Shown here: positions 1-64,000 of the stretch, piece after piece | Position numbering within the stretch: position 1 is the first letter of the stretch | Layout: every line of letters begins with the position of its first letter | NCBI GenBank assembly: GCA_947631505.1 | Contig: CANRLR010000001.1 | Location: 62,001 to 126,000, forward strand | Length of the DNA: 64,000 nt | Origin: an uncultured Lachnospiraceae bacterium | GTDB taxonomy: Bacteria; Bacillota; Clostridia; Lachnospirales; Lachnospiraceae | Direction: 5' to 3' | The notes under the pieces: model-generated | Told to the model about the DNA's origin: nothing | The model's input: the letters and a program-made list of their open reading frames with translations, nothing else | Databases searched by the model: none | Program-made: the position numbers and the translations under genes

Positions 1-1122
1 TATAGAAAAAAAAGAGGACACTCCACCGCATATGCTAAAGAGCAGTAACAGACTTAAAAAAGGAAGAATCATAAAATTAACCGTGGCACTGTAACAATTG
101 ATTTCAAAATAGAAATAAAGAATAATCGGCAGCGTAATCAGACTGATTCCTACATTTCCGGTAATTATGTTCCATATCCCTTCTATTCTCTTATAAGCTG
201 TCCCGCCTTTTTCCCAGATTGGTAAGAAGAGGGCAATTCCCAATACCGTTCCATAGGATAATAAGAAACCGGCTTGATAGATGGATATAGGATGTAGCAC
301 CAACTGTATACATGCACTAAAAGCCAGTGCATTCAGTAAATCATACCGCCTTCCGATGAATCTTGCCAGCAGAATACAGCACATCATGAGTACGGCTCTT
401 GTTGTAGAAACGGAAAATCCCGTCAGTTCTCCGTACAGTACAAGCAATAATGCCGATGTCACTGCTGCTCCCTTCATTGGCATAATAAATCGGCGCAGTA
501 TGAAAAAAAGACCGGCACCAATAAGAGAAATATGTAGACCGGATATCGCCAGTATGTGGGCAATCCCATTCCGCTGATACAGATTCTTTATATCCTCAGA
601 AAGAGCGGACGAATCACCTAAAACCATGGCAGCAATAATACCTGCTTCCTCCTCCGAACAGCATTTTTCTAATTGTTGGAAAAACAAGACTCGTATCTCA
701 TGTAATTGTTGCTGTATTCTTTTACAGTTCGTATGTTGTATCGTAAGTGATCTGGCAAAGAATTTAGCATCAATGCCCATTTCCAAATAGTACTGATATT
801 CATTGAATTGTCCGGGATTTCCGGGTTTTTCAAAACAATAGAGAGTTCCTGAAAGGGAAATAAGATTCCCTATTTTTAGATTTTGAAATAGATTCCCACC
901 GCTTTTCTGATATACTTTTAAGGAACGACATCGCCAATGTTCTTTCGATATTACATCCGTTACAACAATATATTTCCCATCTCCGCTTATTTCCGAAACC
1001 TCACAGGTAATTGCTTGTTCCGTGTTATCTTTTGCTTGCAGCTCCGTTCCCTTTGGCCGGTAGAACAATAATATTCCCGCCACAAGAATTACTGACAACA
1101 TACACAACGGGCGTTTTGTCAA
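1..1122 (-). CDS. comEC: ComEC/Rec2-type DNA uptake channel, partial
   Basis: Polytopic membrane protein that passes single-stranded DNA through the membrane during competence. The minus-strand frame from a TTG at 1122 to the window edge has no stop, so the C-terminal part lies outside. The SD is a G-run 8 nt before the TTG. The N-terminal ~200 residues hold a short hydrophobic segment and a soluble DUF4131-like part. The competence domain follows, with the family-typical segments GIAHILAISGLHISL and GFSVSTTRAVLM and several hydrophobic helices. It starts 18 nt after the GerMN lipoprotein stop, so it is probably the last gene of the comEA operon. Family assignment is firm. The start is inferred, because the ATG a few bases upstream is out of frame and stops at once. 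Confidence 0.9.
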   Translation of the reverse strand, partial: MTKRPLCMLSVILVAGILLFYRPKGTELQAKDNTEQAITCEVSEISGDGKYIVVTDVISKEHWRCRSLKVYQKSGGNLFQNLKIGNLISLSGTLYCFEKPGNPGQFNEYQYYLEMGIDAKFFARSLTIQHTNCKRIQQQLHEIRVLFFQQLEKCCSEEEAGIIAAMVLGDSSALSEDIKNLYQRNGIAHILAISGLHISLIGAGLFFILRRFIMPMKGAAVTSALLLVLYGELTGFSVSTTRAVLMMCCILLARFIGRRYDLLNALAFSACIQLVLHPISIYQAGFLLSYGTVLGIALFLPIWEKGGTAYKRIEGIWNIITGNVGISLITLPIILYFYFEINCYSATVNFMILPFLSLLLLFSICGGVSSFFSI

Positions 1123-1140
1123 GCTTTCATTCCCCCCATT

Positions 1141-2091
1141 TTATCCCAAAGATTCTGCTCCTCCCTCAATCAAATTCAAATTTCTTTCAAAAGGAGTATT
1201 AAAGTTTTTTGTTTCACCATATTTTTCCTGCTGTTCTCCTTCAATCGCGAACTGCACTTTACTGACATTTGGCAATTCACAAAGTGTATTGACGACCGAA
1301 TAAATCACAACATCACTTTTCACATTCAGGACCCGCTCTTCCAATTCGCGGCTAAAGTCCACATAACAAATGTTGTCCCGAATGGTAACACTATTTATTG
1401 TTGTATCCGGCGGAAGAGTCGGCAGAACGTCAGATACATTCAGGTTTTCTATCGCATCCGGTCCCTCAATCAATTTTTCGACCAGAAGCTTTGCCAGTGG
1501 TTCTGCTGCACTATAAGTGACCTCCGATGAGATTTCCTGTAGTTTTTCACCATTGGATGCTGCAAAATATAACGTAACCTGTTTACTCTGCTCCGCATTC
1601 GCAGGATTTAATTCGTCAATGAACATATCACTATTCATAAGCCCCACTGCATTTCCGGACAACATAAGAGGCTGGTCTTCCACATAGAATTCGACATAAT
1701 CAATCCCTTTGATCTGACATAGTGTCTTAACAATCGCTGCTCTGGATAAAATCTCATCCAAGCCGCTTTTATTATTATATCCAGCTGAAAAATAAATCGA
1801 TAACTGATTCTCTTTTACCTGAAAATCACTGATTTCATTATTGGCATCAATCGGATTGATTGTTCTTTTTGCATTCTGCTCCTTTAACTGCAGGAGCAAA
1901 TCGCCAATCACCTCCAGCAAGTCCTGCCTTGGAGCCGTCTGCTCATAATCCTTTGTTACCAGTCCCGTTCCATCTTCATTCAATAAATAGAGCTGATAAC
2001 TGGTGCTCACCATTTCCTCATCCGAACCCTTACAACCTGTCATAGAACACATGAAACATAACAAAATGGAAAAGAACACTGTTTTCTTCAC
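1141..2091 (-). CDS. GerMN-domain lipoprotein
   Basis: Predicted lipoprotein with two GerMN (sporulation/germination) repeats. The GTG start at 2091 has AGGAGG at good spacing; an ATG further upstream lacks an SD. The first 20 residues form a lipoprotein signal ending in the lipobox MTGC (lipidated Cys20). Two related blocks follow, about residues 50-165 and 185-300. Each contains the GerMN pattern of a strand, an ID/NS stretch and VDFS-type ends (IRDNICYVDFSREL in the second). It sits 43 nt after the histidine kinase gene, and in related clostridia such proteins often accompany sensor kinases. A role in monitoring envelope or spore-cortex state is inference; GerM itself acts in spore engulfment and germination. 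Confidence 0.85.
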   Translation of the reverse strand: MKKTVFFSILLCFMCSMTGCKGSDEEMVSTSYQLYLLNEDGTGLVTKDYEQTAPRQDLLEVIGDLLLQLKEQNAKRTINPIDANNEISDFQVKENQLSIYFSAGYNNKSGLDEILSRAAIVKTLCQIKGIDYVEFYVEDQPLMLSGNAVGLMNSDMFIDELNPANAEQSKQVTLYFAASNGEKLQEISSEVTYSAAEPLAKLLVEKLIEGPDAIENLNVSDVLPTLPPDTTINSVTIRDNICYVDFSRELEERVLNVKSDVVIYSVVNTLCELPNVSKVQFAIEGEQQEKYGETKNFNTPFERNLNLIEGGAESLG

Positions 2092-2134
2092 GATAAAACC
2101 TCCTGCTCTGTCAACGGGTAACATCATTTTCACA

Positions 2135-3562
2135 TTACTCTACATAAATTAAAGGAATCCGAACATTAAAAGTAGTTCCCTGCTGCTCGACACTGTGTAC
2201 CTTGATCGAGCCGCGGTGAAGCAAAATCGCACTGCGGGTAATCGCAAGGCCAAGGCCATTTCCACCCGTTTCTCTGGAACGAGCCTTGTCCACCCGGTAA
2301 AACCGTTCAAATATATTGTCCTGTAATTCCTCTGGAATCCCGACACCGGAATCGGATACTTTCAAATAAAAGAACTTATGGTCTGCATTTAAAGAAACCC
2401 GCACCCAGCCATCCTCATAATTATATTTGATGGCATTCTCAATTAAATTTCGGAAGGCCATCCCGATTTTCACTTCGTCAAATTGTGCCGTGACCGGCCG
2501 GACACTCTCAAAAAGAATATCAATATTTCTCTTGTCTGCAATTGGCTGCAATTCCTTCAAAATTCCCTCAACAAACTCATTCACGTTCACCTCAGCAATA
2601 TTGACTTGTGCAGCTGTTTTATCCATTTTTACAAGGGATAGCAGATCATTTACAATTTGATTCATTCGTTCTAATTCCGTATTGATATCCACCATAAACT
2701 CCTGATATAATTCAACCGGGAGTCCTTCCTGTCCGATTAAAGATTCTGCCAATACTTTAACAGAAGTAATCGGCGTCTTTAATTCATGGGACACATTAGA
2801 AACAAATTCCTGTCTGGCATCCTCTAAATTTTGCAGATCACTTAACATAAGATTAAAGTTCTCTGATATTTCCTCCTCCTCTGAATACCCCTTTAAATCC
2901 ATGTTTTCATTGAAATCTCCCTGCGTAATCTGCATAATGGAACCCGATACTTCCTTTAACGGACGAACAATCTGACCGGAATACAATACCGATACAACAA
3001 TTACGATCACACCTAACAATAAAATCATTGTTAAAGAAATCGTCTGGATACTTTCATACATACGATTCACTTTATTGAGGGAAAAGTCAAGAATTACCGC
3101 TCCGCTCGGTTCTTCCTCTCTCGAATCATATACGGGAAGCACAATCTGGACACTGTTGTCCCTTTGGGTAATAATTTTGGTATCTTCCCCTTTCAGGCAC
3201 TGGACAACTTCCTTCAAAAGAAGCGTTCTGCCCTCTTCCAGTCCGTAAGAATCTTTCATCACAAGAAGACTCGAATCCACTACTAAAATCCGGCCATCAA
3301 AAATATCCGAAATCTGAGTAATTTCCGAGTCTACCTCTGCCGACACATCGTTGGTAAAAAAAGCAGAAGATACTACAAGATTACATAAAATGGAACCTCT
3401 GGTCTGAAGCTCTGTGATACGCTGTGCCACCGCCTTTGAATGATACGTATTTAAGAGAATGATAGTAAAAATAACCATAGGAATAAGCCCTACCAGCAAT
3501 AATACCAGCATACTCTGAGCACGAAGACTTTTCACCTGTTTTAACTTATTTTTTAATGTCAA
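2135..3562 (-). CDS. Sensor histidine kinase (HAMP-HisKA-HATPase)
   Basis: Membrane histidine kinase paired with the preceding response regulator. Order: TM1 (about residues 18-40), an extracellular segment of ~135 residues, TM2 (about 178-200), HAMP, HisKA with FVSNVSHELKTPITSVK, and an HATPase with the N-box NLIENAIKYN and the G-box NGLGLAI. There is no PAS domain, unlike Bacillus WalK. The start is uncertain. I chose the TTG at 3562, which overlaps the regulator gene by 17 nt; a GTG at 3535 is also possible, and the open frame reaches 3607. Overlap with the regulator gene suggests translational coupling. The signal sensed is unknown; the gene set (GerMN lipoprotein, competence genes) hints at an envelope signal. 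Confidence 0.92.
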   Translation of the reverse strand: MTLKNKLKQVKSLRAQSMLVLLLVGLIPMVIFTIILLNTYHSKAVAQRITELQTRGSILCNLVVSSAFFTNDVSAEVDSEITQISDIFDGRILVVDSSLLVMKDSYGLEEGRTLLLKEVVQCLKGEDTKIITQRDNSVQIVLPVYDSREEEPSGAVILDFSLNKVNRMYESIQTISLTMILLLGVIVIVVSVLYSGQIVRPLKEVSGSIMQITQGDFNENMDLKGYSEEEEISENFNLMLSDLQNLEDARQEFVSNVSHELKTPITSVKVLAESLIGQEGLPVELYQEFMVDINTELERMNQIVNDLLSLVKMDKTAAQVNIAEVNVNEFVEGILKELQPIADKRNIDILFESVRPVTAQFDEVKIGMAFRNLIENAIKYNYEDGWVRVSLNADHKFFYLKVSDSGVGIPEELQDNIFERFYRVDKARSRETGGNGLGLAITRSAILLHRGSIKVHSVEQQGTTFNVRIPLIYVE

Positions 3563-4250
3563 AGTAATATCCGACTCCCCACTTTGTATGTAAATAAATT
3601 GGTTCACTAGGACTATTTTCTATTTTCTCACGCATCCGGCGGATGTGGACATCTACTGTACGCACATCACCCGGATAATCCGCTCCCCACACCTCATGAA
3701 GCAATTTATCCCTGCTGTAAATCTTGTTTGGATGATTCATTAAAAACTCCAACAATTCAAATTCCTTTGCCGTTAAGCTGATTTCCCTTCCCTCAATAAA
3801 AACACGGCGTCCTTCTGCATCCAAACGGATCCGGCTGTCATAAGAAGGCTTCTCTGCATCTTCCTTTCTCTCTGAACGGCCCTTTCTCGAATTTCTGCGA
3901 ATAATTGCCTTAATTCTTGCTTTCACTTCCAGAATATTAAACGGTTTTGTAATATAATCATCCGCACCATACTCTAACCCTAATATTTTGTCCATGTCAT
4001 CTCCCTTGGCAGTTACCATAATAATCGGAACATCTGAAAACTCCCGTATCTGCTGACATACTTCAAAACCGGTCATTTTCGGCAGCATAACATCCAGTAA
4101 AATCACATCATATTCATTTGTTTTGGCTGCCTCTAATGCCTCTTCTCCATCGTAAGCAGTATCCACCAAAAATCCGTCCTGCTCTAAACTAAAACGGATT
4201 CCTTTTACAATTAATTTTTCATCATCTACAACCAAAACTTTACTGGCCAT
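3546..4250 (-). CDS. OmpR/PhoB-family response regulator
   Basis: A 234-residue two-domain regulator. The receiver domain (1-120) carries the acidic pair at 9-10, phospho-acceptor Asp53 in LLDVMLP and Lys102 in DDYITKPF. The winged-helix DNA-binding domain (about 135-232) has the OmpR-type segment VRTVDVHIRRMREKIE. The ATG is preceded by a GGAGGTAG-type SD. It lies 19 nt after comEA and overlaps the kinase gene, so comEA-regulator-kinase-GerMN-comEC reads as one operon. The receiver resembles WalR/PhoP in places. Direct repeats upstream of the comEA promoter could be its own target, which is inference. Confidence 0.93.
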   Translation of the reverse strand: MASKVLVVDDEKLIVKGIRFSLEQDGFLVDTAYDGEEALEAAKTNEYDVILLDVMLPKMTGFEVCQQIREFSDVPIIMVTAKGDDMDKILGLEYGADDYITKPFNILEVKARIKAIIRRNSRKGRSERKEDAEKPSYDSRIRLDAEGRRVFIEGREISLTAKEFELLEFLMNHPNKIYSRDKLLHEVWGADYPGDVRTVDVHIRRMREKIENSPSEPIYLHTKWGVGYYFDIKK

Positions 4251-4269
4251 GCTCTACCTCCACCTTTTA

Positions 4270-4857
4270 TTAGGATACCGTAATCGAATCCTTTATTTTA
4301 GAAAAAATTCCCTCTTTGATTCCGGAAATATTCATGATATCTTCAATCTTCTGAAAGCCGCCGTATGTCTCACGGTAGGAAATAATCTGAGACGCCTTGG
4401 ATTCCCCAATTCCGTTAATTGTCATTAATTCCTCTTTCGTTGCCGTATTTAAATCTACTTTCCCATCGGAATGATTCGGCTCTGCTTTCTTTTGATTTGA
4501 TTTATCCGCTTTTTTACCTTTTCTTTTAACCTCCAGTTTTGTACCGTCACTGACAATCTGTGCCAGATTCATGGCGGCCTTATCTGCTTTCTTAGTAAAT
4601 CCTCCCGCCTGTTGTACTACCTCAATAATCCGTGGCTCTTTGTCAAAAATATATACACCCGGCTTTTTCACAGCACCGCATATGTGAATATAAATTTGAG
4701 GTTCCGACGTTGTCTGTTGTTTCTCTATTTTATCTGAAAAGTGTTCCGTCACAACTTCTTTGGAATCTCTTTGTTCATTCGCAGACAAATAGAAAACACC
4801 ACAGAGGATCACAAGTAAACTCCCTGCCGCTATTTTCATTATTTTCTTCTGATTCAA
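4270..4857 (-). CDS. comEA: ComEA-type DNA-binding competence protein
   Basis: Membrane-anchored receptor that hands double-stranded DNA to the uptake machinery. It starts at a TTG (4857) with AGGAG eight bases upstream; the nearby ATG is in another frame and stops at once. Residues ~8-25 form one membrane helix, ~52-112 an SLBB domain (IHICGAVKKPGVY), then a lysine-rich linker, and ~132-195 two helix-hairpin-helix motifs (VDLNTATKEELMTINGIG and IEDIMNISGIKEG). The order anchor-SLBB-HhH is the usual ComEA layout. It heads an operon with a two-component system and ends with comEC. Confidence 0.93.
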   Translation of the reverse strand: MNQKKIMKIAAGSLLVILCGVFYLSANEQRDSKEVVTEHFSDKIEKQQTTSEPQIYIHICGAVKKPGVYIFDKEPRIIEVVQQAGGFTKKADKAAMNLAQIVSDGTKLEVKRKGKKADKSNQKKAEPNHSDGKVDLNTATKEELMTINGIGESKASQIISYRETYGGFQKIEDIMNISGIKEGIFSKIKDSITVS

Positions 4858-4905
4858 TCGCTCATCTCCTAGTTGCCGGAAAAGGAAAACGCGATGTATA
4901 GCTTT

Positions 4906-4975
4906 ATTTTACAACCCTTTTTAAAATTTTACAATAACATTTTTAACATTTTTGTAATAATTTTTGTAACATTTT
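4906..4975 (-). promoter_or_regulatory. comEA operon promoter with upstream direct repeats
   Basis: On the minus strand TTGTAA (4929-4934) and TAAAAT (4906-4911) are separated by 17 bp, a good SigA-type promoter about 50 bp upstream of the comEA start. Directly upstream of the -35, three direct copies of AAAATGTTA (plus-strand TAACATTTT at 4935, 4944 and 4967) lie in very AT-rich DNA. Direct repeats at this position are typical for an OmpR-family activator. Binding by the regulator encoded in the same operon is inference. Confidence 0.55.
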
Positions 4976-4997
4976 GTCATTACTGTTACAGAAAATG

Positions 4998-5432
4998 CTA
5001 TTTAAACTTAAATACCACAATACCTGTTATAATAATGACAAGTCCAATACATTTTCTCCATTCAAAAGGCTGTCTGTCCATACCGAACATACCGAAAAGT
5101 TCGATAATGTAAGAAACAAGCAGTTGTACAGCAACAATAAACATGGCTGACCTTGCAGGACCAATGGCATTGATACTTTGAATTACTGTAATGGTAATAA
5201 ATGCACCGATGGCTCCTCCAAGGAGCATATATTTGGGAGAAACCTGAAACAATGCTCCCACACTGCTCTCTCTTCCGGTCAGAAACCAGGCAATCACACA
5301 TACGGCAAAGGCGGTGATCTGCACAAAGGCTGCTGACATCCATATACTTGTCTGTTTTGTCACCTCCGTGTTAAAAACACCCTGTATACTCATTAAAGCA
5401 CCCGATATTGCCGCTATGAGAATTCCCCACAT
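4998..5432 (-). CDS. DMT-family membrane transporter (DUF606/YdcZ-like)
   Basis: A 144-residue, very hydrophobic protein with about five transmembrane helices, resembling the short single-repeat DUF606 (YdcZ) branch of the drug/metabolite transporter superfamily. Such proteins usually work as dimers or pairs; the substrate is unknown. The start is the ATG at 5432 behind AAAGAGGTG. The open frame extends further upstream, but that part runs through a perfect palindrome and has no SD. The gene lies downstream of argD on the same strand with about 100 bp between, and that gap holds the palindrome, so it may have its own regulated promoter. Confidence 0.75.
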   Translation of the reverse strand: MWGILIAAISGALMSIQGVFNTEVTKQTSIWMSAAFVQITAFAVCVIAWFLTGRESSVGALFQVSPKYMLLGGAIGAFITITVIQSINAIGPARSAMFIVAVQLLVSYIIELFGMFGMDRQPFEWRKCIGLVIIITGIVVFKFK

Positions 5433-5455
5433 AAAAAAGCACCTCTTTCCATTTA

Positions 5456-5493
5456 TAAGAATACAATTTATTTCGAAATAAATTGTATTCTTA
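5456..5493. promoter_or_regulatory. 38-bp perfect palindrome upstream of the transporter
   Basis: The half TAAGAATACAATTTATTTC is followed at once by its exact reverse complement, with no loop. It ends 23 bp before the transporter start, where a repressor would block transcription. The stem is AT-rich and has no flanking U-run, so it is a weak candidate for a terminator. Long AT-rich palindromes are typical operators of MarR- or TetR-type regulators; none is encoded nearby. Confidence 0.6.
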
Positions 5494-5536
5494 GTATCGT
5501 CGAAAAAAGTACTTTTATACAATAGGTGAAACATCC

Positions 5537-6712
5537 TTATAAAACGGTTTCCAATATCGCTATCATCTCATCAATATGTTGTTTCTCGATAATAAGCGGC
5601 GGCACAAAACGAATCACATTCATTCCTGCTCCCATAAGAATAACTCCCTGTTCCAAAGCCTTCGTTATATAAGGGCCTGCCGCTTCCTTCAATTCCAGAC
5701 CACGCATCAGGCCCAGACCACGGGTTTCCTTTACGATCTCCTTCTGTTCTGCCAGTTCGGTAAGTCTTTTATGAAGATATTGTCCCATTTCTTCCACATG
5801 TGATGGAATCTGCCGTTTTTCAAACTGATTCAGCGTTTCCACCACAGCCGTACATGCGAATGGATTACCACCAAAGGTCGTACCATGGTCTCCCGGGACC
5901 AGTGCTTTTCCAATTTCTGTACTTGTTGCAATCGCACCAACCGTTATGCCGTTACCGATTCCCTTTGCCATTGTTACGATATCCGGTTTTATGCCGTAAT
6001 GTTCATAGGCGAACATCTTTCCGGTACGTCCCATTCCACACTGGATTTCATCACAGATCATAATAATGTCATGTTCTGTGCACAGCGTCCGTATTCCTTC
6101 CAAAAATCCCTTATCCGCCGGATATATTCCGCCCTCTCCCTGTACCGCTTCCACAATAATGGCATAAGTATTATCCGTAATTTTCTCCTTTACACTGTCC
6201 AAATTGTTGTAATCTGCAAACTTTACACCGCCAATCATCGGTTCAAATGGTTCCCGGTACTTTGCTGTTCCTGTCACAGACAGAGCTCCCATACTGCGGC
6301 CATGAAATGCCTTATTCATGGAAATAATCTCATGACGGTTATCATTCCCTTTCATAATGGCATATTTACGGGCAATCTTTAAGGCACCCTCATTAGCTTC
6401 CGTACCGCTGTTCGCCATAAATACCTTGTCCATTCCAGAAGCTTCTGCCAATCCTTTAGCAGCTTCCATTAAAGGCTCAGAATAAAAGAAATTGGAATAA
6501 TGAATCCCCTTATCAATCTGTGCTTTTAAGGCATTTTTAAAATCATCATTGCTGTAACCCAATGCACACACAGCGATTCCACCACCAAAATCCAAATATC
6601 GCTTTCCCTCTGTATCATATAAATAGACATCCTCACCGTGGTCTAACACAATCGGATAACGGTTGTAAGAATGTATCAGATATTCTTCTGACTGCTCAAT
6701 GATTGAACTCAT
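5537..6712 (-). CDS. argD: Acetylornithine aminotransferase
   Basis: PLP-dependent class III aminotransferase that converts N-acetylglutamate semialdehyde to N-acetylornithine. The 391-residue length is normal. Visible motifs: the phosphate-binding NSGTEANEGA (101-110), FHGRS (137-141), the cofactor-binding Asp in ICDEIQCGMGRTG (219-231) and the Schiff-base Lys250 in TMAKGIGNG. It is last in the argCJBD operon and starts two bases after the argB stop, with GAGAGGAG as SD. A succinyldiaminopimelate side activity is known for the family. Confidence 0.96.
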   Translation of the reverse strand: MSSIIEQSEEYLIHSYNRYPIVLDHGEDVYLYDTEGKRYLDFGGGIAVCALGYSNDDFKNALKAQIDKGIHYSNFFYSEPLMEAAKGLAEASGMDKVFMANSGTEANEGALKIARKYAIMKGNDNRHEIISMNKAFHGRSMGALSVTGTAKYREPFEPMIGGVKFADYNNLDSVKEKITDNTYAIIVEAVQGEGGIYPADKGFLEGIRTLCTEHDIIMICDEIQCGMGRTGKMFAYEHYGIKPDIVTMAKGIGNGITVGAIATSTEIGKALVPGDHGTTFGGNPFACTAVVETLNQFEKRQIPSHVEEMGQYLHKRLTELAEQKEIVKETRGLGLMRGLELKEAAGPYITKALEQGVILMGAGMNVIRFVPPLIIEKQHIDEMIAILETVL

Positions 6713-6714
6713 GA

Positions 6715-7617
6715 TTACTCGCTCCTCTCATGTGGATATAAATTCAAGTTGTGGTCAATAATCGCCGTACCAATACCCTGCTTCGTAAAGAATTCAAGCA
6801 GCAGACAGTGTCTCTTTCTTCCGTCTAAAATATGTACACGGCTGACTCCCTGTTCCACAGCTTCGATGCAGTTACGGATTTTCGGAATCATTCCTCCTGC
6901 AATCGTTCCGTTCTCAATCAAATATTTTGCCTCATCCACAGGCAATACAGAAATCAACGTATCCGGATTGTCCTTGTCCATACATACACCGTCGATATCT
7001 GTCATAAATGCCAATTTTTCTGCCTTAATACATTTGGCAATTGCACTTGCCGCATCATCTGCATTAATATTATATGCCTGATAATTTTCATCCATGCCAA
7101 TGGGAGCAATAATCGGAATGAAATCGTTTTCAATCAATGTATCAATTAAATCGGAGTTGACAGAAACCACTTCCCCGACAAAACCAATATCCGTTCCACT
7201 GGCTGTCTTTTTCCTGCAGAGCATCGTTCCTCCGTCTTTTCCACTGATTCCAGCCGCCTTTACTCCCAATTTTTCCATCATCTGAACCAAATGCTTGTTG
7301 ACCTTACTAAGAACCATTTCCGCCACTTCCATTGTATCGGCATCCGTCACACGAAGTCCCTCTACAAATTCACTTTCTTTTCCCATATAACCAAGCCATT
7401 TGCTGATTTCTTTTCCGCCGCCGTGAACAATAATCGGCTGCATACCAACTAATTTTAATAAGGCAACATCTTTAATCACAGACTCCTGCAGCTTCTCATC
7501 CAGCATAGCACTTCCACCGTATTTTACAACAACCTTCTTACCATTAAAATCCCGGATATAGGGTAATGCCTCAATCAGCGTTTCCGCTTTCAGCATAATC
7601 TCATCTAAGTTCTCCAT
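6715..7617 (-). CDS. argB: Acetylglutamate kinase
   Basis: Phosphorylates N-acetylglutamate in the second step of arginine synthesis. Amino acid kinase fold: VVKYGGSAM near the N-terminus binds ATP phosphates, [11 protein letters not shown] binds substrate, followed by AGISGKDGG and the C-terminal nucleotide site ([19 protein letters not shown]). I chose the second ATG (7617), giving 300 residues, because AAGGA lies 8 nt upstream of it; the ATG nine bases earlier almost touches the SD. In the linear/cyclic pathway ArgB is often the arginine-feedback point. Confidence 0.96.
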
Positions 7618-7635
7618 CGTACACATTCCTTTCTC

Positions 7636-8880
7636 TTAACTTCTATAATCCCCGTTTATCTTTACATAATCATAAGTAAGGTCACATCCCCATGCCGTTG
7701 CTGCTTCGCTTCCCTCTTTCATATCACAGAACACAGTTACTTTATCTTTTCCTAAAAGCTCCGTCGCCTTCTCTTCACTGTAATCCGCCGGCACACCATT
7801 CTTTACCAGCAATAAATTCTCTCCTTCTGCCTCCAGCGTCAGATCAACGGCCTCCGGGTCAAACTCTACACCGGCATATCCCAGCGCACACATTATTCTT
7901 CCACAGTTCGCATCCTTACCATATACCATAGTTTTCACCAGATTGGAACTGATTACAGATTTAGCCAGCTGCTTTGCATTTTCTTTGGATTGACAGTTTA
8001 TTACCTGTACCTCTAAAAGTCTTGTACAGCCCTCTCCGTCCGCCGCCATCTGCTTGGCAAGAGATTCGGATACATACAACAGAGCTTCCTTAAAATCATC
8101 ATAGGCTTTTGTCCCTTTCTCAATGGTAACACCCGATTGTCCATTTGCCAGAACCAAATACGTATCATTGGTAGAAGTATCCCGGTCAACAGAAATCATA
8201 TTAAACGTGTCAGATACAATCTCCGAGAGCATCTCCTGCAAAAGTTCTCTGGATATATCCGCATCAGTTGTAGCAACACTGAGCATCGTAGCCATATTCG
8301 GATGAATCATTCCAGAACCTTTACTCATTCCACCTACTGTCACGGTCACACCATCCACTTCCAGACAGGCTGCCGCCTGTTTGGAAACGGTATCTGTTGT
8401 CATAATTGCCTCTGCCGCCTGTGTTCCGGCCTCTATGCTGTCCGAAAGGGCTTCCTGCAATAACACAGCTCCTTTCGCCAAAGGTTCTTTTTTTAACTGC
8501 ATTCCAATCACACCTGTGGAAGCGGTCAGTATCTGCGTCGGTAAAATAGTCTTTTCTTCATTTTTTGCTGTCAACTGCTCAGCCACGACCTCGGCCATGT
8601 ACTGATTTAATTCCTTGCCCTCTTCTCCGGTGCAGGCATTGGCAATTCCGCTATTTAATACAACCGCATGAACTTTTTGCCCCTTTGATACTAATTCTTT
8701 ATCCCACCAGACAGGGGCTGCCTTTACTACATTAGTTGTAAAAGTTCCGGCACAGACTGCCTCCTTTTCTGTATAGACCAATGCCATATCCGTGCGTCCC
8801 TCATATTTGATTCCTGCCGCAGCACTGGCTGCCTGAAAACCTTTTGCCGCTGTTACACCGCCCTTAATTATATTCATCAT
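7636..8880 (-). CDS. argJ: Bifunctional glutamate/ornithine acetyltransferase
   Basis: Transfers acetyl from acetylornithine to glutamate, recycling the acetyl group; many members also use acetyl-CoA. The precursor cleaves itself between Ala197 and Thr198 in HPNMATML, making Thr198 the nucleophile. The oxyanion region STGVIG (121-126) and the C-terminal GKDANCGRI stretch are present. 414 residues is normal. The gene lies between argC and argB. With argJ present and no argE or argA visible in this operon, the cyclic pathway is likely. Confidence 0.96.
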   Translation of the reverse strand: MMNIIKGGVTAAKGFQAASAAAGIKYEGRTDMALVYTEKEAVCAGTFTTNVVKAAPVWWDKELVSKGQKVHAVVLNSGIANACTGEEGKELNQYMAEVVAEQLTAKNEEKTILPTQILTASTGVIGMQLKKEPLAKGAVLLQEALSDSIEAGTQAAEAIMTTDTVSKQAAACLEVDGVTVTVGGMSKGSGMIHPNMATMLSVATTDADISRELLQEMLSEIVSDTFNMISVDRDTSTNDTYLVLANGQSGVTIEKGTKAYDDFKEALLYVSESLAKQMAADGEGCTRLLEVQVINCQSKENAKQLAKSVISSNLVKTMVYGKDANCGRIMCALGYAGVEFDPEAVDLTLEAEGENLLLVKNGVPADYSEEKATELLGKDKVTVFCDMKEGSEAATAWGCDLTYDYVKINGDYRS

Positions 8881-8914
8881 AAATCTTCCTTTCCGATAAC
8901 ATTATCGTTCTCTT

Positions 8915-9955
8915 TTATGGTACCATTGGCACAAGACGTAAGCCTTCTGTCTCATCAAACCCAAACATAAGATTCATATTCTGGACAGCCTGTCCGGCGG
9001 CTCCTTTTGTAATGTTATCCATCGCTCCCATCATAATAACACGGCCGGTACGCTCATCCACCGTTACATTCACATCCACAAAGTTACTTCCTTCCACCCA
9101 CTTAGTTTCCGGACAGACACCATCATCTAAGAGCCGGACAAAATATTCATCTTTGTATGCCTCTTCATAGGCTTTCCGAATTTCCTCTTTTGTTGTTCCT
9201 TTTTTATAAGAAGCATATGCCGTAATCAAAATTCCCCGGTTCATTGGAATCAGATGCGGAGTAAAATTCAATGTAACTGCTTTTCCACTGGCATAGGATA
9301 ACTGCTCCTCAATCTCAGGTGTGTGGCGATGACCTGCCACACCGTATGCCTTAATATTTTCATTGACTTCACAATATAAATTTGGAATCTTTGCTCCCCG
9401 TCCCGCTCCGGAAGTTCCTGACTTCGCATCAATAATCAAGGTATCCATATCAATCAGTCCCGCTCTTGCTAACGGATAAATCGACAGGAATGAGCAAGTC
9501 GGATAACACCCTGGATTTGCCACAAGTCTTGCCCCCTTCACCTTGTCACGGTTCACTTCACATAATCCATACACTGCTTCTTCAATAAATTGTGGACTCT
9601 TGTGTTTGATACCATACCACTTTTCATAAATTGCCACATCTTTGATACGATAATCTGCACTCAGATCAATAACCTTGGCATGGGATAAGATTTCCTCATC
9701 CAGAACCCCTGCTAAATATCCCTGCGGTGTAGCAGTAAAGATAACATCTGCCTCTTCCGCCAACTGATGCAGATCATCACTTTTACATATATTTTCTACA
9801 ATCTGAAAGACATTTCCGAAAACAGAACTGAATTTCTTATCTACATAACTTCGGGAACCATACCATATAATTTCTACCTCTCTATGTTGGAGTAAAAGCC
9901 GTACAAGCTCCTGACCTGCATAACCGGTTGCACCAATAATACCTGCTTTTATCAT
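8915..9955 (-). CDS. argC: N-acetyl-gamma-glutamyl-phosphate reductase
   Basis: NADPH-dependent reductase for the third arginine step. The Rossmann motif GIIGATGYAGQELVRLL is at 5-21 and the catalytic Cys150 in VANPGCYPT. The ATG at 9955 sits behind GGAGG; an ATG 12 bases upstream forms part of the SD itself (AATGGAGG) and is not the start. First gene of the argCJBD operon, 346 residues. Confidence 0.96.
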   Translation of the reverse strand: MIKAGIIGATGYAGQELVRLLLQHREVEIIWYGSRSYVDKKFSSVFGNVFQIVENICKSDDLHQLAEEADVIFTATPQGYLAGVLDEEILSHAKVIDLSADYRIKDVAIYEKWYGIKHKSPQFIEEAVYGLCEVNRDKVKGARLVANPGCYPTCSFLSIYPLARAGLIDMDTLIIDAKSGTSGAGRGAKIPNLYCEVNENIKAYGVAGHRHTPEIEEQLSYASGKAVTLNFTPHLIPMNRGILITAYASYKKGTTKEEIRKAYEEAYKDEYFVRLLDDGVCPETKWVEGSNFVDVNVTVDERTGRVIMMGAMDNITKGAAGQAVQNMNLMFGFDETEGLRLVPMVP

Positions 9956-10010
9956 AAATTCCTCCATTCTGAGCGACTGCCCCCGCTCTCTTGTATTTCT
10001 TGAATATTTT

Positions 10011-10075
10011 ATGTATATTTATGCATAATATACACAAACTGCATTTATTATACTCCTTTTTCGACAAATATGCAA
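10011..10075 (-). promoter_or_regulatory. argCJBD promoter and ArgR-like box
   Basis: On the minus strand TTGCAT (10070-10075) and a perfect TATAAT (10047-10052) are 17 bp apart. Immediately downstream, at about +5 to +30, lies the AT-rich dyad ATGTATATTTATGCAT...ATATACA (about 10011-10035). It resembles ARG boxes and is placed for repression. ArgR is not encoded in the window, so binding is inferred from the pathway. Confidence 0.7.
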
Positions 10076-10127
10076 TACTATATATTTCTTTATTACAATA
10101 TATTGGAAAAAACCATAGATTTCCCTC

Positions 10128-10156
10128 TTGCATAATATTCACTTCTAGTGTATATT
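10128..10156 (+). promoter_or_regulatory. argG promoter overlapped by an ArgR-like half site
   Basis: TTGCAT (10128-10133), 17 bp, TATATT (10151-10156). TGCATAATATTCA overlaps the -35 and looks like an ARG box half. A small hairpin, CCAATG/CATTGG (10180-10196), lies in the short 5' leader; no long riboswitch is seen. Confidence 0.65.
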
Positions 10157-10235
10157 AGATAGCAGAGTACATGGATATTCCAATGTGGAACATTGGTCTA
10201 TTTCAAAAATTATATCCTATGGAGGTAGAGGAATC

Positions 10236-11450
10236 ATGAAAGAAAAAGTAATTTTAGCTTATTCCGGTGGTTTGGACACAACAGCAATTATTCCATGGTT
10301 AAAAGAGAATTTTGACTATGAAGTAATCTGTGTCTGCATCGACTGTGGACAGGGCGAAGAACTGGATGGTTTGGAAGAACGTGCTAAATTCTGTGGTGCA
10401 TCCAAATTATACATAGAGGATGTCATTGATGAATTTTGCGATGAGTATGTTGTTCCTTGTGTACAGGCTCATGCTGTCTATGAAAATAAATATTTATTAG
10501 GAACATCTATGGCACGTCCTGTTATTGCAAAACGTCTTGTAGAAATTGCCCGCAAGGAAGGTGCTACTGCTATTTGTCACGGTGCAACAGGTAAAGGAAA
10601 TGACCAGATTCGTTTTGAACTCGGTATCAAAGCACTTGCTCCAGATCTTAAAATTATTGCTGCATGGAGAAGTGATAAATGGAATTTGGATTCCCGGGAA
10701 TCTGAAATTGAATATTGTAAGGCCCACGGTATTGATTTACCATTCTCCGCAGACAGCAGCTACAGCCGTGACCGCAACTTATGGCACATCAGCCATGAGG
10801 GTCTTGAACTGGAGGAGCCAGCGAATGAGCCAAACTTTGAACATCTTCTTGTATTGGGAACAACACCGGAAAATGCTCCGGAAGAAGGCGAATATGTTAC
10901 CATGACTTTTGAAGCCGGAGTTCCAAAAAGCATAAATGGTGTCGAAATGAAAGTATCGGATATTATCCGTAAATTAAATGAGCTTGGTGGCAGACATGGA
11001 ATCGGTATTGTTGATATCGTGGAAAACCGTGTCGTGGGAATGAAGTCCCGCGGCGTATATGAAACTCCGGGCGGAACCATTCTGTACGAGGCACACCAGC
11101 AGCTGGAAGAATTAATCTTAGACCGTGATACTTATGCAGTAAAAATGGATATGGGAAATAAACTGGCACAAATTTGTTATGAAGGAAAATGGTTTTCTCC
11201 TCTTCGTGAGGCAGTTCAGGCGTTCATTGAGTCGACGCAGAAATATGTGACGGGTGAAGTTAAGTTTAAACTGTATAAAGGTAACATTATCAAAGCAGGA
11301 ACCACTTCTCCATACAGCTTATACAATGAAAGTATTGCATCATTCACGACCGGTGATTTATATGACCACCATGATGCAGAAGGATTCATCAATCTGTTCG
11401 GACTTTCCACAAAGGTTCGTGCAATGAAAATGGCAGAAGTTGAAAAGTAA
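10236..11450 (+). CDS. argG: Argininosuccinate synthase
   Basis: Joins citrulline and aspartate at the cost of ATP to AMP. The N-terminal P-loop is AYSGGLDTT (9-17) and TGKGNDQIRFE is the citrulline/aspartate site. The ATG at 10236 follows GGAGGTAGAGG; an upstream in-frame ATG has no SD. 404 residues, normal length. It is transcribed away from argCJBD and ends just before a strong terminator. argH is not in the window, so the last step must be encoded elsewhere. Confidence 0.97.
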   Translation: MKEKVILAYSGGLDTTAIIPWLKENFDYEVICVCIDCGQGEELDGLEERAKFCGASKLYIEDVIDEFCDEYVVPCVQAHAVYENKYLLGTSMARPVIAKRLVEIARKEGATAICHGATGKGNDQIRFELGIKALAPDLKIIAAWRSDKWNLDSRESEIEYCKAHGIDLPFSADSSYSRDRNLWHISHEGLELEEPANEPNFEHLLVLGTTPENAPEEGEYVTMTFEAGVPKSINGVEMKVSDIIRKLNELGGRHGIGIVDIVENRVVGMKSRGVYETPGGTILYEAHQQLEELILDRDTYAVKMDMGNKLAQICYEGKWFSPLREAVQAFIESTQKYVTGEVKFKLYKGNIIKAGTTSPYSLYNESIASFTTGDLYDHHDAEGFINLFGLSTKVRAMKMAEVEK

Positions 11451-11460
11451 GAAGAAAAGC

Positions 11461-11504
11461 AATAGGCTGCTGCATCAAAGTTGATGCAGCAGCCTATTTT
11501 TTTT
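11461..11504 (+). terminator. Intrinsic terminator of argG
   Basis: An 18-bp perfect stem (11461-11478 with 11481-11498, core GGCTGCTGCATC) runs straight into eight T's. An A-rich stretch on the other side gives it some function for the converging L,D-transpeptidase gene. Confidence 0.93.
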
Positions 11505-11543
11505 GCTTTTCACAGCGTTTTACTTATTTTTTATAACGTTTTT

Positions 11544-13082
11544 TTAATAGATAAATACGATTTCTCTATACTTCGTAAGCTCATATATTTTTTTTGCATT
11601 TTTAGGCTCCAGATTCAGACATCCGTGAGAGCCTCTTGATTTATAAGTATCTTTTGTCCAACGGCTCCAAGGCTGCCATGGTGCTGAATGAAAACCGGTT
11701 CCCGTCCATGTGATGCGCACCCAGTAATCAACTGGTGTTTTATAGTCCTCTCCCACCAGAACACGATGTATCTGATGCTCTTTTATATAATAAGCTCCTG
11801 TTCTTGTCTGGCGGTCTTTTACTGGCAGTCCACTAATTAATTTACAGGAAAATTTTACTTTGCCATTGCGAATCACATACACCTTCTGGTCTTTTAAACT
11901 GATTTCGGTAAAATTTTTCGCATCAAAATCGTTTTCTTTTTCTACGGTGTCACGTTGATATGCCGTAGTTAAATATTTTGTTTTCAGCTTTGTAGTCAGA
12001 GCCTTTTTTGTCTCTTCTCCCGGATTTTCCAAATATGCCTGCTGTGCTTCTTTGTTTACTTCTTTTTTTAATGCACGAATCAAATCAGAAATCATCGTTT
12101 CATTATTAAATTCCCAGCCATAATCACCGCCCGCTACGTTCACTTCTTTTCCCTTATGGTTCGTAAATGTTCTTGTTACACCAACGGTTTTATACTTTTG
12201 GCATAATTGCTGCATCCAGTTACGAACGGCCTGTTTCTTAAATGTCACTTTACCATCTTTATAGTTACACCATGAATAAATCTTTTTTGGTCCAAGTGTT
12301 TCTTGGATATCATCATCAATTTTCCATGTGATCCAGCGGAGAATCATAGTATTACAAGCATTCAGCTCCTGTACCAGCCCCTCATTTTCAGCCGTAATTT
12401 TAGGTTTCTGATACACAGCCAATTCCTCTAACTGAATCGAATGTAGGCCTTGTGACAATGCCTTTTTTACACCTTCTTTAAAAACATCATACTGAATTGC
12501 ATTTCCCTCTATTTCTTCTGCAATGACAAGACTTTTTTTCTCATCAGAAAAAACAACTTTTGCATTTTCTGGTTTCGTAATCGGATAACTCTGGCTTCCT
12601 ACATATAACTCGCATTTCCTTAGAAAATTTTCCAATTTCTGTTCATTATAATTTACACCTAGATCAAGATCCAATTCTTTCTTCTCAAAAATGGAAAATA
12701 TACTGAACTCATCATGCTGAAGCTCGTACTGTTCTTTTAAGGAAGAATCAATATTGACTTCATAATCTATATCATCCTTTGTTAAGACAGTTCTTCCTCC
12801 ATTTCTGCCATTCATTTCTAATTGATAATTCGCATATAATTCCGGTAACTTTTGTTTTGCCTCATCATACTTCATGCCTGATATTTCATAATCGGCAATC
12901 CACGTATTCGGATAAAAACGACTGTTGTAATAAACATGAGTCCCTATTATAAAGGCCAATAAAAGAACAATTGCACCTACGCCTATTCCAATTAAAATTA
13001 CTGTTTTTTTACTCTTGAATCCAAGAATTTTTTTTGCTTCCCCCGAATCCTTCCTAATTTTTACTTCAGGATTTTCACTCAT
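11544..13082 (-). CDS. L,D-transpeptidase (YkuD) with PG-binding-4 domain
   Basis: Membrane-anchored enzyme expected to make 3-3 crosslinks in peptidoglycan or attach proteins to it. The cytoplasmic tail is ~27 residues, one membrane helix lies at about 28-50, then a long extracellular region with a VanW-type peptidoglycan-binding domain. The C-terminal YkuD domain has the catalytic block SRGSHGCLNL (His and Cys) about 40 residues from the end and an upstream HSAPW. 512 residues. It is monocistronic, with its own promoter, and convergent with argG. Confidence 0.92.
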   Translation of the reverse strand: MSENPEVKIRKDSGEAKKILGFKSKKTVILIGIGVGAIVLLLAFIIGTHVYYNSRFYPNTWIADYEISGMKYDEAKQKLPELYANYQLEMNGRNGGRTVLTKDDIDYEVNIDSSLKEQYELQHDEFSIFSIFEKKELDLDLGVNYNEQKLENFLRKCELYVGSQSYPITKPENAKVVFSDEKKSLVIAEEIEGNAIQYDVFKEGVKKALSQGLHSIQLEELAVYQKPKITAENEGLVQELNACNTMILRWITWKIDDDIQETLGPKKIYSWCNYKDGKVTFKKQAVRNWMQQLCQKYKTVGVTRTFTNHKGKEVNVAGGDYGWEFNNETMISDLIRALKKEVNKEAQQAYLENPGEETKKALTTKLKTKYLTTAYQRDTVEKENDFDAKNFTEISLKDQKVYVIRNGKVKFSCKLISGLPVKDRQTRTGAYYIKEHQIHRVLVGEDYKTPVDYWVRITWTGTGFHSAPWQPWSRWTKDTYKSRGSHGCLNLEPKNAKKIYELTKYREIVFIY

Positions 13083-13129
13083 ATGAACCCGCTTCCCTTT
13101 CCTTCTGATTTATACTACGCGTATGTTAA

Positions 13130-13158
13130 ATTATATATTCTAAAAGATTAAATGTCAA
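13130..13158 (-). promoter_or_regulatory. Promoter of the L,D-transpeptidase gene
   Basis: Minus strand TTGACA (13153-13158), 17 bp, TATAAT (13130-13135): a full SigA consensus about 50 bp from the start codon. Confidence 0.8.
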
Positions 13159-13206
13159 TAGATTACGGAATTTGGAAAAAAATGCATGGAATGATGCCAT
13201 TAAAAA

Positions 13207-13239
13207 ATGCCCCCTTATCAATATAGATAAAAGGGGCAT
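13207..13239 (-). terminator. Intrinsic terminator of metA
   Basis: Just after the metA stop, ATGCCCC... pairs with ...GGGGCAT around a six-base loop, and the minus strand continues with TTTTTT. A few bases of the upper stem are bulged. Confidence 0.85.
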
Positions 13240-13245
13240 AAAATA

Positions 13246-14166
13246 TTACTTATTTATCTTTGCAACATCATACGGTGTGCTCTGATATACATAATAATTT
13301 AACCAGTTACTAAAAAACAACTGTCCGGTGGAGCGCCATCTGACAATAGGCTGTTTCTTTGGATCATCCTCTGGGAAATAATTCACTGGAATTTTAGGTT
13401 CTATCCCCTTTTCTAAGTCACGGTAATATTCTAATGCCAATGTATCCGCATCGTACTCTGGATGGCAGGTCATAAAAAATTGTCTGCTGTCCTTTGTCTT
13501 CAGCATTGTAACTCCCGCTTCGTCTGAAACAGCCAGAAGCTCCAGTTCGGCAATCTTCTCAATATCTTCCTTATTCACAGTCATTGCCCGGGACTGTGGC
13601 GCATAAAAAATATCATCGAATCCGCGGAACAAAGGAGAATTTTTCTTCAGCACATGATGCTCATATACCCCTGACAGCTTTTCCGGCAAATACACATTTT
13701 GAATACCATAATGATAATATAGTCCGGCATAAGCTCCCCAGCACATATAAAGTGTACAGTGCACATGCGTTTTACTCCATTCCATGATTTTACACACTTC
13801 ATCCCAATATGCCACATCTGCAAAGTCCGTATAATCAAGCGGTGCCCCTGTTATGATCATACCATCAAAATTCCGGTCTTTTACTTCATCATAAACTTTA
13901 TAGAAAGTATCTAAATGACTTGCTTCCACATTTTTAGACTGATAACTTGCTGTATGCAAAAACTCCACTTCCACCTGCAAAGGAGTATTCGATAATTTTC
14001 GTAAAATCTGTGTCTCCGTAACGATTTTTGTAGGCATCAAATTCAGTACAAGCACATGTAAAGGGCGAATATCCTGATGCATAGCCCGGTATTCTGTCAT
14101 AACAAATATATTTTCACTTTCCAATGTTTTCTGTGCCGGTAAGGAATCTTTAATTTTAATTGGCAT
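13246..14166 (-). CDS. metA: Homoserine O-acyltransferase (MetA family)
   Basis: Acylates homoserine as the first committed step of methionine synthesis. 306 residues, colinear with E. coli MetA. The catalytic Cys142 is in LYMCWGAYAG, and KLSGVYEHH and the CHPEYD segment (His/Glu) are present. The residue that decides acetyl- versus succinyl-CoA in characterised members (111; Gly for succinyl, Glu for acetyl) is Asp here (TGAPLDYTDF), so the acyl donor cannot be assigned from sequence. Single gene with its own promoter and terminator. The leader is only ~30 nt, too short for a SAM riboswitch. Confidence 0.94.
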   Translation of the reverse strand: MPIKIKDSLPAQKTLESENIFVMTEYRAMHQDIRPLHVLVLNLMPTKIVTETQILRKLSNTPLQVEVEFLHTASYQSKNVEASHLDTFYKVYDEVKDRNFDGMIITGAPLDYTDFADVAYWDEVCKIMEWSKTHVHCTLYMCWGAYAGLYYHYGIQNVYLPEKLSGVYEHHVLKKNSPLFRGFDDIFYAPQSRAMTVNKEDIEKIAELELLAVSDEAGVTMLKTKDSRQFFMTCHPEYDADTLALEYYRDLEKGIEPKIPVNYFPEDDPKKQPIVRWRSTGQLFFSNWLNYYVYQSTPYDVAKINK

Positions 14167-14201
14167 AAAACCACTCCTAACTCCATTTAATCACGACTGA
14201 A

Positions 14202-14230
14202 ATTGTAACACAAAATTACGCAGCTATCAA
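14202..14230 (-). promoter_or_regulatory. metA promoter
   Basis: Minus strand TTGATA (14225-14230), 17 bp, TACAAT (14202-14207), about 35 bp before the metA start. Confidence 0.75.
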
Positions 14231-14241
14231 GGAGTTTCTTC

Positions 14242-14257
14242 CAATTGCCGGCAATTG
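14242..14257. promoter_or_regulatory. 16-bp perfect palindrome between thiE and metA
   Basis: CAATTGCCGGCAATTG directly follows the thiE stop codon and ends 12 bp upstream of the metA -35. There is no U-run, so it is more likely a protein site or a weak 3' hairpin of the thi mRNA than a terminator. Confidence 0.4.
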
Positions 14258-14821
14258 TCATTCCCGCATACAGCCTGACATAATGCAGACTCCCTTTGCT
14301 CCGCACTCAAGAATACTCTGCTCATTCTCTTTTTTGACACCACCGATTCCATAGACCGGAACGGAAGTGATTGCACATATCTGTTGCAAAAAGTTAAGTC
14401 CTCTTGGCGGAAGCCCTTTTTTACAGTCTGTCAAAAAAATATGCCCTGCGGTAATATAATCCGCTCCTAATTCCATTGCTTTTTTTGCCTGTTCCACCGA
14501 ATGAACGGAAGTTCCGATTTCCCTCATTGCGTTGCGGAGGCTTTCTTTTTCTTCCCACTCATCCCAGCGGTTCAGAGGCAGATGAAGATAAGGATGTTCC
14601 AGTTGTAGAGCAGCTTCCGGGAAATTATGTAAAATACATTTCTTATTATATTTTTTACAAATGGAAACCACCCGCTCAGCCAAAATTAAATACTCTTCGG
14701 CCTGTAAATCCTTTTCCCGCAAAAGAATGGCATCATAAGCAGTTCCCGCCGCAATTTTAGTAATTCGTGCAAGGAAGTCCCCCTCACACAGATGCCGGTT
14801 CGTAACAGCAATTCTATACAT
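14258..14821 (-). CDS. thiE: Thiamine phosphate synthase / TenI-like protein
   Basis: TIM-barrel protein of the ThiE/TenI family, 187 residues. ThiE joins the thiazole and pyrimidine phosphates; TenI paralogues aromatise the thiazole tautomer. Visible: ILLREKDL, ILHNF (His), GTSVHS and the phosphate-binding YGIGGVKKEN and IMSGC segments near the end. It is somewhat short for ThiE, and only some diphosphate-site residues are obvious, so TenI is a real alternative. The ATG at 14821 overlaps the thiH stop (ATGTATAG); an ATG at 14833 is possible. Last gene of the thi operon. Confidence 0.8.
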   Translation of the reverse strand: MYRIAVTNRHLCEGDFLARITKIAAGTAYDAILLREKDLQAEEYLILAERVVSICKKYNKKCILHNFPEAALQLEHPYLHLPLNRWDEWEEKESLRNAMREIGTSVHSVEQAKKAMELGADYITAGHIFLTDCKKGLPPRGLNFLQQICAITSVPVYGIGGVKKENEQSILECGAKGVCIMSGCMRE

Positions 14822-16022
14822 AGATATAATCATTCATGACAGGCTGCATTCCCACAGAAAGAATGGCGTCATAGACCTCCTGAACATTTCTCGTATCGTC
14901 AATTTCAAACTGTTCATCGCCTTTTTCTTCACCGCTGCGTCCACCGATTCCGACATCCACTCCGGCAGATATCTTGGTGGCACAGATCTGAATCAGATTA
15001 TCCCTCACCCGCTGGCACTCTCTGGTCGATACCGTAATCGAAGCAAACGGAAGCAGCAGACGGTAAGCACAGACTACCTGTAACAGTTGTGCTTCATGAA
15101 CATCCATTGGATTAATACGGTCATTATTAATAATCGGGCGCAGTCTCGGACAGGAAAAGGCAATCTCAGCCTGTGGATATTTTCTCTGTAAAAGATACGC
15201 ATGGACTCCTGTAGCAAAGGCATCCTTCCTAAAATCATCCAAGCCTAATAAAGCAGCAAAGCCGACTCCTCTCATCCCTCCCTTTAATGCCCGTTCCTGA
15301 GAATTGAAACGGTATGGAAAAATACGTTTATTTCCTGCCAGATGCAGTGTTTCGTATTTATCTGAATGATAGGTTTCCTGAAATACCGTAACATAATCAG
15401 CACCGCAATCATGCCAGAACTTATAATTTTCTGAGTTCGTTGGATATACTTCCAAACCAATAACTTTAAAATATTTTCTTGCAATTTTTATTGCTTCCCC
15501 AATATATTCCACATTCGACATTTTAGGACTTTCCCCGGTCAGAATCAATACTTCCTGTAAACCAGACTTTGCAATTTCCTGCATTTCCCGTTCTATCTCT
15601 TCTGCGTTTAATTTTGCTCTGCGAATTTTATTATGACAATTAAAACCACAGTAAATGCAATAATTTTCACAATAGTTTGCAATATATAACGGCGTAAACA
15701 TCATAACCGAATTGCCAAAATGTTTTCTTGTTTCCCTCTGTGCCATCTGTGCTATTTCTTCCAATAAAGGTAAAGCTGCCGGTGACAGCAGGGCTGCAAA
15801 ATCCGCTAAGGTGCGGCTTTCATTATAAATCGCCCGTTTTACATCAGCTGCTGTATATTTGTTATAATCATAATGCTGCATTGCCTCTACAACAGTCTGT
15901 TCCACATCGGAATCCAGCACTTCCATTCCTTCCAGATAGGTCATATGGTCAATTCGATTTTCTTTCATATCTTCTAAAATTGACTCACTCAAAATGCTTT
16001 CATTCATTACTTCTGTTGCCAT
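14814..16022 (-). CDS. thiH: 2-iminoacetate synthase, radical SAM
   Basis: Cleaves tyrosine to dehydroglycine (2-iminoacetate) and p-cresol in anaerobic thiazole synthesis. The radical SAM CX3CX2C cluster motif is NYCENYCIYCGF, followed by the SAM-binding ILTGES and the C-terminal ThiH domain (STRECQRVRDNL, GGRSGEEKGDEQFEI). The ATG at 16022 follows GGAGG; the ATG inside that SD (AATGGAGG) is a false start. 402 residues. It lies 14 nt after thiG. Confidence 0.95.
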   Translation of the reverse strand: MATEVMNESILSESILEDMKENRIDHMTYLEGMEVLDSDVEQTVVEAMQHYDYNKYTAADVKRAIYNESRTLADFAALLSPAALPLLEEIAQMAQRETRKHFGNSVMMFTPLYIANYCENYCIYCGFNCHNKIRRAKLNAEEIEREMQEIAKSGLQEVLILTGESPKMSNVEYIGEAIKIARKYFKVIGLEVYPTNSENYKFWHDCGADYVTVFQETYHSDKYETLHLAGNKRIFPYRFNSQERALKGGMRGVGFAALLGLDDFRKDAFATGVHAYLLQRKYPQAEIAFSCPRLRPIINNDRINPMDVHEAQLLQVVCAYRLLLPFASITVSTRECQRVRDNLIQICATKISAGVDVGIGGRSGEEKGDEQFEIDDTRNVQEVYDAILSVGMQPVMNDYIYV

Positions 16023-16035
16023 GATTTCCTCCATT

Positions 16036-16827
16036 CTAAATCGTTACCGGCGGAACGGAACCATCCTGAATATATCCCGTCAACGGAGAAGAAGCACTTC
16101 CGCCGCGCTCCAACACTCTTCCTGTTCCGGCAAGGTACGCTTTTCTTCCTGCCTCAATGGCAAAACGAAATGCCTCTGCCATTGCCGGAATATCCCCTGC
16201 CGTAGCAATACCGGTATTTGCCATAATCGCAGCTGCTCCCATTTCCATCGCCGCACATGCCTCCGACGGCTTACCGATTCCGGCATCTACAATGATTGGC
16301 AAATCAATTTCATCAATTAAGATCTGTATAAATTCTTTTGTACAAAGTCCCTTGTTCGAGCCGATTGGAGCAGCCAGCGGCATAATCGTAGCTGCTCCCG
16401 CATTCATTAAATCTCTCGCCACATTCAAGTCAGGATACATATACGGCATAACAACAAATCCCTCATTCGCAAGAATTTCTGTTGCCCGAATCGTTTCTGC
16501 ATTATCCGGCAGCAAATATTTCGTATCCCTCATAATTTCAATTTTCACAAAATCTCCGCAGCCGACTTCACGGGATAATCTCGCAATGCGAACTGCCTCT
16601 TCTGCATTTCTCGCCCCCGATGTATTTGGAAGTAACGTTACACCTTCTGGAATATAATCCAAAATGTTGGCACGTCCATCCTGATTTGCCCGCCGCAGAG
16701 CCAGCGTAATGATCTGTGCTCCGGCATGCTCAACGGAAGCCTTAATCAGATCAAGGGAATATTTTCCCGAGCCTAAAATAAAACGTGAGGTAAACTCATG
16801 ACCTCCAATGATCAACTTATCTTCCAT
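16036..16827 (-). CDS. thiG: Thiazole synthase
   Basis: Builds the thiazole phosphate from deoxyxylulose 5-phosphate, iminoacetate and ThiS thiocarboxylate. TIM barrel with the Schiff-base Lys in FVKIEIMRD and the phosphate-binding [11 protein letters not shown] and MANTGIA. The ATG at 16827 is placed by AGGAGG; the open frame extends 28 residues upstream without conserved sequence. 263 residues. Located between thiS and thiH. Confidence 0.96.
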
Positions 16828-16894
16828 TTGTAAATTCCTCCTATCTGATAACATATTACAATTCAACTGCTCTTTGTCCGCTCTCAGTACTTTA

Positions 16895-17092
16895 TCATCC
16901 TCCGCCAACAAAACTCACGACTTCAACCACATCTCCGGAATGGAGCAGTATTTCATTATAATTTTTTTTACTGACAATGTTCCCATTGACTTCTACCGCA
17001 ATCCGGGTAATGGAATACCCTTCCTTTTCCACCATATCTGCTACGGACACATTGTCATATCCGTACTTTTCTTCTCCGTTTACCTTTACCAA
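16895..17092 (-). CDS. thiS: Sulfur carrier protein ThiS
   Basis: A 65-residue ubiquitin-like carrier that delivers sulfur to ThiG. The C-terminus ends in VVSFVGGG, the glycine tail adenylated and thiocarboxylated in this family. I place the start at TTG 17092, eight bases after AGGAAGGAGG; the longer open frame would cross a terminator-like hairpin. It heads thiS-thiG-thiH-thiE. thiF, the usual activating enzyme gene, is not in the operon. Confidence 0.87.
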
Positions 17093-17121
17093 AGACAGAA
17101 CCTCCTTCCTGACTACAAAAA

Positions 17122-17177
17122 AGAGTATCTCAAGAAGATTCACACCCGAGGTGGTGTGCCCCTTCTTGAGATACTCT
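17122..17177 (-). terminator. Terminator-like hairpin in the thiS leader (putative attenuator)
   Basis: A 16-bp perfect stem (17122-17137 with 17162-17177, AGAGTATCTCAAGAAG) whose loop holds a second 6-bp stem (CACACC/GGTGTG). On the minus strand it ends in CTTTTTTG, giving a complete intrinsic terminator only ~12 nt before the thiS SD. It begins only a few bases after the expected transcription start, leaving no room for a TPP aptamer. It may also end transcripts of the preceding gene. Confidence 0.85.
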
Positions 17178-17189
17178 CAATCTTTTCTT

Positions 17190-17218
17190 ATCCTACCATA
17201 AGATATTTCTTATGTCAA
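17190..17218 (-). promoter_or_regulatory. thiSGHE promoter with an operator-like dyad
   Basis: Minus strand TTGACA (17213-17218), 17 bp, TAGGAT (17190-17195). The spacer is almost filled by the dyad CATAAGA-AATA-TCTTATG (17197-17214), a position where a repressor would exclude RNA polymerase. Confidence 0.65.
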
Positions 17219-17268
17219 GAATCTTCCCCCAGATTCTCTCTTATCATTTTCCATGCAGAACAAGCAGA

Positions 17269-18450
17269 TTATTCATTAATCTCTACAATTCGTCCTACAT
17301 CCGAATTACCCGAATACATTTTAAAATAATTATTTACTCTGTTCATAAAGAAAAACTGTGACTGTTCCGCGGGCAGCGGTGCTAATGATGTCTTGCTCTC
17401 TTTTTCCTCAATTTTCTTTAGCTTATTGCTTTTCTGGATTTCATACTTTATTTTTCCGCTTTCCGAATCAGGAACCGAATATAAACGGCTCTTCTTACCA
17501 ATTCCCACTTCAATTTTGGAACCGCTTTCTGCTGTAATAACAGCAAGATTTCCCGATTTCACCTTAATCGTCCCCTCAATTCCCACATTGGAAATTGTCA
17601 TACGTTTTCCACCCGTCATAATCTCATCGGTCATTTCTCCCGGTTGTAACGTAATAGAATTTACATACACATTGCTATCCGTATCAATTGTATATACAAT
17701 TGCTCCCGCCTTTCCTTTATAAGTTTCCTCTGCCAAAGATATACTGGTATCCTCAGAAGTAATTTTCACACGATATGTTCCGTCTTTTTGGGCAGAGACC
17801 ATGACCGCTTCCGAACCATCTACACCGATCGGTAATTTTGTTTTGGTCTCCCCCGGCATAAGCGTAACCAAAAGTCCGCCCTCATTCGAGGTCGTACCAC
17901 TTAATAATTCATATACCGCCTTTTTCTCTTTAGGATTATAAGAAACTTTGAGAACGGCCCCGCCTTTTCCCGCGGTTGTGGTAACTCCACCATTTGCCGT
18001 AATGGTATCTCCTTCTTCGAGAGTCACTTCCGCCGTATTCTTTTTTGTTTTTTTAATAATAGCAACTCCACTGTTATTTGCATCCGTTACCAACTGAATA
18101 GAAACTGTTTTCGTTTTTATTTTCTTTTTCCCCTTTTTCTTCTTCGTATTATCCTTTACCTTTATAGCTCCCACCTGAATGGTACTATTCGCCCCCATGC
18201 CAATGGAACCACTTTTTAAACGTGCACTTCCGTTACCATTTAATGAAAATACAGCCTCTTCCTTTGTATCCTTTACTGCCATAAAAGACATGCTTTTCCC
18301 AACATTTGTCATAATTCCAATCGAATTTTCCGCTACTGCGGCAGATGAAACTACATCTTTCATTCCAACTCCCAATCCTAAAAATGCAATCCCAAGTACA
18401 ATCTTACCAATGAATTTCTTCCCAACCTGTACTTTTTTGCAAATCCCCAT
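17269..18450 (-). CDS. Unrecognised secreted or anchored beta-rich protein
   Basis: I do not recognise this 393-residue protein. One N-terminal hydrophobic segment (about residues 14-36, IVLGIAFLGLGVGM) is a signal peptide or anchor. The remainder is rich in Gly, Thr, Ser and Val with many short hydrophobic strands (repeated -AVLKVSYNP-, -SIQLVTD-, -GTIKVKSGNLAVI- patterns). This suggests a beta-sandwich or beta-solenoid as in FecR-type or surface proteins. There is a Lys block around 90-105, and the last ~40 residues are non-repetitive. The ATG at 18450 follows GGAGG. It has its own promoter and no obvious strong terminator before the thi promoter. Confidence 0.7.
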   Translation of the reverse strand: MGICKKVQVGKKFIGKIVLGIAFLGLGVGMKDVVSSAAVAENSIGIMTNVGKSMSFMAVKDTKEEAVFSLNGNGSARLKSGSIGMGANSTIQVGAIKVKDNTKKKKGKKKIKTKTVSIQLVTDANNSGVAIIKKTKKNTAEVTLEEGDTITANGGVTTTAGKGGAVLKVSYNPKEKKAVYELLSGTTSNEGGLLVTLMPGETKTKLPIGVDGSEAVMVSAQKDGTYRVKITSEDTSISLAEETYKGKAGAIVYTIDTDSNVYVNSITLQPGEMTDEIMTGGKRMTISNVGIEGTIKVKSGNLAVITAESGSKIEVGIGKKSRLYSVPDSESGKIKYEIQKSNKLKKIEEKESKTSLAPLPAEQSQFFFMNRVNNYFKMYSGNSDVGRIVEINE

Positions 18451-18514
18451 GTCTGCCTCCATTCTTTTGCTCACGCAACAAAAAAAATTAACACTCTTTA
18501 CTATGTGTTTTCAC

Positions 18515-18543
18515 ATTATATTACACATGTAGAATATTTTCAA
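18515..18543 (-). promoter_or_regulatory. Promoter of the 17269-18450 gene
   Basis: Minus strand TTGAAA (18538-18543), 17 bp, TATAAT (18515-18520). Spacer and flank contain a loose ATGTGT/ACACAT dyad. The rest of 18451-18716 holds only this promoter and the aroB terminator. Confidence 0.65.
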
Positions 18544-18563
18544 CTGTTTTTTTTTACCAAAAA

Positions 18564-18603
18564 ACAACTTGAAAACAGCGTAAAATCGCTATTCTCAAGT
18601 TGT
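18564..18603 (-). terminator. Terminator of the GT2-GH5-beta-helix-PAP2-aroB operon
   Basis: ACAACTTGA pairs with TCAAGTTGT, with an inner CAGCG/CGCT stem, and the minus strand continues into TTTTTT. It lies ~110 nt after the aroB stop. Confidence 0.8.
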
Positions 18604-18716
18604 AGTATTTTCCTTTTCCTCAAACCACATGATTTGGGAAAATTATCAAATTGTAAATTTTTTGTAAACAAACAATTTATAAAAATAGGAAACAGGCATC
18701 TTTTTTCTTCCGGCAT

Positions 18717-19829
18717 TTACATTTCCGACAAAACATCCCGGATTTCTTCCTCTGTCGTTGGTCTCGCATATATCTCATCACCAAAACTCATCACCTGACC
18801 AATTCCCTTTTGAAACACCATACGAATTTTTCCATCCCGCACCTTTTTATCCGTATACAATTTTTTCACTAACGCTTCTCTATCGATATACGCAGGAATT
18901 GCTACCGGCAGGCCCGTTTTTTCCAAAAGATGAATCACACGATTGCGCTGTTCCTCTGTTAGAAATCCAAGCTTACAGCCCAGTCTGACCTGTGCCACCA
19001 TTCCGATTGACACTGCCTCGCCATGTAATAACTGATAATCACTTACCGTTTCAATCGCACGTCCAACGGTATGCCCCAGATTCAAAATCTCACGAAGACT
19101 TTTTTCCTTTTCATCTTTCATTACCACTTCATACTTCACAGCACAGTTCTTTTCAGAAATATACTCACATACCTCAGCGTCACATGCCAGTACATCCTCC
19201 ACATGATTTTCCAGATAATAGAAGAATCCTTCGTCCGCAAGGCAAGCATGCTTAATCGTTTCCGCCATTCCATTTATCATATGTTCTTTTGGTAAGGTCT
19301 TCCACGTCTCAATATCGACATAAACTTTCAATGGCTGATAAATCAATCCAATCAGATTGGTGGCAAGCTCCGTATCCACTGCCGTCTTTCCACCAATAGA
19401 AGCATCCGCCGCAGACAAATGTGTCGTAGCATAATTAATAAACGGAACCCCTCTGCCGTAAGTCCCCGCCAAAAATCCTGCTAAATCCGACACCACACCA
19501 CCACCGACCGCAATAACACAACAATCTCTGCGGTAAGATTTTGCCAGCATAGCATCCTCAAGCATTTCCTTTGTCTTTCTTATTTTACTTTTTTCTCCTG
19601 CCGGGAAAACAAATAAATCCCCTTGATATCCCGCTTTTCTAAGCTCATCCAAAATAGGCTGTGCATACAAATCCGCTACATGAGAATCCGTTATGACGGC
19701 GAATTTTTTTATCGTTCCTGCCAATCCACCCTTTATATCTTCCATGAACTGTGGAATCAAATTTCTTCCAATCTGCACATCATAAGAATCATCCACAACT
19801 TTTCTCAGCTCTACACGAAAACTCTTCAT
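18717..19829 (-). CDS. aroB: 3-dehydroquinate synthase (AroB-like)
   Basis: NAD- and metal-dependent cyclase that makes 3-dehydroquinate from DAHP, step two of the shikimate pathway. NAD-binding GGGVVSDLAGF and metal ligands in GMAETIKHA, LNLGHTVGRAIE and LLHGEAVS are present. The usual PTTLL-x-(V)DSSVGGK block reads ATTHLSAADASIGGK, so the active-site loop is unusual; another sugar phosphate cyclase cannot be fully excluded. The ATG at 19829 follows GGAGGTT. 370 residues. It closes an operon of cell-surface genes, and no other aro genes are adjacent. Confidence 0.85.
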   Translation of the reverse strand: MKSFRVELRKVVDDSYDVQIGRNLIPQFMEDIKGGLAGTIKKFAVITDSHVADLYAQPILDELRKAGYQGDLFVFPAGEKSKIRKTKEMLEDAMLAKSYRRDCCVIAVGGGVVSDLAGFLAGTYGRGVPFINYATTHLSAADASIGGKTAVDTELATNLIGLIYQPLKVYVDIETWKTLPKEHMINGMAETIKHACLADEGFFYYLENHVEDVLACDAEVCEYISEKNCAVKYEVVMKDEKEKSLREILNLGHTVGRAIETVSDYQLLHGEAVSIGMVAQVRLGCKLGFLTEEQRNRVIHLLEKTGLPVAIPAYIDREALVKKLYTDKKVRDGKIRMVFQKGIGQVMSFGDEIYARPTTEEEIRDVLSEM

Positions 19830-19876
19830 CGTAACCTCCATTCCAATAACGTTCACACATTCCATATTGTGAACCA

Positions 19877-20566
19877 TTACCCCTCAATTTTATCCCGCTT
19901 CTGTCTCGCATACACATACTTCACCGTGGAATAATAAAGCCATACAAGTGCCACGCTCAGTAATATACCACCGACAATATCCGTAAACCAGTGGACACCG
20001 GATAACAGCCTTCCCACTACCATAATAACAATCATAAGAGCAGAAAAGAGAACCGCTGTGTTTCTTAACATTTCATGTTTTATCAGACGGACACACTGCA
20101 TAATTGCCGTTGTCATAACACAGCAGACCAGCACCGTATGGGAAGATGGATAAGAGGCTTCCAGTCCTTCCTCCAAAATAACAGGACGATAATTAATAAC
20201 TACTACTTCAAAAAATACATAAAACGCCATTACAACAACATAAAATCCACCCAGAACCAAAATACTGGAATCAATCTTTAAGATACTTTTTCTCTGAATA
20301 AGCTGAACAAGTCCTACACCGGCAAACGCGACTACAACCAATAACGCGATCTTTCCTAAAATATCCGTTATCTTATACCAGAGAGAATGATATCCTCCTA
20401 CCGCATCCATAAAAAATTGATTCACGGAAGCAAATCCGACCGCAGAATCTTTTGGCCCAACCGCTTTCACATCTACAAACATTACCAGAACCGTGTACAG
20501 AACAAATATTAGAAACAGCACACCGGTAATCATAAAATTATTTTTTACCCTCTTATCTCTCATCAT
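19877..20566 (-). CDS. PAP2-family membrane phosphatase
   Basis: A 229-residue polytopic protein with about six membrane helices. The three PAP2 phosphatase motifs are present: NYRPV with preceding basic context, YPSSHT, and GRLLSGVHWFTDIVGG. Family members dephosphorylate undecaprenyl pyrophosphate or phosphatidic/phosphatidylglycerol phosphates outside the membrane. With a glycosyltransferase in the same operon, recycling of a lipid carrier is plausible but inferred. Confidence 0.9.
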   Translation of the reverse strand: MMRDKRVKNNFMITGVLFLIFVLYTVLVMFVDVKAVGPKDSAVGFASVNQFFMDAVGGYHSLWYKITDILGKIALLVVVAFAGVGLVQLIQRKSILKIDSSILVLGGFYVVVMAFYVFFEVVVINYRPVILEEGLEASYPSSHTVLVCCVMTTAIMQCVRLIKHEMLRNTAVLFSALMIVIMVVGRLLSGVHWFTDIVGGILLSVALVWLYYSTVKYVYARQKRDKIEG

Positions 20567-20608
20567 TCCATCTCTCCTATGTGTCTTTTCTGATTCATCT
20601 TCCGCTCG

Positions 20609-22666
20609 TTACTTTACAATATATCTTTTTACCACCGTATTATTCCATTTATCCTGCACCTGTACCCGCACCTGCTTTTTCTTTTTCAGTTTTTTAACAG
20701 GTACTTTAAAAACTCCATCTTTTTTTGCCTTCTTTGTTCTTGCCTTTTTGTTATAGAGAACCGAAACTTTCATTTTGCCACTGGTTCTTCCTAATATTTC
20801 CTTTTTCCCTTTTTTCACGGAACAGTGAAGAATATGGACATTCCACTTTCTGTTTTTGGAATCCGACGAATAAATAATGCCGTAATTTTTTGCGGAAATA
20901 ATCTCATTCTTTGCAGCACTGCTCTTTTTCACTTTAGAAAAAGCAATCCCATATTTCCCTGCCTTTGAAATCGTATTCCCCTCCACCTTTATATTGGACT
21001 CTCTGGAAATGACAATGCCACTGCTTTTACTCGAAGAAATCGTATTTTTCAATACGCGGGTATCATCTGATTTTTTCACATATATTCCAAATTTCCGGGC
21101 AGAAACCACTCTATTCCTTTGTATCGTTCCCTGAGGGGAATCTTTGATTACGATTCCATTTTTTCGGGAAGCTTTTATTATATTTCCCTCAATCCAATAA
21201 CCGGAACTTGTCTTGCTCACCACAATTCCGCCCAAGCGGTCATTGGAGATCACATTTCCTGTAATACTTGCCTGCAGGGTCGTTTTAATATAAATACTAC
21301 GCTTTGTTGATGCTTTCACGTTATTTCCAAAGATAGATACAACATTTCCATTTTGCACAGCAATTCCGTTCTCTTTTGGTGCCGTTACCACATTTCCCTG
21401 AATGCTTACATTACTGCTGTCTGAAACAAGAATTCCGGTTTTGCCGCCTTTCACAACACGGTTACCTGTTATTTGAACCTGATTACCATAATCCACATAA
21501 ATTCCTGCCAGAGCAGTGGAATCTGCTGCTATTTCTGTCGGTGCAATTCCGTTTCCACTGATTTGTACTCCAGAGACAACTCGTTCTTTGCATCCTGCCA
21601 CACGAATGCCAAAACCATTTTTAGTCCCTGTCGCAGTCTGTATCTGATTGTTCGATATCGTAACATTTAAGTTCGCAGGAACGGCTTCTGTACGGACTCC
21701 CCGCAAAGTTGCCAGATAATTCGATTTTCCTTCTTCATCCTTATCATTATCTGAAGCGTTGGCGAACAAATAGACTTTAATCCCACATCCGGCTTTTTGA
21801 ATCTGGTTTCCTGTTATTTGTATATTTTTGTAATGATATGCCTTAATTGCTTCATAGGTAATATTGGAAAAAAAATTATTTGTTATCACAATATTGGAAG
21901 GGTACAGACCTGCCACCGCAATATGGGTACCAACTCCCCTCGGTACATTGAGAAAGGAACAATCTGTGACTGTTATATGATTGCAGACCGTATCATCATA
22001 TACGGTTTTCTCCTGTGCCGAAGGTGCCATAGAAGAATTGTGCATACAATCGATATGAATTGCTTCTTTCCTTGATGAATATGCAATAAAATCACGGAAT
22101 ACACACCTCTGCACAACGACCTGATTTACCCCCTCAATCGTTAAATAGTGGCTATTGTACAAATTTCTCATTGTCAGGTTAGTGAAACGAAAATTAGAAC
22201 CATGCATAAAACGAAAAGCTTCCATCGAAACACCATAGTTTCCCTGTCCCGCTCTGCCCTGCATATCCCAGATTCCGCCATTAATTGAGATATTTCCCGC
22301 TCCACTATAACCACCGGCACCCACACAATAGTTTGCAATCAGTGGCGCACGTTTATTGATCCGCTTTGCCTTATCTGCCCAAACATAATAAATCGTTGCC
22401 CCTGTTGCCTCAATTGCCGTATTGCTATATACAATAAGAGGGCCGGTTATATAATAGTTTCCTGGTCTCAATACTACTTTCAAATTTGTATACTTCGGAG
22501 TCTTCCCCTTTTGAAGGTCAAATGCCTCCTGCAGCCCATCTCCATTCTTGTAATTTTTAGTCGAAATCGTAACCGTTCTTGACTCTGCTTTTGCCATGGT
22601 TGGTATCGAAAATCCAATCAGCATTAAAACAAAAGCAGCTATCACATACTTTATTTTTTCCACCAT
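20609..22666 (-). CDS. Secreted right-handed parallel beta-helix protein
   Basis: A signal peptide (about 1-28, ending AKAES) is followed by ~550 residues of regular beta-helix rungs of 21-24 residues, with recurring patterns such as NVSIQGNVVTAPKENGIAV and NGIVIKDSP typical of NosD/pectate-lyase-like helices. The last ~80 residues are very lysine-rich and could bind an acidic wall polymer. I chose the ATG at 22666, which overlaps the GH5 stop; an in-frame GTG at 22678 is too close to its SD. The fold suggests binding or cleaving of an acidic polysaccharide; catalytic residues are not assignable. Third gene of the operon. Confidence 0.85.
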   Translation of the reverse strand: MVEKIKYVIAAFVLMLIGFSIPTMAKAESRTVTISTKNYKNGDGLQEAFDLQKGKTPKYTNLKVVLRPGNYYITGPLIVYSNTAIEATGATIYYVWADKAKRINKRAPLIANYCVGAGGYSGAGNISINGGIWDMQGRAGQGNYGVSMEAFRFMHGSNFRFTNLTMRNLYNSHYLTIEGVNQVVVQRCVFRDFIAYSSRKEAIHIDCMHNSSMAPSAQEKTVYDDTVCNHITVTDCSFLNVPRGVGTHIAVAGLYPSNIVITNNFFSNITYEAIKAYHYKNIQITGNQIQKAGCGIKVYLFANASDNDKDEEGKSNYLATLRGVRTEAVPANLNVTISNNQIQTATGTKNGFGIRVAGCKERVVSGVQISGNGIAPTEIAADSTALAGIYVDYGNQVQITGNRVVKGGKTGILVSDSSNVSIQGNVVTAPKENGIAVQNGNVVSIFGNNVKASTKRSIYIKTTLQASITGNVISNDRLGGIVVSKTSSGYWIEGNIIKASRKNGIVIKDSPQGTIQRNRVVSARKFGIYVKKSDDTRVLKNTISSSKSSGIVISRESNIKVEGNTISKAGKYGIAFSKVKKSSAAKNEIISAKNYGIIYSSDSKNRKWNVHILHCSVKKGKKEILGRTSGKMKVSVLYNKKARTKKAKKDGVFKVPVKKLKKKKQVRVQVQDKWNNTVVKRYIVK

Positions 22667-23628
22667 GCAACAATCCACTTTCCTGTTTTTGATAAGTTAG
22701 CTTTTGTGAAACTACCTGTCTTTTTACAATTGGATCGAAGCAGTGCCGATGTCTCATTTTTATTTGAAACATTCCATGCCACATAACCAATCTTATACTT
22801 TTTCAGCAGTTTCATCCATTTTGTTCCACTGCTCTTATTGATGCTGCCATTTCCAGATGCATCTGTAATGTTAAATTCAGTGACTAACATCGGCAGCCCC
22901 GCTTTATAAGCTTTTTTCATCTTATCACGAATTCCATTTGTATGAGTTGCCGCATAAAAATGTAACGCATATACAATATTTTTCTGTTTTAATGGTTTTG
23001 CTGCCACAACATCAACGTCCTGTGACCAGTTCGGTGTTCCCACAATAATCAAATTTTTCTTATCGTACTTGCGAATCTGCTTTATCACCTTATTGGCATA
23101 AGGACGAATGTGTTTCTCCCATGTAACATTACCATTGGGTTCATTGCAAATCTCATACAGAATATTTTTTTGCTTGCCATATTTCTTGGCAAAATGCTGG
23201 AAAAATTGCAATGCCTGCTTTTGATGCGTCTTTGGATTTCCATCGCTTAAAATATGCCAGTCAATAATCACATACATTCCTGATTCTGTTGCATATTGAA
23301 TTCCCTCTTCCACTTTACTGTAAAGGTCTTTGGAATATCCTGCATTCGGATCACTGTAAAATGCCAGTCGGATTGTATTAGCTCCCATTTTCTTAAAGCT
23401 TTTGAAACAGGACTTATTGACATATTGTGGAAACCATGCGATACCATGCGTACTGACACCTTTTAGTTGTACTTTCTTCCCCTTTTTATTGACAATATTC
23501 GTTCCCTTTACTGAGAGCCGTCCCCACTTTTCCACCGGAGTGGCAGCCTGAACAGCCTTTGATGAAGTAAGCCAGACAGAACTACAGGCAAACACTATTA
23601 CTATCAGCCATTTTATATATTTCTTCAT
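22651..23628 (-). CDS. Secreted GH5 cellulase / endoglucanase
   Basis: Signal peptide (about 1-28, VQAA) and a single GH5 TIM barrel; 325 residues with no binding module or dockerin. The acid/base Glu163 lies in YEICNEPNG and the nucleophile Glu251 in MLVTEFNIT, spaced as in GH5 subfamily 2 endoglucanases. HGIAWFP and YVIIDWH match the family. Nearest activity is beta-1,4-glucan hydrolysis. Its place between a glycosyltransferase and a beta-helix protein suggests trimming of a self-made polymer rather than dietary cellulose. Confidence 0.88.
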   Translation of the reverse strand: MKKYIKWLIVIVFACSSVWLTSSKAVQAATPVEKWGRLSVKGTNIVNKKGKKVQLKGVSTHGIAWFPQYVNKSCFKSFKKMGANTIRLAFYSDPNAGYSKDLYSKVEEGIQYATESGMYVIIDWHILSDGNPKTHQKQALQFFQHFAKKYGKQKNILYEICNEPNGNVTWEKHIRPYANKVIKQIRKYDKKNLIIVGTPNWSQDVDVVAAKPLKQKNIVYALHFYAATHTNGIRDKMKKAYKAGLPMLVTEFNITDASGNGSINKSSGTKWMKLLKKYKIGYVAWNVSNKNETSALLRSNCKKTGSFTKANLSKTGKWIVAWWKK

Positions 23629-23644
23629 TTTTCGCCATCTCCTT

Positions 23645-24919
23645 TCAATCCCGCAACCGCTTACATGCTTCCATAAATGCGCCCTGATTCATGTAAAGGT
23701 ATAATAATTTAGAATACTTATAATTTTTCACCGTCAGCACATCGTCTTCCGTTATAATACAGTTTCTTCTTCCATCAATATAGATTTCTTTACGTGACAA
23801 GTCTTCCACATCAAAGATATAGGGACACAAGTGAAATACGACTTCCGCTTCTTCTGGAGATGCCTCTTCTTTCATATTTTCATTCGCCTGTTCCAAAAAG
23901 TTACGGAGATACAAAGCATCTTCTTCCATATTATCAACAATAAGACAATACGATTTTTTGTCCTGTACAAATGCAATCAATTTATCATCATTGGCATCAT
24001 TCAAAAGGATTTTACCCTCCGATGCTTTTCCCCGAACCCCTTGAATTGCATCATAATAGGAATAGGAAATCGACTGCATGATATGATGTTCCTCCCGGAA
24101 CATGCTCTCATACATAGCATCAAAATAATCTCCTAGTGCACATAGGCTCATTTTTTCCAATTGCTCTTCCGGTGTATACCGCATAAAAAAATTAGTCCGG
24201 TTTCTCCACATATAATAATTCAAAAATGTAGTCGGTTTTTTTGTATTGGCTCCCATCTGATGAAGTGCTGCTGCATTTCCCAACGTCACCACTCGATAAC
24301 CTGCGAGATTCATTCTGTGTCCCCATTCAATATCATCCCAATAAATAAAATTATCCTCCGGCATAATCCCCACATCTGTCTCTCGGATAATGTCTCCCCG
24401 TACCATAACGGCACAGGTTGCCACAGTATCACAGGAAATAACTTCCGGCAAAGTCCCATCCTCAAGCCTATCTGCATAAAGTGTTCTCGCTGTGCAACGG
24501 TCAAAATCAATCATAAGACCACATTGTTGTATATATTCCGGCATTTGTCTGTGATAAACACGACAGCCTGCCATTCCCACATCCAAATTATTTTCCATAT
24601 ATTCATAAAGCACCTGTATGGCATTTTCATCCACCTGTGCATCATCATCTAAAAGCATAAAATACGAATATCCCCTATCACGCACTACCCGAAGTCCCGT
24701 ATTAAAACCACCGGAACCACCGAGATTCTCTTTATTTTGTAAAATTGTAACCTGATTCCCATAAGCTTCTGAAACAGCCTCCACGCTGCCATCGGTAGAA
24801 GCATTATCCACCATAAAAATATCAAAATTATGTACTTTACTCTCCAATACACTCTGAATACATTCGAGAACAAAATCCTTTTTATTAAAATTACATATTA
24901 CAACACCAATCGGGTTCAT
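23645..24919 (-). CDS. GT2 glycosyltransferase (rhamnosyl/galactofuranosyl-like)
   Basis: Cytoplasmic family-2 glycosyltransferase of the GlfT/RfbF type: VVICNFNKKDFVLECIQS and VDNASTDGS bind the sugar nucleotide, LLDDDAQV is the metal-binding DXD, and EDNFIYWDDIEWGHR is the acceptor/catalytic region. The C-terminal ~170 residues are a separate poorly known domain. The ATG at 24919 has GGAAAGG upstream. No membrane helices. It is the first gene of the operon with GH5, beta-helix, PAP2 and aroB, 16 nt before GH5. Confidence 0.87.
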   Translation of the reverse strand: MNPIGVVICNFNKKDFVLECIQSVLESKVHNFDIFMVDNASTDGSVEAVSEAYGNQVTILQNKENLGGSGGFNTGLRVVRDRGYSYFMLLDDDAQVDENAIQVLYEYMENNLDVGMAGCRVYHRQMPEYIQQCGLMIDFDRCTARTLYADRLEDGTLPEVISCDTVATCAVMVRGDIIRETDVGIMPEDNFIYWDDIEWGHRMNLAGYRVVTLGNAAALHQMGANTKKPTTFLNYYMWRNRTNFFMRYTPEEQLEKMSLCALGDYFDAMYESMFREEHHIMQSISYSYYDAIQGVRGKASEGKILLNDANDDKLIAFVQDKKSYCLIVDNMEEDALYLRNFLEQANENMKEEASPEEAEVVFHLCPYIFDVEDLSRKEIYIDGRRNCIITEDDVLTVKNYKYSKLLYLYMNQGAFMEACKRLRD

Positions 24920-24952
24920 GAGTACGCCTTTCCTATCGCTTCCTGTCATATA

Positions 24953-25077
24953 ATGATGTTAGGGGCAAAAGATATTTTGCCCCTAACTGATGTCCACGGA
25001 TTGCTCCATTGCTTCGCAATTCCCGCAATCCTTGTGATAAGGCCTGAGACGGCATAACCGCCCATGCCCCATCACAA
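24953..25077. repeat. Dispersed repeat family B, copy 1
   Basis: It begins ATGATGTTAGGGGC and shares ~48 bp with one mismatch with 59480-59530 (core GATGTCCACGGATTGCTCC). It contains a perfect 13-bp hairpin with a 4-base loop (24958-24970/24975-24987) and an outer TTGTGAT/ATCACAA pair (25032-25077). It fills the gap between etfA and the glycosyltransferase gene; the hairpin lacks a U-run. Its right end does not match the inverted repeat of copy 2, so it is probably degraded. Confidence 0.75.
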
Positions 25078-25099
25078 ATTATTAACGTGATATTTTTTC

Positions 25100-26134
25100 T
25101 TATTCTGCCATCTCGGCTTTCAACATCTCAGTCAATTGTGGAACAATCTTATTCAAATCGCCAACAATACCATAATCCGCTACATCAAAAATAGGAGCTG
25201 TCTCATCTTTATTGATAGCAATAATAATATCAGACTCTTCCATACCAGCAACATGCTGGATTGCTCCAGAAATACCAATGGCAAAGTATACGTTCGGACG
25301 TACTGTCTTACCGGTCTGTCCGACCTGAAGATCTTTTGGCAGCCAGCCATTATCCGTTACCGCACGGGAACAGCTTACAGTTCCGCCGATTACATCAGCA
25401 AGATCCTGTAATATCTTGAAGTTCTCTGCACTTCCTACACCACGTCCACCAGATACAAGGATATTGGCATCCATAATATCTACGGTATCCGTAACGGATT
25501 TCACAACATCAAGAATCTCAACGTATTTGTTATTCGGAGTGAATCCCGGATTATATTCAATCACTTCTGCTTTTGCTCCGGCAACCGGCTCAATCTTCTG
25601 CATAACTCCGGCACGTACAGTAGCCATCTGAGGACGGTTATAAGGACATGCAATCGTAGCAATTGTATTACCGCCAAATGCAGGACGAGTCATCAACAAC
25701 TGATTTGGAATCGTTTCCTTTGTCATAGTATCTGTAAAATCACCGATTTCAAGTACCGTACAGTCAGCTGTCAGACCAGTCGCTACACGGGCAGATACAC
25801 GAGGACCTAAGTCACGTCCAATTGCCGTAGCACCTACTAACATAATTTCCGGTTTATACTCATTGATTACACTGGCAAGGCCATGAGCATATGGCTCTGT
25901 TCTGTATACTTCCAATTCCGGATCATCCACAACGATAACTTTGTCTGCACCATATTCAGCAAGAGAATCTGCCAATCCCTTGATGCCGGAACCTAACAAT
26001 ACAGCAGTTACATCTGTATTCAGATCTTTTGCAAGATCTTTTGCTTTGCCGAGAAGTTCAAAAGCGATACTGCTTACTTCACCGTCAACCTGCTGGGCAA
26101 AGACATAAACACCTTTATATTCTTCTAAATTCAT
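25100..26134 (-). CDS. etfA: Electron transfer flavoprotein alpha subunit
   Basis: Pairs with EtfB to carry electrons to or from butyryl-CoA dehydrogenase; in clostridia the complex bifurcates electrons from NADH to crotonyl-CoA and ferredoxin. The C-terminal FAD domain shows SGGRGVGSAENF, SRAVTDNGW and the GISGAIQHVAGM block. The ATG at 26134 follows GGAGG; the ATG 12 bases upstream lies within that SD. 344 residues. Its SD lies inside the downstream direct repeat of a family A element, which separates it from etfB. Confidence 0.96.
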   Translation of the reverse strand: MNLEEYKGVYVFAQQVDGEVSSIAFELLGKAKDLAKDLNTDVTAVLLGSGIKGLADSLAEYGADKVIVVDDPELEVYRTEPYAHGLASVINEYKPEIMLVGATAIGRDLGPRVSARVATGLTADCTVLEIGDFTDTMTKETIPNQLLMTRPAFGGNTIATIACPYNRPQMATVRAGVMQKIEPVAGAKAEVIEYNPGFTPNNKYVEILDVVKSVTDTVDIMDANILVSGGRGVGSAENFKILQDLADVIGGTVSCSRAVTDNGWLPKDLQVGQTGKTVRPNVYFAIGISGAIQHVAGMEESDIIIAINKDETAPIFDVADYGIVGDLNKIVPQLTEMLKAEMAE

Positions 26135-26136
26135 TT

Positions 26137-26288
26137 TACCCTCCATTCCGGAGCGTTATGCGACGGGGCGATGAGAAAGCCGCGGATGCGGTTTCTCATC
26201 TGCCATCAAAGCTTATTTGTGACGCTCCGGCACAAATAGCTGTGCGAAAAATAAGTATCGAGCTTATTTTTCACACTACCCTCCATTC
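26137..26288 (-). repeat. Multi-hairpin element family A, copy 1 (etfB/etfA)
   Basis: A ~128-bp core (26149-26276) bounded by 12-bp direct repeats TACCCTCCATTC (26137-26148, 26277-26288), which on the mRNA strand read GAATGGAGGGTA, the etfA SD. Minus-strand order: hairpin 1 (GTGTGAAAAATAAG with CTTATTTTTCGCAC), hairpin 2 (ATTTGTG/CACAAAT), hairpin 3 (GATGAGAAA with TTTCTCATC, GC-rich tip), and GGAGCGT able to pair with terminal ACGCTCC. No ORF. Confidence 0.9.
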
Positions 26289-26292
26289 TTCG

Positions 26293-27075
26293 CTAGATTA
26301 CATGTTTCTCTTTTAATTTGTCAACGATATAAGTTGCAGCTTCGGAACCGTCTAAAGTAACTACTTCACCGGCACCCTTACGAACCTTGTCAGAAGCTTT
26401 TGCAATCTTAGTAGGTGAACCCTTCAATCCGAGATTAGAATCGTCTACATCCTTCAGATCTGCTCTGCCCCATACGGTAATTTCTTTTGCATAAGCATCC
26501 ATAATTCCGCCCGGAGTCATATAGCGTGGCTCGTTCAGTTCAGAAAGAGCAGTAATCAGACATGGCATTTTTGCTTTCACTTTATGATATCTGTCTTCAT
26601 ACTGACGCTCAACAATTACACTGTCACCCTCAATCTTGATATCCTGTGCATAGGAAATTACAGGAATTCCCAGATGTTCAGAAATCTGAGGTCCGACCTG
26701 TGCGGTATCTCCGTCAATCGCCTGACGTCCCGTAATAATCAAATCATAATCAATATTTCTCAATGCACCGGCAATTGTTGTAGAAGTAGCCCATGTATCT
26801 GCTCCGCCAAGTACACGGTCTGTTACAAGAATACCATGATCAGCACCCATTGCCATAGCCTCACGGAGAACTTCCTCTGCTTTTGGAAGTCCCATCGTAA
26901 GAACGGTAACTTCTGCTCCTATTTCATCCTTAATCTTGAGTGCGGCTTCCAATCCTGCTTTATCATCCGGATTCATAATGGTAAGCATGGCACCTCTATT
27001 TAATGTACCATCTGGGTTAAATACGACTCCACCCTTTGTATCTGGTACCTGTTTAATACATACTACAATTTTCAC
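26293..27075 (-). CDS. etfB: Electron transfer flavoprotein beta subunit
   Basis: 260-residue EtfB; MKIVVCIKQVPDT start, the DGDTAQVGPQISEHLG nucleotide-binding segment and the AKMPCLITALSELNEPRY family signature. Clostridial bifurcating EtfB binds a second FAD and NADH here. It lies 11 nt after bcd. In this operon it is separated from etfA by an inserted repeat rather than the usual short gap. Confidence 0.96.
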   Translation of the reverse strand: MKIVVCIKQVPDTKGGVVFNPDGTLNRGAMLTIMNPDDKAGLEAALKIKDEIGAEVTVLTMGLPKAEEVLREAMAMGADHGILVTDRVLGGADTWATSTTIAGALRNIDYDLIITGRQAIDGDTAQVGPQISEHLGIPVISYAQDIKIEGDSVIVERQYEDRYHKVKAKMPCLITALSELNEPRYMTPGGIMDAYAKEITVWGRADLKDVDDSNLGLKGSPTKIAKASDKVRKGAGEVVTLDGSEAATYIVDKLKEKHVI

Positions 27076-27086
27076 AAGAGCACCTC

Positions 27087-28238
27087 CTATTTCAATAAGC
27101 TACCAGAGATTACCATACGCTGAACTTCTGAAGTACCTTCGTAGATTTCTGTGATTTTAGCATCACGCATCATACGCTCAACGTCATATTCTCTAATATA
27201 ACCATAACCACCGTGTAACTGAACTGCTTTTGTTGTTACTTCCATAGCAACTTCTGCCGCATACAATTTTGCCATAGCAGCTTCCACACTGTATACTTTC
27301 TGTGTTGCCTTTGCCATAGCAGCCCGGTAAACCATAAGTTTAGCAGCCTGTACCTTTGTAGCCATGTCAGCTAACTGGAACTGAGTGTTCTGGAACTGAG
27401 CAATGGAACGGCCAAACTGTTTTCTCTCTTTTACATAATCGATGGTTGCCTGTAAAGCACCCTCTGCAAGTCCAAGAGCCTGAGCAGCGATTCCGATACG
27501 GCCTCCATCCAATGTGTGCATAGCAATTCCAAAACCTTTACCCTGTGCACCAAGAAGGTTCTCTTTTGGAATACGGCAATCCTCGAAGATCAATTCATAC
27601 GTAGAAGAACCACGGATACCCATTTTCTTCTCTTTTGTTCCGAAAGAAAAGCCCGGAGTACCTTTTTCTACGATGAAAGCAGAAATTTCTTTCATCTTTC
27701 TGCCACGTTTCTCAACGATTCCGGTTACTGCAATTACGATGTAAATATCTGCCTGCTTACCATTTGTGATGAAGCACTTAGAGCCATTCAATACCCACTC
27801 ATCACCGTCTAAAACAGCCTTTGTCTGCTGTCCCTGCGCATCGGTACCGGCACCCGGCTCAGTAAGACCGAACGCACCAAGTTTTTCTCCGCTTGCAAGT
27901 GGAACTAAGTATTTCTGTTTCTGCTCTTCGGTACCATACATCATAATCGGATCAGCACCCAGAGAAGAATGTGCAGAAACGATAACGCTTGTCGTACCAC
28001 AGACCTTTGCAAGCTCCTCTACACACATTGTATACATTAATGGGTCGCAGCCCTGTCCGCCATACTCTTTTGGAATGGCAATTCCCATGAAACCAAGTTT
28101 CTGCATTTTTTCAACAGTCTCAGCAGGGAATCTTTCTTCTTCATCAATATCCTGAGCAAGTGGCTTTACTTCATTTTCAGCAAAATCCTGAAACAACTGT
28201 CTCGCCATCTCATGCTGCTTGTCTAAATTAAAATCCAT
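27087..28238 (-). CDS. bcd: Butyryl-CoA dehydrogenase
   Basis: Acyl-CoA dehydrogenase fold, 383 residues, reducing crotonyl-CoA to butyryl-CoA with EtfAB. Catalytic base Glu367 in IYEGTSEVQ; FAD/substrate segments GLTEPGAGTDAQ, FITNGKQAD and QLHGGYGYI. Fourth gene of thl-crt-hbd-bcd-etfB-etfA. The paired etf genes favour the butyrate role over a catabolic acyl-CoA dehydrogenase. Confidence 0.96.
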   Translation of the reverse strand: MDFNLDKQHEMARQLFQDFAENEVKPLAQDIDEEERFPAETVEKMQKLGFMGIAIPKEYGGQGCDPLMYTMCVEELAKVCGTTSVIVSAHSSLGADPIMMYGTEEQKQKYLVPLASGEKLGAFGLTEPGAGTDAQGQQTKAVLDGDEWVLNGSKCFITNGKQADIYIVIAVTGIVEKRGRKMKEISAFIVEKGTPGFSFGTKEKKMGIRGSSTYELIFEDCRIPKENLLGAQGKGFGIAMHTLDGGRIGIAAQALGLAEGALQATIDYVKERKQFGRSIAQFQNTQFQLADMATKVQAAKLMVYRAAMAKATQKVYSVEAAMAKLYAAEVAMEVTTKAVQLHGGYGYIREYDVERMMRDAKITEIYEGTSEVQRMVISGSLLK

Positions 28239-28273
28239 GTTTACATGAACTCCTTTCTATCATTTTCAACGAA

Positions 28274-29116
28274 TTATTTGGAATAATCATAGAATCCAAT
28301 GCCTGTCTTACGTCCCAATTTGCCGGCACGAACCATTTTTCTCAGCAATGGATGTGGACGATATTTGGAATCTCCGGTCTCTGCCTGAAGAACTTCCATA
28401 ATGGCAAGACAAATATCAAGACCAACCAGATCTCCAAGAGCCAAAGGTCCCATTGGATGATTTGCACCGAGCTGCATGGCGGCATCGATACCTTCAACAG
28501 AAGCAACACCGTCAGCCAAAATACCAACTGCCTCATTAATCATAGGAATCAAAATTCGATTTACAACAAATCCGGCTGCTTCTTTTACCTCTACTGGAGT
28601 TTTACCGATTTCTTTTGCAATAGCAACCACTTTGTCATTCACTTCATCCGTTGTATTTTCTCCGCGAATAACCTCAACCAGTTTCATAACAGGAGCCGGA
28701 TTAAAGAAATGCATTCCGATTACCGGATGGGAAATTCCGGCACCGATCTCTGTAATAGAAAGAGAAGAAGTGTTTGTTGCAAAAATGCAGTCTTCTTTCT
28801 TTACAATATCCTGTAACTCCTTGAATGTCTGTTTTTTCACATCCATAACTTCAAGAGCAGCCTCAACAATGATATCACAATCGGTGCAGATATCTTTCAC
28901 ACCTGTTGTAATTTTAGCAAGAATTGCATCTACTTCTTCCTGTGTTTTCTTACCTTTGTCAACTAATCTCTGAAGACCTTTTGCAATTTTATTTTTTCCA
29001 TTTGCAGCGAACTCTTCATTAATGTCACAAAGACATACTTCATAACCCTCTGTCTGAGCAAAAGCCTGTGCAATTCCAGAGCCCATTGTTCCTGCACCAA
29101 TAACACCTACTATCAT
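28274..29116 (-). CDS. hbd: 3-hydroxybutyryl-CoA dehydrogenase
   Basis: Reduces acetoacetyl-CoA to 3-hydroxybutyryl-CoA. The Rossmann motif [13 protein letters not shown] is at the N-terminus, catalytic His in [17 protein letters not shown] and Asn in TNTSSLSI; the C-terminal domain has [15 protein letters not shown]. 280 residues, typical. An 11-bp intercistronic hairpin lies upstream, after crt. Confidence 0.96.
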
Positions 29117-29143
29117 TTTATTTTCCTCCTAATTTTTATTATT

Positions 29144-29175
29144 CTGCAGCATACTTCTTTTGCTGTATGCTGCAG
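29144..29175 (-). other. Intercistronic hairpin between crt and hbd
   Basis: CTGCAGCATAC (29144-29154) pairs perfectly with GTATGCTGCAG (29165-29175) around a 10-base loop. No U-run follows on the mRNA strand, so it is more likely an mRNA stability or processing element than a terminator. Confidence 0.6.
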
Positions 29176-29193
29176 TAATATTTATGATTCTAA

Positions 29194-29985
29194 TTAACAA
29201 TTTTTGAAAGGAACTACTTTCAGCTTCTTTTCTTTATCCTTCTCAAGGAAATTACCCATACCGGCCTTTTGGTCTTCGGTCTCAAAGCAGTCACCAAACA
29301 ATTTCTCTTCCACTACAACCGCTTCATCCATATTCACCTGAAGTCCATCATTTATGGCTTTCTTACAGTTGCGAACGGCAATCGGTGCCTGTGCAGCAAT
29401 TCCAGCAGCCATTTTCTTAGCTGCAGGCATAAGCTCTTCCAATGGATACACTGCATTGACAAGTCCGATCCGGTATGCTTCTTCTGCTTTTATATTCCGG
29501 GCAGTATAAATTAACTGTTTTGCCATACCCGGACTGACCAGACGGGCCAGTCTCTGTGTTCCACCAAAGCCCGGTGTAATTCCAAGTCCTACTTCCGGCT
29601 GGCCAAATACTGCATTCTCAGAACAGATACGAATATCACAGCTCATCGAAATCTCACATCCACCACCAAGAGCAAATCCGTTTACTGCTGCAATAACAGG
29701 AATTGGGAATGTCTCCAATTTGCGGAATACATCATTTCCCTTTTTACCAAATGCTTCTCCCTCTGCCTTAGTCAGCGTACTCATCTCACCAATATCGGCA
29801 CCGGCAACAAAAGATTTTTCTCCCTCACCAGTCAGAATCAGACAACGGATTGCATTCTGGTCTACTGCGTCCAGCGTTTCATTTAACTCATCTAATACTG
29901 TACTATTTAATGCATTCAGTGCTTTGGGACGGTTAATGGTAATAATACCAACCATACCCTCTACTTCATATTTAATGAATTCCAT
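29194..29985 (-). CDS. crt: Crotonase (3-hydroxybutyryl-CoA dehydratase)
   Basis: Dehydrates 3-hydroxybutyryl-CoA to crotonyl-CoA. Catalytic Glu111 (GGGCEISMSCD) and Glu131 (GQPEVGLGI); oxyanion-hole AGADIGEM. The ATG at 29985 behind AATGGAGG is the start; the open frame continues upstream through the inserted family A element but that part is not coding. 263 residues. Confidence 0.96.
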   Translation of the reverse strand: MEFIKYEVEGMVGIITINRPKALNALNSTVLDELNETLDAVDQNAIRCLILTGEGEKSFVAGADIGEMSTLTKAEGEAFGKKGNDVFRKLETFPIPVIAAVNGFALGGGCEISMSCDIRICSENAVFGQPEVGLGITPGFGGTQRLARLVSPGMAKQLIYTARNIKAEEAYRIGLVNAVYPLEELMPAAKKMAAGIAAQAPIAVRNCKKAINDGLQVNMDEAVVVEEKLFGDCFETEDQKAGMGNFLEKDKEKKLKVVPFKNC

Positions 29986-29987
29986 TT

Positions 29988-30137
29988 TAATCCTCCATTC
30001 CGAAGCGTTTATGCGACGGGGCGACGAGAAAATCTTCGATTTCTCGTCTGCCATCGAAGCTATTTGTGACGCTCCGGCACAAAATAGCCGTGTAAAAAAT
30101 ATGCTATCGAGCATATTTTTCACACTAATCCTCCATT
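29988..30137 (-). repeat. Multi-hairpin element family A, copy 2 (thl/crt)
   Basis: A ~126-bp core (30000-30125) between direct repeats TAATCCTCCATT (29988-29999, 30126-30137), on the mRNA strand AATGGAGGATTA, the crt SD. These flanks differ from those of copy 1 but match each other, as expected for a target duplication. The hairpins are conserved: the first stem pairs ATATGC with GCATAT where copy 3 pairs ATAAGC with GCTTAT, and the third is GACGAG/CTCGTC where copy 1 has GATGAG/CTCATC. Confidence 0.9.
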
Positions 30138-30142
30138 TTTAA

Positions 30143-31327
30143 TTATTCTCTCTCAACAATAGTAGAACATCCCATTCCACCACCGATACAAAGTGTCGCA
30201 AGACCTTTCTTTGCATCTCTCTTCTGCATCTCATGAAGCAGAGTAACAAGAATACGGCATCCACTTGCTCCTACCGGATGTCCGAGTGCGATGGCACCAC
30301 CATTTACATTCAGCTTACTAAGGTCAAAATTCAAATCACGGCCTACGGCAATTGACTGTGCAGCAAATGCCTCATTTGCCTCAACTAAATCCATATCATC
30401 AATGGTCAGACCGGTCTTAGCAAATACCTTCTTTGTAGCAGCAACTGGTCCCACACCCATGATTTTAGGATCAACACCGCCAAGAGCACCGGCAACAAAG
30501 GTAGCCATCGGTGTAACACCGAGCTCTTTTGCTTTCTCTTCGCTCATAACAACAATAGCTGCTGCTCCGTCATTAATTCCGGAAGCGTTACCAGCAGTTA
30601 CCAGTCCGCCCTCTTTTCCGGAACAGCACTTCAAAGCACTAAGACTCTCTGCTGTTGTGCCGGCACGAGGTCCTTCATCTGTATCAAATACGATTGTTTT
30701 CTTTTTCTGTTTAATTTCAACTGGAACGATTTCATCTTTAAATTTACCTTCAGCCATTGCTTTTTCACATTTCTGCTGGCTGTTTGCAGAGAACTCATCC
30801 AGCTCTTCACGAGTGATTCCATACTGCTCTGCTACATTCTCAGCAGTAATCATCATATGATACTGGTTGAAAGCATCCCAAAGAGCATCATTCACCATGG
30901 TATCTACCAGCTTACCATTGTTCATTCTGTAACCAAAACGTGCGTTCATAGCTGCATAAGGAGCCATGGACATATTCTCCATACCACCTGCTACAACGAT
31001 ATCAGCATCACCGGTCTGAATCATCTGAGCTGCCATGTTAACACAGTTCAATCCAGAACCACAAACTACATTTACCGTAACTGCTGTCGTTTCAATTGGA
31101 AGACCTGCACCAATTGAAGCCTGACGTGCCACATTCTGTCCCAAGCCTGCCTGAATTACGCATCCCATATAAACATGGTCAACGGCATCCTTTGGAACAC
31201 CAGCTCTTTTCAGAGCTTCCTCAATTACAATAGAACCAAGTTTTGGTGCTGAAGTTGTGCTGAGCGCACCACCCATTTTACCAATCGCTGTACGACAAGC
31301 ACCTGCTAAAACTACCTTTTTAGACAT
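30143..31327 (-). CDS. thl: Acetyl-CoA C-acetyltransferase (thiolase)
   Basis: Condenses two acetyl-CoA to acetoacetyl-CoA, the entry to butyrate. Nucleophile Cys89 in [21 protein letters not shown], the His in [14 protein letters not shown] and second Cys380 in [10 protein letters not shown]. The ATG at 31327 follows AAGGAGG; the open frame upstream has no SD. 394 residues. First gene of the butyrate operon, 58 nt after coaD with no terminator between. Confidence 0.96.
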
Positions 31328-31385
31328 GAAATATATCCTCCTTATAATTTTATTTCTAAAATTTATCAAAAATCTGCTGTCGCAG

Positions 31386-31865
31386 TTAATGATCATATTT
31401 TTTATGAAATGCCTCATTCACCACCGGGGGAACCAGTTTTGAGACATCCGAACCATAATACGCGACCTCTCTTGCAATCGTCGAACTAAGAAAGGCGTAT
31501 TCCAAACTCGTAGTAAAAAACATGGTGTCAATTTCCGGCTCGATACTATGGTTTGTCTGTGCAATCTGCATTTCTGATTCAAAGTCCGTCACAGCACGCA
31601 GCCCCCGGATAATGAGTTTCGCTCCGTTCTGTCTTGCAAAATCAATTGTCAGCCCCTGAAAACTCTGTACCGAAACATTCAAGAACTCTTTTGTTGTTTC
31701 CTGAAGCAGTTCCAAACGTTCTTCCATTGTAAACAACGGATTTTTCGTGTTATTTACCAATACTCCTATAATCAGCTCGTCCACGACTTTGGAAGCACGT
31801 TTTATAATATCCAAGTGTCCATAGGTTACTGGATCAAAACTGCCGGGATAAATTGCCTTAACCAT
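31386..31865 (-). CDS. coaD: Phosphopantetheine adenylyltransferase
   Basis: Penultimate step of coenzyme A synthesis (4'-phosphopantetheine plus ATP to dephospho-CoA). The nucleotidyltransferase motif is [15 protein letters not shown]; the C-terminal STIAREVA and family-typical [10 protein letters not shown] are present. The ATG at 31865 is chosen by homology length (159 residues) and the weak SD ATGAGGA. In many Firmicutes coaD follows rsmD; here it precedes the butyrate operon. Confidence 0.95.
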
Positions 31866-31980
31866 TTTGTCCTCATTTCTAAGTGCATTTTTCCTTTCAT
31901 TTCCCATTCTGATTCAGAACCATCTGCACTTTTTCTTGTCTGTGAGCATAGCACACCCATAGATTTACTACCACGTTTCT

Positions 31981-32009
31981 ATCATAACAAATGGCAAGGA
32001 TATTGTCAA
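31981..32009 (-). promoter_or_regulatory. Promoter upstream of coaD (and perhaps the butyrate operon)
   Basis: Minus strand TTGACA (32004-32009), 17 bp, TATGAT (31981-31986). The ~110-nt leader can form a loose AAGTGCA/TGCACTT pairing. No equally good promoter was found in the 58 bp between coaD and thl. Confidence 0.75.
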
Positions 32010-32074
32010 CATTTTAACAAACTTTTATCGGATTTTTTTGTGTAAATTTTACAGTGAAATCTTTTATCAGACAC

Positions 32075-32103
32075 TTGACCATATACAAATGTAATGATAA
32101 AAT
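32075..32103 (+). promoter_or_regulatory. Promoter of the CoA-transferase gene
   Basis: TTGACC (32075-32080), 17 bp, TAAAAT (32098-32103), divergent from the coaD promoter ~65 bp away. The 287-bp gap between the genes holds these two promoters and nothing else I could identify. Confidence 0.75.
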
Positions 32104-32152
32104 TATAACTATGTTAAATTTTTATCAATAAAAAACTTTACAGGAGGTTATT

Positions 32153-33493
32153 ATGGATTACGAAGCTTTATATAAGAGTAAATTAACAACAGCCGAAAAA
32201 GCAGCTGAGATTGTTAAATCCGGCGATTGGGTGGACTATGCGTGGACTGCTACTACTCCTGTTGCCTTTGATGAAGCACTTGCCAAAAGAATTACTTCTT
32301 TACACGATGTTAATTTTCGTGGTGGAATTCTTTTGTGGGAACCTGAAATTTTCAAAATTGAAAATCCGGCGGACCATATTACATGGAATTCATGGCATAT
32401 GGGTGGCATTGAGAGAAAAGCTGCAGCCAAGGGATTTTCGTTCTACGCTCCTATCCGCTATTCGGAATTGCCCCGCTATTACAGAGATTCGCCAAATCAG
32501 GCAGATGTCGCTGTAATGCAGGTCACTCCAATGGATGAACACGGTTTCTTTAATTTCGGTCCAAGTGCATCCCATCTGGCTGCTGTATGCGAAGGTGCAA
32601 AATGTATCATTGTAGAAGTCAATAAAAATATACCACGCTGTCTTGGAGGTTTTGATGAGCGCATTCACGTTTCAAAAGTAGATATGATCATAGAGGGAAA
32701 CAACCCTTCCATGGCAGAACTTGGCGGCGGTGGTGATGCTACGGAAGTAGACGAGGCAGTTGCCAGACTCATTGTAAATGAAATTCCAAATGGTGCCTGC
32801 TTACAGCTCGGTATTGGCGGTATGCCAAATGCCGTAGGTTCTCTTATTGCAGAATCGGATCTGAAAGACCTGGGTGTTCATACAGAAATGTATGTAGATG
32901 CTTTCGTTCATATTGCAAAGGCAGGAAAAATTAATGGTTCCAAGAAGAATTTGAATAAAGGACGCCAGACCTATGCATTTGCGGCCGGAACCCAAATGCT
33001 CTATGACTACCTCGATAACAATCCGGAATGTATGAGCGTTCCTGTTGATTATGCTAACGATATTGATGTAATCTCTGCTCACGACAATTTTATTTCTATA
33101 AATAATGCGGTCGATATTGACCTTTACGGTCAGGTCAATGCAGAATCTGCCGGAATCAAAAATATCAGTGGTGCCGGTGGTCAGTTGGATTTTGTTCTCG
33201 GTGCTTACAAATCAAAAGGAGGAAAAAGTTTTATCTGTCTCTCTTCTACTTTTAAGAACAAAGCCGGTGAACTGCAATCCCGTATCCGTCCGACTTTAAC
33301 AAATGGTTCCATTGTTACCGATACCCGTGCTAATACGAACTATGTGGTAACCGAATATGGCATGGTTAATTTGAAAGGTCTCTCCTCATGGGAGCGTGCC
33401 GAAGCATTGATCAGCATTGCCCATCCGGATTTCAGAGATGAACTTATAAAAGAAGCTGAAAAAATGAATATTTGGAGAAAGAGCAATAAATAA
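32153..33493 (+). CDS. but: Butyryl-CoA:acetate CoA-transferase
   Basis: Transfers CoA from butyryl-CoA to acetate, releasing butyrate and regenerating acetyl-CoA. Acetyl-CoA hydrolase/transferase family, 446 residues. By analogy with 4-hydroxybutyrate CoA-transferase, Glu245 in [11 protein letters not shown] forms the covalent CoA ester. [12 protein letters not shown] and the C-terminal [13 protein letters not shown] loop are present. The match to gut-bacterial But and its place opposite the butyrate operon favour But; 4-hydroxybutyrate or propionyl-CoA transferase are alternatives. SD CAGGAGG. Confidence 0.9.
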
Positions 33494-33494
33494 T

Positions 33495-33585
33495 AAAACG
33501 GATACCAGCCGGTTTTGAATCGGCTGGTATCCGTTTTTTGGTATGACGGGCATGCCCGTGTTCTGTGGTGAAAGTCCACTTAGGC
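33495..33585 (+). repeat. Inverted repeat R1 with bidirectional terminator
   Basis: 91 bp matching 41536-41627 in inverted orientation with few differences. It starts with a 17-bp hairpin (33495-33511/33521-33537, core GGATACCAGCCG) ending in six T's, the terminator of the CoA-transferase gene. Then come a GACGGGCATGCCCGT palindrome and TGTGGTGAAAGTCCACTTAGG. It marks the left edge of the kinase/FHA block. The ~55 bp to 33640 hold no gene. Confidence 0.92.
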
Positions 33586-33639
33586 TAAACATGGCGGCCG
33601 TCTGTAAGACCGACACGGAAACACTCAGGACAACTATTA

Positions 33640-34425
33640 TTATAAGTTCACCATAAACATGCATCCGCGGTCTGCAAGGTAGAATTGGTCTCCCGGGCTA
33701 AGCGCCATAGGCTGTCCCTGTGGCACACGCACCCCGTTTCCGAGATAGGTTCCATACGAGGAACCAAGGTCATATAGTATAAACATCCTCGTCTGCGGAT
33801 TATATTGAAGTTTACAATGCGTTCTGCTGATTCCATTGGCGCTGGCGTCAAACACAAAATCACATGCGCTTTGATCTCTGCCCATCATCATCCCCTGAGG
33901 TCCGATAAGAAAAGCCTGCCCCGCATATCTTCCGGCCACACCGAAGAGCTTCGGCTGTGCTGCGGAATTCATTTGCACCCGCGCTGCTTGCTGCGGCACA
34001 TTCTGCGGCACACCCTGATTCCCATACGCCGCATATGCCGGCTGACCTAAGGATTCCTTCGTGATGACTCTAGTACCTGCAATCCGGTCATGTAACGTCT
34101 TTCCCTCGTCGTCAAAAAGTCCAATCAGATATCCGATTCCTAATGTTAAACTACTTAAAAATCTACACAATGAACGGGTGAATGACTTCCCATAATCCAA
34201 CGGCTGCCCACTCTCATCTGCCACTGCAATCCCCAATATATATTTCCCGAAAGTCCCATGCATTCCGCTTCCTTCCATAATTCCAAAATATAGCATCTGT
34301 CCCAGCAAGAAAACAAGCACCCCAAGTCCGTATGAAATAAAAAAACAAAGAACCCCTATGACATCCAATATAATACCATCAATAATAAGTGCACCGATCC
34401 GGGCTCCTTTTGTAGCATACTGCAT
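33640..34425 (-). CDS. RDD-FHA membrane protein
   Basis: A 261-residue protein with an N-terminal RDD membrane domain (about 1-130, three helices, ending DRIAGTRVI), a Gln/Ala-rich linker and a C-terminal FHA domain (about 165-261) with MGRDQSACDF, the phosphothreonine-binding SRTHCKL and GSSYGTYLGNG. FHA domains read phosphothreonine, here presumably marks set by the kinase encoded first in the cluster. Last gene of the cluster. The ATG at 34425 follows GGAGAGAGG. Substrate and partners unknown. Confidence 0.88.
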   Translation of the reverse strand: MQYATKGARIGALIIDGIILDVIGVLCFFISYGLGVLVFLLGQMLYFGIMEGSGMHGTFGKYILGIAVADESGQPLDYGKSFTRSLCRFLSSLTLGIGYLIGLFDDEGKTLHDRIAGTRVITKESLGQPAYAAYGNQGVPQNVPQQAARVQMNSAAQPKLFGVAGRYAGQAFLIGPQGMMMGRDQSACDFVFDASANGISRTHCKLQYNPQTRMFILYDLGSSYGTYLGNGVRVPQGQPMALSPGDQFYLADRGCMFMVNL

Positions 34426-34476
34426 TTTAACCTCTCTCCTTTCTCCGCACAGAACACTTCCTCTTTTTCTCTGCAC

Positions 34477-35199
34477 CTATTTCAACATTAGTGTTAAAAG
34501 TGTAAGATTATCATTCTTGCCGTCAATCCTATCCATCAGACGTAGCAGTAAAAGCTCCGCCCAATCCTTTGCTGTCTCCGCCTTCAAAAAATCGATTAGG
34601 ATTTCCTCATCTTTTACATATTCCCATACGCCGTCTGAGCAGAGCAAGAACGCATCTCCCGCTTCGAGCGGCACATCAGGGCAATGAATATCCGGTTCAT
34701 TACGGTCTTCACCGCCGATAGAGCGCAGCAGGCAGGACTGATCCTCATCCTGCGCAATCTCTTCTCTAGTAATCTCGCCCGCCTTATACTTTTTATAGGC
34801 AACCGAATGGTCTTCCGTGATGCTCCTAATCTCGCTTCTATGCAGATAATACAGACGGGAGTCTCCGACATTTGCCCAGACTGCCCTTTCCCCGTCAATC
34901 GCAAGCGCAACAACCGTGCTTTTCAATACGCTTCTTTTTTCCTTCTCAATCGCAAGTACCCGCTTGTTTGCTTCCGCAATCTGCGTTTTAATCCATTCCT
35001 GTCTATCCGTTTCCCCCGGATGCCAGTCCTCCAATAGAACATCCCTTACACATGCGGACGCCACTTCACCGAACTGATGAGCGCCCAGTCCATCCGCCAC
35101 CACAAAAATACCGCCTTCGCCATCCTGCTTTGAGCCGATGGAATCCTCATTGTAGGAACGCCCTCCCTGATTTGTAAATTCAAATTCGTCAATAACCAT
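34477..35199 (-). CDS. PP2C-family Ser/Thr phosphatase
   Basis: 240 residues with all metal-binding motifs of bacterial PP2C/Stp: GRSYNEDS, VVADGLGAHQFGE (usually DGMGGH), VGDSRLY, LCSDGVWEY and the final Asp in KNDNLTLL. Soluble and cytoplasmic. Expected to remove phosphates set by the clustered kinase. It lies between the RDD-FHA and protease-FHA genes with almost no gap. One of two divergent phosphatases in the operon. Confidence 0.93.
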   Translation of the reverse strand: MVIDEFEFTNQGGRSYNEDSIGSKQDGEGGIFVVADGLGAHQFGEVASACVRDVLLEDWHPGETDRQEWIKTQIAEANKRVLAIEKEKRSVLKSTVVALAIDGERAVWANVGDSRLYYLHRSEIRSITEDHSVAYKKYKAGEITREEIAQDEDQSCLLRSIGGEDRNEPDIHCPDVPLEAGDAFLLCSDGVWEYVKDEEILIDFLKAETAKDWAELLLLRLMDRIDGKNDNLTLLTLMLK

Positions 35200-35202
35200 G
35201 CT

Positions 35203-36513
35203 TTACCTCACTTCAACACGCAGCACATTCGTACTCTCACCTACATAAAAACTTTCTCCCGCCCTGCAGCGATACGGGACGTTCGGCTCCAGCTTTTGGC
35301 CGTTTTGAAGAAACGTACCGTAGGTTGAGCGAAGATCTGTAATCAAAAACTCCTCCGTATCCGGATTCCAACTGACCGAGCAGTGCCTTCCGCTGACCCC
35401 CGGTGTTCCCTCCCGATACGCAATCGTACAATTGGCTACGTCGCGTCCAATCAGAATCGGCGTTGTCCCAATCGGATAACTCATTCCGTTATGCTGCGTG
35501 GACAAGGAACAAATCATCGCTTTTTTAGGCTGAATTACCTGCTGCACCGCCCCCTCAGCCCCCACCGGTAACGGCTGTGCCTTACCCTTTTTGTTTTTGC
35601 TTATGGCGATTACCATTATGACAATAATCAGAACTATCACCGCCACAATGATACCAATCAAAAGTGGTTTATTATCCAAAAGATTAAAGGAAATCCCACC
35701 TATTTTCATGTCGCTTTCCGTCACATAGGCAACATCATTTTTATTCAGCATCGGAATCATCTCATCAATGCTGACCGCATAATAATTCGTTTCCTTCTCC
35801 GAACCAATATACAAGGTATTAATTCCGATTACAGCGCCGTTGTCGTTCACCATCGGTCCGCCGGAATTGCCATGCTGAATAACCGCATCTGTCTGGATTC
35901 TCTGTACGCCGCTTCCGGAAGTCGTTACAAAACGGCTGATCGTCCCCGTTGTCACCGATATATCTGTTTTACTCCAACTGGAACTTGCATCAATGATTAT
36001 GTTCTCCGAAAGTCCTGGATATCCCACGCAGTATATTGTGGAGCCAACCATATCATCCGACGGACTGCAGAGTGAAATCGCTTTTCTCTCGTCCGTTGCA
36101 GAAGCGAGTTTTAGCAGTGCGATATCCTTTGTTTCGTTATAATCAATGACATACGCTTCCTCATAGTTTTTGGAGTCAAAATAGACCCGAACTTTCACCT
36201 TGACCGTGATAGTGCTCCCATCATCCGTGCGGACCTCTACGTACTCCCCTTTTCCATTCTGCAGATAATCAGCGACGACATGGTGGTTGGTTATGAGATA
36301 CTCCGCATCTTCATCCGGATTCCCTACAAAAAAACCGGTTCCCCATCCTGTCAGGCTTTCTTTCCCGTCCGGTGTTCCTAAAACTGTTGCCACAACTGCA
36401 ACACTTTCCCTGACCTCTGAATCAAACCCGGATGCATCCGCAGGAACTGTCCACATTCCCAATCCAACACCCAAAAGAAGCACTGTCACCCAAAGACATA
36501 ATATTTTTCTCAT
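35203..36513 (-). CDS. Membrane trypsin-like protease with cytoplasmic FHA
   Basis: 436 residues: signal peptide (1-28), extracellular S1C/HtrA-like protease with His78 (ITNHHVV), Asp130 (TKDIALLKL) and Ser217 (HGNSGGPMV), one membrane helix (about 284-304), a linker, and a C-terminal FHA domain (about 345-436; IGRDVANC, SGRHCSV, RSTYGTF). There is no PDZ domain. The layout could link outside proteolysis to inside phosphothreonine binding, which is inference. The triad is complete, so it is probably active. Confidence 0.92.
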   Translation of the reverse strand: MRKILCLWVTVLLLGVGLGMWTVPADASGFDSEVRESVAVVATVLGTPDGKESLTGWGTGFFVGNPDEDAEYLITNHHVVADYLQNGKGEYVEVRTDDGSTITVKVKVRVYFDSKNYEEAYVIDYNETKDIALLKLASATDERKAISLCSPSDDMVGSTIYCVGYPGLSENIIIDASSSWSKTDISVTTGTISRFVTTSGSGVQRIQTDAVIQHGNSGGPMVNDNGAVIGINTLYIGSEKETNYYAVSIDEMIPMLNKNDVAYVTESDMKIGGISFNLLDNKPLLIGIIVAVIVLIIVIMVIAISKNKKGKAQPLPVGAEGAVQQVIQPKKAMICSLSTQHNGMSYPIGTTPILIGRDVANCTIAYREGTPGVSGRHCSVSWNPDTEEFLITDLRSTYGTFLQNGQKLEPNVPYRCRAGESFYVGESTNVLRVEVR

Positions 36514-36528
36514 GTATACCTCTCTTTC

Positions 36529-37335
36529 TTAATATAAGCACCTTATGACTAATGCCGTAAAATTATCCTGATTTACTTTCGCATGTTCGATAATTCCCTC
36601 TTTCACTCGCTGGCACATTGCCTGTGAAGAATGAAGAGACAATGCTTCCAATATTTCTTCTTCGTCTAATACGCCCCCGACGCCGTCCGAACACGCCAAA
36701 AGGACATCTCCATCCCTGACCAGCAACGGTCTCACCGAACAGTCCACATCACTAAGTTCCCTCATTCCCAAAAACTGGGTGAGCGCGGCCGCTTCCGAAC
36801 ACTCTCTTCCCACGCTCGGATCCATATTCCCCGAACGGATGCACTCTAAGTACTTCTGACAGCATAAATTATGTTCCCTGTTTAAGCGATAGAGCTGTTT
36901 TCCCCGTTTCAGATACAAGAAACTGTCGCCGACACTCGCATAATACAGCTTCTCCTGAAACAGAATCCCTGCCACGAGCGTGCTGCCCCCGTCTCCCGCA
37001 AGACGTTTTTCTACTTCATCCGCTGCCAGGTAAACACTTTTCTTTAGCTGTTCTGCCATGTCTGCATCCCGGTCCATATCGTTAAACGACTGACGTATAC
37101 TGGTGACTGCCGTTTCACTTGCAACCTTTCCGTCTTTCATTCCGCCCATTCCGTCGCAGACCACAAAAAGCAGACCATTTTCTTTAATCAATGTCACATC
37201 ATATGCATTGACAAATGTAAAGGAATCCTCCTGTCTGGTTCGTGCGCCAATCTCCTGCAAATTCGCAACCTGATAGGAAAGAAGTCTTTTTACCTCAGTT
37301 CTCTTATTTTTCTTTTTTTTATGAAATAAAGACAT
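36529..37335 (-). CDS. PP2C-family phosphatase, second copy
   Basis: 268 residues with a basic N-terminus (HKKKKNKR). PP2C motifs RTRQEDSF, VVCDGMGGMKDGKVAS, SVGDSFLYLK, LACSDGVGG and QDNFTALVI are present. Its substrate loops differ strongly from the 34477-35199 copy, so they probably have different targets or tuning. Its stop is 15 nt from the protease gene, and it begins 1-2 nt after the FHA/zinc-ribbon gene. Confidence 0.92.
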   Translation of the reverse strand: MSLFHKKKKNKRTEVKRLLSYQVANLQEIGARTRQEDSFTFVNAYDVTLIKENGLLFVVCDGMGGMKDGKVASETAVTSIRQSFNDMDRDADMAEQLKKSVYLAADEVEKRLAGDGGSTLVAGILFQEKLYYASVGDSFLYLKRGKQLYRLNREHNLCCQKYLECIRSGNMDPSVGRECSEAAALTQFLGMRELSDVDCSVRPLLVRDGDVLLACSDGVGGVLDEEEILEALSLHSSQAMCQRVKEGIIEHAKVNQDNFTALVIRCLY

Positions 37336-37336
37336 T

Positions 37337-37990
37337 TTATTCTCCCTGTTTTAAACCGTTGCCCCATGAAAACTTTTCGTTACAGAACGGCACAAAAACG
37401 AACTTGGAATCTCCAAACTCAATCACGTCATATTCTCCGAGTTTCGTGGGAATATAAATCGGTTCTTCATTCAGATAAATATTGTTCGTACTCTCCGCCG
37501 GTATCAGATGGAAGTTATTGTGTTTAGCATCATATGCGAGCCTTGCGTGGTTCTCCCTGGAAATCGTGGTATCGCCCTTAATACAGATATCCATCTTCTC
37601 GCTCCGCCCGATTGTGTTGTTCTTTGCCCAAATGCGGAAATCCTTACCTTTGTCCGGTCCCTCAATGCAGACGAGCCAGCCTACAACCGGTTCAATTTTC
37701 ATTTTTTTTTGGAACACACCAACCGTCTTCCCCGTGTCTTCTTTCTCCTCCATTGCCTTACGGTAGCTCTGCGGCGCTACTGTTGCACCTATCTCAGCCA
37801 TTCCGACCGAACCTCCTGCCGAAGCACCGCCGGAAGGTCCGAATCCACCTCCGACCGGAGCCGTTTTCCCAACATCGGAAACGCCGGCGCCGCCAAAATC
37901 AATACGATTTCCCCCGTCGTTACAATAGGGACAGATTGCGTATTGCTCCGAATCATATAAATGTCCGTTTGCACATTCTGTAAAAGCCAT
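37337..37990 (-). CDS. Zinc-ribbon and FHA adaptor protein
   Basis: 217 residues. The N-terminus looks like a small zinc-binding knuckle (CANGH then CPYC, residues 6-23). Residues ~30-75 are Gly/Ala-rich and flexible, and residues ~105-205 an FHA domain (NTIGRSEKMDIC, SRENHARL, STNNIYLN). Three similar threonine sites lie in the flexible part (GKTAPV Thr43, GATVAP Thr70, GKTVGV Thr89). They resemble phosphorylation sites of FHA switch proteins such as GarA, which is inference. No membrane segment. Confidence 0.85.
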   Translation of the reverse strand: MAFTECANGHLYDSEQYAICPYCNDGGNRIDFGGAGVSDVGKTAPVGGGFGPSGGASAGGSVGMAEIGATVAPQSYRKAMEEKEDTGKTVGVFQKKMKIEPVVGWLVCIEGPDKGKDFRIWAKNNTIGRSEKMDICIKGDTTISRENHARLAYDAKHNNFHLIPAESTNNIYLNEEPIYIPTKLGEYDVIEFGDSKFVFVPFCNEKFSWGNGLKQGE

Positions 37991-38025
37991 TTTTTTCCTC
38001 CTTTTCTAGTATATAGACAGCCCTC

Positions 38026-39516
38026 TTAAAACCGCAACAAAAAACAGGCTGTGCCACTCTTTATTTCATCACCGCTCCTCAAACGGTTGGGAGCATGAAG
38101 TCTCATTCCATTCAAAAACGTTCCATTTTTTGAATCGAGGTCTTCTATATAAATCATCTGGTCTCTTCGGTAGATGCGAGAATTGTGTTTTGACACTTCC
38201 TTCTCTTCCCAAACTAGATCACAGTCCGAACCACTGCCAACAATAAGCTGTTCTGTCAGATACAGTCCACTTTCTGATGTCTTGCAATGCCCTGAAATAA
38301 TTTCCAATCTCATAAATACGGCATCTTCCGGCACTCCCCTGCCTTTTCCGGTGTGAGACTTTTTTCTACGTAAAAAGAGAAAACAGAGCAAAACAACCAC
38401 AACAATACCACCACAGCCGACAATCAGATAAATTGAATAATCTGCCAATCCGGAAGTCTCTTTATCCAACCCCTCTTGTTCGCACAAATTCACCTTTTCC
38501 TGACCATCATCCCCATTATCCTGTTTGCCTTTTTGATTCTTATTATCTTTCCCGCCTGAAGAAAAACCATTTAACTGCGGCACCGAATCCCATGATGTTT
38601 TCAGCAGGGCCAACTGCCCACCCGCAAGACTGCCCTGTAGCCGAAGTTCTACCGGCATCTGCTCCTTAGGTATCTTTTCTTGCAGAGAAAACGTCACCGA
38701 ATATAAATCATCCACAAAGGAAGCAATCTCCTTACCCGCATTTTCCCCGGACGAACTATCTTTCACAGTCTGGCTGATGCCAGAACTCTTCCCCAGAGAG
38801 TCAAATACGTGGGAATCCTTGTGCGAAAAAATCATTGTATGCACTACCGTTTCCGGTGCAGAAGCAATTTTTTTCGCTGCTCTTTTCGCTCCTTTTTTCT
38901 CGGCAGCCTTCTCCTTTGCCTTATTTGCAAAGCCCAGATCAGGCTCGCCATCTGAAATCATAATCAAATTGACAATATCCCCTTTTTTACGTGTACAAGA
39001 GGTCAGATAATTCAAGGCATTTTCTATCCCGGAGTAAGGGTTTGTCAGTTTTTCATTATATTCTAATCCGGACAATATATTTATCACTGCATCCTTATCT
39101 GTCTGGTTCTCGGCGACTACGGTAAAACGTTCCCCAAAAGAAGCAACTGAATAAACAGCCTGCTGCTTCTCGGCATTCATCAGGGATTTGGCAAACAGAT
39201 TGATTTCTCCTATATGTTCTTTCATGGAACCAGATAAATCAACCATGAAAATGTACCTTACAATAGCGTTGCTCTTTTTCAGAGGCACGGGCACTTCCTC
39301 CCCGCCAACTACTGCATTGTCCGAAAACGCCTTCACTTTCATTGATGCGCCGTCATATGCATCTCCCAAATTTACAAATGCATATAACTGATCATCTATG
39401 CAATATGCCGATATCCCTAAATTTGTTTTATTCGAATTGACGGCCGCCTGTACCTGCAGTGGCATCAGCAGAGCCAGCAAAAGTACTATGCAAAATACAG
39501 TAAATCTTTTTTCCAT
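38026..39516 (-). CDS. Secreted-side VWA domain, membrane helix and FHA
   Basis: 496 residues: signal peptide (1-25), extracellular region with a VWA domain (about 88-275) whose MIDAS is intact (DLSGS 93-97, ISDGEPD), a linker, one membrane helix (about 375-395, LIVGCGGIVVVVLLCFLFL), and a cytoplasmic FHA domain (about 415-496, GSGSDCDL, SKHNSRI, SKNGTFLNG). VWA domains bind protein ligands through a metal, so this looks like a receptor with a phosphothreonine reader inside. The ATG at 39516 is set by AAAAGGAGG. Confidence 0.92.
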   Translation of the reverse strand: MEKRFTVFCIVLLLALLMPLQVQAAVNSNKTNLGISAYCIDDQLYAFVNLGDAYDGASMKVKAFSDNAVVGGEEVPVPLKKSNAIVRYIFMVDLSGSMKEHIGEINLFAKSLMNAEKQQAVYSVASFGERFTVVAENQTDKDAVINILSGLEYNEKLTNPYSGIENALNYLTSCTRKKGDIVNLIMISDGEPDLGFANKAKEKAAEKKGAKRAAKKIASAPETVVHTMIFSHKDSHVFDSLGKSSGISQTVKDSSSGENAGKEIASFVDDLYSVTFSLQEKIPKEQMPVELRLQGSLAGGQLALLKTSWDSVPQLNGFSSGGKDNKNQKGKQDNGDDGQEKVNLCEQEGLDKETSGLADYSIYLIVGCGGIVVVVLLCFLFLRRKKSHTGKGRGVPEDAVFMRLEIISGHCKTSESGLYLTEQLIVGSGSDCDLVWEEKEVSKHNSRIYRRDQMIYIEDLDSKNGTFLNGMRLHAPNRLRSGDEIKSGTACFLLRF

Positions 39517-39628
39517 AGAACCCTCCTTTTCATTTTCAGAGTGGCCGCCGTCTGCCCACTCCACAAACCATTGCTTCCAATCTCCTTGAATATTTTATTA
39601 CTTCTTCTTTTCATACTTTTTAATCATT

Positions 39629-41326
39629 TTAATATTTCTTCTTTTTTAATGTAAACCGACACCGCAAAGGATCGAGGCTTTTTCCGTTGATATCCACCGG
39701 AGCCACCTTAAAATAATAACTCCCTGCATCTATTTTGTGCGTAGTGTATAATTTGCGCCATGAACTAAAGGTGGTAGGAGACTCCTCCGTTTCTGTCTCT
39801 ATCAAATCAACGGATTCACCGTTTTGCTTATACAGGCTCCAGGTAATGGATTTAATGATTCCCGTTTTTGAACAGGTGAAATTACAATAAATAATATTAC
39901 CTACATAGAATTCATCGCTGGCTTGCACTGAATCTATGGGAGCACCCTCATCCTTGTAGCTGTGCAATTCAATGCCCTCACGGGAAGCATTGCAGGAATA
40001 AGTATATTTTCCATCTGCTGGCTCTGACGTGTCGGTAGGCTCTGGCGTGTCCGTGGGCTCTGGCGTGTCCGTGGGCTCTAGCATGTCTGTTGGTTCTGGC
40101 GTGGAAATCTCCTCAAAAATATTGACATCATCCGTCCGCGAATATACATCCCTTGAATCATCTGAAACATCTTCTAATAAAACCAATATAAGGAGTACCA
40201 TCAATGCAATAATGACAACGCCCCCGACAGAACATCCCAAGATAATTACAAGTTTTTTCTTTTTTTTCTGCTGCCAGAGTACTTTGTTCGGTTCGTCTTT
40301 TGAAAGAAATGGCTCCTCTTTCGGCTTTTCTTTTGGCTCCTCTTTCGGCTCTTCCTTCTTATCCTGCAAAAGCGCTTTCTTAAATTCTGCCATGCTCTGA
40401 TACCTGTCAGCCGGCTGCACTTCCATGGCCTTTAAAATGGCATTCTCCACATTTACCGGAATATCAATCCCCAAACTGCTGGGCGGCACCAAATCATCCT
40501 CTTCAATCCGGTCTATGGAATCCGGCGGTTTCCTCCCCGTCACGGCATAGTAGAAACTGGCCCCTACTGTATATACATCCGTATAGGAACCCTGACGTCC
40601 ATGGCGTGTATACTGTTCCTTTGGGGCAAATCCGTGTTTCAGCACAACATCAAGACTTCGGCTCTTATCCCCGAGGCTGTATCTTGCCGCCCCGAAATCC
40701 AATAATTTTACCGTCCCGTCTTCCGTTATGAAAATATTATCCGGTGTCACATCACGGTGGATGATTCCCTTTTCATGTACTGCATTCAGGGCATCCATGA
40801 TGGGCAGCAAAATTTTTTCTGCCTCCTGCCACGGAATTTTCCCGCCATGCTTCTTGATATATTCCTGAAAACTGGTTCCTTCTACATAGTCCATCACAAA
40901 GTAGGCTGTCCCATGCTCTTCAAAATAGCTGTGCACTCTGACAATATTGGAATTTCCGATGAATTCAGCTAGAGTCTGTGCCTCCTTTAGGAAACATTCT
41001 TTTCCATATAAAAAACTGTCTCCCCGTTCACCCGAATACGCACTGACAGAACGCCCATCCATACGTGTTGCCATCGTATCCGGCAAATATTCCTTGATGG
41101 CTACCCGTTGCTTCGTCTTCCAGTCACTAGCAATGTATGTCACGCCAAATCCACCCTGTCCAAGCACCCGCCCTGTTATGTATCTTCCATTCAGTACCGT
41201 GCCATGGGGAAGTGCCAAGGGATACTTTTCCTTGTCCTGCGGGTCATATCCGCAATGGGGGCAACTGCCAGTTGTCTCCTCTTCCAGTTCACGGAAGCAG
41301 TTATAACACATATTTTTTTGATTCAT
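39629..41326 (-). CDS. Membrane Ser/Thr protein kinase with zinc ribbon
   Basis: 565 residues: zinc ribbon (CYNC...CPHC, 7-25), Hanks-type kinase (about 49-320) with GQGGFGVTY, Lys78, HRDVTPDN (Asp192) and DFGAAR (Asp210), an acidic/Lys-Pro linker, one membrane helix (about 359-384), then an extracellular part with EPTDTP repeats and a C-terminal beta-rich domain. No PASTA domains, so it is not the usual Firmicutes PrkC/StkP. First gene of the cluster, behind its own promoter; it is the only kinase for four FHA readers and two phosphatases. Confidence 0.94.
   Translation of the reverse strand: MNQKNMCYNCFRELEEETTGSCPHCGYDPQDKEKYPLALPHGTVLNGRYITGRVLGQGGFGVTYIASDWKTKQRVAIKEYLPDTMATRMDGRSVSAYSGERGDSFLYGKECFLKEAQTLAEFIGNSNIVRVHSYFEEHGTAYFVMDYVEGTSFQEYIKKHGGKIPWQEAEKILLPIMDALNAVHEKGIIHRDVTPDNIFITEDGTVKLLDFGAARYSLGDKSRSLDVVLKHGFAPKEQYTRHGRQGSYTDVYTVGASFYYAVTGRKPPDSIDRIEEDDLVPPSSLGIDIPVNVENAILKAMEVQPADRYQSMAEFKKALLQDKKEEPKEEPKEKPKEEPFLSKDEPNKVLWQQKKKKKLVIILGCSVGGVVIIALMVLLILVLLEDVSDDSRDVYSRTDDVNIFEEISTPEPTDMLEPTDTPEPTDTPEPTDTSEPADGKYTYSCNASREGIELHSYKDEGAPIDSVQASDEFYVGNIIYCNFTCSKTGIIKSITWSLYKQNGESVDLIETETEESPTTFSSWRKLYTTHKIDAGSYYFKVAPVDINGKSLDPLRCRFTLKKKKY
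40020..40103. repeat. 18-bp tandem repeat inside the kinase gene
   Basis: About four copies of an 18-bp unit (GGCTCTGGCGTGTCCGTG on the plus strand) encode the extracellular EPTDTP repeats. The period keeps the frame, so unit gain or loss would lengthen or shorten the stalk. A shorter Lys/Glu/Pro repeat lies at 40315-40360. Confidence 0.75.
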
Positions 41327-41465
41327 TCAGTCTCTCCTTAACATTTTTATACTATGTTTACTAATCCCTTCTCTTGCTTTATTTGAGGCATCATCAGTTT
41401 GTGTGAAACAGTTTTGTCCAAAATAGTTTTGAGGTTAGGCTCACTGATTCCGATTATATACTTAA

Positions 41466-41494
41466 AGTATACTAAAACAAGCGAAATATGTCAA
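41466..41494 (-). promoter_or_regulatory. Promoter of the kinase/phosphatase/FHA operon
   Basis: Minus strand TTGACA (41489-41494), 17 bp, TATACT (41466-41471), about 140 bp before the kinase start, just inside repeat R2. The ~120-nt leader (41327-41458) shows no gene or clear riboswitch. Confidence 0.8.
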
Positions 41495-41535
41495 AAAATA
41501 TTTGCAGAATTGCAGAATTTTCTGGCGGTAGCTAC

Positions 41536-41627
41536 GCCTAAGTGAACTTTCACCACAGAACACGGGCATGCCCGTCAAACCCAAAAAACGGATACCAGCC
41601 GGTCTTGAACCGGCTGGTATCCGTTTT
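41536..41627 (-). repeat. Inverted repeat R2 with terminator
   Basis: Inverted partner of 33495-33585. The hairpin here is a perfect 19-bp stem (41585-41603/41609-41627) with loop CTTGA, followed on the minus strand by TTTTTT, and it ends the chemoreceptor gene. The CGGGCATGCCCG palindrome and AAGTTCACTTAGGC are shared with R1. Right edge of the kinase/FHA block. Confidence 0.92.
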
Positions 41628-41648
41628 CGCAATGCAATCTTCCACGCT

Positions 41649-43535
41649 CTATTTTATTTTGAATTTCTTTGCAATCTGCTCCAGCTTTTCAACTGACTCC
41701 ATGCAGGCATCCACTAGCTCAGCATTTTCTGATGTTTGTAACACAACGTTACTTGTTTTCTCTGCGATATCTGTTACACCGGAAGCGGATTCATCTACCG
41801 TAGTATTAATACCATCAATAGCCTCTGCAATCATTACAATTGCTTCATTCAATGCGTTAATGGAATCTTCCACATTTCTCATACTGTTTTTCACAATATC
41901 CGCATCATCATTATATTGATTGCTTACTTGTGTAAACTGGTTGTAATCTTTCAATACAACATTTTCAAGAAATTGGGTAGTGTCTTCCATACTTTTCACC
42001 ATTCCGGCAACTGAAGAATTTACTTCTGTAACAATATTATTAATATTGATAACAGAACTGGAAGTTTCACTCGCCAATTTACTAATTTCAGTTGCTACTA
42101 CAGCAAAACCCTTGCCCGCTTCTCCTGCTCTCGCTGCCTCAATTGAAGCATTCAATGCCAGCAGACCGGTCTGAGTGGAAATCTGCATAATCGAATCCGT
42201 CATTTCATTAATCTGTTCCACGCTTTCAGCCGCTTTGACCGCTTTTTCAGCATGATTTTTAATTCTTCTGTACATTTTGGTTGTACGCTGGGTAGCAAGC
42301 TCCGTGGACTCCTGAAGAGAAATCGCACGTTCTGAAATTTCATTCGATAACCGAACACCTTCCTGCGATAAATTCAGAATATCCGTCGCACCATTTTGCA
42401 TGGAGTCAATATTTTCTGTAATTGATCCTGTTGTAGCCGTTGTCTCTTCCATACCGGCAGCCAGCTCTTCTGTCGTTGCCGAATTATCCATACATTCTTC
42501 ACGGATACGATTGCTCACCTCGTTCACTCGTACAACATCATGATAAATATTCTTACTGGCATCCTGAATATCAACAACAATTTCAAGCAGCTGCTCCCGC
42601 ATCCGGGAAACAGCCTTTCCGATCATGCCGATTTCATCTCCACGCTTTGCGATCCCTTTTGTCTTTGTATCATCTGCAAAATCAAGTGCTGCCGTTTCAT
42701 CAATCACACCAATCAGCTTATGTATCGGACGAGTAATATACATCGCAAAAAGCCATCCCACGATAGTACACAAAACCGTAACAATAAGAGCACCTACAAT
42801 ACCAATTACCGTAAAAGTAGTAATATTTTCAAGAATTTCTGCCTTTTCGGCGGTAATGACAATAATACTCTTATCTGACAGCACCTGAAAAGCAGCATAT
42901 TGGGTAGAACCATTATCTGAATATTCTACAACTGTAGCATCAAATGTCTTTCCACCCTTTACCTGTGCTGCTAACTCTTTCATATATTCCGATTCTACCG
43001 CCTGATTAATTTTATCTTCACTTGGATGAAACTTATATTGTCCATCTGTATTAATAACAAAGGCATAGGAAGACTCTACTCCGTCAATTTTCATATTCTG
43101 CAGCATATTCTTATATCCGTCATAAGAAATCACACCATTCAGATCAATTAATTTCTCATTCACACGAGAGGAATATGCCATAACGAGACTACGAAGCTCC
43201 GACTGTGCATTAGCCGTCACAACAGAAATTGTATTAGGCACAACAATAAGCATAGAAATCGTTGAGGCTAATAAAACCGCAATTCCTATTAAACAAGTGA
43301 TTTTTACACCCATTTTTTTGAAGAAACTGACCTTGCCCATATTAACGGTCTCCGTTTCTTCCATTTGAAATTTCTTTCGGATTGTTTTAAAATCCCATTT
43401 CCTTTTCTTTGCAGGCTTTTTACCGGCTTTAACTGCTTTCTTTTTCTGCCTTGTCATTTTTTTTGCCTGCACCCGCTCTTTTTTCTGTTTCCTTTTAAGT
43501 ATCTTTTCTTTACTTCCTGCCTTCTCCTTTTTCAT
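41649..43535 (-). CDS. Methyl-accepting chemotaxis protein with basic N-terminal tail
   Basis: 628 residues: an unusual ~80-residue lysine-rich cytoplasmic tail, TM1, an extracellular Cache-like sensor (about 100-245), TM2, HAMP, and a signalling domain with the hairpin-tip block [29 protein letters not shown] favours the ATG at 43535 over the ATG/GTG just upstream. It lies 16 nt downstream of alaS and ends at terminator R2. Ligand unknown; no che genes nearby. Confidence 0.92.
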
Positions 43536-43551
43536 CACCATACCTCCGTTT

Positions 43552-46191
43552 TCAACCAAGTTGCTGTTTCATAATGGTAACTGCTTTATTCAAAGCCTCT
43601 GGAATTGCAGAAGGATTTTTACCGCCTGCCTGTGCCATATTAGGACGGCCTCCTCCTCCGCCACCGACAACCGCTGCTACCTCTTTTATCAAATTGCCGG
43701 CATGAGCTCCTTTCTTCATCGCTCCATCGGTTGCCATTGCAATCAAATTTACTTTTCCATTTGATTCACAGGCAAACACAAGAAATGCTTCCCCCAATTT
43801 ATTTTTTGTCTCATCACCCAAATCACGCATCCCATTCATATCAATATCCGTCAATTGCTTTGCGAGAATTTTTATGCCATTTACTTCTTCTGCCGCATCC
43901 GTCATATCTCCTGCTGCATTCTTGGCAATTTTAGCTTTTAACCTTTCCATTTCTTTCTGCATGGTTCTCATTTCTTCCTGCATGGAAGAAACCTTGGTAT
44001 GAACTTCCAATGGAGCACTCTTTAAAAGCCCTGCCACCTTATGAAGTTCCTGTTCCATTTCACTATAGTAATTCATAAGTGCTGTTCCTGTCAGGGCTTC
44101 AATACGGCGGACACCTGCCGCAACACCACCCTCTGAAACAATCTTAAATGCAGAAATATCTCTCGTATTGCTTACATGAGTTCCACCACAAAGCTCTGAA
44201 CTGAAATCTCCCATCTGAACAACGCGGACAACTTCTCCATACTTCTCACCAAACAGAGCCATAGCCCCTGTTTTTTTTGCCTCTTCAATCGACATTTCCT
44301 TTGTCACAACGGGAAGTGCTTCCTGAATTTCTTTATTTACAATCTCCTCTACCTTGGCAATTTCTTCCGGTGTCATCGGAGAAAAATGGGTAAAATCAAA
44401 ACGAAGCTTATCTTTATCTACCAAAGAACCCTTCTGTTCAACATGATTACCTAGAACAAGGCGAAGTGCTTTCTGCATTAAATGAGTCGCACTATGGTTA
44501 TTGGCAGTCCGATTACGTCTTGTCCCATCTACCGTAAGCTCCGCCAGTTCGCCTTTCTTAATCACACCTTCTACTACTTTACCGACATGTCCGATTTTCG
44601 TCCCCTGAAGCTTAATCACATCATCTACTTCAAATTTACCATTTGCTGTTGTAATTATTCCCTGATCCGCAACCTGACCGCCCATCGTTGCATACATCGG
44701 TGTTTCGGCAACCAATATAGTTCCCTCCTGTCCGGCAGTAAGTTCATCGACAAGAGCATCACTGGTCGTAAGAACGGTAATCGGGGAACGGTGGGACAAA
44801 CGGTCATATCCGACAAAAGCACTTTCAACAGACGCATCAATGGATTGATAGATCGTAACATCTGCTCCCATATAATTCGTAGTTTCTCTTGCCGCTCTTG
44901 CTGTATCCCGCTGATTCTCCATTGCTCTATGGAAACCGTCCTCATCAACAGAAAAACCTTTTTCCTCTAGTATTTCTACTGTCAGATCCATTGGAAATCC
45001 ATACGTATCATACAATTTGAAAGTATTGTCTCCTGACAGTATTTTTTGACCGCTCTGTTCCAGCTCATCCATCATATCATTTAAAATAGTCAGGCCCTGA
45101 TCAATTGTTTTATTGAAATTCTGCTCCTCCACCGTAATCAGTTTCAGAATATAATCCTGTCTGTCTACTAATTCAGGATAGCCGGTATGAGATTCTGCAA
45201 TTACCGTCTTACCAAGCTCTGCCAAAAATTCACCCTGAATACCAAGCAGTCTTCCATGGCGGGCAGCACGGCGGAGCAGACGGCGGAGCACATATCCACG
45301 GCCTTCATTTGAAGGCGTAATACCATCGGAAACCATAAATGTCACAGAACGGATATGGTCCGTTATAACACGAATTGACACATCCTTTTTATACTCTGCA
45401 CCATATTTGACTTTGGCAAATTCACATACTTTATCACGAATTGCCTTAATCGTATCCACATCAAAAATAGAATCTACATCCTGCATAACGGTTGCAAGAC
45501 GCTCCAGCCCCATACCTGTATCAATATTTTTATTGGTTAATTCCGTATAATTTCCGTTTCCGTCATTCTCAAACTGAGTAAACACATTATTCCAGATTTC
45601 AATGTAGCGGTCACACTCACATCCTACGGTACATCCCGGCTGGCCGCAGCCATATTTTTCTCCGCGGTCATAATATATTTCCGAACATGGGCCACATGGA
45701 CCGGCACCATGTTCCCAAAAATTATCTTCTTTGCCAAAACGGAAAATCCGTTCCGGTGCAATTCCGATTTCCTTATTCCAAATTTCAAATGCTTCCTCAT
45801 CCTCTTCATAGACAGACGGATACAAACGTTCTTCCGGGATTTCCAATACCTTAGTCAAAAATTCCCAGGACCAGGCAATCGCCTCATGTTTAAAATAGTC
45901 TCCAAAAGAAAAATTTCCAAGCATTTCAAAAAATGTACCATGTCTTGCCGTCTTTCCAACATTTTCAATGTCTCCGGTACGAATACATTTCTGACATGTT
46001 GTAACACGCTTTCTCGGCGGAATCTCCTGCCCTGTAAAATATGGTTTCAATGGAGCCATACCTGCATTAATGAGCAGCAAACTCTTGTCATTCTGCGGAA
46101 TAAGAGAAAAACTAGGCATTGCTAAATGATCTTTACTTTCAAAAAACTCCAAATACATTTTTCGTAATTCATTTAAACCATATGATTTCAT
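43552..46191 (-). CDS. alaS: Alanyl-tRNA synthetase
   Basis: 879 residues, full length. Class II catalytic core ([47 protein letters not shown]), editing domain with [12 protein letters not shown] and CGGTHVSNT, and a C-terminal C-Ala domain with [15 protein letters not shown]. No T-box leader fits in the 33 bp to the upstream chemoreceptor gene, so it must be co-transcribed or served by a promoter inside that gene. Confidence 0.98.
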
Positions 46192-46224
46192 ATTGTCCTC
46201 CTAAAATGTTTCCTCACTTTTCGT

Positions 46225-48249
46225 CTATAATTTAAAATATCCTAAATCGCTTTCCATTTTCTGAGCAATTGATTCCAATTCGTCAGATTTTTCTGTAAGC
46301 ACTCCCATCGTATGACGAAGTTCTTCCATCGAAGCGGTTGTCTGTTCTGTCGATGCCGCATTCTGCTCAGATGTTGAAGCCAAATTGCGGAAAACATCAT
46401 TCACTTTTTCACGGACCTCATCACAGCTTTCGGAATCCTTTCGGATTTCGCGAATCTCATTCCGAGATGCCTGAATTCCCCTGCTTACATCACTGAACTT
46501 GTATTGTGTGATCTGCAATTTTTCCTGCTGTTCATCCAAAATCATATTCATCTCTTCCATCGCCTCAACTGTCCGTTTCGATTCACGGGAAAGATCGTCA
46601 ATAATCTGGGAAATACCTGCTGCGGAATGATTCGACTCTTCTGCCAGCTTCTGAATTTGGGAAGCTACTACAGAGAACCCTTTACCTGCTTCTCCTGCCC
46701 TTGCTGCCTCAATGGATGCATTCAGAGACAACAAATTTGTCTCATCCGCAATGGAAGAAATTAAAGTAATAGCAGCCCCGATTTTCGTAACAGCATCATC
46801 GGTTACACGAACCTGTTCTTCAATTCTCTGTATTTCCTCATACGTTTTCTCACTGCTCGAAACAAGCTCTTTGATAATACTTTCTGCCTCTTCCTTGGAA
46901 TGCTCCATCGCATCGGATGTTTTGTTTAAGTTCTCCACCTTTGTCACAATTTTCTGAATGGTTTCTCCCATTTTATCCACATGCGCCGTCGCATTATCAA
47001 TATCCTCGGACTGGGTATGAGCCCCTTGAGAAATATCGCTGACCGCCAGTCCTACTTCATCTGCTGTCTTTTCCGTTTTCGCAGCAAACTGATTCAGATC
47101 ATTACCAGCGTCTGAAAGAATTTCAGAGGATTGCTTTACATTACTAAGAACTTCTGTCATTTTTGCCTTCAGACCACCTAAAGCTTTTGCCATAAGTCCC
47201 AATTCATCCAATCTTTTTGCTAACTTCTCATCCACGGAAACGCCCAAATCGCCTTGTGATAACTGTCCTACCATTCCTACTGCTTTCCGAACCGCAACAC
47301 CGATTTTGCTGGAAACAAATACAACGACGACACCTGCCAGCACAAGAATGATAAAGGCAACAATCAGCACACCGACTGTCTTTTGCCGGATTTCTTTATT
47401 AATCGCAGCACTCGGCTTACCGGCAAATATCATTCCCACTACTTTTCCGCCTGCATTTTTTATCGGAACATAATAAGCATAAAATTCCCCATCGTTAATA
47501 AATGCTTTGCTCGTACCATACTCTTCTTTTTGTTGAATAACCGTTTCTACTACTTCAGCCGGAGCTTCCTCATCAAATACCTTTTTACCGGTCTTATGAC
47601 TGGTAAGAGAAGACGCTTTTACTTTATTTTCATAATAAACACTAAATTCTACTTCAGACAGTTTCTTCAGATTTTCCAGCAAAGACTGGTCCTTTGTAAT
47701 CTGATAATCCCCCTTGCGCAGATAAGTCGAAGAAGCCCCCTCATCCAGCACATAGTCTCCGCCATCTAAGGCATCAAAAGTTCCCTCCAGACTGTAACAC
47801 AAATCCTTCAGACCAGTCAGAGCCTCATTTTCCAGTGTCGTCTTTAATGCCTGCTGGCAATAAATCGCAATAATAATCGTCAACATCACAAGTGGAACAA
47901 TGGATATAAATACAATCTCTGCCCGAATGGAGCGTTTTGCTTTTTCCAGTTCCGTCTCTTTCCCGGCTTTTGGTGCTTTTCCCTTTTTTACTTTCTTCTG
48001 CTGTCTCTTTTCCTTCCAAGCTTTCACCTTGGCAGCCCGCTCTTCCCGTTTCCTGATTTGTTCCTCCGTCAACGGTTTTTGTTTCTTTCCTTTTTTAGTT
48101 TCGTTCTTTTCTTTTTTGCCAAATTTTTTCGGGGCTTTCTTTTTGCTCTCATTTTTGGCTGCCTTAGACATTGCTTTTTCCTGTTTTTTCTGCTTCTTTA
48201 ATTGGTCCTTCTGTTCTTTTGTCATTTTCATCTTTTTGTCCTTTTTCAT
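46225..48249 (-). CDS. Methyl-accepting chemotaxis protein with long lysine-rich tail
   Basis: 674 residues. The first ~105 residues are almost all Lys/Glu/Gln/Ala, predicted cytoplasmic and helical, before TM1 (about 112-132). Then a Cache-like sensor (about 135-285), TM2, HAMP and a signalling domain with [21 protein letters not shown]. The tail resembles that of the 41649-43535 receptor in composition, not in detailed sequence. Chemoreceptors rarely have such tails. Confidence 0.92.
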
Positions 48250-48282
48250 AGTACCCCTCCAATATAAGCAATAAGTAAGATA

Positions 48283-48308
48283 ATTATAGCATAATCACTT
48301 TATGATTA
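48283..48308 (-). promoter_or_regulatory. Promoter and dyad upstream of the second chemoreceptor
   Basis: Minus strand TGCTATAAT (extended -10, TATAAT at 48283-48288) with no good -35. Directly upstream, TAATCA-N5-TGATTA (48292-48308) is an operator-like dyad, so an activator or repressor is likely. Confidence 0.5.
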
Positions 48309-48343
48309 CTAGCCTTTTTCTTGTTATTTTGGAAATACTTTTC

Positions 48344-49051
48344 CTATTTTTGTTGCATTTCTTTCACCTTTGATTGTGCATACTCTGCCAGCTCGGCAGC
48401 TCTTTTTCCGTCTCCCATAGAATTCGGCGTGAAAGCCTCTCCTATTTCTACTAGAACTTCCCCCTGAGGTATCATCCATCTTCCGATATTTCGTATTTCA
48501 TGAATCCGAATAAAAGCAGGTACAATGCTGACATCCATACCAATTACCCCTAAAAATCCTCCCTTTTTAAATGGCTGCATCTCCTCCTCATAATAGCTGC
48601 ATTCTCCCTCCGGAAAAAGAACTACGTTTCCTTTTGTTAACGCCTCTTTCATATTCGTAATTCCAGACTTGATCTTTGCCACATCTTTGGTATAGCGGTC
48701 CAGTGCAATGCATTTGATGGAATCCAGATATTTATGTAAAATCGGATAATGCCACAATTCTTCCGCCGCCACAAAACTAACCGCATAGTCTAACGTTGCA
48801 AGTAAAAACACAACATCAAAAAAACATCTGTGATTTGAAACAATTAAAAAAGGTCTATCCACTGGAATTTTTTCTTGGTTTTTAATCGAAAGCTTTATCT
48901 TTGCGGACTTTACTACTTTTCTGCAGATTTTTTTACAAATTAAAAAATTATTTTTTAAATCATCATTCAGTGCCGGATAATTACGCAGCATTTCAAACAC
49001 CAGTCGGATAAACAAACAAATCATTCGGACACAATCTCTGATTTTCTTCAT
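48344..49051 (-). CDS. plsC: 1-acyl-sn-glycerol-3-phosphate acyltransferase
   Basis: PlsC-family acyltransferase making phosphatidic acid. The catalytic HX4D motif is NHRCFFD and the glycerol-phosphate-binding motif FPEGECS; 235 residues with a hydrophobic N-terminal region. It follows proA by 15 nt on the same strand. The weak match of the second block leaves a related lyso-lipid acyltransferase possible. Confidence 0.88.
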   Translation of the reverse strand: MKKIRDCVRMICLFIRLVFEMLRNYPALNDDLKNNFLICKKICRKVVKSAKIKLSIKNQEKIPVDRPFLIVSNHRCFFDVVFLLATLDYAVSFVAAEELWHYPILHKYLDSIKCIALDRYTKDVAKIKSGITNMKEALTKGNVVLFPEGECSYYEEEMQPFKKGGFLGVIGMDVSIVPAFIRIHEIRNIGRWMIPQGEVLVEIGEAFTPNSMGDGKRAAELAEYAQSKVKEMQQK

Positions 49052-49066
49052 AAGTCACCTCTTATC

Positions 49067-50311
49067 TTATTGTCTGATTTGTCCATTACCAAGAATAATA
49101 TACTTTGTTGTGGTCAATGCCAATAACCCCATTGGTCCTCTTGCATGTAACTTTTGTGTACTTATTCCGATTTCAGCTCCAAAACCAAACTCAAAACCGT
49201 CCGTAAAACGTGTGGAAGCATTTACATACACAGCTGCTGCATCCACTTCGTTCAAAAAACGCATGGAATTTTCATAATCAGATGTAATAATAGCCTCTGA
49301 ATGACCGGTGTTATATGTATTAATGTGCCCGATTGCCTCGTCAATAGAATCTACCGTTCTGACAGAAATAATCGCATCCAGATATTCCGTGCCATAATCT
49401 TCCTCTGTTGCCGGAACCATATCGTTCCAATATTTCCGTGCCCGTTCGTCACCCCGTATTTCGACGTGGTGTTTCGATAATCTTTCGCAGATAAGCGGCA
49501 GTGCCTGCTCTGCAATTTTACTGTGTACGACCAGCGATTCACAAGCATTACAGACGCCCAGCCGCTGGGTTTTTGCATTTTCAACAATATCTGCCGCCAT
49601 AGCACAATCAGCATATTCATCTACATAAATGTGACAATTTCCCGTTCCTGTTTCAATGACAGGAACGGTACTTTTTTCCACAACTGTGCGGATAAGTCCT
49701 GCACCTCCCCGCGGAATCAGCACATCTATATATTGGTTCAACCGCATAAATTTTTCTGCCGTTTCATGAGACGTATCCTCTAACAGCTGAATTGCGTCCG
49801 CAGGCAGACCACAGCCTGAAAGTGCTTCACGAACCACTTTTACAATCGCAAGATTTGAATTCAGTGCATCACTTCCTCCGCGTAAAACAACTGCATTTCC
49901 TGTTTTGAAACAAAGCCCGAATGCATCTGCCGTCACATTGGGACGAGATTCATAAATAATGCCGATCACACCAAGCGGAACACGTTTTTGACCAATCTGC
50001 ATTCCGAGCGGCGTCGTTTTCATAGAGATAACTTCTCCGACCGGATCATTTAAGGCTACGATCTGAGTCAGTCCGTCCGCCATGGCATGAATCCGCTCCT
50101 TTGTCAGTGTAAGACGGTCAACAAGGGATTCTTTCATCCCGTTTGCCCGTGCTTTTTTCACATCGGCTTCATTTGCTGAAAGAAGTTTCTCTGCATTCTC
50201 CCGCAGGGCAGCTGCCACCGCTGCCAGCCCTTTATTTTTCTCCAGAACTCCCATGCGGTTCAACTCTCTGGATGCTGTCTTTGCAGCAATTCCTATCTTT
50301 TCTAATGTCAC
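49067..50311 (-). CDS. proA: Gamma-glutamyl phosphate reductase
   Basis: NADPH-dependent second step of proline synthesis. Catalytic Cys in [31 protein letters not shown] and [10 protein letters not shown] are family signatures. I chose the GTG at 50311, seven bases after AGGAGG; the upstream ATG lies before this SD. 414 residues. proB is encoded two genes upstream in the same run. Confidence 0.95.
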
Positions 50312-50322
50312 AGTCAATCCTC

Positions 50323-50889
50323 CTATTTCTTTCGATTCCAAACAATTAACTCTGGTTTCTGATCATAAGCATCGATTACAATTTCTTTTTCTTCCTGTAC
50401 CTGAAAGGCAAGCATCATGGTATGGGTAATCCGGTTTCCAAAACTCTTCAAATACCGGTCATAATAACCACCGCCGTAACCCAGCCGGTTTCCCTTGGAG
50501 TCGTATGCTACACCTGGCATTATCATAAGAACTTCTGCCGTTCCCTGTTCATTTTCAAATGCTTCTTCCGATTCTTCCGGCTCCAGAATCCCCTGATAAC
50601 CGCATTGCAGATAATCCATAGACTCCACGGAATAAAACTTCATTTTCTTCTTATCCGGATAGGTCTTAGGCAAGTACAATCTTTTACCATCTTGAATCAC
50701 TGTATGATTTAATTCCAATGTAGATACTTCCGATTGAAAGGAGGCATAAGAGAGAATAATTTCCGCCCGGCAGTACCAATCCGACCGGATCACCTGTTCC
50801 ACAATATCCTCTGACCACTGCCCCCTATCCTTTTCCCTTATAGAATTTCTTCGGATAAGAGCATTTTTACGCTGTAATTTTTTATCCAT
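50323..50889 (-). CDS. 5-formyltetrahydrofolate cyclo-ligase
   Basis: ATP-dependent conversion of 5-formyl-THF to methenyl-THF. 188 residues with the family block [15 protein letters not shown] and the N-terminal basic region. The ATG overlaps the stop of the DUF896 gene by one base (TGATG). Located inside the proline gene run. Confidence 0.92.
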
Positions 50890-51098
50890 CAATGGGTATC
50901 CTTCCTCCGTAATTTCCGAATGGTACCATCCGGCTCCTGCACCGAGGTATGATCCAGTGTATGTCGGATATTACGGCGAATCGCTTCGATATACTCTGCA
51001 CGCAATGCTGCCTGTTCTTCCTTTTCTTCCGGTGTCATTGTTCCCGCTTTCTGTCTTTTATACAATTCATTAATCCGATCTATTTTTGCCTGTTCCAT
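50889..51098 (-). CDS. DUF896 (YnzC-like) small protein
   Basis: 69-residue helical protein beginning MEQAKIDRINELYKRQKAG with TPEEKEEQAALRAEYIEAIR, the signature of the DUF896/YnzC family. The B. subtilis member is LexA-controlled; its function is unclear. SD GGAGGAAG. It lies between proB and the cyclo-ligase and is coupled to the latter. Confidence 0.9.
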   Translation of the reverse strand: MEQAKIDRINELYKRQKAGTMTPEEKEEQAALRAEYIEAIRRNIRHTLDHTSVQEPDGTIRKLRRKDTH

Positions 51099-51134
51099 AT
51101 CTTCCTCCAAATTTATTCCGCTTGCCGGCATTTT

Positions 51135-51965
51135 TTATCGGTCCAAATAATTCTTTAAATGAAAATGTCTTGTTCTGTGTGCTCTAAAAAAAGTTCCCAG
51201 CTCCTCACCTGCCAAAAAGCGGTTAATATTATCCATATCACTGCCATTTAAAATAATCATATCGGCTCCTGCATCATTGGCAATGCCGGCAGCTTCTACT
51301 TTCGATACCATGCCGCCTGTTCCAAAGTCGGTAGCAGGTCCCTTTGCCATGCCAAGCATCTCATCCGTAATTCGTTCTACATAAGGAATTAATTTCGCAT
51401 TTGGATTATTATTCGGATCATCCGTATATAATCCGTCAATATCACTGAGCAGCACAAGCAAATCGGCTTTTATAATCGCTGCAACAATAGCAGACAGATA
51501 ATCGTTATCACCAAAATCAATTTCATCTGTTGCGACCGTATCATTTTCATTTACAATTGGTATAACCCCCATATCCAACAGCTCACGAAATGTATTTTCT
51601 GCATTGTGGCGGCTGGTATCATTGGCAATTGTAATTTTAGTCATCAGAATCTGTGCTGTATTCTGATTATACTCCGAAAACAATTTCTGATACACCGTCA
51701 TAAGACGGCTCTGTCCCACTGCCGCACACGCCTGCTTCACCGAACGCTCCACCGGCTTTTCTTTTAATCCCAGAGCCTTCCTTCCAACACCGATCGCCCC
51801 GGAAGAAACCACCACAATTTCTTTTCCCTGATTATGTAAATCGGTCAGAATACGGACAAATTTTTCCATCTTTACAAAATCAAGCCCACCGGTCTCCTTA
51901 TGGGTAAGTGTCGACGTTCCTATCTTAAAAACAATTCTTTTTTTTTCATTTCGATTATAACTCAT
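51135..51965 (-). CDS. proB: Glutamate 5-kinase, short form
   Basis: First step of proline synthesis. Amino acid kinase domain with FKIGTSTLT, SSGAIGVGRKALG, NENDTVATDEIDFGDND and GTGGMVSKVEAA. 276 residues, without the C-terminal PUA domain of the long form, which is common in clostridia. The ATG at 51965 follows AAGGAAA and overlaps the preceding flavoprotein gene by 11 nt. Confidence 0.95.
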   Translation of the reverse strand: MSYNRNEKKRIVFKIGTSTLTHKETGGLDFVKMEKFVRILTDLHNQGKEIVVVSSGAIGVGRKALGLKEKPVERSVKQACAAVGQSRLMTVYQKLFSEYNQNTAQILMTKITIANDTSRHNAENTFRELLDMGVIPIVNENDTVATDEIDFGDNDYLSAIVAAIIKADLLVLLSDIDGLYTDDPNNNPNAKLIPYVERITDEMLGMAKGPATDFGTGGMVSKVEAAGIANDAGADMIILNGSDMDNINRFLAGEELGTFFRAHRTRHFHLKNYLDR

Positions 51966-53577
51966 GATTTCCTTCCTCACACTGCTCCTGTATTTTCATT
52001 GCCACCCGAAGTCCATCCATCGCGGCAGACATAATTCCTCCTGCATAGCCGGCACCTTCCCCACAGGGATATAATGCTTTTGTAGAAATGCTCACAAAGT
52101 TCTCATCCCTGTCAATCCGAACCGGTGATGATGTTCTTGTTTCAATACCCATGAGCAAAGTATCTTTGTCATCAAATCCTTTTATTTTATGGGCAAACTG
52201 TCCCATTCCGTCAATTATACCATTTTTAATAAACTTTGGCAACGCTTTCTGTAGATTCCCATACTCCCATTTCCCTTTCACGCAAGGTTGGATTTTTCCT
52301 CCTTTAACCGTTGTTTTTCCCTCACAAAAATCCTCATACCGCTGTACGGGAATCTTTCCCTTTGAAATTCTATATGCCTGTTTCTCCCAGTTCCGTTGAA
52401 AACGTACTCCGGCAAGACAATCCCCCTCTCCAAAATCTTCCGGTTCCACCGTTACGACAACCGCACTATTTGCATTTCCAGAATCTCTGGCGGCATCACT
52501 CATTCCATTCACAACAAGTCCACCCTCTTCAGAAGAGGCATTCACAACATAGCCGCCCGGACACATACAAAATGTATACACACCTCTCCCCTCTTTTGTC
52601 TTTCCGGTACATTTATAAGGAGAAGCGGGTAATTTTTCATCCACGACTCCGTACTGAGCCAGATCAATATCCCTCTGTCGGTGCTGGACTCTCACACCAA
52701 CCGCAAAGGCCTTGGGTGAAAGAAAAACATTCTGTTCCCTGAGCATAGCAAAGGTATCTCTTGCACTATGTCCAATGGCAAGCACCAAACGGTCACATGA
52801 CATTTGCCCCTCTTCCTCCGACTTTACATCACGATAGCGGATTCCGCTCACACAATTCTTGGTCAGCATCAATTCTGTCATCTTCGTATGAAAGCGAAAT
52901 TCACATCCCCTCTTTATCATCTCCTCACGCATCTTTGCTATCACTCTTTGCAGCACATCCGTTCCTATATGTGGCTTACTATCATACAAAATATTTTCTG
53001 CCGCACCAAAACGGACAAAGCTTTCCAGCACAAATTGCTTTCTTCCTGACCTGTCCTTCACCCCCGTATTTAACTTACCATCCGAAAAGGTTCCTGCTCC
53101 GCCCTCCCCAAAAGAAATATTAGAATACGGAGAAAGAATATCCTGTTCCCAAAATTTTTTGATATCCTTTACACGGTCTTCCACCTTTTCTCCCTGCTCC
53201 AGAATTACCGGCTTTAATCCGCATAAACTCAAATAATAGGCACAGAACAGCCCTGCTGGTCCTGCACCTACAACGATTACATTTTCCCTTTCCCTGACTT
53301 GGGAAATCCTCTTCCACAGCGAAGGAGATTCCTTTGCCACTGACAAATTCTTATTCTTTCGGTTTCTCCGCAGCACCTGTTCTTCTTCTGACACCGCAAA
53401 AACTACCGTATAAAGATAAACCAAATCCGGCTTTCTTCTGGCATCCAGACTCTTTTTCGTAATCCTGAAATCTAAAAAATCAGTTTCCTTTATATGTAAA
53501 ACTCTTGCTATTTTTTTCTTAATATGACCAATTGACTGTTGCTGCCATGATATTTTACAATTCGTATATTGTAACAT
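51955..53577 (-). CDS. FAD-dependent oxidoreductase (COG2509-like)
   Basis: 540 residues. An N-terminal ~90-residue region (KKIARVLHIKETDFLDFRI) precedes the FAD-binding VIVVGAGPAGLFCAYYL and a large reductase-like domain ending CGEGAGYAGGIMSAAMDGL. The family is widespread in Firmicutes and lacks a settled function; it is related to HI0933-type flavoproteins. It is four bases from the next flavoprotein gene upstream and overlaps proB. Confidence 0.88.
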   Translation of the reverse strand: MLQYTNCKISWQQQSIGHIKKKIARVLHIKETDFLDFRITKKSLDARRKPDLVYLYTVVFAVSEEEQVLRRNRKNKNLSVAKESPSLWKRISQVRERENVIVVGAGPAGLFCAYYLSLCGLKPVILEQGEKVEDRVKDIKKFWEQDILSPYSNISFGEGGAGTFSDGKLNTGVKDRSGRKQFVLESFVRFGAAENILYDSKPHIGTDVLQRVIAKMREEMIKRGCEFRFHTKMTELMLTKNCVSGIRYRDVKSEEEGQMSCDRLVLAIGHSARDTFAMLREQNVFLSPKAFAVGVRVQHRQRDIDLAQYGVVDEKLPASPYKCTGKTKEGRGVYTFCMCPGGYVVNASSEEGGLVVNGMSDAARDSGNANSAVVVTVEPEDFGEGDCLAGVRFQRNWEKQAYRISKGKIPVQRYEDFCEGKTTVKGGKIQPCVKGKWEYGNLQKALPKFIKNGIIDGMGQFAHKIKGFDDKDTLLMGIETRTSSPVRIDRDENFVSISTKALYPCGEGAGYAGGIMSAAMDGLRVAMKIQEQCEEGNHEL

Positions 53578-53580
53578 CTT

Positions 53581-54741
53581 CTAGTTCCTTTCCCTGATAA
53601 CTGCTTTTGCAGCTATTACAGCTGTGCTCCATGCAAAATGAAGATTATATCCCCCGCATCTCCCATCCACATCCAAAAGCTCCCCTGTCACATACAAACC
53701 GGAAACTTTTTGCGACTCCATTGTTTCCGCACTCACTTCGGATGTAGGTATACCGCCTGCCGTCACTTGTGCCCGGTCAATCCCATATGTATCCTGAATG
53801 GGAAAACGAAAAGCTTTCAGTAAATGTGCGGATACCGCCCTTTTCTCCAGCAAAGTCACCCATTTCTTCGGGACCAGCCCAGCAATCCCAAAATGCATAA
53901 TCCATTGGCTTAATTCTTCTTCTTTCATCTCCGGAACAAAATCAATTTCTCCCATAAGTTTAATGCTGCCCGCCTGTTCCCTCAATGCTTTGGCGGCTAC
54001 ACGGCATAACTGAAATACAGGGATACCGGATACACCATCTTTATTCACTTGAATCTCACCGATTTCCCCCGGTACTTTTTCTCCATTTATTTGAAGAGAA
54101 AAGCGCCCTTGAATTCTTGTTCCTGCCACAGACTTCCACCAGTCCCCGCCACAGATTAATCCGGTAAGACCGGGATAAATAGGGCTGATACGATGCCCCA
54201 GACTACGGGCCAGCTTATAGCCATTGCCATCTCCGCCCAACTCTGCACCGGCTCTGCCGCCCGTCGCCATTACTACATACCGGCAGCGGATTCGTCCCGA
54301 TGAAGTGCGAATCTGAAACCCTCCTTCCCTCTCTGGGATAATAGCAGATACTTTACACTCTGTTTCAATCTCACATCCGCTGACATAACAGAATTTTTGC
54401 AGTGCTTCCACCACAGTGGAAGCCTGATTGGTATGGGGGTAAACATATCCTTCCCGCTCTCTTGGATAAATACCGATTTCCTTGAACAAGTCCATAACAT
54501 CCTGCGGTGATTCCCGTTCTAGAACCCGTTGTATCCACTCCCTGTCCCCATAATAGTGAGTAACATCCATTTTTCGGTTTGTAAAATTACACCGCCCATT
54601 TCCGGTAGCAGAAAGCTTCTTTCCGATCCGGTTATTTTTCTCTGCAATCACTACACTCAGTCCGGCTTCTGCCAATATCCCACCGCACAGTAAGCCGGAA
54701 GCTCCCGCTCCCACAATCACTACTTCACTATATTCTTTCAT
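53581..54741 (-). CDS. HI0933/YhiN-family flavoprotein
   Basis: 386 residues with the FAD motif VVIVGAGASGLLCGGIL, KKLSATGNGRCNFTN typical of HI0933/BaiN-like enzymes, and the C-terminal DVDGRCGGYNLHFAW block. Some members reduce bile-acid intermediates (BaiN) or act as aminoacetone oxidases; most are uncharacterised. The SD is weak. First of the tightly spaced run leading to proA and plsC. Confidence 0.88.
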   Translation of the reverse strand: MKEYSEVVIVGAGASGLLCGGILAEAGLSVVIAEKNNRIGKKLSATGNGRCNFTNRKMDVTHYYGDREWIQRVLERESPQDVMDLFKEIGIYPREREGYVYPHTNQASTVVEALQKFCYVSGCEIETECKVSAIIPEREGGFQIRTSSGRIRCRYVVMATGGRAGAELGGDGNGYKLARSLGHRISPIYPGLTGLICGGDWWKSVAGTRIQGRFSLQINGEKVPGEIGEIQVNKDGVSGIPVFQLCRVAAKALREQAGSIKLMGEIDFVPEMKEEELSQWIMHFGIAGLVPKKWVTLLEKRAVSAHLLKAFRFPIQDTYGIDRAQVTAGGIPTSEVSAETMESQKVSGLYVTGELLDVDGRCGGYNLHFAWSTAVIAAKAVIRERN

Positions 54742-54800
54742 TTATTTTCATCCATTCTTATGCATTTTTATTATCGTTTTTCTTTTTCTCCCACTGAACT

Positions 54801-54834
54801 ATGATGTTGGGGTCAAAAGGTAGTTTGATATGTC
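54801..54834. repeat. Solo family B end and TAGTTTGATRTGTC repeat
   Basis: 54801-54821 is identical over 21 bp to the left end of the element at 59450. It runs into TAGTTTGATATGTC (54821-54834), which recurs with one change at 58000-58013. These two copies bracket the BofC-like gene and the RloAB operon. Confidence 0.65.
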
Positions 54835-54844
54835 AACCATACCA

Positions 54845-55444
54845 CTAACTGGAGAAGTTTTCAAGAATAGAATACAGGTCTTTTTCACTTTCCACCCGAT
54901 ATCCCTGTTCGAGTTTCTGAATCTCTTCTACCGGCAGATTTGCTGTGAGAATCCCAGTTCTTTCCAAAAGCTTTGTTTTATCGCCATCATAAATCACTAC
55001 TTCTCCTTCTACTGCCGTGAGATAATAGGCACTTTCCTCCGGCTCTGTATAGACCTTTCGGATCACAAGTTTTTCTTTGGAAAAGGAAACCAGTTCTAAA
55101 TTTGTAAGATATTCTTCGCCCTCCTCTTGCTTTTGTGCTTCTAACGAATCCTTTAAATATTCTAACAATTCTCCTCTTGTTTTTCCTGCATATTCTGACG
55201 GCATCGTTCTTTCCTCCGTCACCGTTTCTTCTGTATCAGCGTGATATAGCTCCACAATGAATCTTGTCTCACTTGTAATTCGCTGTTCCTTATTGCTCAC
55301 GACCTCCGTAGAGAGCTCCGCTTCCTTTTCTCTCACCTTTTCCTCTACAACTTTTTGAGAATAACGATAACTTCCATAGCACATCACTGCCAATAAAAGA
55401 GATGCTCCGAAAAAACAACATATCACTCCATATTTCCGCTTCAT
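54845..55444 (-). CDS. Anchored protein with BofC-like C-terminal part
   Basis: 199 residues: short basic N-terminus, one membrane helix (about 8-26), a charged stalk and an extracellular domain. The last ~65 residues (YYLTAVEGEVVIYDG, then ILTANLPVEEIQKLEQG and a final helix) resemble the BofC C-terminal domain, which controls intercompartmental signalling in sporulation. The resemblance is moderate. The ATG at 55444 follows AATGGAGG, and a forespore-type promoter is possible upstream. Confidence 0.65.
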   Translation of the reverse strand: MKRKYGVICCFFGASLLLAVMCYGSYRYSQKVVEEKVREKEAELSTEVVSNKEQRITSETRFIVELYHADTEETVTEERTMPSEYAGKTRGELLEYLKDSLEAQKQEEGEEYLTNLELVSFSKEKLVIRKVYTEPEESAYYLTAVEGEVVIYDGDKTKLLERTGILTANLPVEEIQKLEQGYRVESEKDLYSILENFSS

Positions 55445-55473
55445 AGAAACCTCCATTCCATTCCTTTTTTATA

Positions 55474-55504
55474 AATCATGGACAAAATAGAGAGTCTTTA
55501 TTCA
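55474..55504 (-). promoter_or_regulatory. Possible SigG/SigF-type promoter
   Basis: Minus strand TGAATA (55499-55504), 18 bp, CATGATT (55474-55480). The -35 fits forespore sigma factors exactly; the -10 fits only in part. It would suit a BofC-like gene. Confidence 0.35.
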
Positions 55505-55515
55505 CACAAAAAAAG

Positions 55516-55541
55516 CTGCCGCACGAAAACTCGTGCGGCAG
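55516..55541 (-). terminator. Terminator of the RloAB operon
   Basis: CTGCCGCACGA/TCGTGCGGCAG with a four-base loop, flanked by A's and T's on both sides, so it works in both directions. Confidence 0.93.
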
Positions 55542-55557
55542 TTTTTTAACGAATTTC

Positions 55558-55920
55558 TTATTTACACCTTGCTTTCTTCTCATCGATTTTTATTTTATAA
55601 CGAATGCAGTAGATAATTAAAATTAACGTATAGATTGGAAAAATAAACTTCTGCATAATATTGTAGCCCCAAAATATAACACTACATATTTTATTCCAAA
55701 ACTCAGAATAAACACTATAATATAAAGACGGAAGTGTTCCCGCAATATAATATATCAGTATAGAAACAGCGAATAACACACCATTCCATAGAATACTTGC
55801 AATTAAAAACTTTACAACTCCTCTTTTACGTATCATCTTTCCCGTAAAAAAAATCCAAACAAGAGAAATAATAAAGAATGCTGTAAATATAATATATACT
55901 AATATTCCTAATAGACTCAT
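55558..55920 (-). CDS. Small AT-rich membrane protein in the defence operon
   Basis: 120 residues, about 75% in four hydrophobic helices (residues ~5-25, 38-60, 75-90 region, 92-108), with a charged Lys-rich end. I recognise no family. It starts 17 nt after the RloB gene and ends before a strong terminator, so it is the third gene of that operon. A membrane-acting effector or immunity partner is possible by analogy with other defence operons; nothing in the sequence proves it. Confidence 0.65.
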   Translation of the reverse strand: MSLLGILVYIIFTAFFIISLVWIFFTGKMIRKRGVVKFLIASILWNGVLFAVSILIYYIAGTLPSLYYSVYSEFWNKICSVIFWGYNIMQKFIFPIYTLILIIYCIRYKIKIDEKKARCK

Positions 55921-55937
55921 AACACTCTCCTTGATAT

Positions 55938-56594
55938 TTATGTATTAAAACTACTTATCACCTCAAAAAATTCATTTATATTTGAACCTTTTCTCCCCAA
56001 TTTTTTCCAATCATAAATAGTGGAAATTTTTATTTCATACTGCTTTTTGCTAATTGAGTAGTTGTTAATAACGAAACAATTTTCCGTTCTTAGTAATGAT
56101 AACATTAGGGTGTAAGAGTTTCCGTTTGTATTAAGAACATTATAAACTTTTTCGTCCGCCTTAAATTCATCAACACTTTTATATCCCAATTCTTTGATAA
56201 TATATTGTACGGCATTTTGTCCTTTATATTTCGGTGTATGCAAACATGCAATATATTCAAAATCAGGATAATCAACAATTAAAAAATGTGGAATTCTACC
56301 GCTTCGGTTTTGTAATATGCAATATTCTAAAAGTTCTCGTAGATGTTTCTTTTCGCTGTCTTCCACTACCGCTCGGTCGCCATCAATAATTATAAATTTT
56401 GCTAAACAATTTGTGGTACCATCCGTTTTCACTTGTTCTAGAAAATTACTATAACCACCACCTTTCATATTTACTGGTTTTAGGGCGATTGATAGCCTTT
56501 GCTGGCGACGCATTTCGTCTATATAATTATATTCAGTATCTCCTTCACAAAAAACTTTGAAGTTCTTTTTTGTCACGCGTGTTTTTCTACTCAA
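55938..56594 (-). CDS. RloB-like (AbiLii-type) protein
   Basis: 218 residues. The start is a TTG overlapping the ATPase gene by 8 nt, implying coupled translation. FKVFCEGDTEYNYIDEM is the RloB signature, with a TOPRIM-like acidic residue set: Glu in CEGDTE and Asp in FIIIDGDRAVV. Such proteins may be nucleases and pair with AAA ATPases in anti-phage operons (RloAB, AbiL). The C-terminal part is less conserved. AT-rich compared with the flanking genes. Confidence 0.82.
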   Translation of the reverse strand: MSRKTRVTKKNFKVFCEGDTEYNYIDEMRRQQRLSIALKPVNMKGGGYSNFLEQVKTDGTTNCLAKFIIIDGDRAVVEDSEKKHLRELLEYCILQNRSGRIPHFLIVDYPDFEYIACLHTPKYKGQNAVQYIIKELGYKSVDEFKADEKVYNVLNTNGNSYTLMLSLLRTENCFVINNYSISKKQYEIKISTIYDWKKLGRKGSNINEFFEVISSFNT

Positions 56595-57855
56595 TAGCCG
56601 TACCTCCTAAAATACCTTTCATGTAAAATTCGTATATTTTAGTAGTTTCATATCGTATTTCCGGAAAATCTGCTAGTGAATATAATTCTGATTCCAAAGT
56701 TTCAATATCTTTTGTGATAAAATAAATTTGTTCTTTCATATAATTTTTTAAATCGAGATGTAAAACATTGTGTGTAGTGAAGATAAATTGTCCAAAATGC
56801 TTTTTTCCACAGATAAAAGAAATTACTCTGTCGGATAAAACAGGATTAAATACCCTATCCATCTCATCTGCAAAAACAATTTTATTTTCATATACTACTT
56901 TAAAAATTTGAACAGCCCATGCAAAGAATTCGCGAACACCACTTGAGTCATGTGCAAGTTCTCTGGCAAAGGTACTTCCGTCCTTTTTCTGCCTGATTAT
57001 AATTGTTTTTGAAAACGGCTTTTCTTCATCCACTTTAAGCTCTATAATACTATGGTCAATCATCCTAAAGATGTCTAAATACCTTGAATCAAGTAAAATC
57101 CGCAAATCATCATTTTCGTTTTTCATTGATCTATAGATGTCATAGTTTATAATATTAGTCTCTGGACACAAATAATTTTTTATCCAATCTGTAAAAGTAA
57201 TAGCATGTTCATCACCTAACATTGCAAGCTTAGTTATAGTTAATCCAGGTGTTTTTTCCTTATTAACCACTTTTTTTAGGGATTTTTCTATTTCGCTATC
57301 AGATTCTGGTAGATCCAAAATATATGTGACATTAACCTGAGTATGGCACTTATTGCCATTTGAACATTCGTTTTCATTTTCGCATTCTATCGTGTAGTCA
57401 TTTCTTTCCATAAAAAATATTTTTTTATACCTGTTTTTTACTTTATTTTTGAAATAAAACGCCTCTTTTACAATACCCACGAAATCTACTTCTAAATGAT
57501 AAAGAAATAGGATATTTTCTTTCATAAAAACTTCGATTTCAAAGGATTGTGAGGTTTTATTTTTTTTAGGACAAAAACCTTGAATATTATTTGTATTTAT
57601 AACGTTTCTATATGCTTTTGGTGTTTCAGTCTCTATAAAGAATGATCGTAAATAAGATAAACTTCTAACAAAGTTTGATTTTCCACCAGCATTTTCTCCA
57701 ACCACTACGGCAGTTTTTAACACATCAATTCCAATATCTGAAGTAATATAATTATTAGGAAATCTGTTCTTGACTTTTGTTTTTGGTGCCATCATCGAAA
57801 ATTCTACATTTTCTCGAAAGGACATAAAGTTTTTAAATTTGTAATTAAGTATCAT
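56587..57855 (-). CDS. RloA/AbiLi-like AAA ATPase
   Basis: 422-residue SMC/OLD-like ATPase (AAA_15 type). It starts with the family-typical YKFKNFMSFRENVEFSM, Walker A VVGENAGGKSN, a D-loop/signature region around ELAHDSSGVREF, Walker B IVFADEMD and the TTHN switch. An insertion with a CX4-5CX3C-like Cys cluster (ECENENECSNGNKC) may bind a metal. SD GGAGG. First gene of the defence operon. Confidence 0.88.
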   Translation of the reverse strand: MILNYKFKNFMSFRENVEFSMMAPKTKVKNRFPNNYITSDIGIDVLKTAVVVGENAGGKSNFVRSLSYLRSFFIETETPKAYRNVINTNNIQGFCPKKNKTSQSFEIEVFMKENILFLYHLEVDFVGIVKEAFYFKNKVKNRYKKIFFMERNDYTIECENENECSNGNKCHTQVNVTYILDLPESDSEIEKSLKKVVNKEKTPGLTITKLAMLGDEHAITFTDWIKNYLCPETNIINYDIYRSMKNENDDLRILLDSRYLDIFRMIDHSIIELKVDEEKPFSKTIIIRQKKDGSTFARELAHDSSGVREFFAWAVQIFKVVYENKIVFADEMDRVFNPVLSDRVISFICGKKHFGQFIFTTHNVLHLDLKNYMKEQIYFITKDIETLESELYSLADFPEIRYETTKIYEFYMKGILGGTAIE

Positions 57856-57902
57856 AGCAGTCCTCCAAAACCATTTTTTTGTTTTTTATTATTGTTTTTA
57901 TA

Positions 57903-57931
57903 ATTATAATACACATAATCAGAAAGGTCAA
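57903..57931 (-). promoter_or_regulatory. Promoter of the RloAB operon
   Basis: Minus strand TTGACC (57926-57931), 17 bp, TATAAT (57903-57908), about 45 bp before the ATPase start. Confidence 0.75.
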
Positions 57932-57999
57932 ATCGTTTTTTTGCTTTAATAAGTATATCCAACTTTTCGTTACAATATAACAAAATGGGGCTGCCACTT

Positions 58000-58013
58000 T
58001 AGTTTGATGTGTC
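58000..58013. repeat. Second TAGTTTGATRTGTC copy
   Basis: TAGTTTGATGTGTC, one base different from 54821-54834 and in the same orientation. It is preceded by ATGGGG as in the other copy. It lies just outside the defence operon promoter. Confidence 0.45.
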
Positions 58014-58043
58014 CTGACAAATTATTTACGGACAACATAAAAA

Positions 58044-58069
58044 TTGCCAGTAGCATCAGCCACTGGCAA
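58044..58069 (-). terminator. Terminator of the NlpC/P60 gene
   Basis: TTGCCAGT/ACTGGCAA stem with a 10-base loop and TTTTTA following on the minus strand. Confidence 0.75.
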
Positions 58070-58080
58070 GAAAAAATATA

Positions 58081-59301
58081 TTAGTTCATCACTCTTCCGA
58101 TTTTTACTGGATGACGATAATAGGCATTGGAAATCTTAATACCATCTCTTTCATTACTAGCATGAATCACCTGCCCATTTCCGATATACATTGCCACATG
58201 ATTTATCCTGCTTCCATTACTATAGAAGAACAGATCACCCGGTTTTGGCGAACTTACACTCCTTGTTACTCCTGCCTGAGCAGCAGCGTTATGAGGAAGG
58301 GAATGACCATATTTACGATACAGACTCATAGTAAATCCGGAACAGTCTGTTCCGCTGGTCAAACTGGAGCCTCCCCATACATAACGGTTTCCTAAAAATT
58401 GCTTTGCATACTCTACAATGGAAGCCTGACTCGAAGAAACACCGGAGGACTTACTGGCAGAAACTGTTTTCACCGTTACGGCACGTTTTAAAGAATACTG
58501 CTGTTTTACATATTCTTTTGCCACAAAAGCAAGATCATCATCTACTGTGATGCAGATAAAGTCTTTCATCTCCGCTTCAATCTGTTCATAACCGCCTGCT
58601 TTTTCCAAGCCTTTTTTTGAAATTTTCTCTTTTTTAACTACATCTTTTACATAATCCAAGGTTATATTCTGCTTCTTAATAACAAATTCTTCTCCTTCCG
58701 AAATTACGGAATAAATCGGAGCGGATTTTGTTGGAAGGGCACGGACACGAAGGGAATCTGTCTGAATTTCTACACAGTTACGTCCAACTTTTGTTGCAAG
58801 CTCTTCCGCCTTCTCATCCATTGTCAGATAAGAAGCTTTTACATAGCCTTTTACCTTACCGGATACAATTTTTGCCCATCCTTTTTTTACACTATAAATA
58901 TGACAACCGGCATTCTTTGTCATTTTGCCGACTAATTTAGCACTCTCTGACGGTTTCTTACGTACATTTAAATAAGTATCCACCTTATTCGCAATTCCAA
59001 GACGGCTATAGTTCAGATTCAATTCTACATGTGAATCCTCTTCCGCTTCTGCCTCTGGAGTTTCTTTCTGCTGTGGAGCCGGTGTCGCTGTTGCCAAAGG
59101 CTGTTCTATCCCTGCCAGATTTTCCGGAGTCTGTGCAACAACGACTCCTGCTGCTACATTATTACAATAAGCATCCAACACAACATTGGTTCCTTCTATC
59201 TGTTCTTCTGTAGCCAGAACTGCACCACGGACAGGAATTGCACTCACGGTTAATACCCCTGCTATTGCTACTACAAGCCATTTCTTTCCTTTGTTCATCA
59301 T
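58081..59301 (-). CDS. Secreted NlpC/P60 endopeptidase with SH3b domains
   Basis: Cleaves peptide bonds in peptidoglycan stems. Signal peptide, a Pro/Thr/Glu linker, SH3b-type domains (LNVRKKPSESAKLVG and LRVRALPTKSAPIYS), and a C-terminal NlpC/P60 domain with catalytic Cys (SGTDCSGFT, ~80 residues from the end) and His (INHVAMYIGNGQVIHAS). The start is chosen at 59301 with GAAGG seven bases upstream; an ATG at 59319 is an alternative. Single gene with a consensus promoter, a WalR-like box and its own terminator. Confidence 0.93.
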   Translation of the reverse strand: MMNKGKKWLVVAIAGVLTVSAIPVRGAVLATEEQIEGTNVVLDAYCNNVAAGVVVAQTPENLAGIEQPLATATPAPQQKETPEAEAEEDSHVELNLNYSRLGIANKVDTYLNVRKKPSESAKLVGKMTKNAGCHIYSVKKGWAKIVSGKVKGYVKASYLTMDEKAEELATKVGRNCVEIQTDSLRVRALPTKSAPIYSVISEGEEFVIKKQNITLDYVKDVVKKEKISKKGLEKAGGYEQIEAEMKDFICITVDDDLAFVAKEYVKQQYSLKRAVTVKTVSASKSSGVSSSQASIVEYAKQFLGNRYVWGGSSLTSGTDCSGFTMSLYRKYGHSLPHNAAAQAGVTRSVSSPKPGDLFFYSNGSRINHVAMYIGNGQVIHASNERDGIKISNAYYRHPVKIGRVMN

Positions 59302-59341
59302 AATTGCTACCTTCTTCATATTTTAAAATTCTTACCCTTTT

Positions 59342-59397
59342 GTTACAAAAATATTACATTTGTTAAGAATTATAGCAATATAAAGACGATATGTCAA
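59342..59397 (-). promoter_or_regulatory. NlpC/P60 promoter with a WalR-type box
   Basis: Minus strand TTGACA (59392-59397), 17 bp, TATAAT (59369-59374). Just downstream of the expected start lies TGTAAT-ATTTT-TGTAAC (59342-59358), an exact match to the WalR consensus TGTWAH-N5-TGTWAH. The downstream position would suit repression. Confidence 0.6.
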
Positions 59398-59449
59398 TAT
59401 TTTTCATGAAAATATTTCATTTTTTGTACTACATTTGTAGATTTGCATG

Positions 59450-59655
59450 ATGATGTTGGGGTCAAAAGGTATTATACCCCCAACTGATGTCCACGGATTG
59501 CTCCATTGCTTCGCAATTCCCTCAATCCTACAAACATTCGAAATCCGCACGTTCCCATAAGAAACGGCTACTTTCTCATGTTTGGCGGGTCAATAAGGTC
59601 AAACATTGCTTTCGTGCAAGCACGTGCAATGTTGACCTTTTGACCCTGACATCAT
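59450..59655. repeat. MITE-like element, family B copy 2
   Basis: 206 bp with 21-bp terminal inverted repeats: ATGATGTTGGGGTCAAAAGG-T (59450-59470) and its complement at 59635-59655, 19 of 21 matching. Inside are a GTTGGGG/CCCCAAC hairpin, the 48-bp segment shared with copy 1, and a GGTCAA...CATTGC/GCAATGTTGACC hairpin. No ORF of note. The right end supplies the spoIVA stop codon. Confidence 0.82.
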
Positions 59656-61127
59656 ATAATAATACAAACCAATCCTCCATTGGAATCATTTACTACTTTT
59701 TGTATCGTATCCTGCAGCTTCACCTGACTCTCCTCATTCAAGCGATTGACTTTGGAATTAATTCCCTCTTCCACCAACTGACGAATTGTCTTGCCAAAGA
59801 TATTCGTATCAAAAATACCATCTGGATTTTCTTTCCCATTCTGATTAATATAATCAATCAAATCCTGTGCCTGTTCTTCATTTCCGACAATCGGTGCTAT
59901 TTCCGTTTCGATATTCGCCTGTATCAGATGCAGAGACGGACAAGTCGCTTTAATCTTTACACCGTATTTATTGCCGTGGCGGATTAATTCCGGACTGGCA
60001 ATTTGTATTTCATTCTCCGTCGGCGGAACAATACCATATCCTTTTCCCTTTACCTGATCACAGGCAGTAGCAATGGATTCATATTCATTTTTCCGTCCTG
60101 CCAGTTCTCTCAACGTAGCAATCAGATCAAACTCACCTTCTATGGTAGTTCCCACCATGTCGCTTAAAATCTCATAGTAGTAGTTTTCTTCAAACTCCAT
60201 CATTAAGTTCACAACACCATTTTCCAACTGCTTATCCCGGATGTATATCTCTTTGATATAAGGTGTTTCCAATGCAACATTTTCTTCCGTAACATCTTTC
60301 ATTGTATGAACTCTCTCTAATATTTTGCGGCACTGTTTCACAAGATCTTCTTTCAGCCAGTTCTCCATCGTGAGAAACTCCACCCATTTCGGCACAATGA
60401 AATTTAGTCTGGTAATTGGAAAATCAGACAAAATCTGTTCCATAATATAAATTGCCTCCTCTCTGTTCATTTCTTTTCCATTGATCGGCAGAACGGTCTT
60501 TCCATATTTTTGTGCCATATGTTCCGCTAATTCCTTTGTTTCTTCACTCCGTGGATTGCTTGTGTTGAGCAAAATAATAAATGGTTTTCCCGCTTTCTTA
60601 CACTCCATTACCGTTTTTTCTTCTGCACCTTTATAATTATCTGCCGGAATATCACCAAAAGAGCCATCGGTCGTCACAACAAGGCCAATATTGGAATGGT
60701 CCGTAATTACTTTTCTCGTTCCCATTGCCGCCGCCTCAGAAAAAGGAATTTCCTGCTCAGACCATGGAGTTTTAACCATTCGCTCTTTTTCCCCTTCTTC
60801 ACTGCCAACCGCTCCCGGCACCAAAAAGCCGACACAGTCAATCAGACGGATTCTTCCTGTCTCCTGATTCGGAAAATGAATCTCTGCTCCGCTTTTGGGA
60901 ATAAACTTTGGTTCTGTCGTCATAATTGTTTTTCCGGTTGCAGATTGCGGCAGTTCATCAATTGTTCTTGCCTTTTCATTCTCATCTGTCATTTCCGGCA
61001 GAACAATCAGTTCCATAAATCTCTTAATAAAAGTAGACTTACCTGTTCTCACAGGTCCTACTACTCCCAGATATATTTCCCCACCCGTACGCCGGTTCAT
61101 ATCCTGATACACATTATATTTGTCCAA
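59652..61127 (-). CDS. spoIVA: Stage IV sporulation protein A, spore coat ATPase
   Basis: Polymerises on the forespore surface using ATP and forms the coat base. I place the start at TTG 61127, six bases after AAGGGGG, giving 491 residues, about the B. subtilis length (492). The longer frame from a GTG lacks an SD. Walker A GPVRTGKS (24-31), the TDEN...TIDELPQ region, DCVGFLVPGAVG and a C-terminal NGGLVCIII tail. Read from a SigE-like promoter. The stop codon lies in the end of a family B repeat. Confidence 0.96.
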   Translation of the reverse strand: MDKYNVYQDMNRRTGGEIYLGVVGPVRTGKSTFIKRFMELIVLPEMTDENEKARTIDELPQSATGKTIMTTEPKFIPKSGAEIHFPNQETGRIRLIDCVGFLVPGAVGSEEGEKERMVKTPWSEQEIPFSEAAAMGTRKVITDHSNIGLVVTTDGSFGDIPADNYKGAEEKTVMECKKAGKPFIILLNTSNPRSEETKELAEHMAQKYGKTVLPINGKEMNREEAIYIMEQILSDFPITRLNFIVPKWVEFLTMENWLKEDLVKQCRKILERVHTMKDVTEENVALETPYIKEIYIRDKQLENGVVNLMMEFEENYYYEILSDMVGTTIEGEFDLIATLRELAGRKNEYESIATACDQVKGKGYGIVPPTENEIQIASPELIRHGNKYGVKIKATCPSLHLIQANIETEIAPIVGNEEQAQDLIDYINQNGKENPDGIFDTNIFGKTIRQLVEEGINSKVNRLNEESQVKLQDTIQKVVNDSNGGLVCIII

Positions 61128-61160
61128 AAAAATCCCCCTTGTTTTTTCCTGATAATACAC

Positions 61161-61189
61161 AGTATATGCAAGGGAGATTTCATATATGT
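61161..61189 (-). promoter_or_regulatory. SigE-type promoter of spoIVA
   Basis: Minus strand ACATATAT (61182-61189), 13 bp, CATATACT (61161-61168). This fits the mother-cell SigE pattern (ATA-type -35, CATACA-T -10) better than SigA, and spoIVA is SigE-controlled in B. subtilis. Confidence 0.6.
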
Positions 61190-61207
61190 CTTATTTTAAT
61201 CTCCATT

Positions 61208-61332
61208 CCGGAGCGTTTACGCGACGGGGCGACGAGAAAATCTCCGATTTCTCGTCTGCCATCAGAACTATTTGTGATGCTCCGGCACAAATAGCCGTGT
61301 GAAAAATAAGCTATCAAGCTTATTTTTCACAC
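61208..61332 (-). repeat. Multi-hairpin element family A, copy 3
   Basis: About 125 bp, same orientation as the copies at 26137 and 29988. Hairpin 1 is perfect here (GTGTGAAAAATAAGCT with its complement, loop TGAT); hairpin 3 is GACGAGAAATC/GATTTTCTCGTC. It starts within the end of the HD-GYP gene, whose stop TGA is part of GTGTGA, and ends at GGAATGGAGAT before the spoIVA promoter. No matching direct repeat is visible. Confidence 0.88.
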
Positions 61333-61968
61333 TGTTTCTTCCAGTATTTCTTCCAATTCCATACGAACCATACGGAATATTTCAATCAAGCGGGGATTAA
61401 ACACACCACACTCACCTTCTATAATCATTTCAAAAGCTTCCTCTTTCTTATATGCCGGTTTGTAGATTCGTTCACTTACCAAAGCATCATAAGCATCCAT
61501 CAGTCCTACAACCTGTGCAGAAATAGGAATATCATCACCCTTCAGCCCCTCAGGATAGCCACCACCGTCAAAACGTTCATGATGATACATACATATTTCC
61601 CCACAGCATTGAAGCAGTGCATAATCGGGACTGTCTTGTTCAATGCTTTTCAATACATGTTCAAAAATCTGCTGTCCTTTCCTTGTATGATTTTTCATTA
61701 CCTCAAATTCCTCAAAAGTCAGCCGTCCCGGCTTCTGTAAAATACGGTCGGAAATGGAAATCTTACCCAAGTCATGCAGCGTAGCTGCAAAAGAAATTCT
61801 TTTGCAGTCCTCAGGAGATAGTTTATACTCCGGACAGAACTGCATAATTTTCTCCATCATAATTTCTGTCAGACGGCGAATCTGTTCACAGTGGCGTTCT
61901 GCCGTATAATCTCTGCACTCAATCAGTGAACACATATATTCAATTAACAGTTTGGAACTTTCCAGCAT
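61327..61968 (-). CDS. HD-GYP domain protein
   Basis: 213-residue single-domain HD-GYP protein, the family that degrades cyclic di-GMP. HDLGK (metal site), a second His in KNHTRKGQQIF, and HHERFDGGGYPEGL are intact, so it is probably active. No receiver or sensor domain. It starts 13 nt after the FapA-family gene. Its last codons and stop come from an inserted repeat, so the original C-terminus may have been longer or different. Confidence 0.92.
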   Translation of the reverse strand: MLESSKLLIEYMCSLIECRDYTAERHCEQIRRLTEIMMEKIMQFCPEYKLSPEDCKRISFAATLHDLGKISISDRILQKPGRLTFEEFEVMKNHTRKGQQIFEHVLKSIEQDSPDYALLQCCGEICMYHHERFDGGGYPEGLKGDDIPISAQVVGLMDAYDALVSERIYKPAYKKEEAFEMIIEGECGVFNPRLIEIFRMVRMELEEILEETV

Positions 61969-61981
61969 GACATCCCACCTC

Positions 61982-64000
61982 CTATCTTGGCACTAAATCA
62001 ACTTTGTTATCTTTTTTAACAAATTCAACATTGGAATAAATCTCTTTAATTTTAAATGTATCGGAATTCAGGAAAAGGATTGTACCTGGATAAATTCTTC
62101 CCGTCACCGCAATTCTTGCTCCTCTCTGTTTCGTCATCATATCCTTTTTCTCTTCCTGTTCCTTCATTAATTTCTTTTTCCTCAACTTCTGTGTATAAAC
62201 TGCTTTTGTCAGCCGTTCACAAAGTGCTGTTACTTTTTCATCGCGGACCGGTTGCAGCATAAATTTGTTCAGAGCTGATTCACAGGTTCTGATCTCAGCA
62301 TCTATCTTTTCTAATGTCTTCACCAGCTCCTGATAGACCATCATATCTTCTTTATCAATTCCCGTTTCAACAATAGTCTTAATCTCTGCGACATTCCCGA
62401 TTCCAAAACAGTTCACACCTTGTTTGGCACAAATATATCCTCCCAGTATAACACCCTTACGCCCTTCTACCAAAAGTTTTCCGCCCGCCTTGACCTGACA
62501 ATTCAAAAGGTAACTTGCCTCTACATTACAGCCGGCCTTTATTGTTGTGGATTCAAAAAACTGTCCGGTCACATTACCTTCCGCATGGAGTTCACCGATT
62601 CCTCTTCCCTGACATCCCCTTTTTATTACAATGTCCTTTCCGGCATGAATACTACATCCTTCACAGTGTCCATCCACAACAACACTGCCGGCAGCCGTAA
62701 TGGTAAAGCCCGGTTCTACATTGCCGGTGACATTCACATCACCATTGAAATTTATATTACCTGTCGATGCATCCACATTCCCCGGAACAGTATAAAGATT
62801 ACGGATCGTAAGACTATGGCTTTCCTCCTTGAAATCAATAATACCGCTTATTGCTGCATAATATTTTTTCTTATCTTCTGTCATCTGAAATCCCTGACCG
62901 CGAAGTGTTGGAAGGTCTTTTCCCCGTTTTGGCGCAATCAGTTGTCCTGTCACATCATATCCGAAAGTTCCACTGGCTGCATTATGATATTCCGCAACTA
63001 ACTGATCCTTTTTCACCGCCTGAAATAGTTCCATATTCTTATAATCCACCGAACCGTCTGTTAGAACCTTTGGTCTTCGATTTAATTCCTTTTTAAAATA
63101 ATAGACAAAATGTCCGTCCTCCCCATCAACAGGAGGCTTTCCCTCGGCGGCAACAATATCCTTATCAAAATGTTTTTTCTCCAGAATCTCCGCAATCCGC
63201 TCTTTCTTAATTCCCTGTTTTACGTTGTGTTGATTCAGAATCCGTATAACGTCAGAATAAGTAAGCTGTTCCAGCTCTTCCGGTATCAATTCTTTCAGTT
63301 GGGAAAAATAAATGATTGCCTTCATTTTATCCTCGGATATGCTCACTTGGGAATCAAACACATAATCACGGCTGTTCTCCTTTTTAGTTTCCTCCCATTC
63401 ATCCTCTTTATCTCCATCTGACAATGTATTACGAAGCATTTCCTCCATTTCATCACTGAGTGCTATCCCTTTTTCCTCTAATTGAATACGAAATTCTTCC
63501 ATTTGCTTCGGTTCATAGAAAACTTTCGCATATTCCGAGACATCCACACCGGATACCAGCCCTTTTCGGATTTCTCTCATCTGCCTGAATGAAAAATCCG
63601 GATCTGCATAAATACGGACATCTATCTTATCTTCCAGCCCCCGACGTAATTCCCTCATCTGAAACCAGTTAAATTCCTTTTTTGCATAAACCGATACATC
63701 TAAGCCTTTTTGAAGTCCTTTTATAATTTCCTGTAGCTGAACACCTTGAAAATCGAGATACAGATAAGGAAAAATATTGACATTTACTTCATATGCATTA
63801 TTAATCTGCTTTAATTGTTCGGCATCATATCCTTTCTCCAAATATGGAATTATCTCATTTCCCATCGAAATCCCCCGGCAGATCTCCATTAAAATTTTCC
63901 CTGAATATCCTTTTTCGACATATGGCACCAAATCAATCTTCTGACGAAGCCCCTCCCGAATCGCCCGCATTGTCAGATACTTATACTTTGGGGATGCATA
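61982..64000 (-). CDS. FapA/DUF342 protein with N-terminal helical repeats, partial
   Basis: The frame is open to the right edge, so the start is missing; an internal ATG at 63970 is probably not the true start. The visible N-terminal ~170 residues are at least six ~25-residue repeats of the form YA-x4-F-x3-QM-x-EIR-x-GL-x4-DV (for example QMREIRKGLVSGVDVSEYA). The FapA beta-helix domain follows (about 225-540 of the visible part; GNVDASTGNINFNGDVNV, GSVVVDGHCEG), then a coiled coil and a small C-terminal domain. FapA proteins are cytoplasmic and poorly understood; the repeats may bind partners. Confidence 0.85.
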   Translation of the reverse strand, partial: YASPKYKYLTMRAIREGLRQKIDLVPYVEKGYSGKILMEICRGISMGNEIIPYLEKGYDAEQLKQINNAYEVNVNIFPYLYLDFQGVQLQEIIKGLQKGLDVSVYAKKEFNWFQMRELRRGLEDKIDVRIYADPDFSFRQMREIRKGLVSGVDVSEYAKVFYEPKQMEEFRIQLEEKGIALSDEMEEMLRNTLSDGDKEDEWEETKKENSRDYVFDSQVSISEDKMKAIIYFSQLKELIPEELEQLTYSDVIRILNQHNVKQGIKKERIAEILEKKHFDKDIVAAEGKPPVDGEDGHFVYYFKKELNRRPKVLTDGSVDYKNMELFQAVKKDQLVAEYHNAASGTFGYDVTGQLIAPKRGKDLPTLRGQGFQMTEDKKKYYAAISGIIDFKEESHSLTIRNLYTVPGNVDASTGNINFNGDVNVTGNVEPGFTITAAGSVVVDGHCEGCSIHAGKDIVIKRGCQGRGIGELHAEGNVTGQFFESTTIKAGCNVEASYLLNCQVKAGGKLLVEGRKGVILGGYICAKQGVNCFGIGNVAEIKTIVETGIDKEDMMVYQELVKTLEKIDAEIRTCESALNKFMLQPVRDEKVTALCERLTKAVYTQKLRKKKLMKEQEEKKDMMTKQRGARIAVTGRIYPGTILFLNSDTFKIKEIYSNVEFVKKDNKVDLVPR

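Follow-up and report, generated by a model that had tools for sequence, protein, structure and literature searches.

REP/REPIN sequences with RAYT and the palindromic derivatives of IS200/IS605 carry hairpins at their ends, have no terminal inverted repeats, and are elements for which orientation matters. The IS110 family is likewise without terminal inverted repeats and inserts in an oriented and sequence-specific manner. For mobile sequences in general, most insertions inside operons are expected to be harmful. In the part of the literature drawn on here, BOX of Streptococcus pneumoniae is described as a short interspersed repeat of interchangeable hairpin modules with terminal inverted repeats, for which a movement helper is not proven, and MITEs as small, non-autonomous and strongly base-paired elements with target duplication, terminal inverted repeats and a parent insertion sequence (PMC3049150). 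We analyzed a multi-hairpin element, present in three copies in a 64,000-nucleotide stretch of DNA from an uncultured Lachnospiraceae bacterium (hereafter the window), and compared it with these systems.

The first copy lies on the minus strand between etfB (26293–27075), the upstream gene of the operon, and etfA (25100–26134), which encodes the electron-transfer flavoprotein alpha and whose start is interrupted; these names, as well as crotonase, spoIVA-like, atpD, trpS, and nadE-like used below, were read from translations. Two identical 12-bp repeats, TACCCTCCATTC (GAATGGAGGGTA on the minus strand), at 26137–26148 and 26277–26288 enclose a core of 128 bp (26149–26276), and along the genes the order is etfB stop, GAATGGAGGGTA, the 128-nt core, GAATGGAGGGTA, AA and the etfA ATG. 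An earlier note on this DNA had described the element as bounded by identical 12-bp direct repeats holding the Shine–Dalgarno sequence (SD) of etfA, and both coordinates and sequence were confirmed. The upstream repeat (26277–26288) is the former etfA SD region, now placed 5′ of the element and equal to the empty site of two relatives, G015 and G022, while the downstream repeat (26137–26148) carries the GGAGGG (26139–26144) that now serves etfA, with its ATG at 26134–26132. In the core, hairpin A (GTGTGAAAAATAAGC..., 26242–26276) marks the start of the element, here or 1–2 nt before, as checked against an empty site. It is followed by hairpin B (26211–26240), whose loop CCGGAGCGT (26222–26230) is complementary to the element 3′ end, and by hairpin C (26170–26200), an exchangeable module which differs in sequence between subfamilies and is missing from some copies. 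The 3′ strand ACGCTCCGG (26148–26156) ends the core immediately before the SD region and is able to base-pair with loop B. All these features are on the minus strand. Terminal inverted repeats were not found, the only inverted repeat of at least 10 nt in 25900–26500 being hairpin A, and in the copies compared the two element ends differ (GTGTGAAAA vs. CGCTYCGG and similar).

It had also been argued in the earlier note that removal of the core and one repeat leaves a normal etfB/etfA junction, and relatives hold exactly such a junction: G015 and G022 read CAAGAATGGAGGGTAAAATG, keeping the duplicated sequence GAATGGAGGGTAAAATG in its unoccupied form. Among 18 relatives of the same genus with a readable etfB/etfA junction 17 were element-free. 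In G014 the etfA position that is occupied in the present genome (G000) carries an element of another subfamily, to the left of which the old upstream context is preserved. Beyond etfA, eight loci were queried in G006, G014, G015, and G022, giving 19 matches. The thl-crt, atpG-atpD and spoIVA-like junctions were element-free in all four genomes, the trpS and nadE-like junctions in G006, G014, and G015, and an ABC gene junction in G006; some element-free junctions hold other short hairpins. The comparison of flanks with relatives, which had been proposed as a check, thus returned element-free junctions at etfA and at six other own-genome loci. In the near-identical genomes G022 and G050 (the latter 81% complete) five of twelve queried loci could be matched, and one of them provides a recent full/empty pair, in which the full locus L279 and the empty locus L325 of G050 are 99.6% identical over 247 nt and the duplication, AATGAGGTT, measures 8–9 bp. 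The empty L325 site looks like the end of an older element, and hence has a history of its own. At the other four matched loci G050 has one copy without hairpins A and B, two copies with fewer modules and one different element.

The other two copies in the window are also on the minus strand. Copy 2 (29988–30137) occupies the thiolase/crotonase (thl-crt) junction with a 12-bp repeat, AATGGAGGATTA, and copy 3 (61197–61332) lies upstream of the spoIVA-like gene without a direct repeat; in copy 3 the right-end SD is followed by AAAATAAGACAT, and the ATG does not come directly after the SD. All three copies are sense to the next gene, in agreement with the single orientation noticed earlier for three copies in 64 kb. 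A 309-aa open frame (29194–30123, minus strand) begins within copy 2 and continues in frame into the crotonase gene, so that annotation programs might give the protein a spurious N-terminal extension. When the own genome (2.74 Mb) was searched for further copies, as had been suggested, the 152-bp query gave 19 matches at E ≤ 0.001, including the three in the window; some of the 19 are truncated copies, and one (L018) is a plain gene start resembling the element 5′ end. A covariance model of hairpins A and B (R1) gave 28 matches in the same genome, which may include antisense palindrome matches, and 13 under stricter filters. The copy before the nadE-like gene (L011) has a 6S RNA gene (1628–1836, minus strand) about 60 nt upstream of it.

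The earlier note had supposed a family spread through the genome, and the spread proved wider. An exact scan of a genome collection for hairpin A returned 110 stretches, and the matches listed (80 of 110) were all metagenome-assembled genomes named Roseburia, Acetatifactor, Eisenbergiella, Lachnospira, Lachnoclostridium, Lachnospiraceae, Eubacteriales or Clostridia. The hairpin A and B model matched in 32 of 39 genus genomes, the highest count in a single genome being 41, antisense palindrome matches possibly included. Across the class, under the stricter filters, it matched in four of 391 sampled genomes, namely the own genome, G052, G417, and G128. G417, of the same family and another genus, has 13 model matches, and in the nine loci read the architecture is kept with different stem sequences; the one weak match in G128 is unlike the element on reading.

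For statistics we assembled a copy set from 96 of 148 rows of one match list (98 loci) and 106 of 217 rows of another (100 of the 110 hairpin A-scan loci), leaving out antisense palindrome matches, copies cut by contig ends and weak partial matches. The resulting 202 copies were reduced to 189 by removing identical ones; in 178 the right end was found by pattern, and 176 of these were distinct. A first junction set consisted of 98 of the 100 hairpin A-scan copies with a right end. As the exact scan used hairpin A, and R1 models A and B, the set is enriched for conserved hairpin A; the hairpin A-scan loci and the later model-derived loci overlap in genomes, and in all shuffles given below related copies are not independent.

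The copies land with great regularity before genes. An ATG opening a frame (of at least 50 aa, or at least 25 where the frame runs off the sequence) stands 13–14 nt after the element 3′ end (CGG/CAG) in 118 of 178 copies, compared with 236 of 20,000 random positions, and 8–23 nt after it in 139 of 178, compared with 1,840 of 20,000. On the opposite side and strand an ATG frame within 8–23 nt occurred in only 3 of 180, which bears out the fixed orientation relative to genes. With ATG, GTG or TTG allowed, a start followed the right end in 145 of 178 copies vs. 704 of 4,000 random positions, and none was found in the remaining 33. The 3′ end typically reads CGCTYCGG followed by GGAATGGAGNNTA, which puts an SD before the ATG. 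On the other side, 148 of 176 distinct copies have SD-like sequence in the 12 nt preceding the element, compared with 2,479 of 20,000 random 12-mers. A same-strand frame of at least 80 codons ends no more than 120 nt upstream in 104 of 179 copies (10 further copies being too close to the sequence end), so that many copies may sit inside operons. Selection certainly shapes this set, but such precision would not be expected if the elements landed at random and only the harmless few survived.

Exact repeats of at least 6 bp ending at the junction were present in 24 of 176 copies, while 2,000 shuffles gave a mean of 8.7 and a maximum of 16; in the first set the count was 18 of 98 (shuffled mean 6.0, maximum 14). 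Repeats that lie one base away from the junction, as in L279, escape this count. The repeat letters match between the two ends of one copy more than between copies. The proposal that insertion duplicates the SD is supported at etfA and for the pair L279/L325, and with element-free sites in relatives and direct repeats in further copies neither of the two outcomes named in advance as contrary to it was encountered. Most copies have no identical repeats by this count, and a plain transposase duplication does not describe them. Copies without exact repeats are mostly SD-like at both ends with the two ends not identical, so the right-hand SD often belongs to the element itself. In G023, for example, the left flank is SD-like in most copies and the right end is often a fixed GGAATGGAGATTA followed by NNATG. 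Both junctions fall within the SD-spacer interval, and the change from target to element sequence occurs at variable points, an interval of about 8–9 nt or more being an exact duplicate in some copies and hybrid or element-type in others. Such variable junctions would fit a staggered exchange with repair to either parent and, equally, template switching between SDs.

Loop B and the 3′ strand beside the SD are complementary, and their sequence types change together. Covarying loop/3′-end pairs are CCGGAGCGT/ACGCTCCGG, CCGGAGCAT/ATGCTCCGG, CCGAAGCAC/GTGCTTCGG, CCGAAGCGC/GCGCTTCGG, TTTCTGAGC/GCTCAGAAA, and CGTAGACGC/GCGTCTACG, together with TGTCGGAGC/GCTCCGACA in G417; some of the tails displayed were picked by best complementarity and serve as illustration only. 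Over the 176 copies the longest loop–3′-end helix had a mean of 8.0, vs. 6.7 with the partners shuffled (maximum 6.95 in 500 shuffles). Standard pairs occupied 329 of 360 cells in the 40 types that were in register and had an 11-nt loop (shuffled mean 309, maximum 319 in 5,000), a choice of types by tail letters that itself favours pairing; with all 58 core/tail types, misplaced tails included, 386 of 522 cells were paired, a value matched by 6 of 5,000 shuffles. G-U exceeded A-C in this helix by 25 to 11 in the 40 types and by 44 to 32 in the 58 types, and the excess leans toward pairing in the sense strand. In stems A, B, and C the counts of G-T and A-C were 18/12, 11/11, and 17/19, with no clear strand preference; the hairpins thus give no clear sign of selection as RNA, and the loop-B helix is better supported. 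Searches of Rfam 15 gave no match up to E 5 in window positions 26000–30500, no match for L393 and, at gathering score over eight loci, only the 6S RNA beside the L011 copy and nothing on the element.

Hairpin C occurs in several different sequences, and some copies hold additional hairpins between A and B. Among the reduced forms read, hairpin C stands alone in L359 and L385, L364 has a B-like hairpin and no other, and L387 has a reduced A, and comparison of G022 with G050 showed modules exchanged and lost at single loci. Different subfamilies were seen at one gene start in two closely related genomes (L273 and L327), which points to turnover or replacement in place. In G023 (L243–L262) near-identical copies stand before unrelated genes, which suggests recent activity. 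Tandem or neighbouring copies were noticed at L231, L067, and L091, where one element starts directly after the SD of another. The 3′ motif ACGCTTCGGAATGGAGG was also found alone before start codons of the own genome, without hairpins A or B (L374, L378, L382, L386), and in L374 it forms a small GAAGCG-GAAA-CGCTTC hairpin; such solo motifs may be element remnants, or an older leader that gave rise to the element end. These solo and reduced forms come from 16 loci read out of 79 right-end matches in G000, G002, G023, and G049.

Several identities were considered and rejected. The 5′ end, SD-N-GTG AAA AAT..., is open for at least 20 codons in most copies, which raised the possibility of a leader peptide. 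The distance from GTG to loop B is in one frame in 112 of 165 distinct copies, 18-nt hairpin inserts included, but 42 and 11 copies, whole subfamilies among them, fall in the other two frames; the peptide was rejected as a conserved gene, though it may have a local role. A group II intron was considered on account of the GTGYG-like 5′ end and was rejected with no Rfam match and no RVT_1 match in G000 or G023. A phage or plasmid origin was likewise rejected, with no exact match in viral_contigs (two patterns) and none in plasmids; three short unannotated faecal 'Bacteriophage sp.' records (MT837007.1, MT836788.1, MT838414.1) showed matches over 57–63% of the query. The matches listed in a full-text literature search (preprints outside its scope) contained no description of this element family.

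The search for a transposase or reverse transcriptase with matching ends, which the earlier note had called for, was performed with Y1_Tnp, RVT_1, and IS110 and found none; absence here is weak evidence, as metagenome assemblies may lose genes, repeated ones above all. No autonomous copy was seen among 100 hairpin A-scan copies with a right end (2 of them spurious) and 10 without, the latter mostly at locus ends, nor among the 16 right-end matches that were read out of 79. IS110 matches were over the cut-off in 20 of 39 genomes, with one in G000 and only a below-cut-off match in G023. The own genome has an intact IS110-type transposase gene of 391 aa (L393, 1923–3376), which adjoins copy L009, an element truncated on the right at CGGAA. 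Possibly the gene was inserted at the end of that element; it was read as a bystander and rejected as the mobiliser.

Taken together, these observations make it probable that the copies belong to a new SD-targeted family of modular, non-autonomous elements, which insert across the SD-spacer interval in such a way that the downstream SD serves the gene. Insertion would proceed by strand exchange or a staggered cut across the SD-spacer, carried out by a trans-acting recombinase or transposase, and mismatches at the junction would be repaired toward either parent. The gene would still be translated from the downstream SD and insertions in operons would be tolerated; judging from sequence, the interrupted gene is probably still readable through the SD supplied by the element. 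In favour of this explanation are the element-free sites, the recent full/empty pair, the different subfamilies at etfA, the near-identical copies in G023, the tandem copy L231, the placement of SD and ATG, the covariation of loop B and the architecture shared with G417. Against it stand the small number of exact repeats, the left flanks that are not SD-like (28 of 176), the right ends without a 50-aa frame (33 of 178), the failure to find a mobiliser, the short hairpins at some element-free junctions and the likeness of the empty L325 site to an element end; given the solo 3′ motif, the right end could also derive in part from an older leader. A bolder version, which we regard as rather unlikely, is that the element is a SINE-like parasite for which the SD itself is the place of integration. 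Its own SD would pair with, or recombine into, that of any gene by way of an RNA or a single-stranded intermediate, the fold of loop B with the 3′ end presenting the SD.

The same junctions could also arise without any dedicated enzyme, if a cassette between SD-like repeats were carried from one SD to another when replication switches template, or by exchange over short homology. SDs stand in the same orientation before most genes, and orientation and site would then follow automatically. The junctions inside SD homology, changing from target type to element type at variable points, the tandem copies, the solo 3′ ends and the failure to find a mobiliser all suit such a process. The homology is, however, only about 5–9 nt, 28 of 176 left flanks have no SD-like sequence, the left end is at hairpin A in the collected copies (a set chosen by hairpin A), and the near-identical copies of G023 suggest efficient mobilisation; we hold exchange of this kind to be possible but not probable. 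An RNA route is more doubtful still. Here a piece of mRNA with GGAGATTA at its end would base-pair with the strand opposite the SD of a target gene, where reverse transcription would turn it into DNA in a SINE-like manner. It would give sense orientation, SD targeting and a short duplication, and it agrees with the orientation and SD targeting of the copies, with a folded 3′ end that covaries, with the G-U excess in loop B and with the failure to find terminal inverted repeats. But RVT_1 was without a match in G000 and also in G023, where the near-identical copies are (a weak point, since assemblies can lose repeated genes), its presence in 17 of 39 genomes bears no relation to copy number evident by eye, and stems A to C are without a clear G-T excess.

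Two further explanations appear very improbable. Hairpins near the ends, fixed orientation and no terminal inverted repeats would be in keeping with insertion by a Y1 transposase of the HUH class, like those of IS200/IS605 or RAYT, that works on hairpins in single-stranded DNA, but no Y1_Tnp match was found in G000 (99.7% complete) or G023 (98%), with matches in 10 of the 39 genus genomes, and target duplication is not expected for the Y1 mechanism. Nor does an immobile, riboswitch-like leader RNA before many genes explain the data well. The conserved pairing beside the SD, the sense orientation and the solo 3′ motif before genes would all be natural for a leader, yet the element-free orthologous sites already contradict it, and target duplication, the presence of near-identical copies before genes that are unrelated, the finding of different subfamilies in one and the same place and the lack of an Rfam match on the element speak against it as well.

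If the SD-targeted family is real, it appears to avoid damage by landing where the part that is lost, the ribosome-binding site, is replaced, as at etfA, atpD, trpS, and the nadE-like gene. The family also provides a natural experiment on translation initiation, in which related genomes offer the same gene both with a folded leader and without one, and it can cause false N-terminal extensions in gene annotation. Were the SD itself the address, integration would follow an unusual rule, with the host's ribosome-binding code as the address system of the parasite. The BOX and MITE repeats known to us do not combine an SD target with an SD at their own end. The present element shares the end hairpins, the orientation and the lack of terminal inverted repeats with REP/REPIN-RAYT and the IS200/IS605 derivatives, and differs from both in having no Y1_Tnp match in two copy-rich genomes and in a duplication of its target interval. 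Like IS110 it is oriented, sequence-specific in its insertion and without terminal inverted repeats, but it has no gene of its own. With MITEs it has in common that it is small, non-autonomous and strongly base-paired, with target duplication in part of the copies, whereas it has no terminal inverted repeats, keeps a strict orientation and SD target, and a parent insertion sequence was not found. Like BOX it is a modular interspersed hairpin repeat, with modules exchanged and lost between G022 and G050, and it is set apart from BOX, as far as the published description drawn on here goes, by having no terminal inverted repeats (PMC3049150). It further differs from BOX in standing only in sense between SD and start codon, in bearing an SD at its own end and in having a loop that pairs with the 3′ end. 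By these features the element would take its place with the small non-autonomous interspersed repeats of the BOX and MITE kind, distinguished from them by its SD target, its own-end SD and its lack of terminal inverted repeats.
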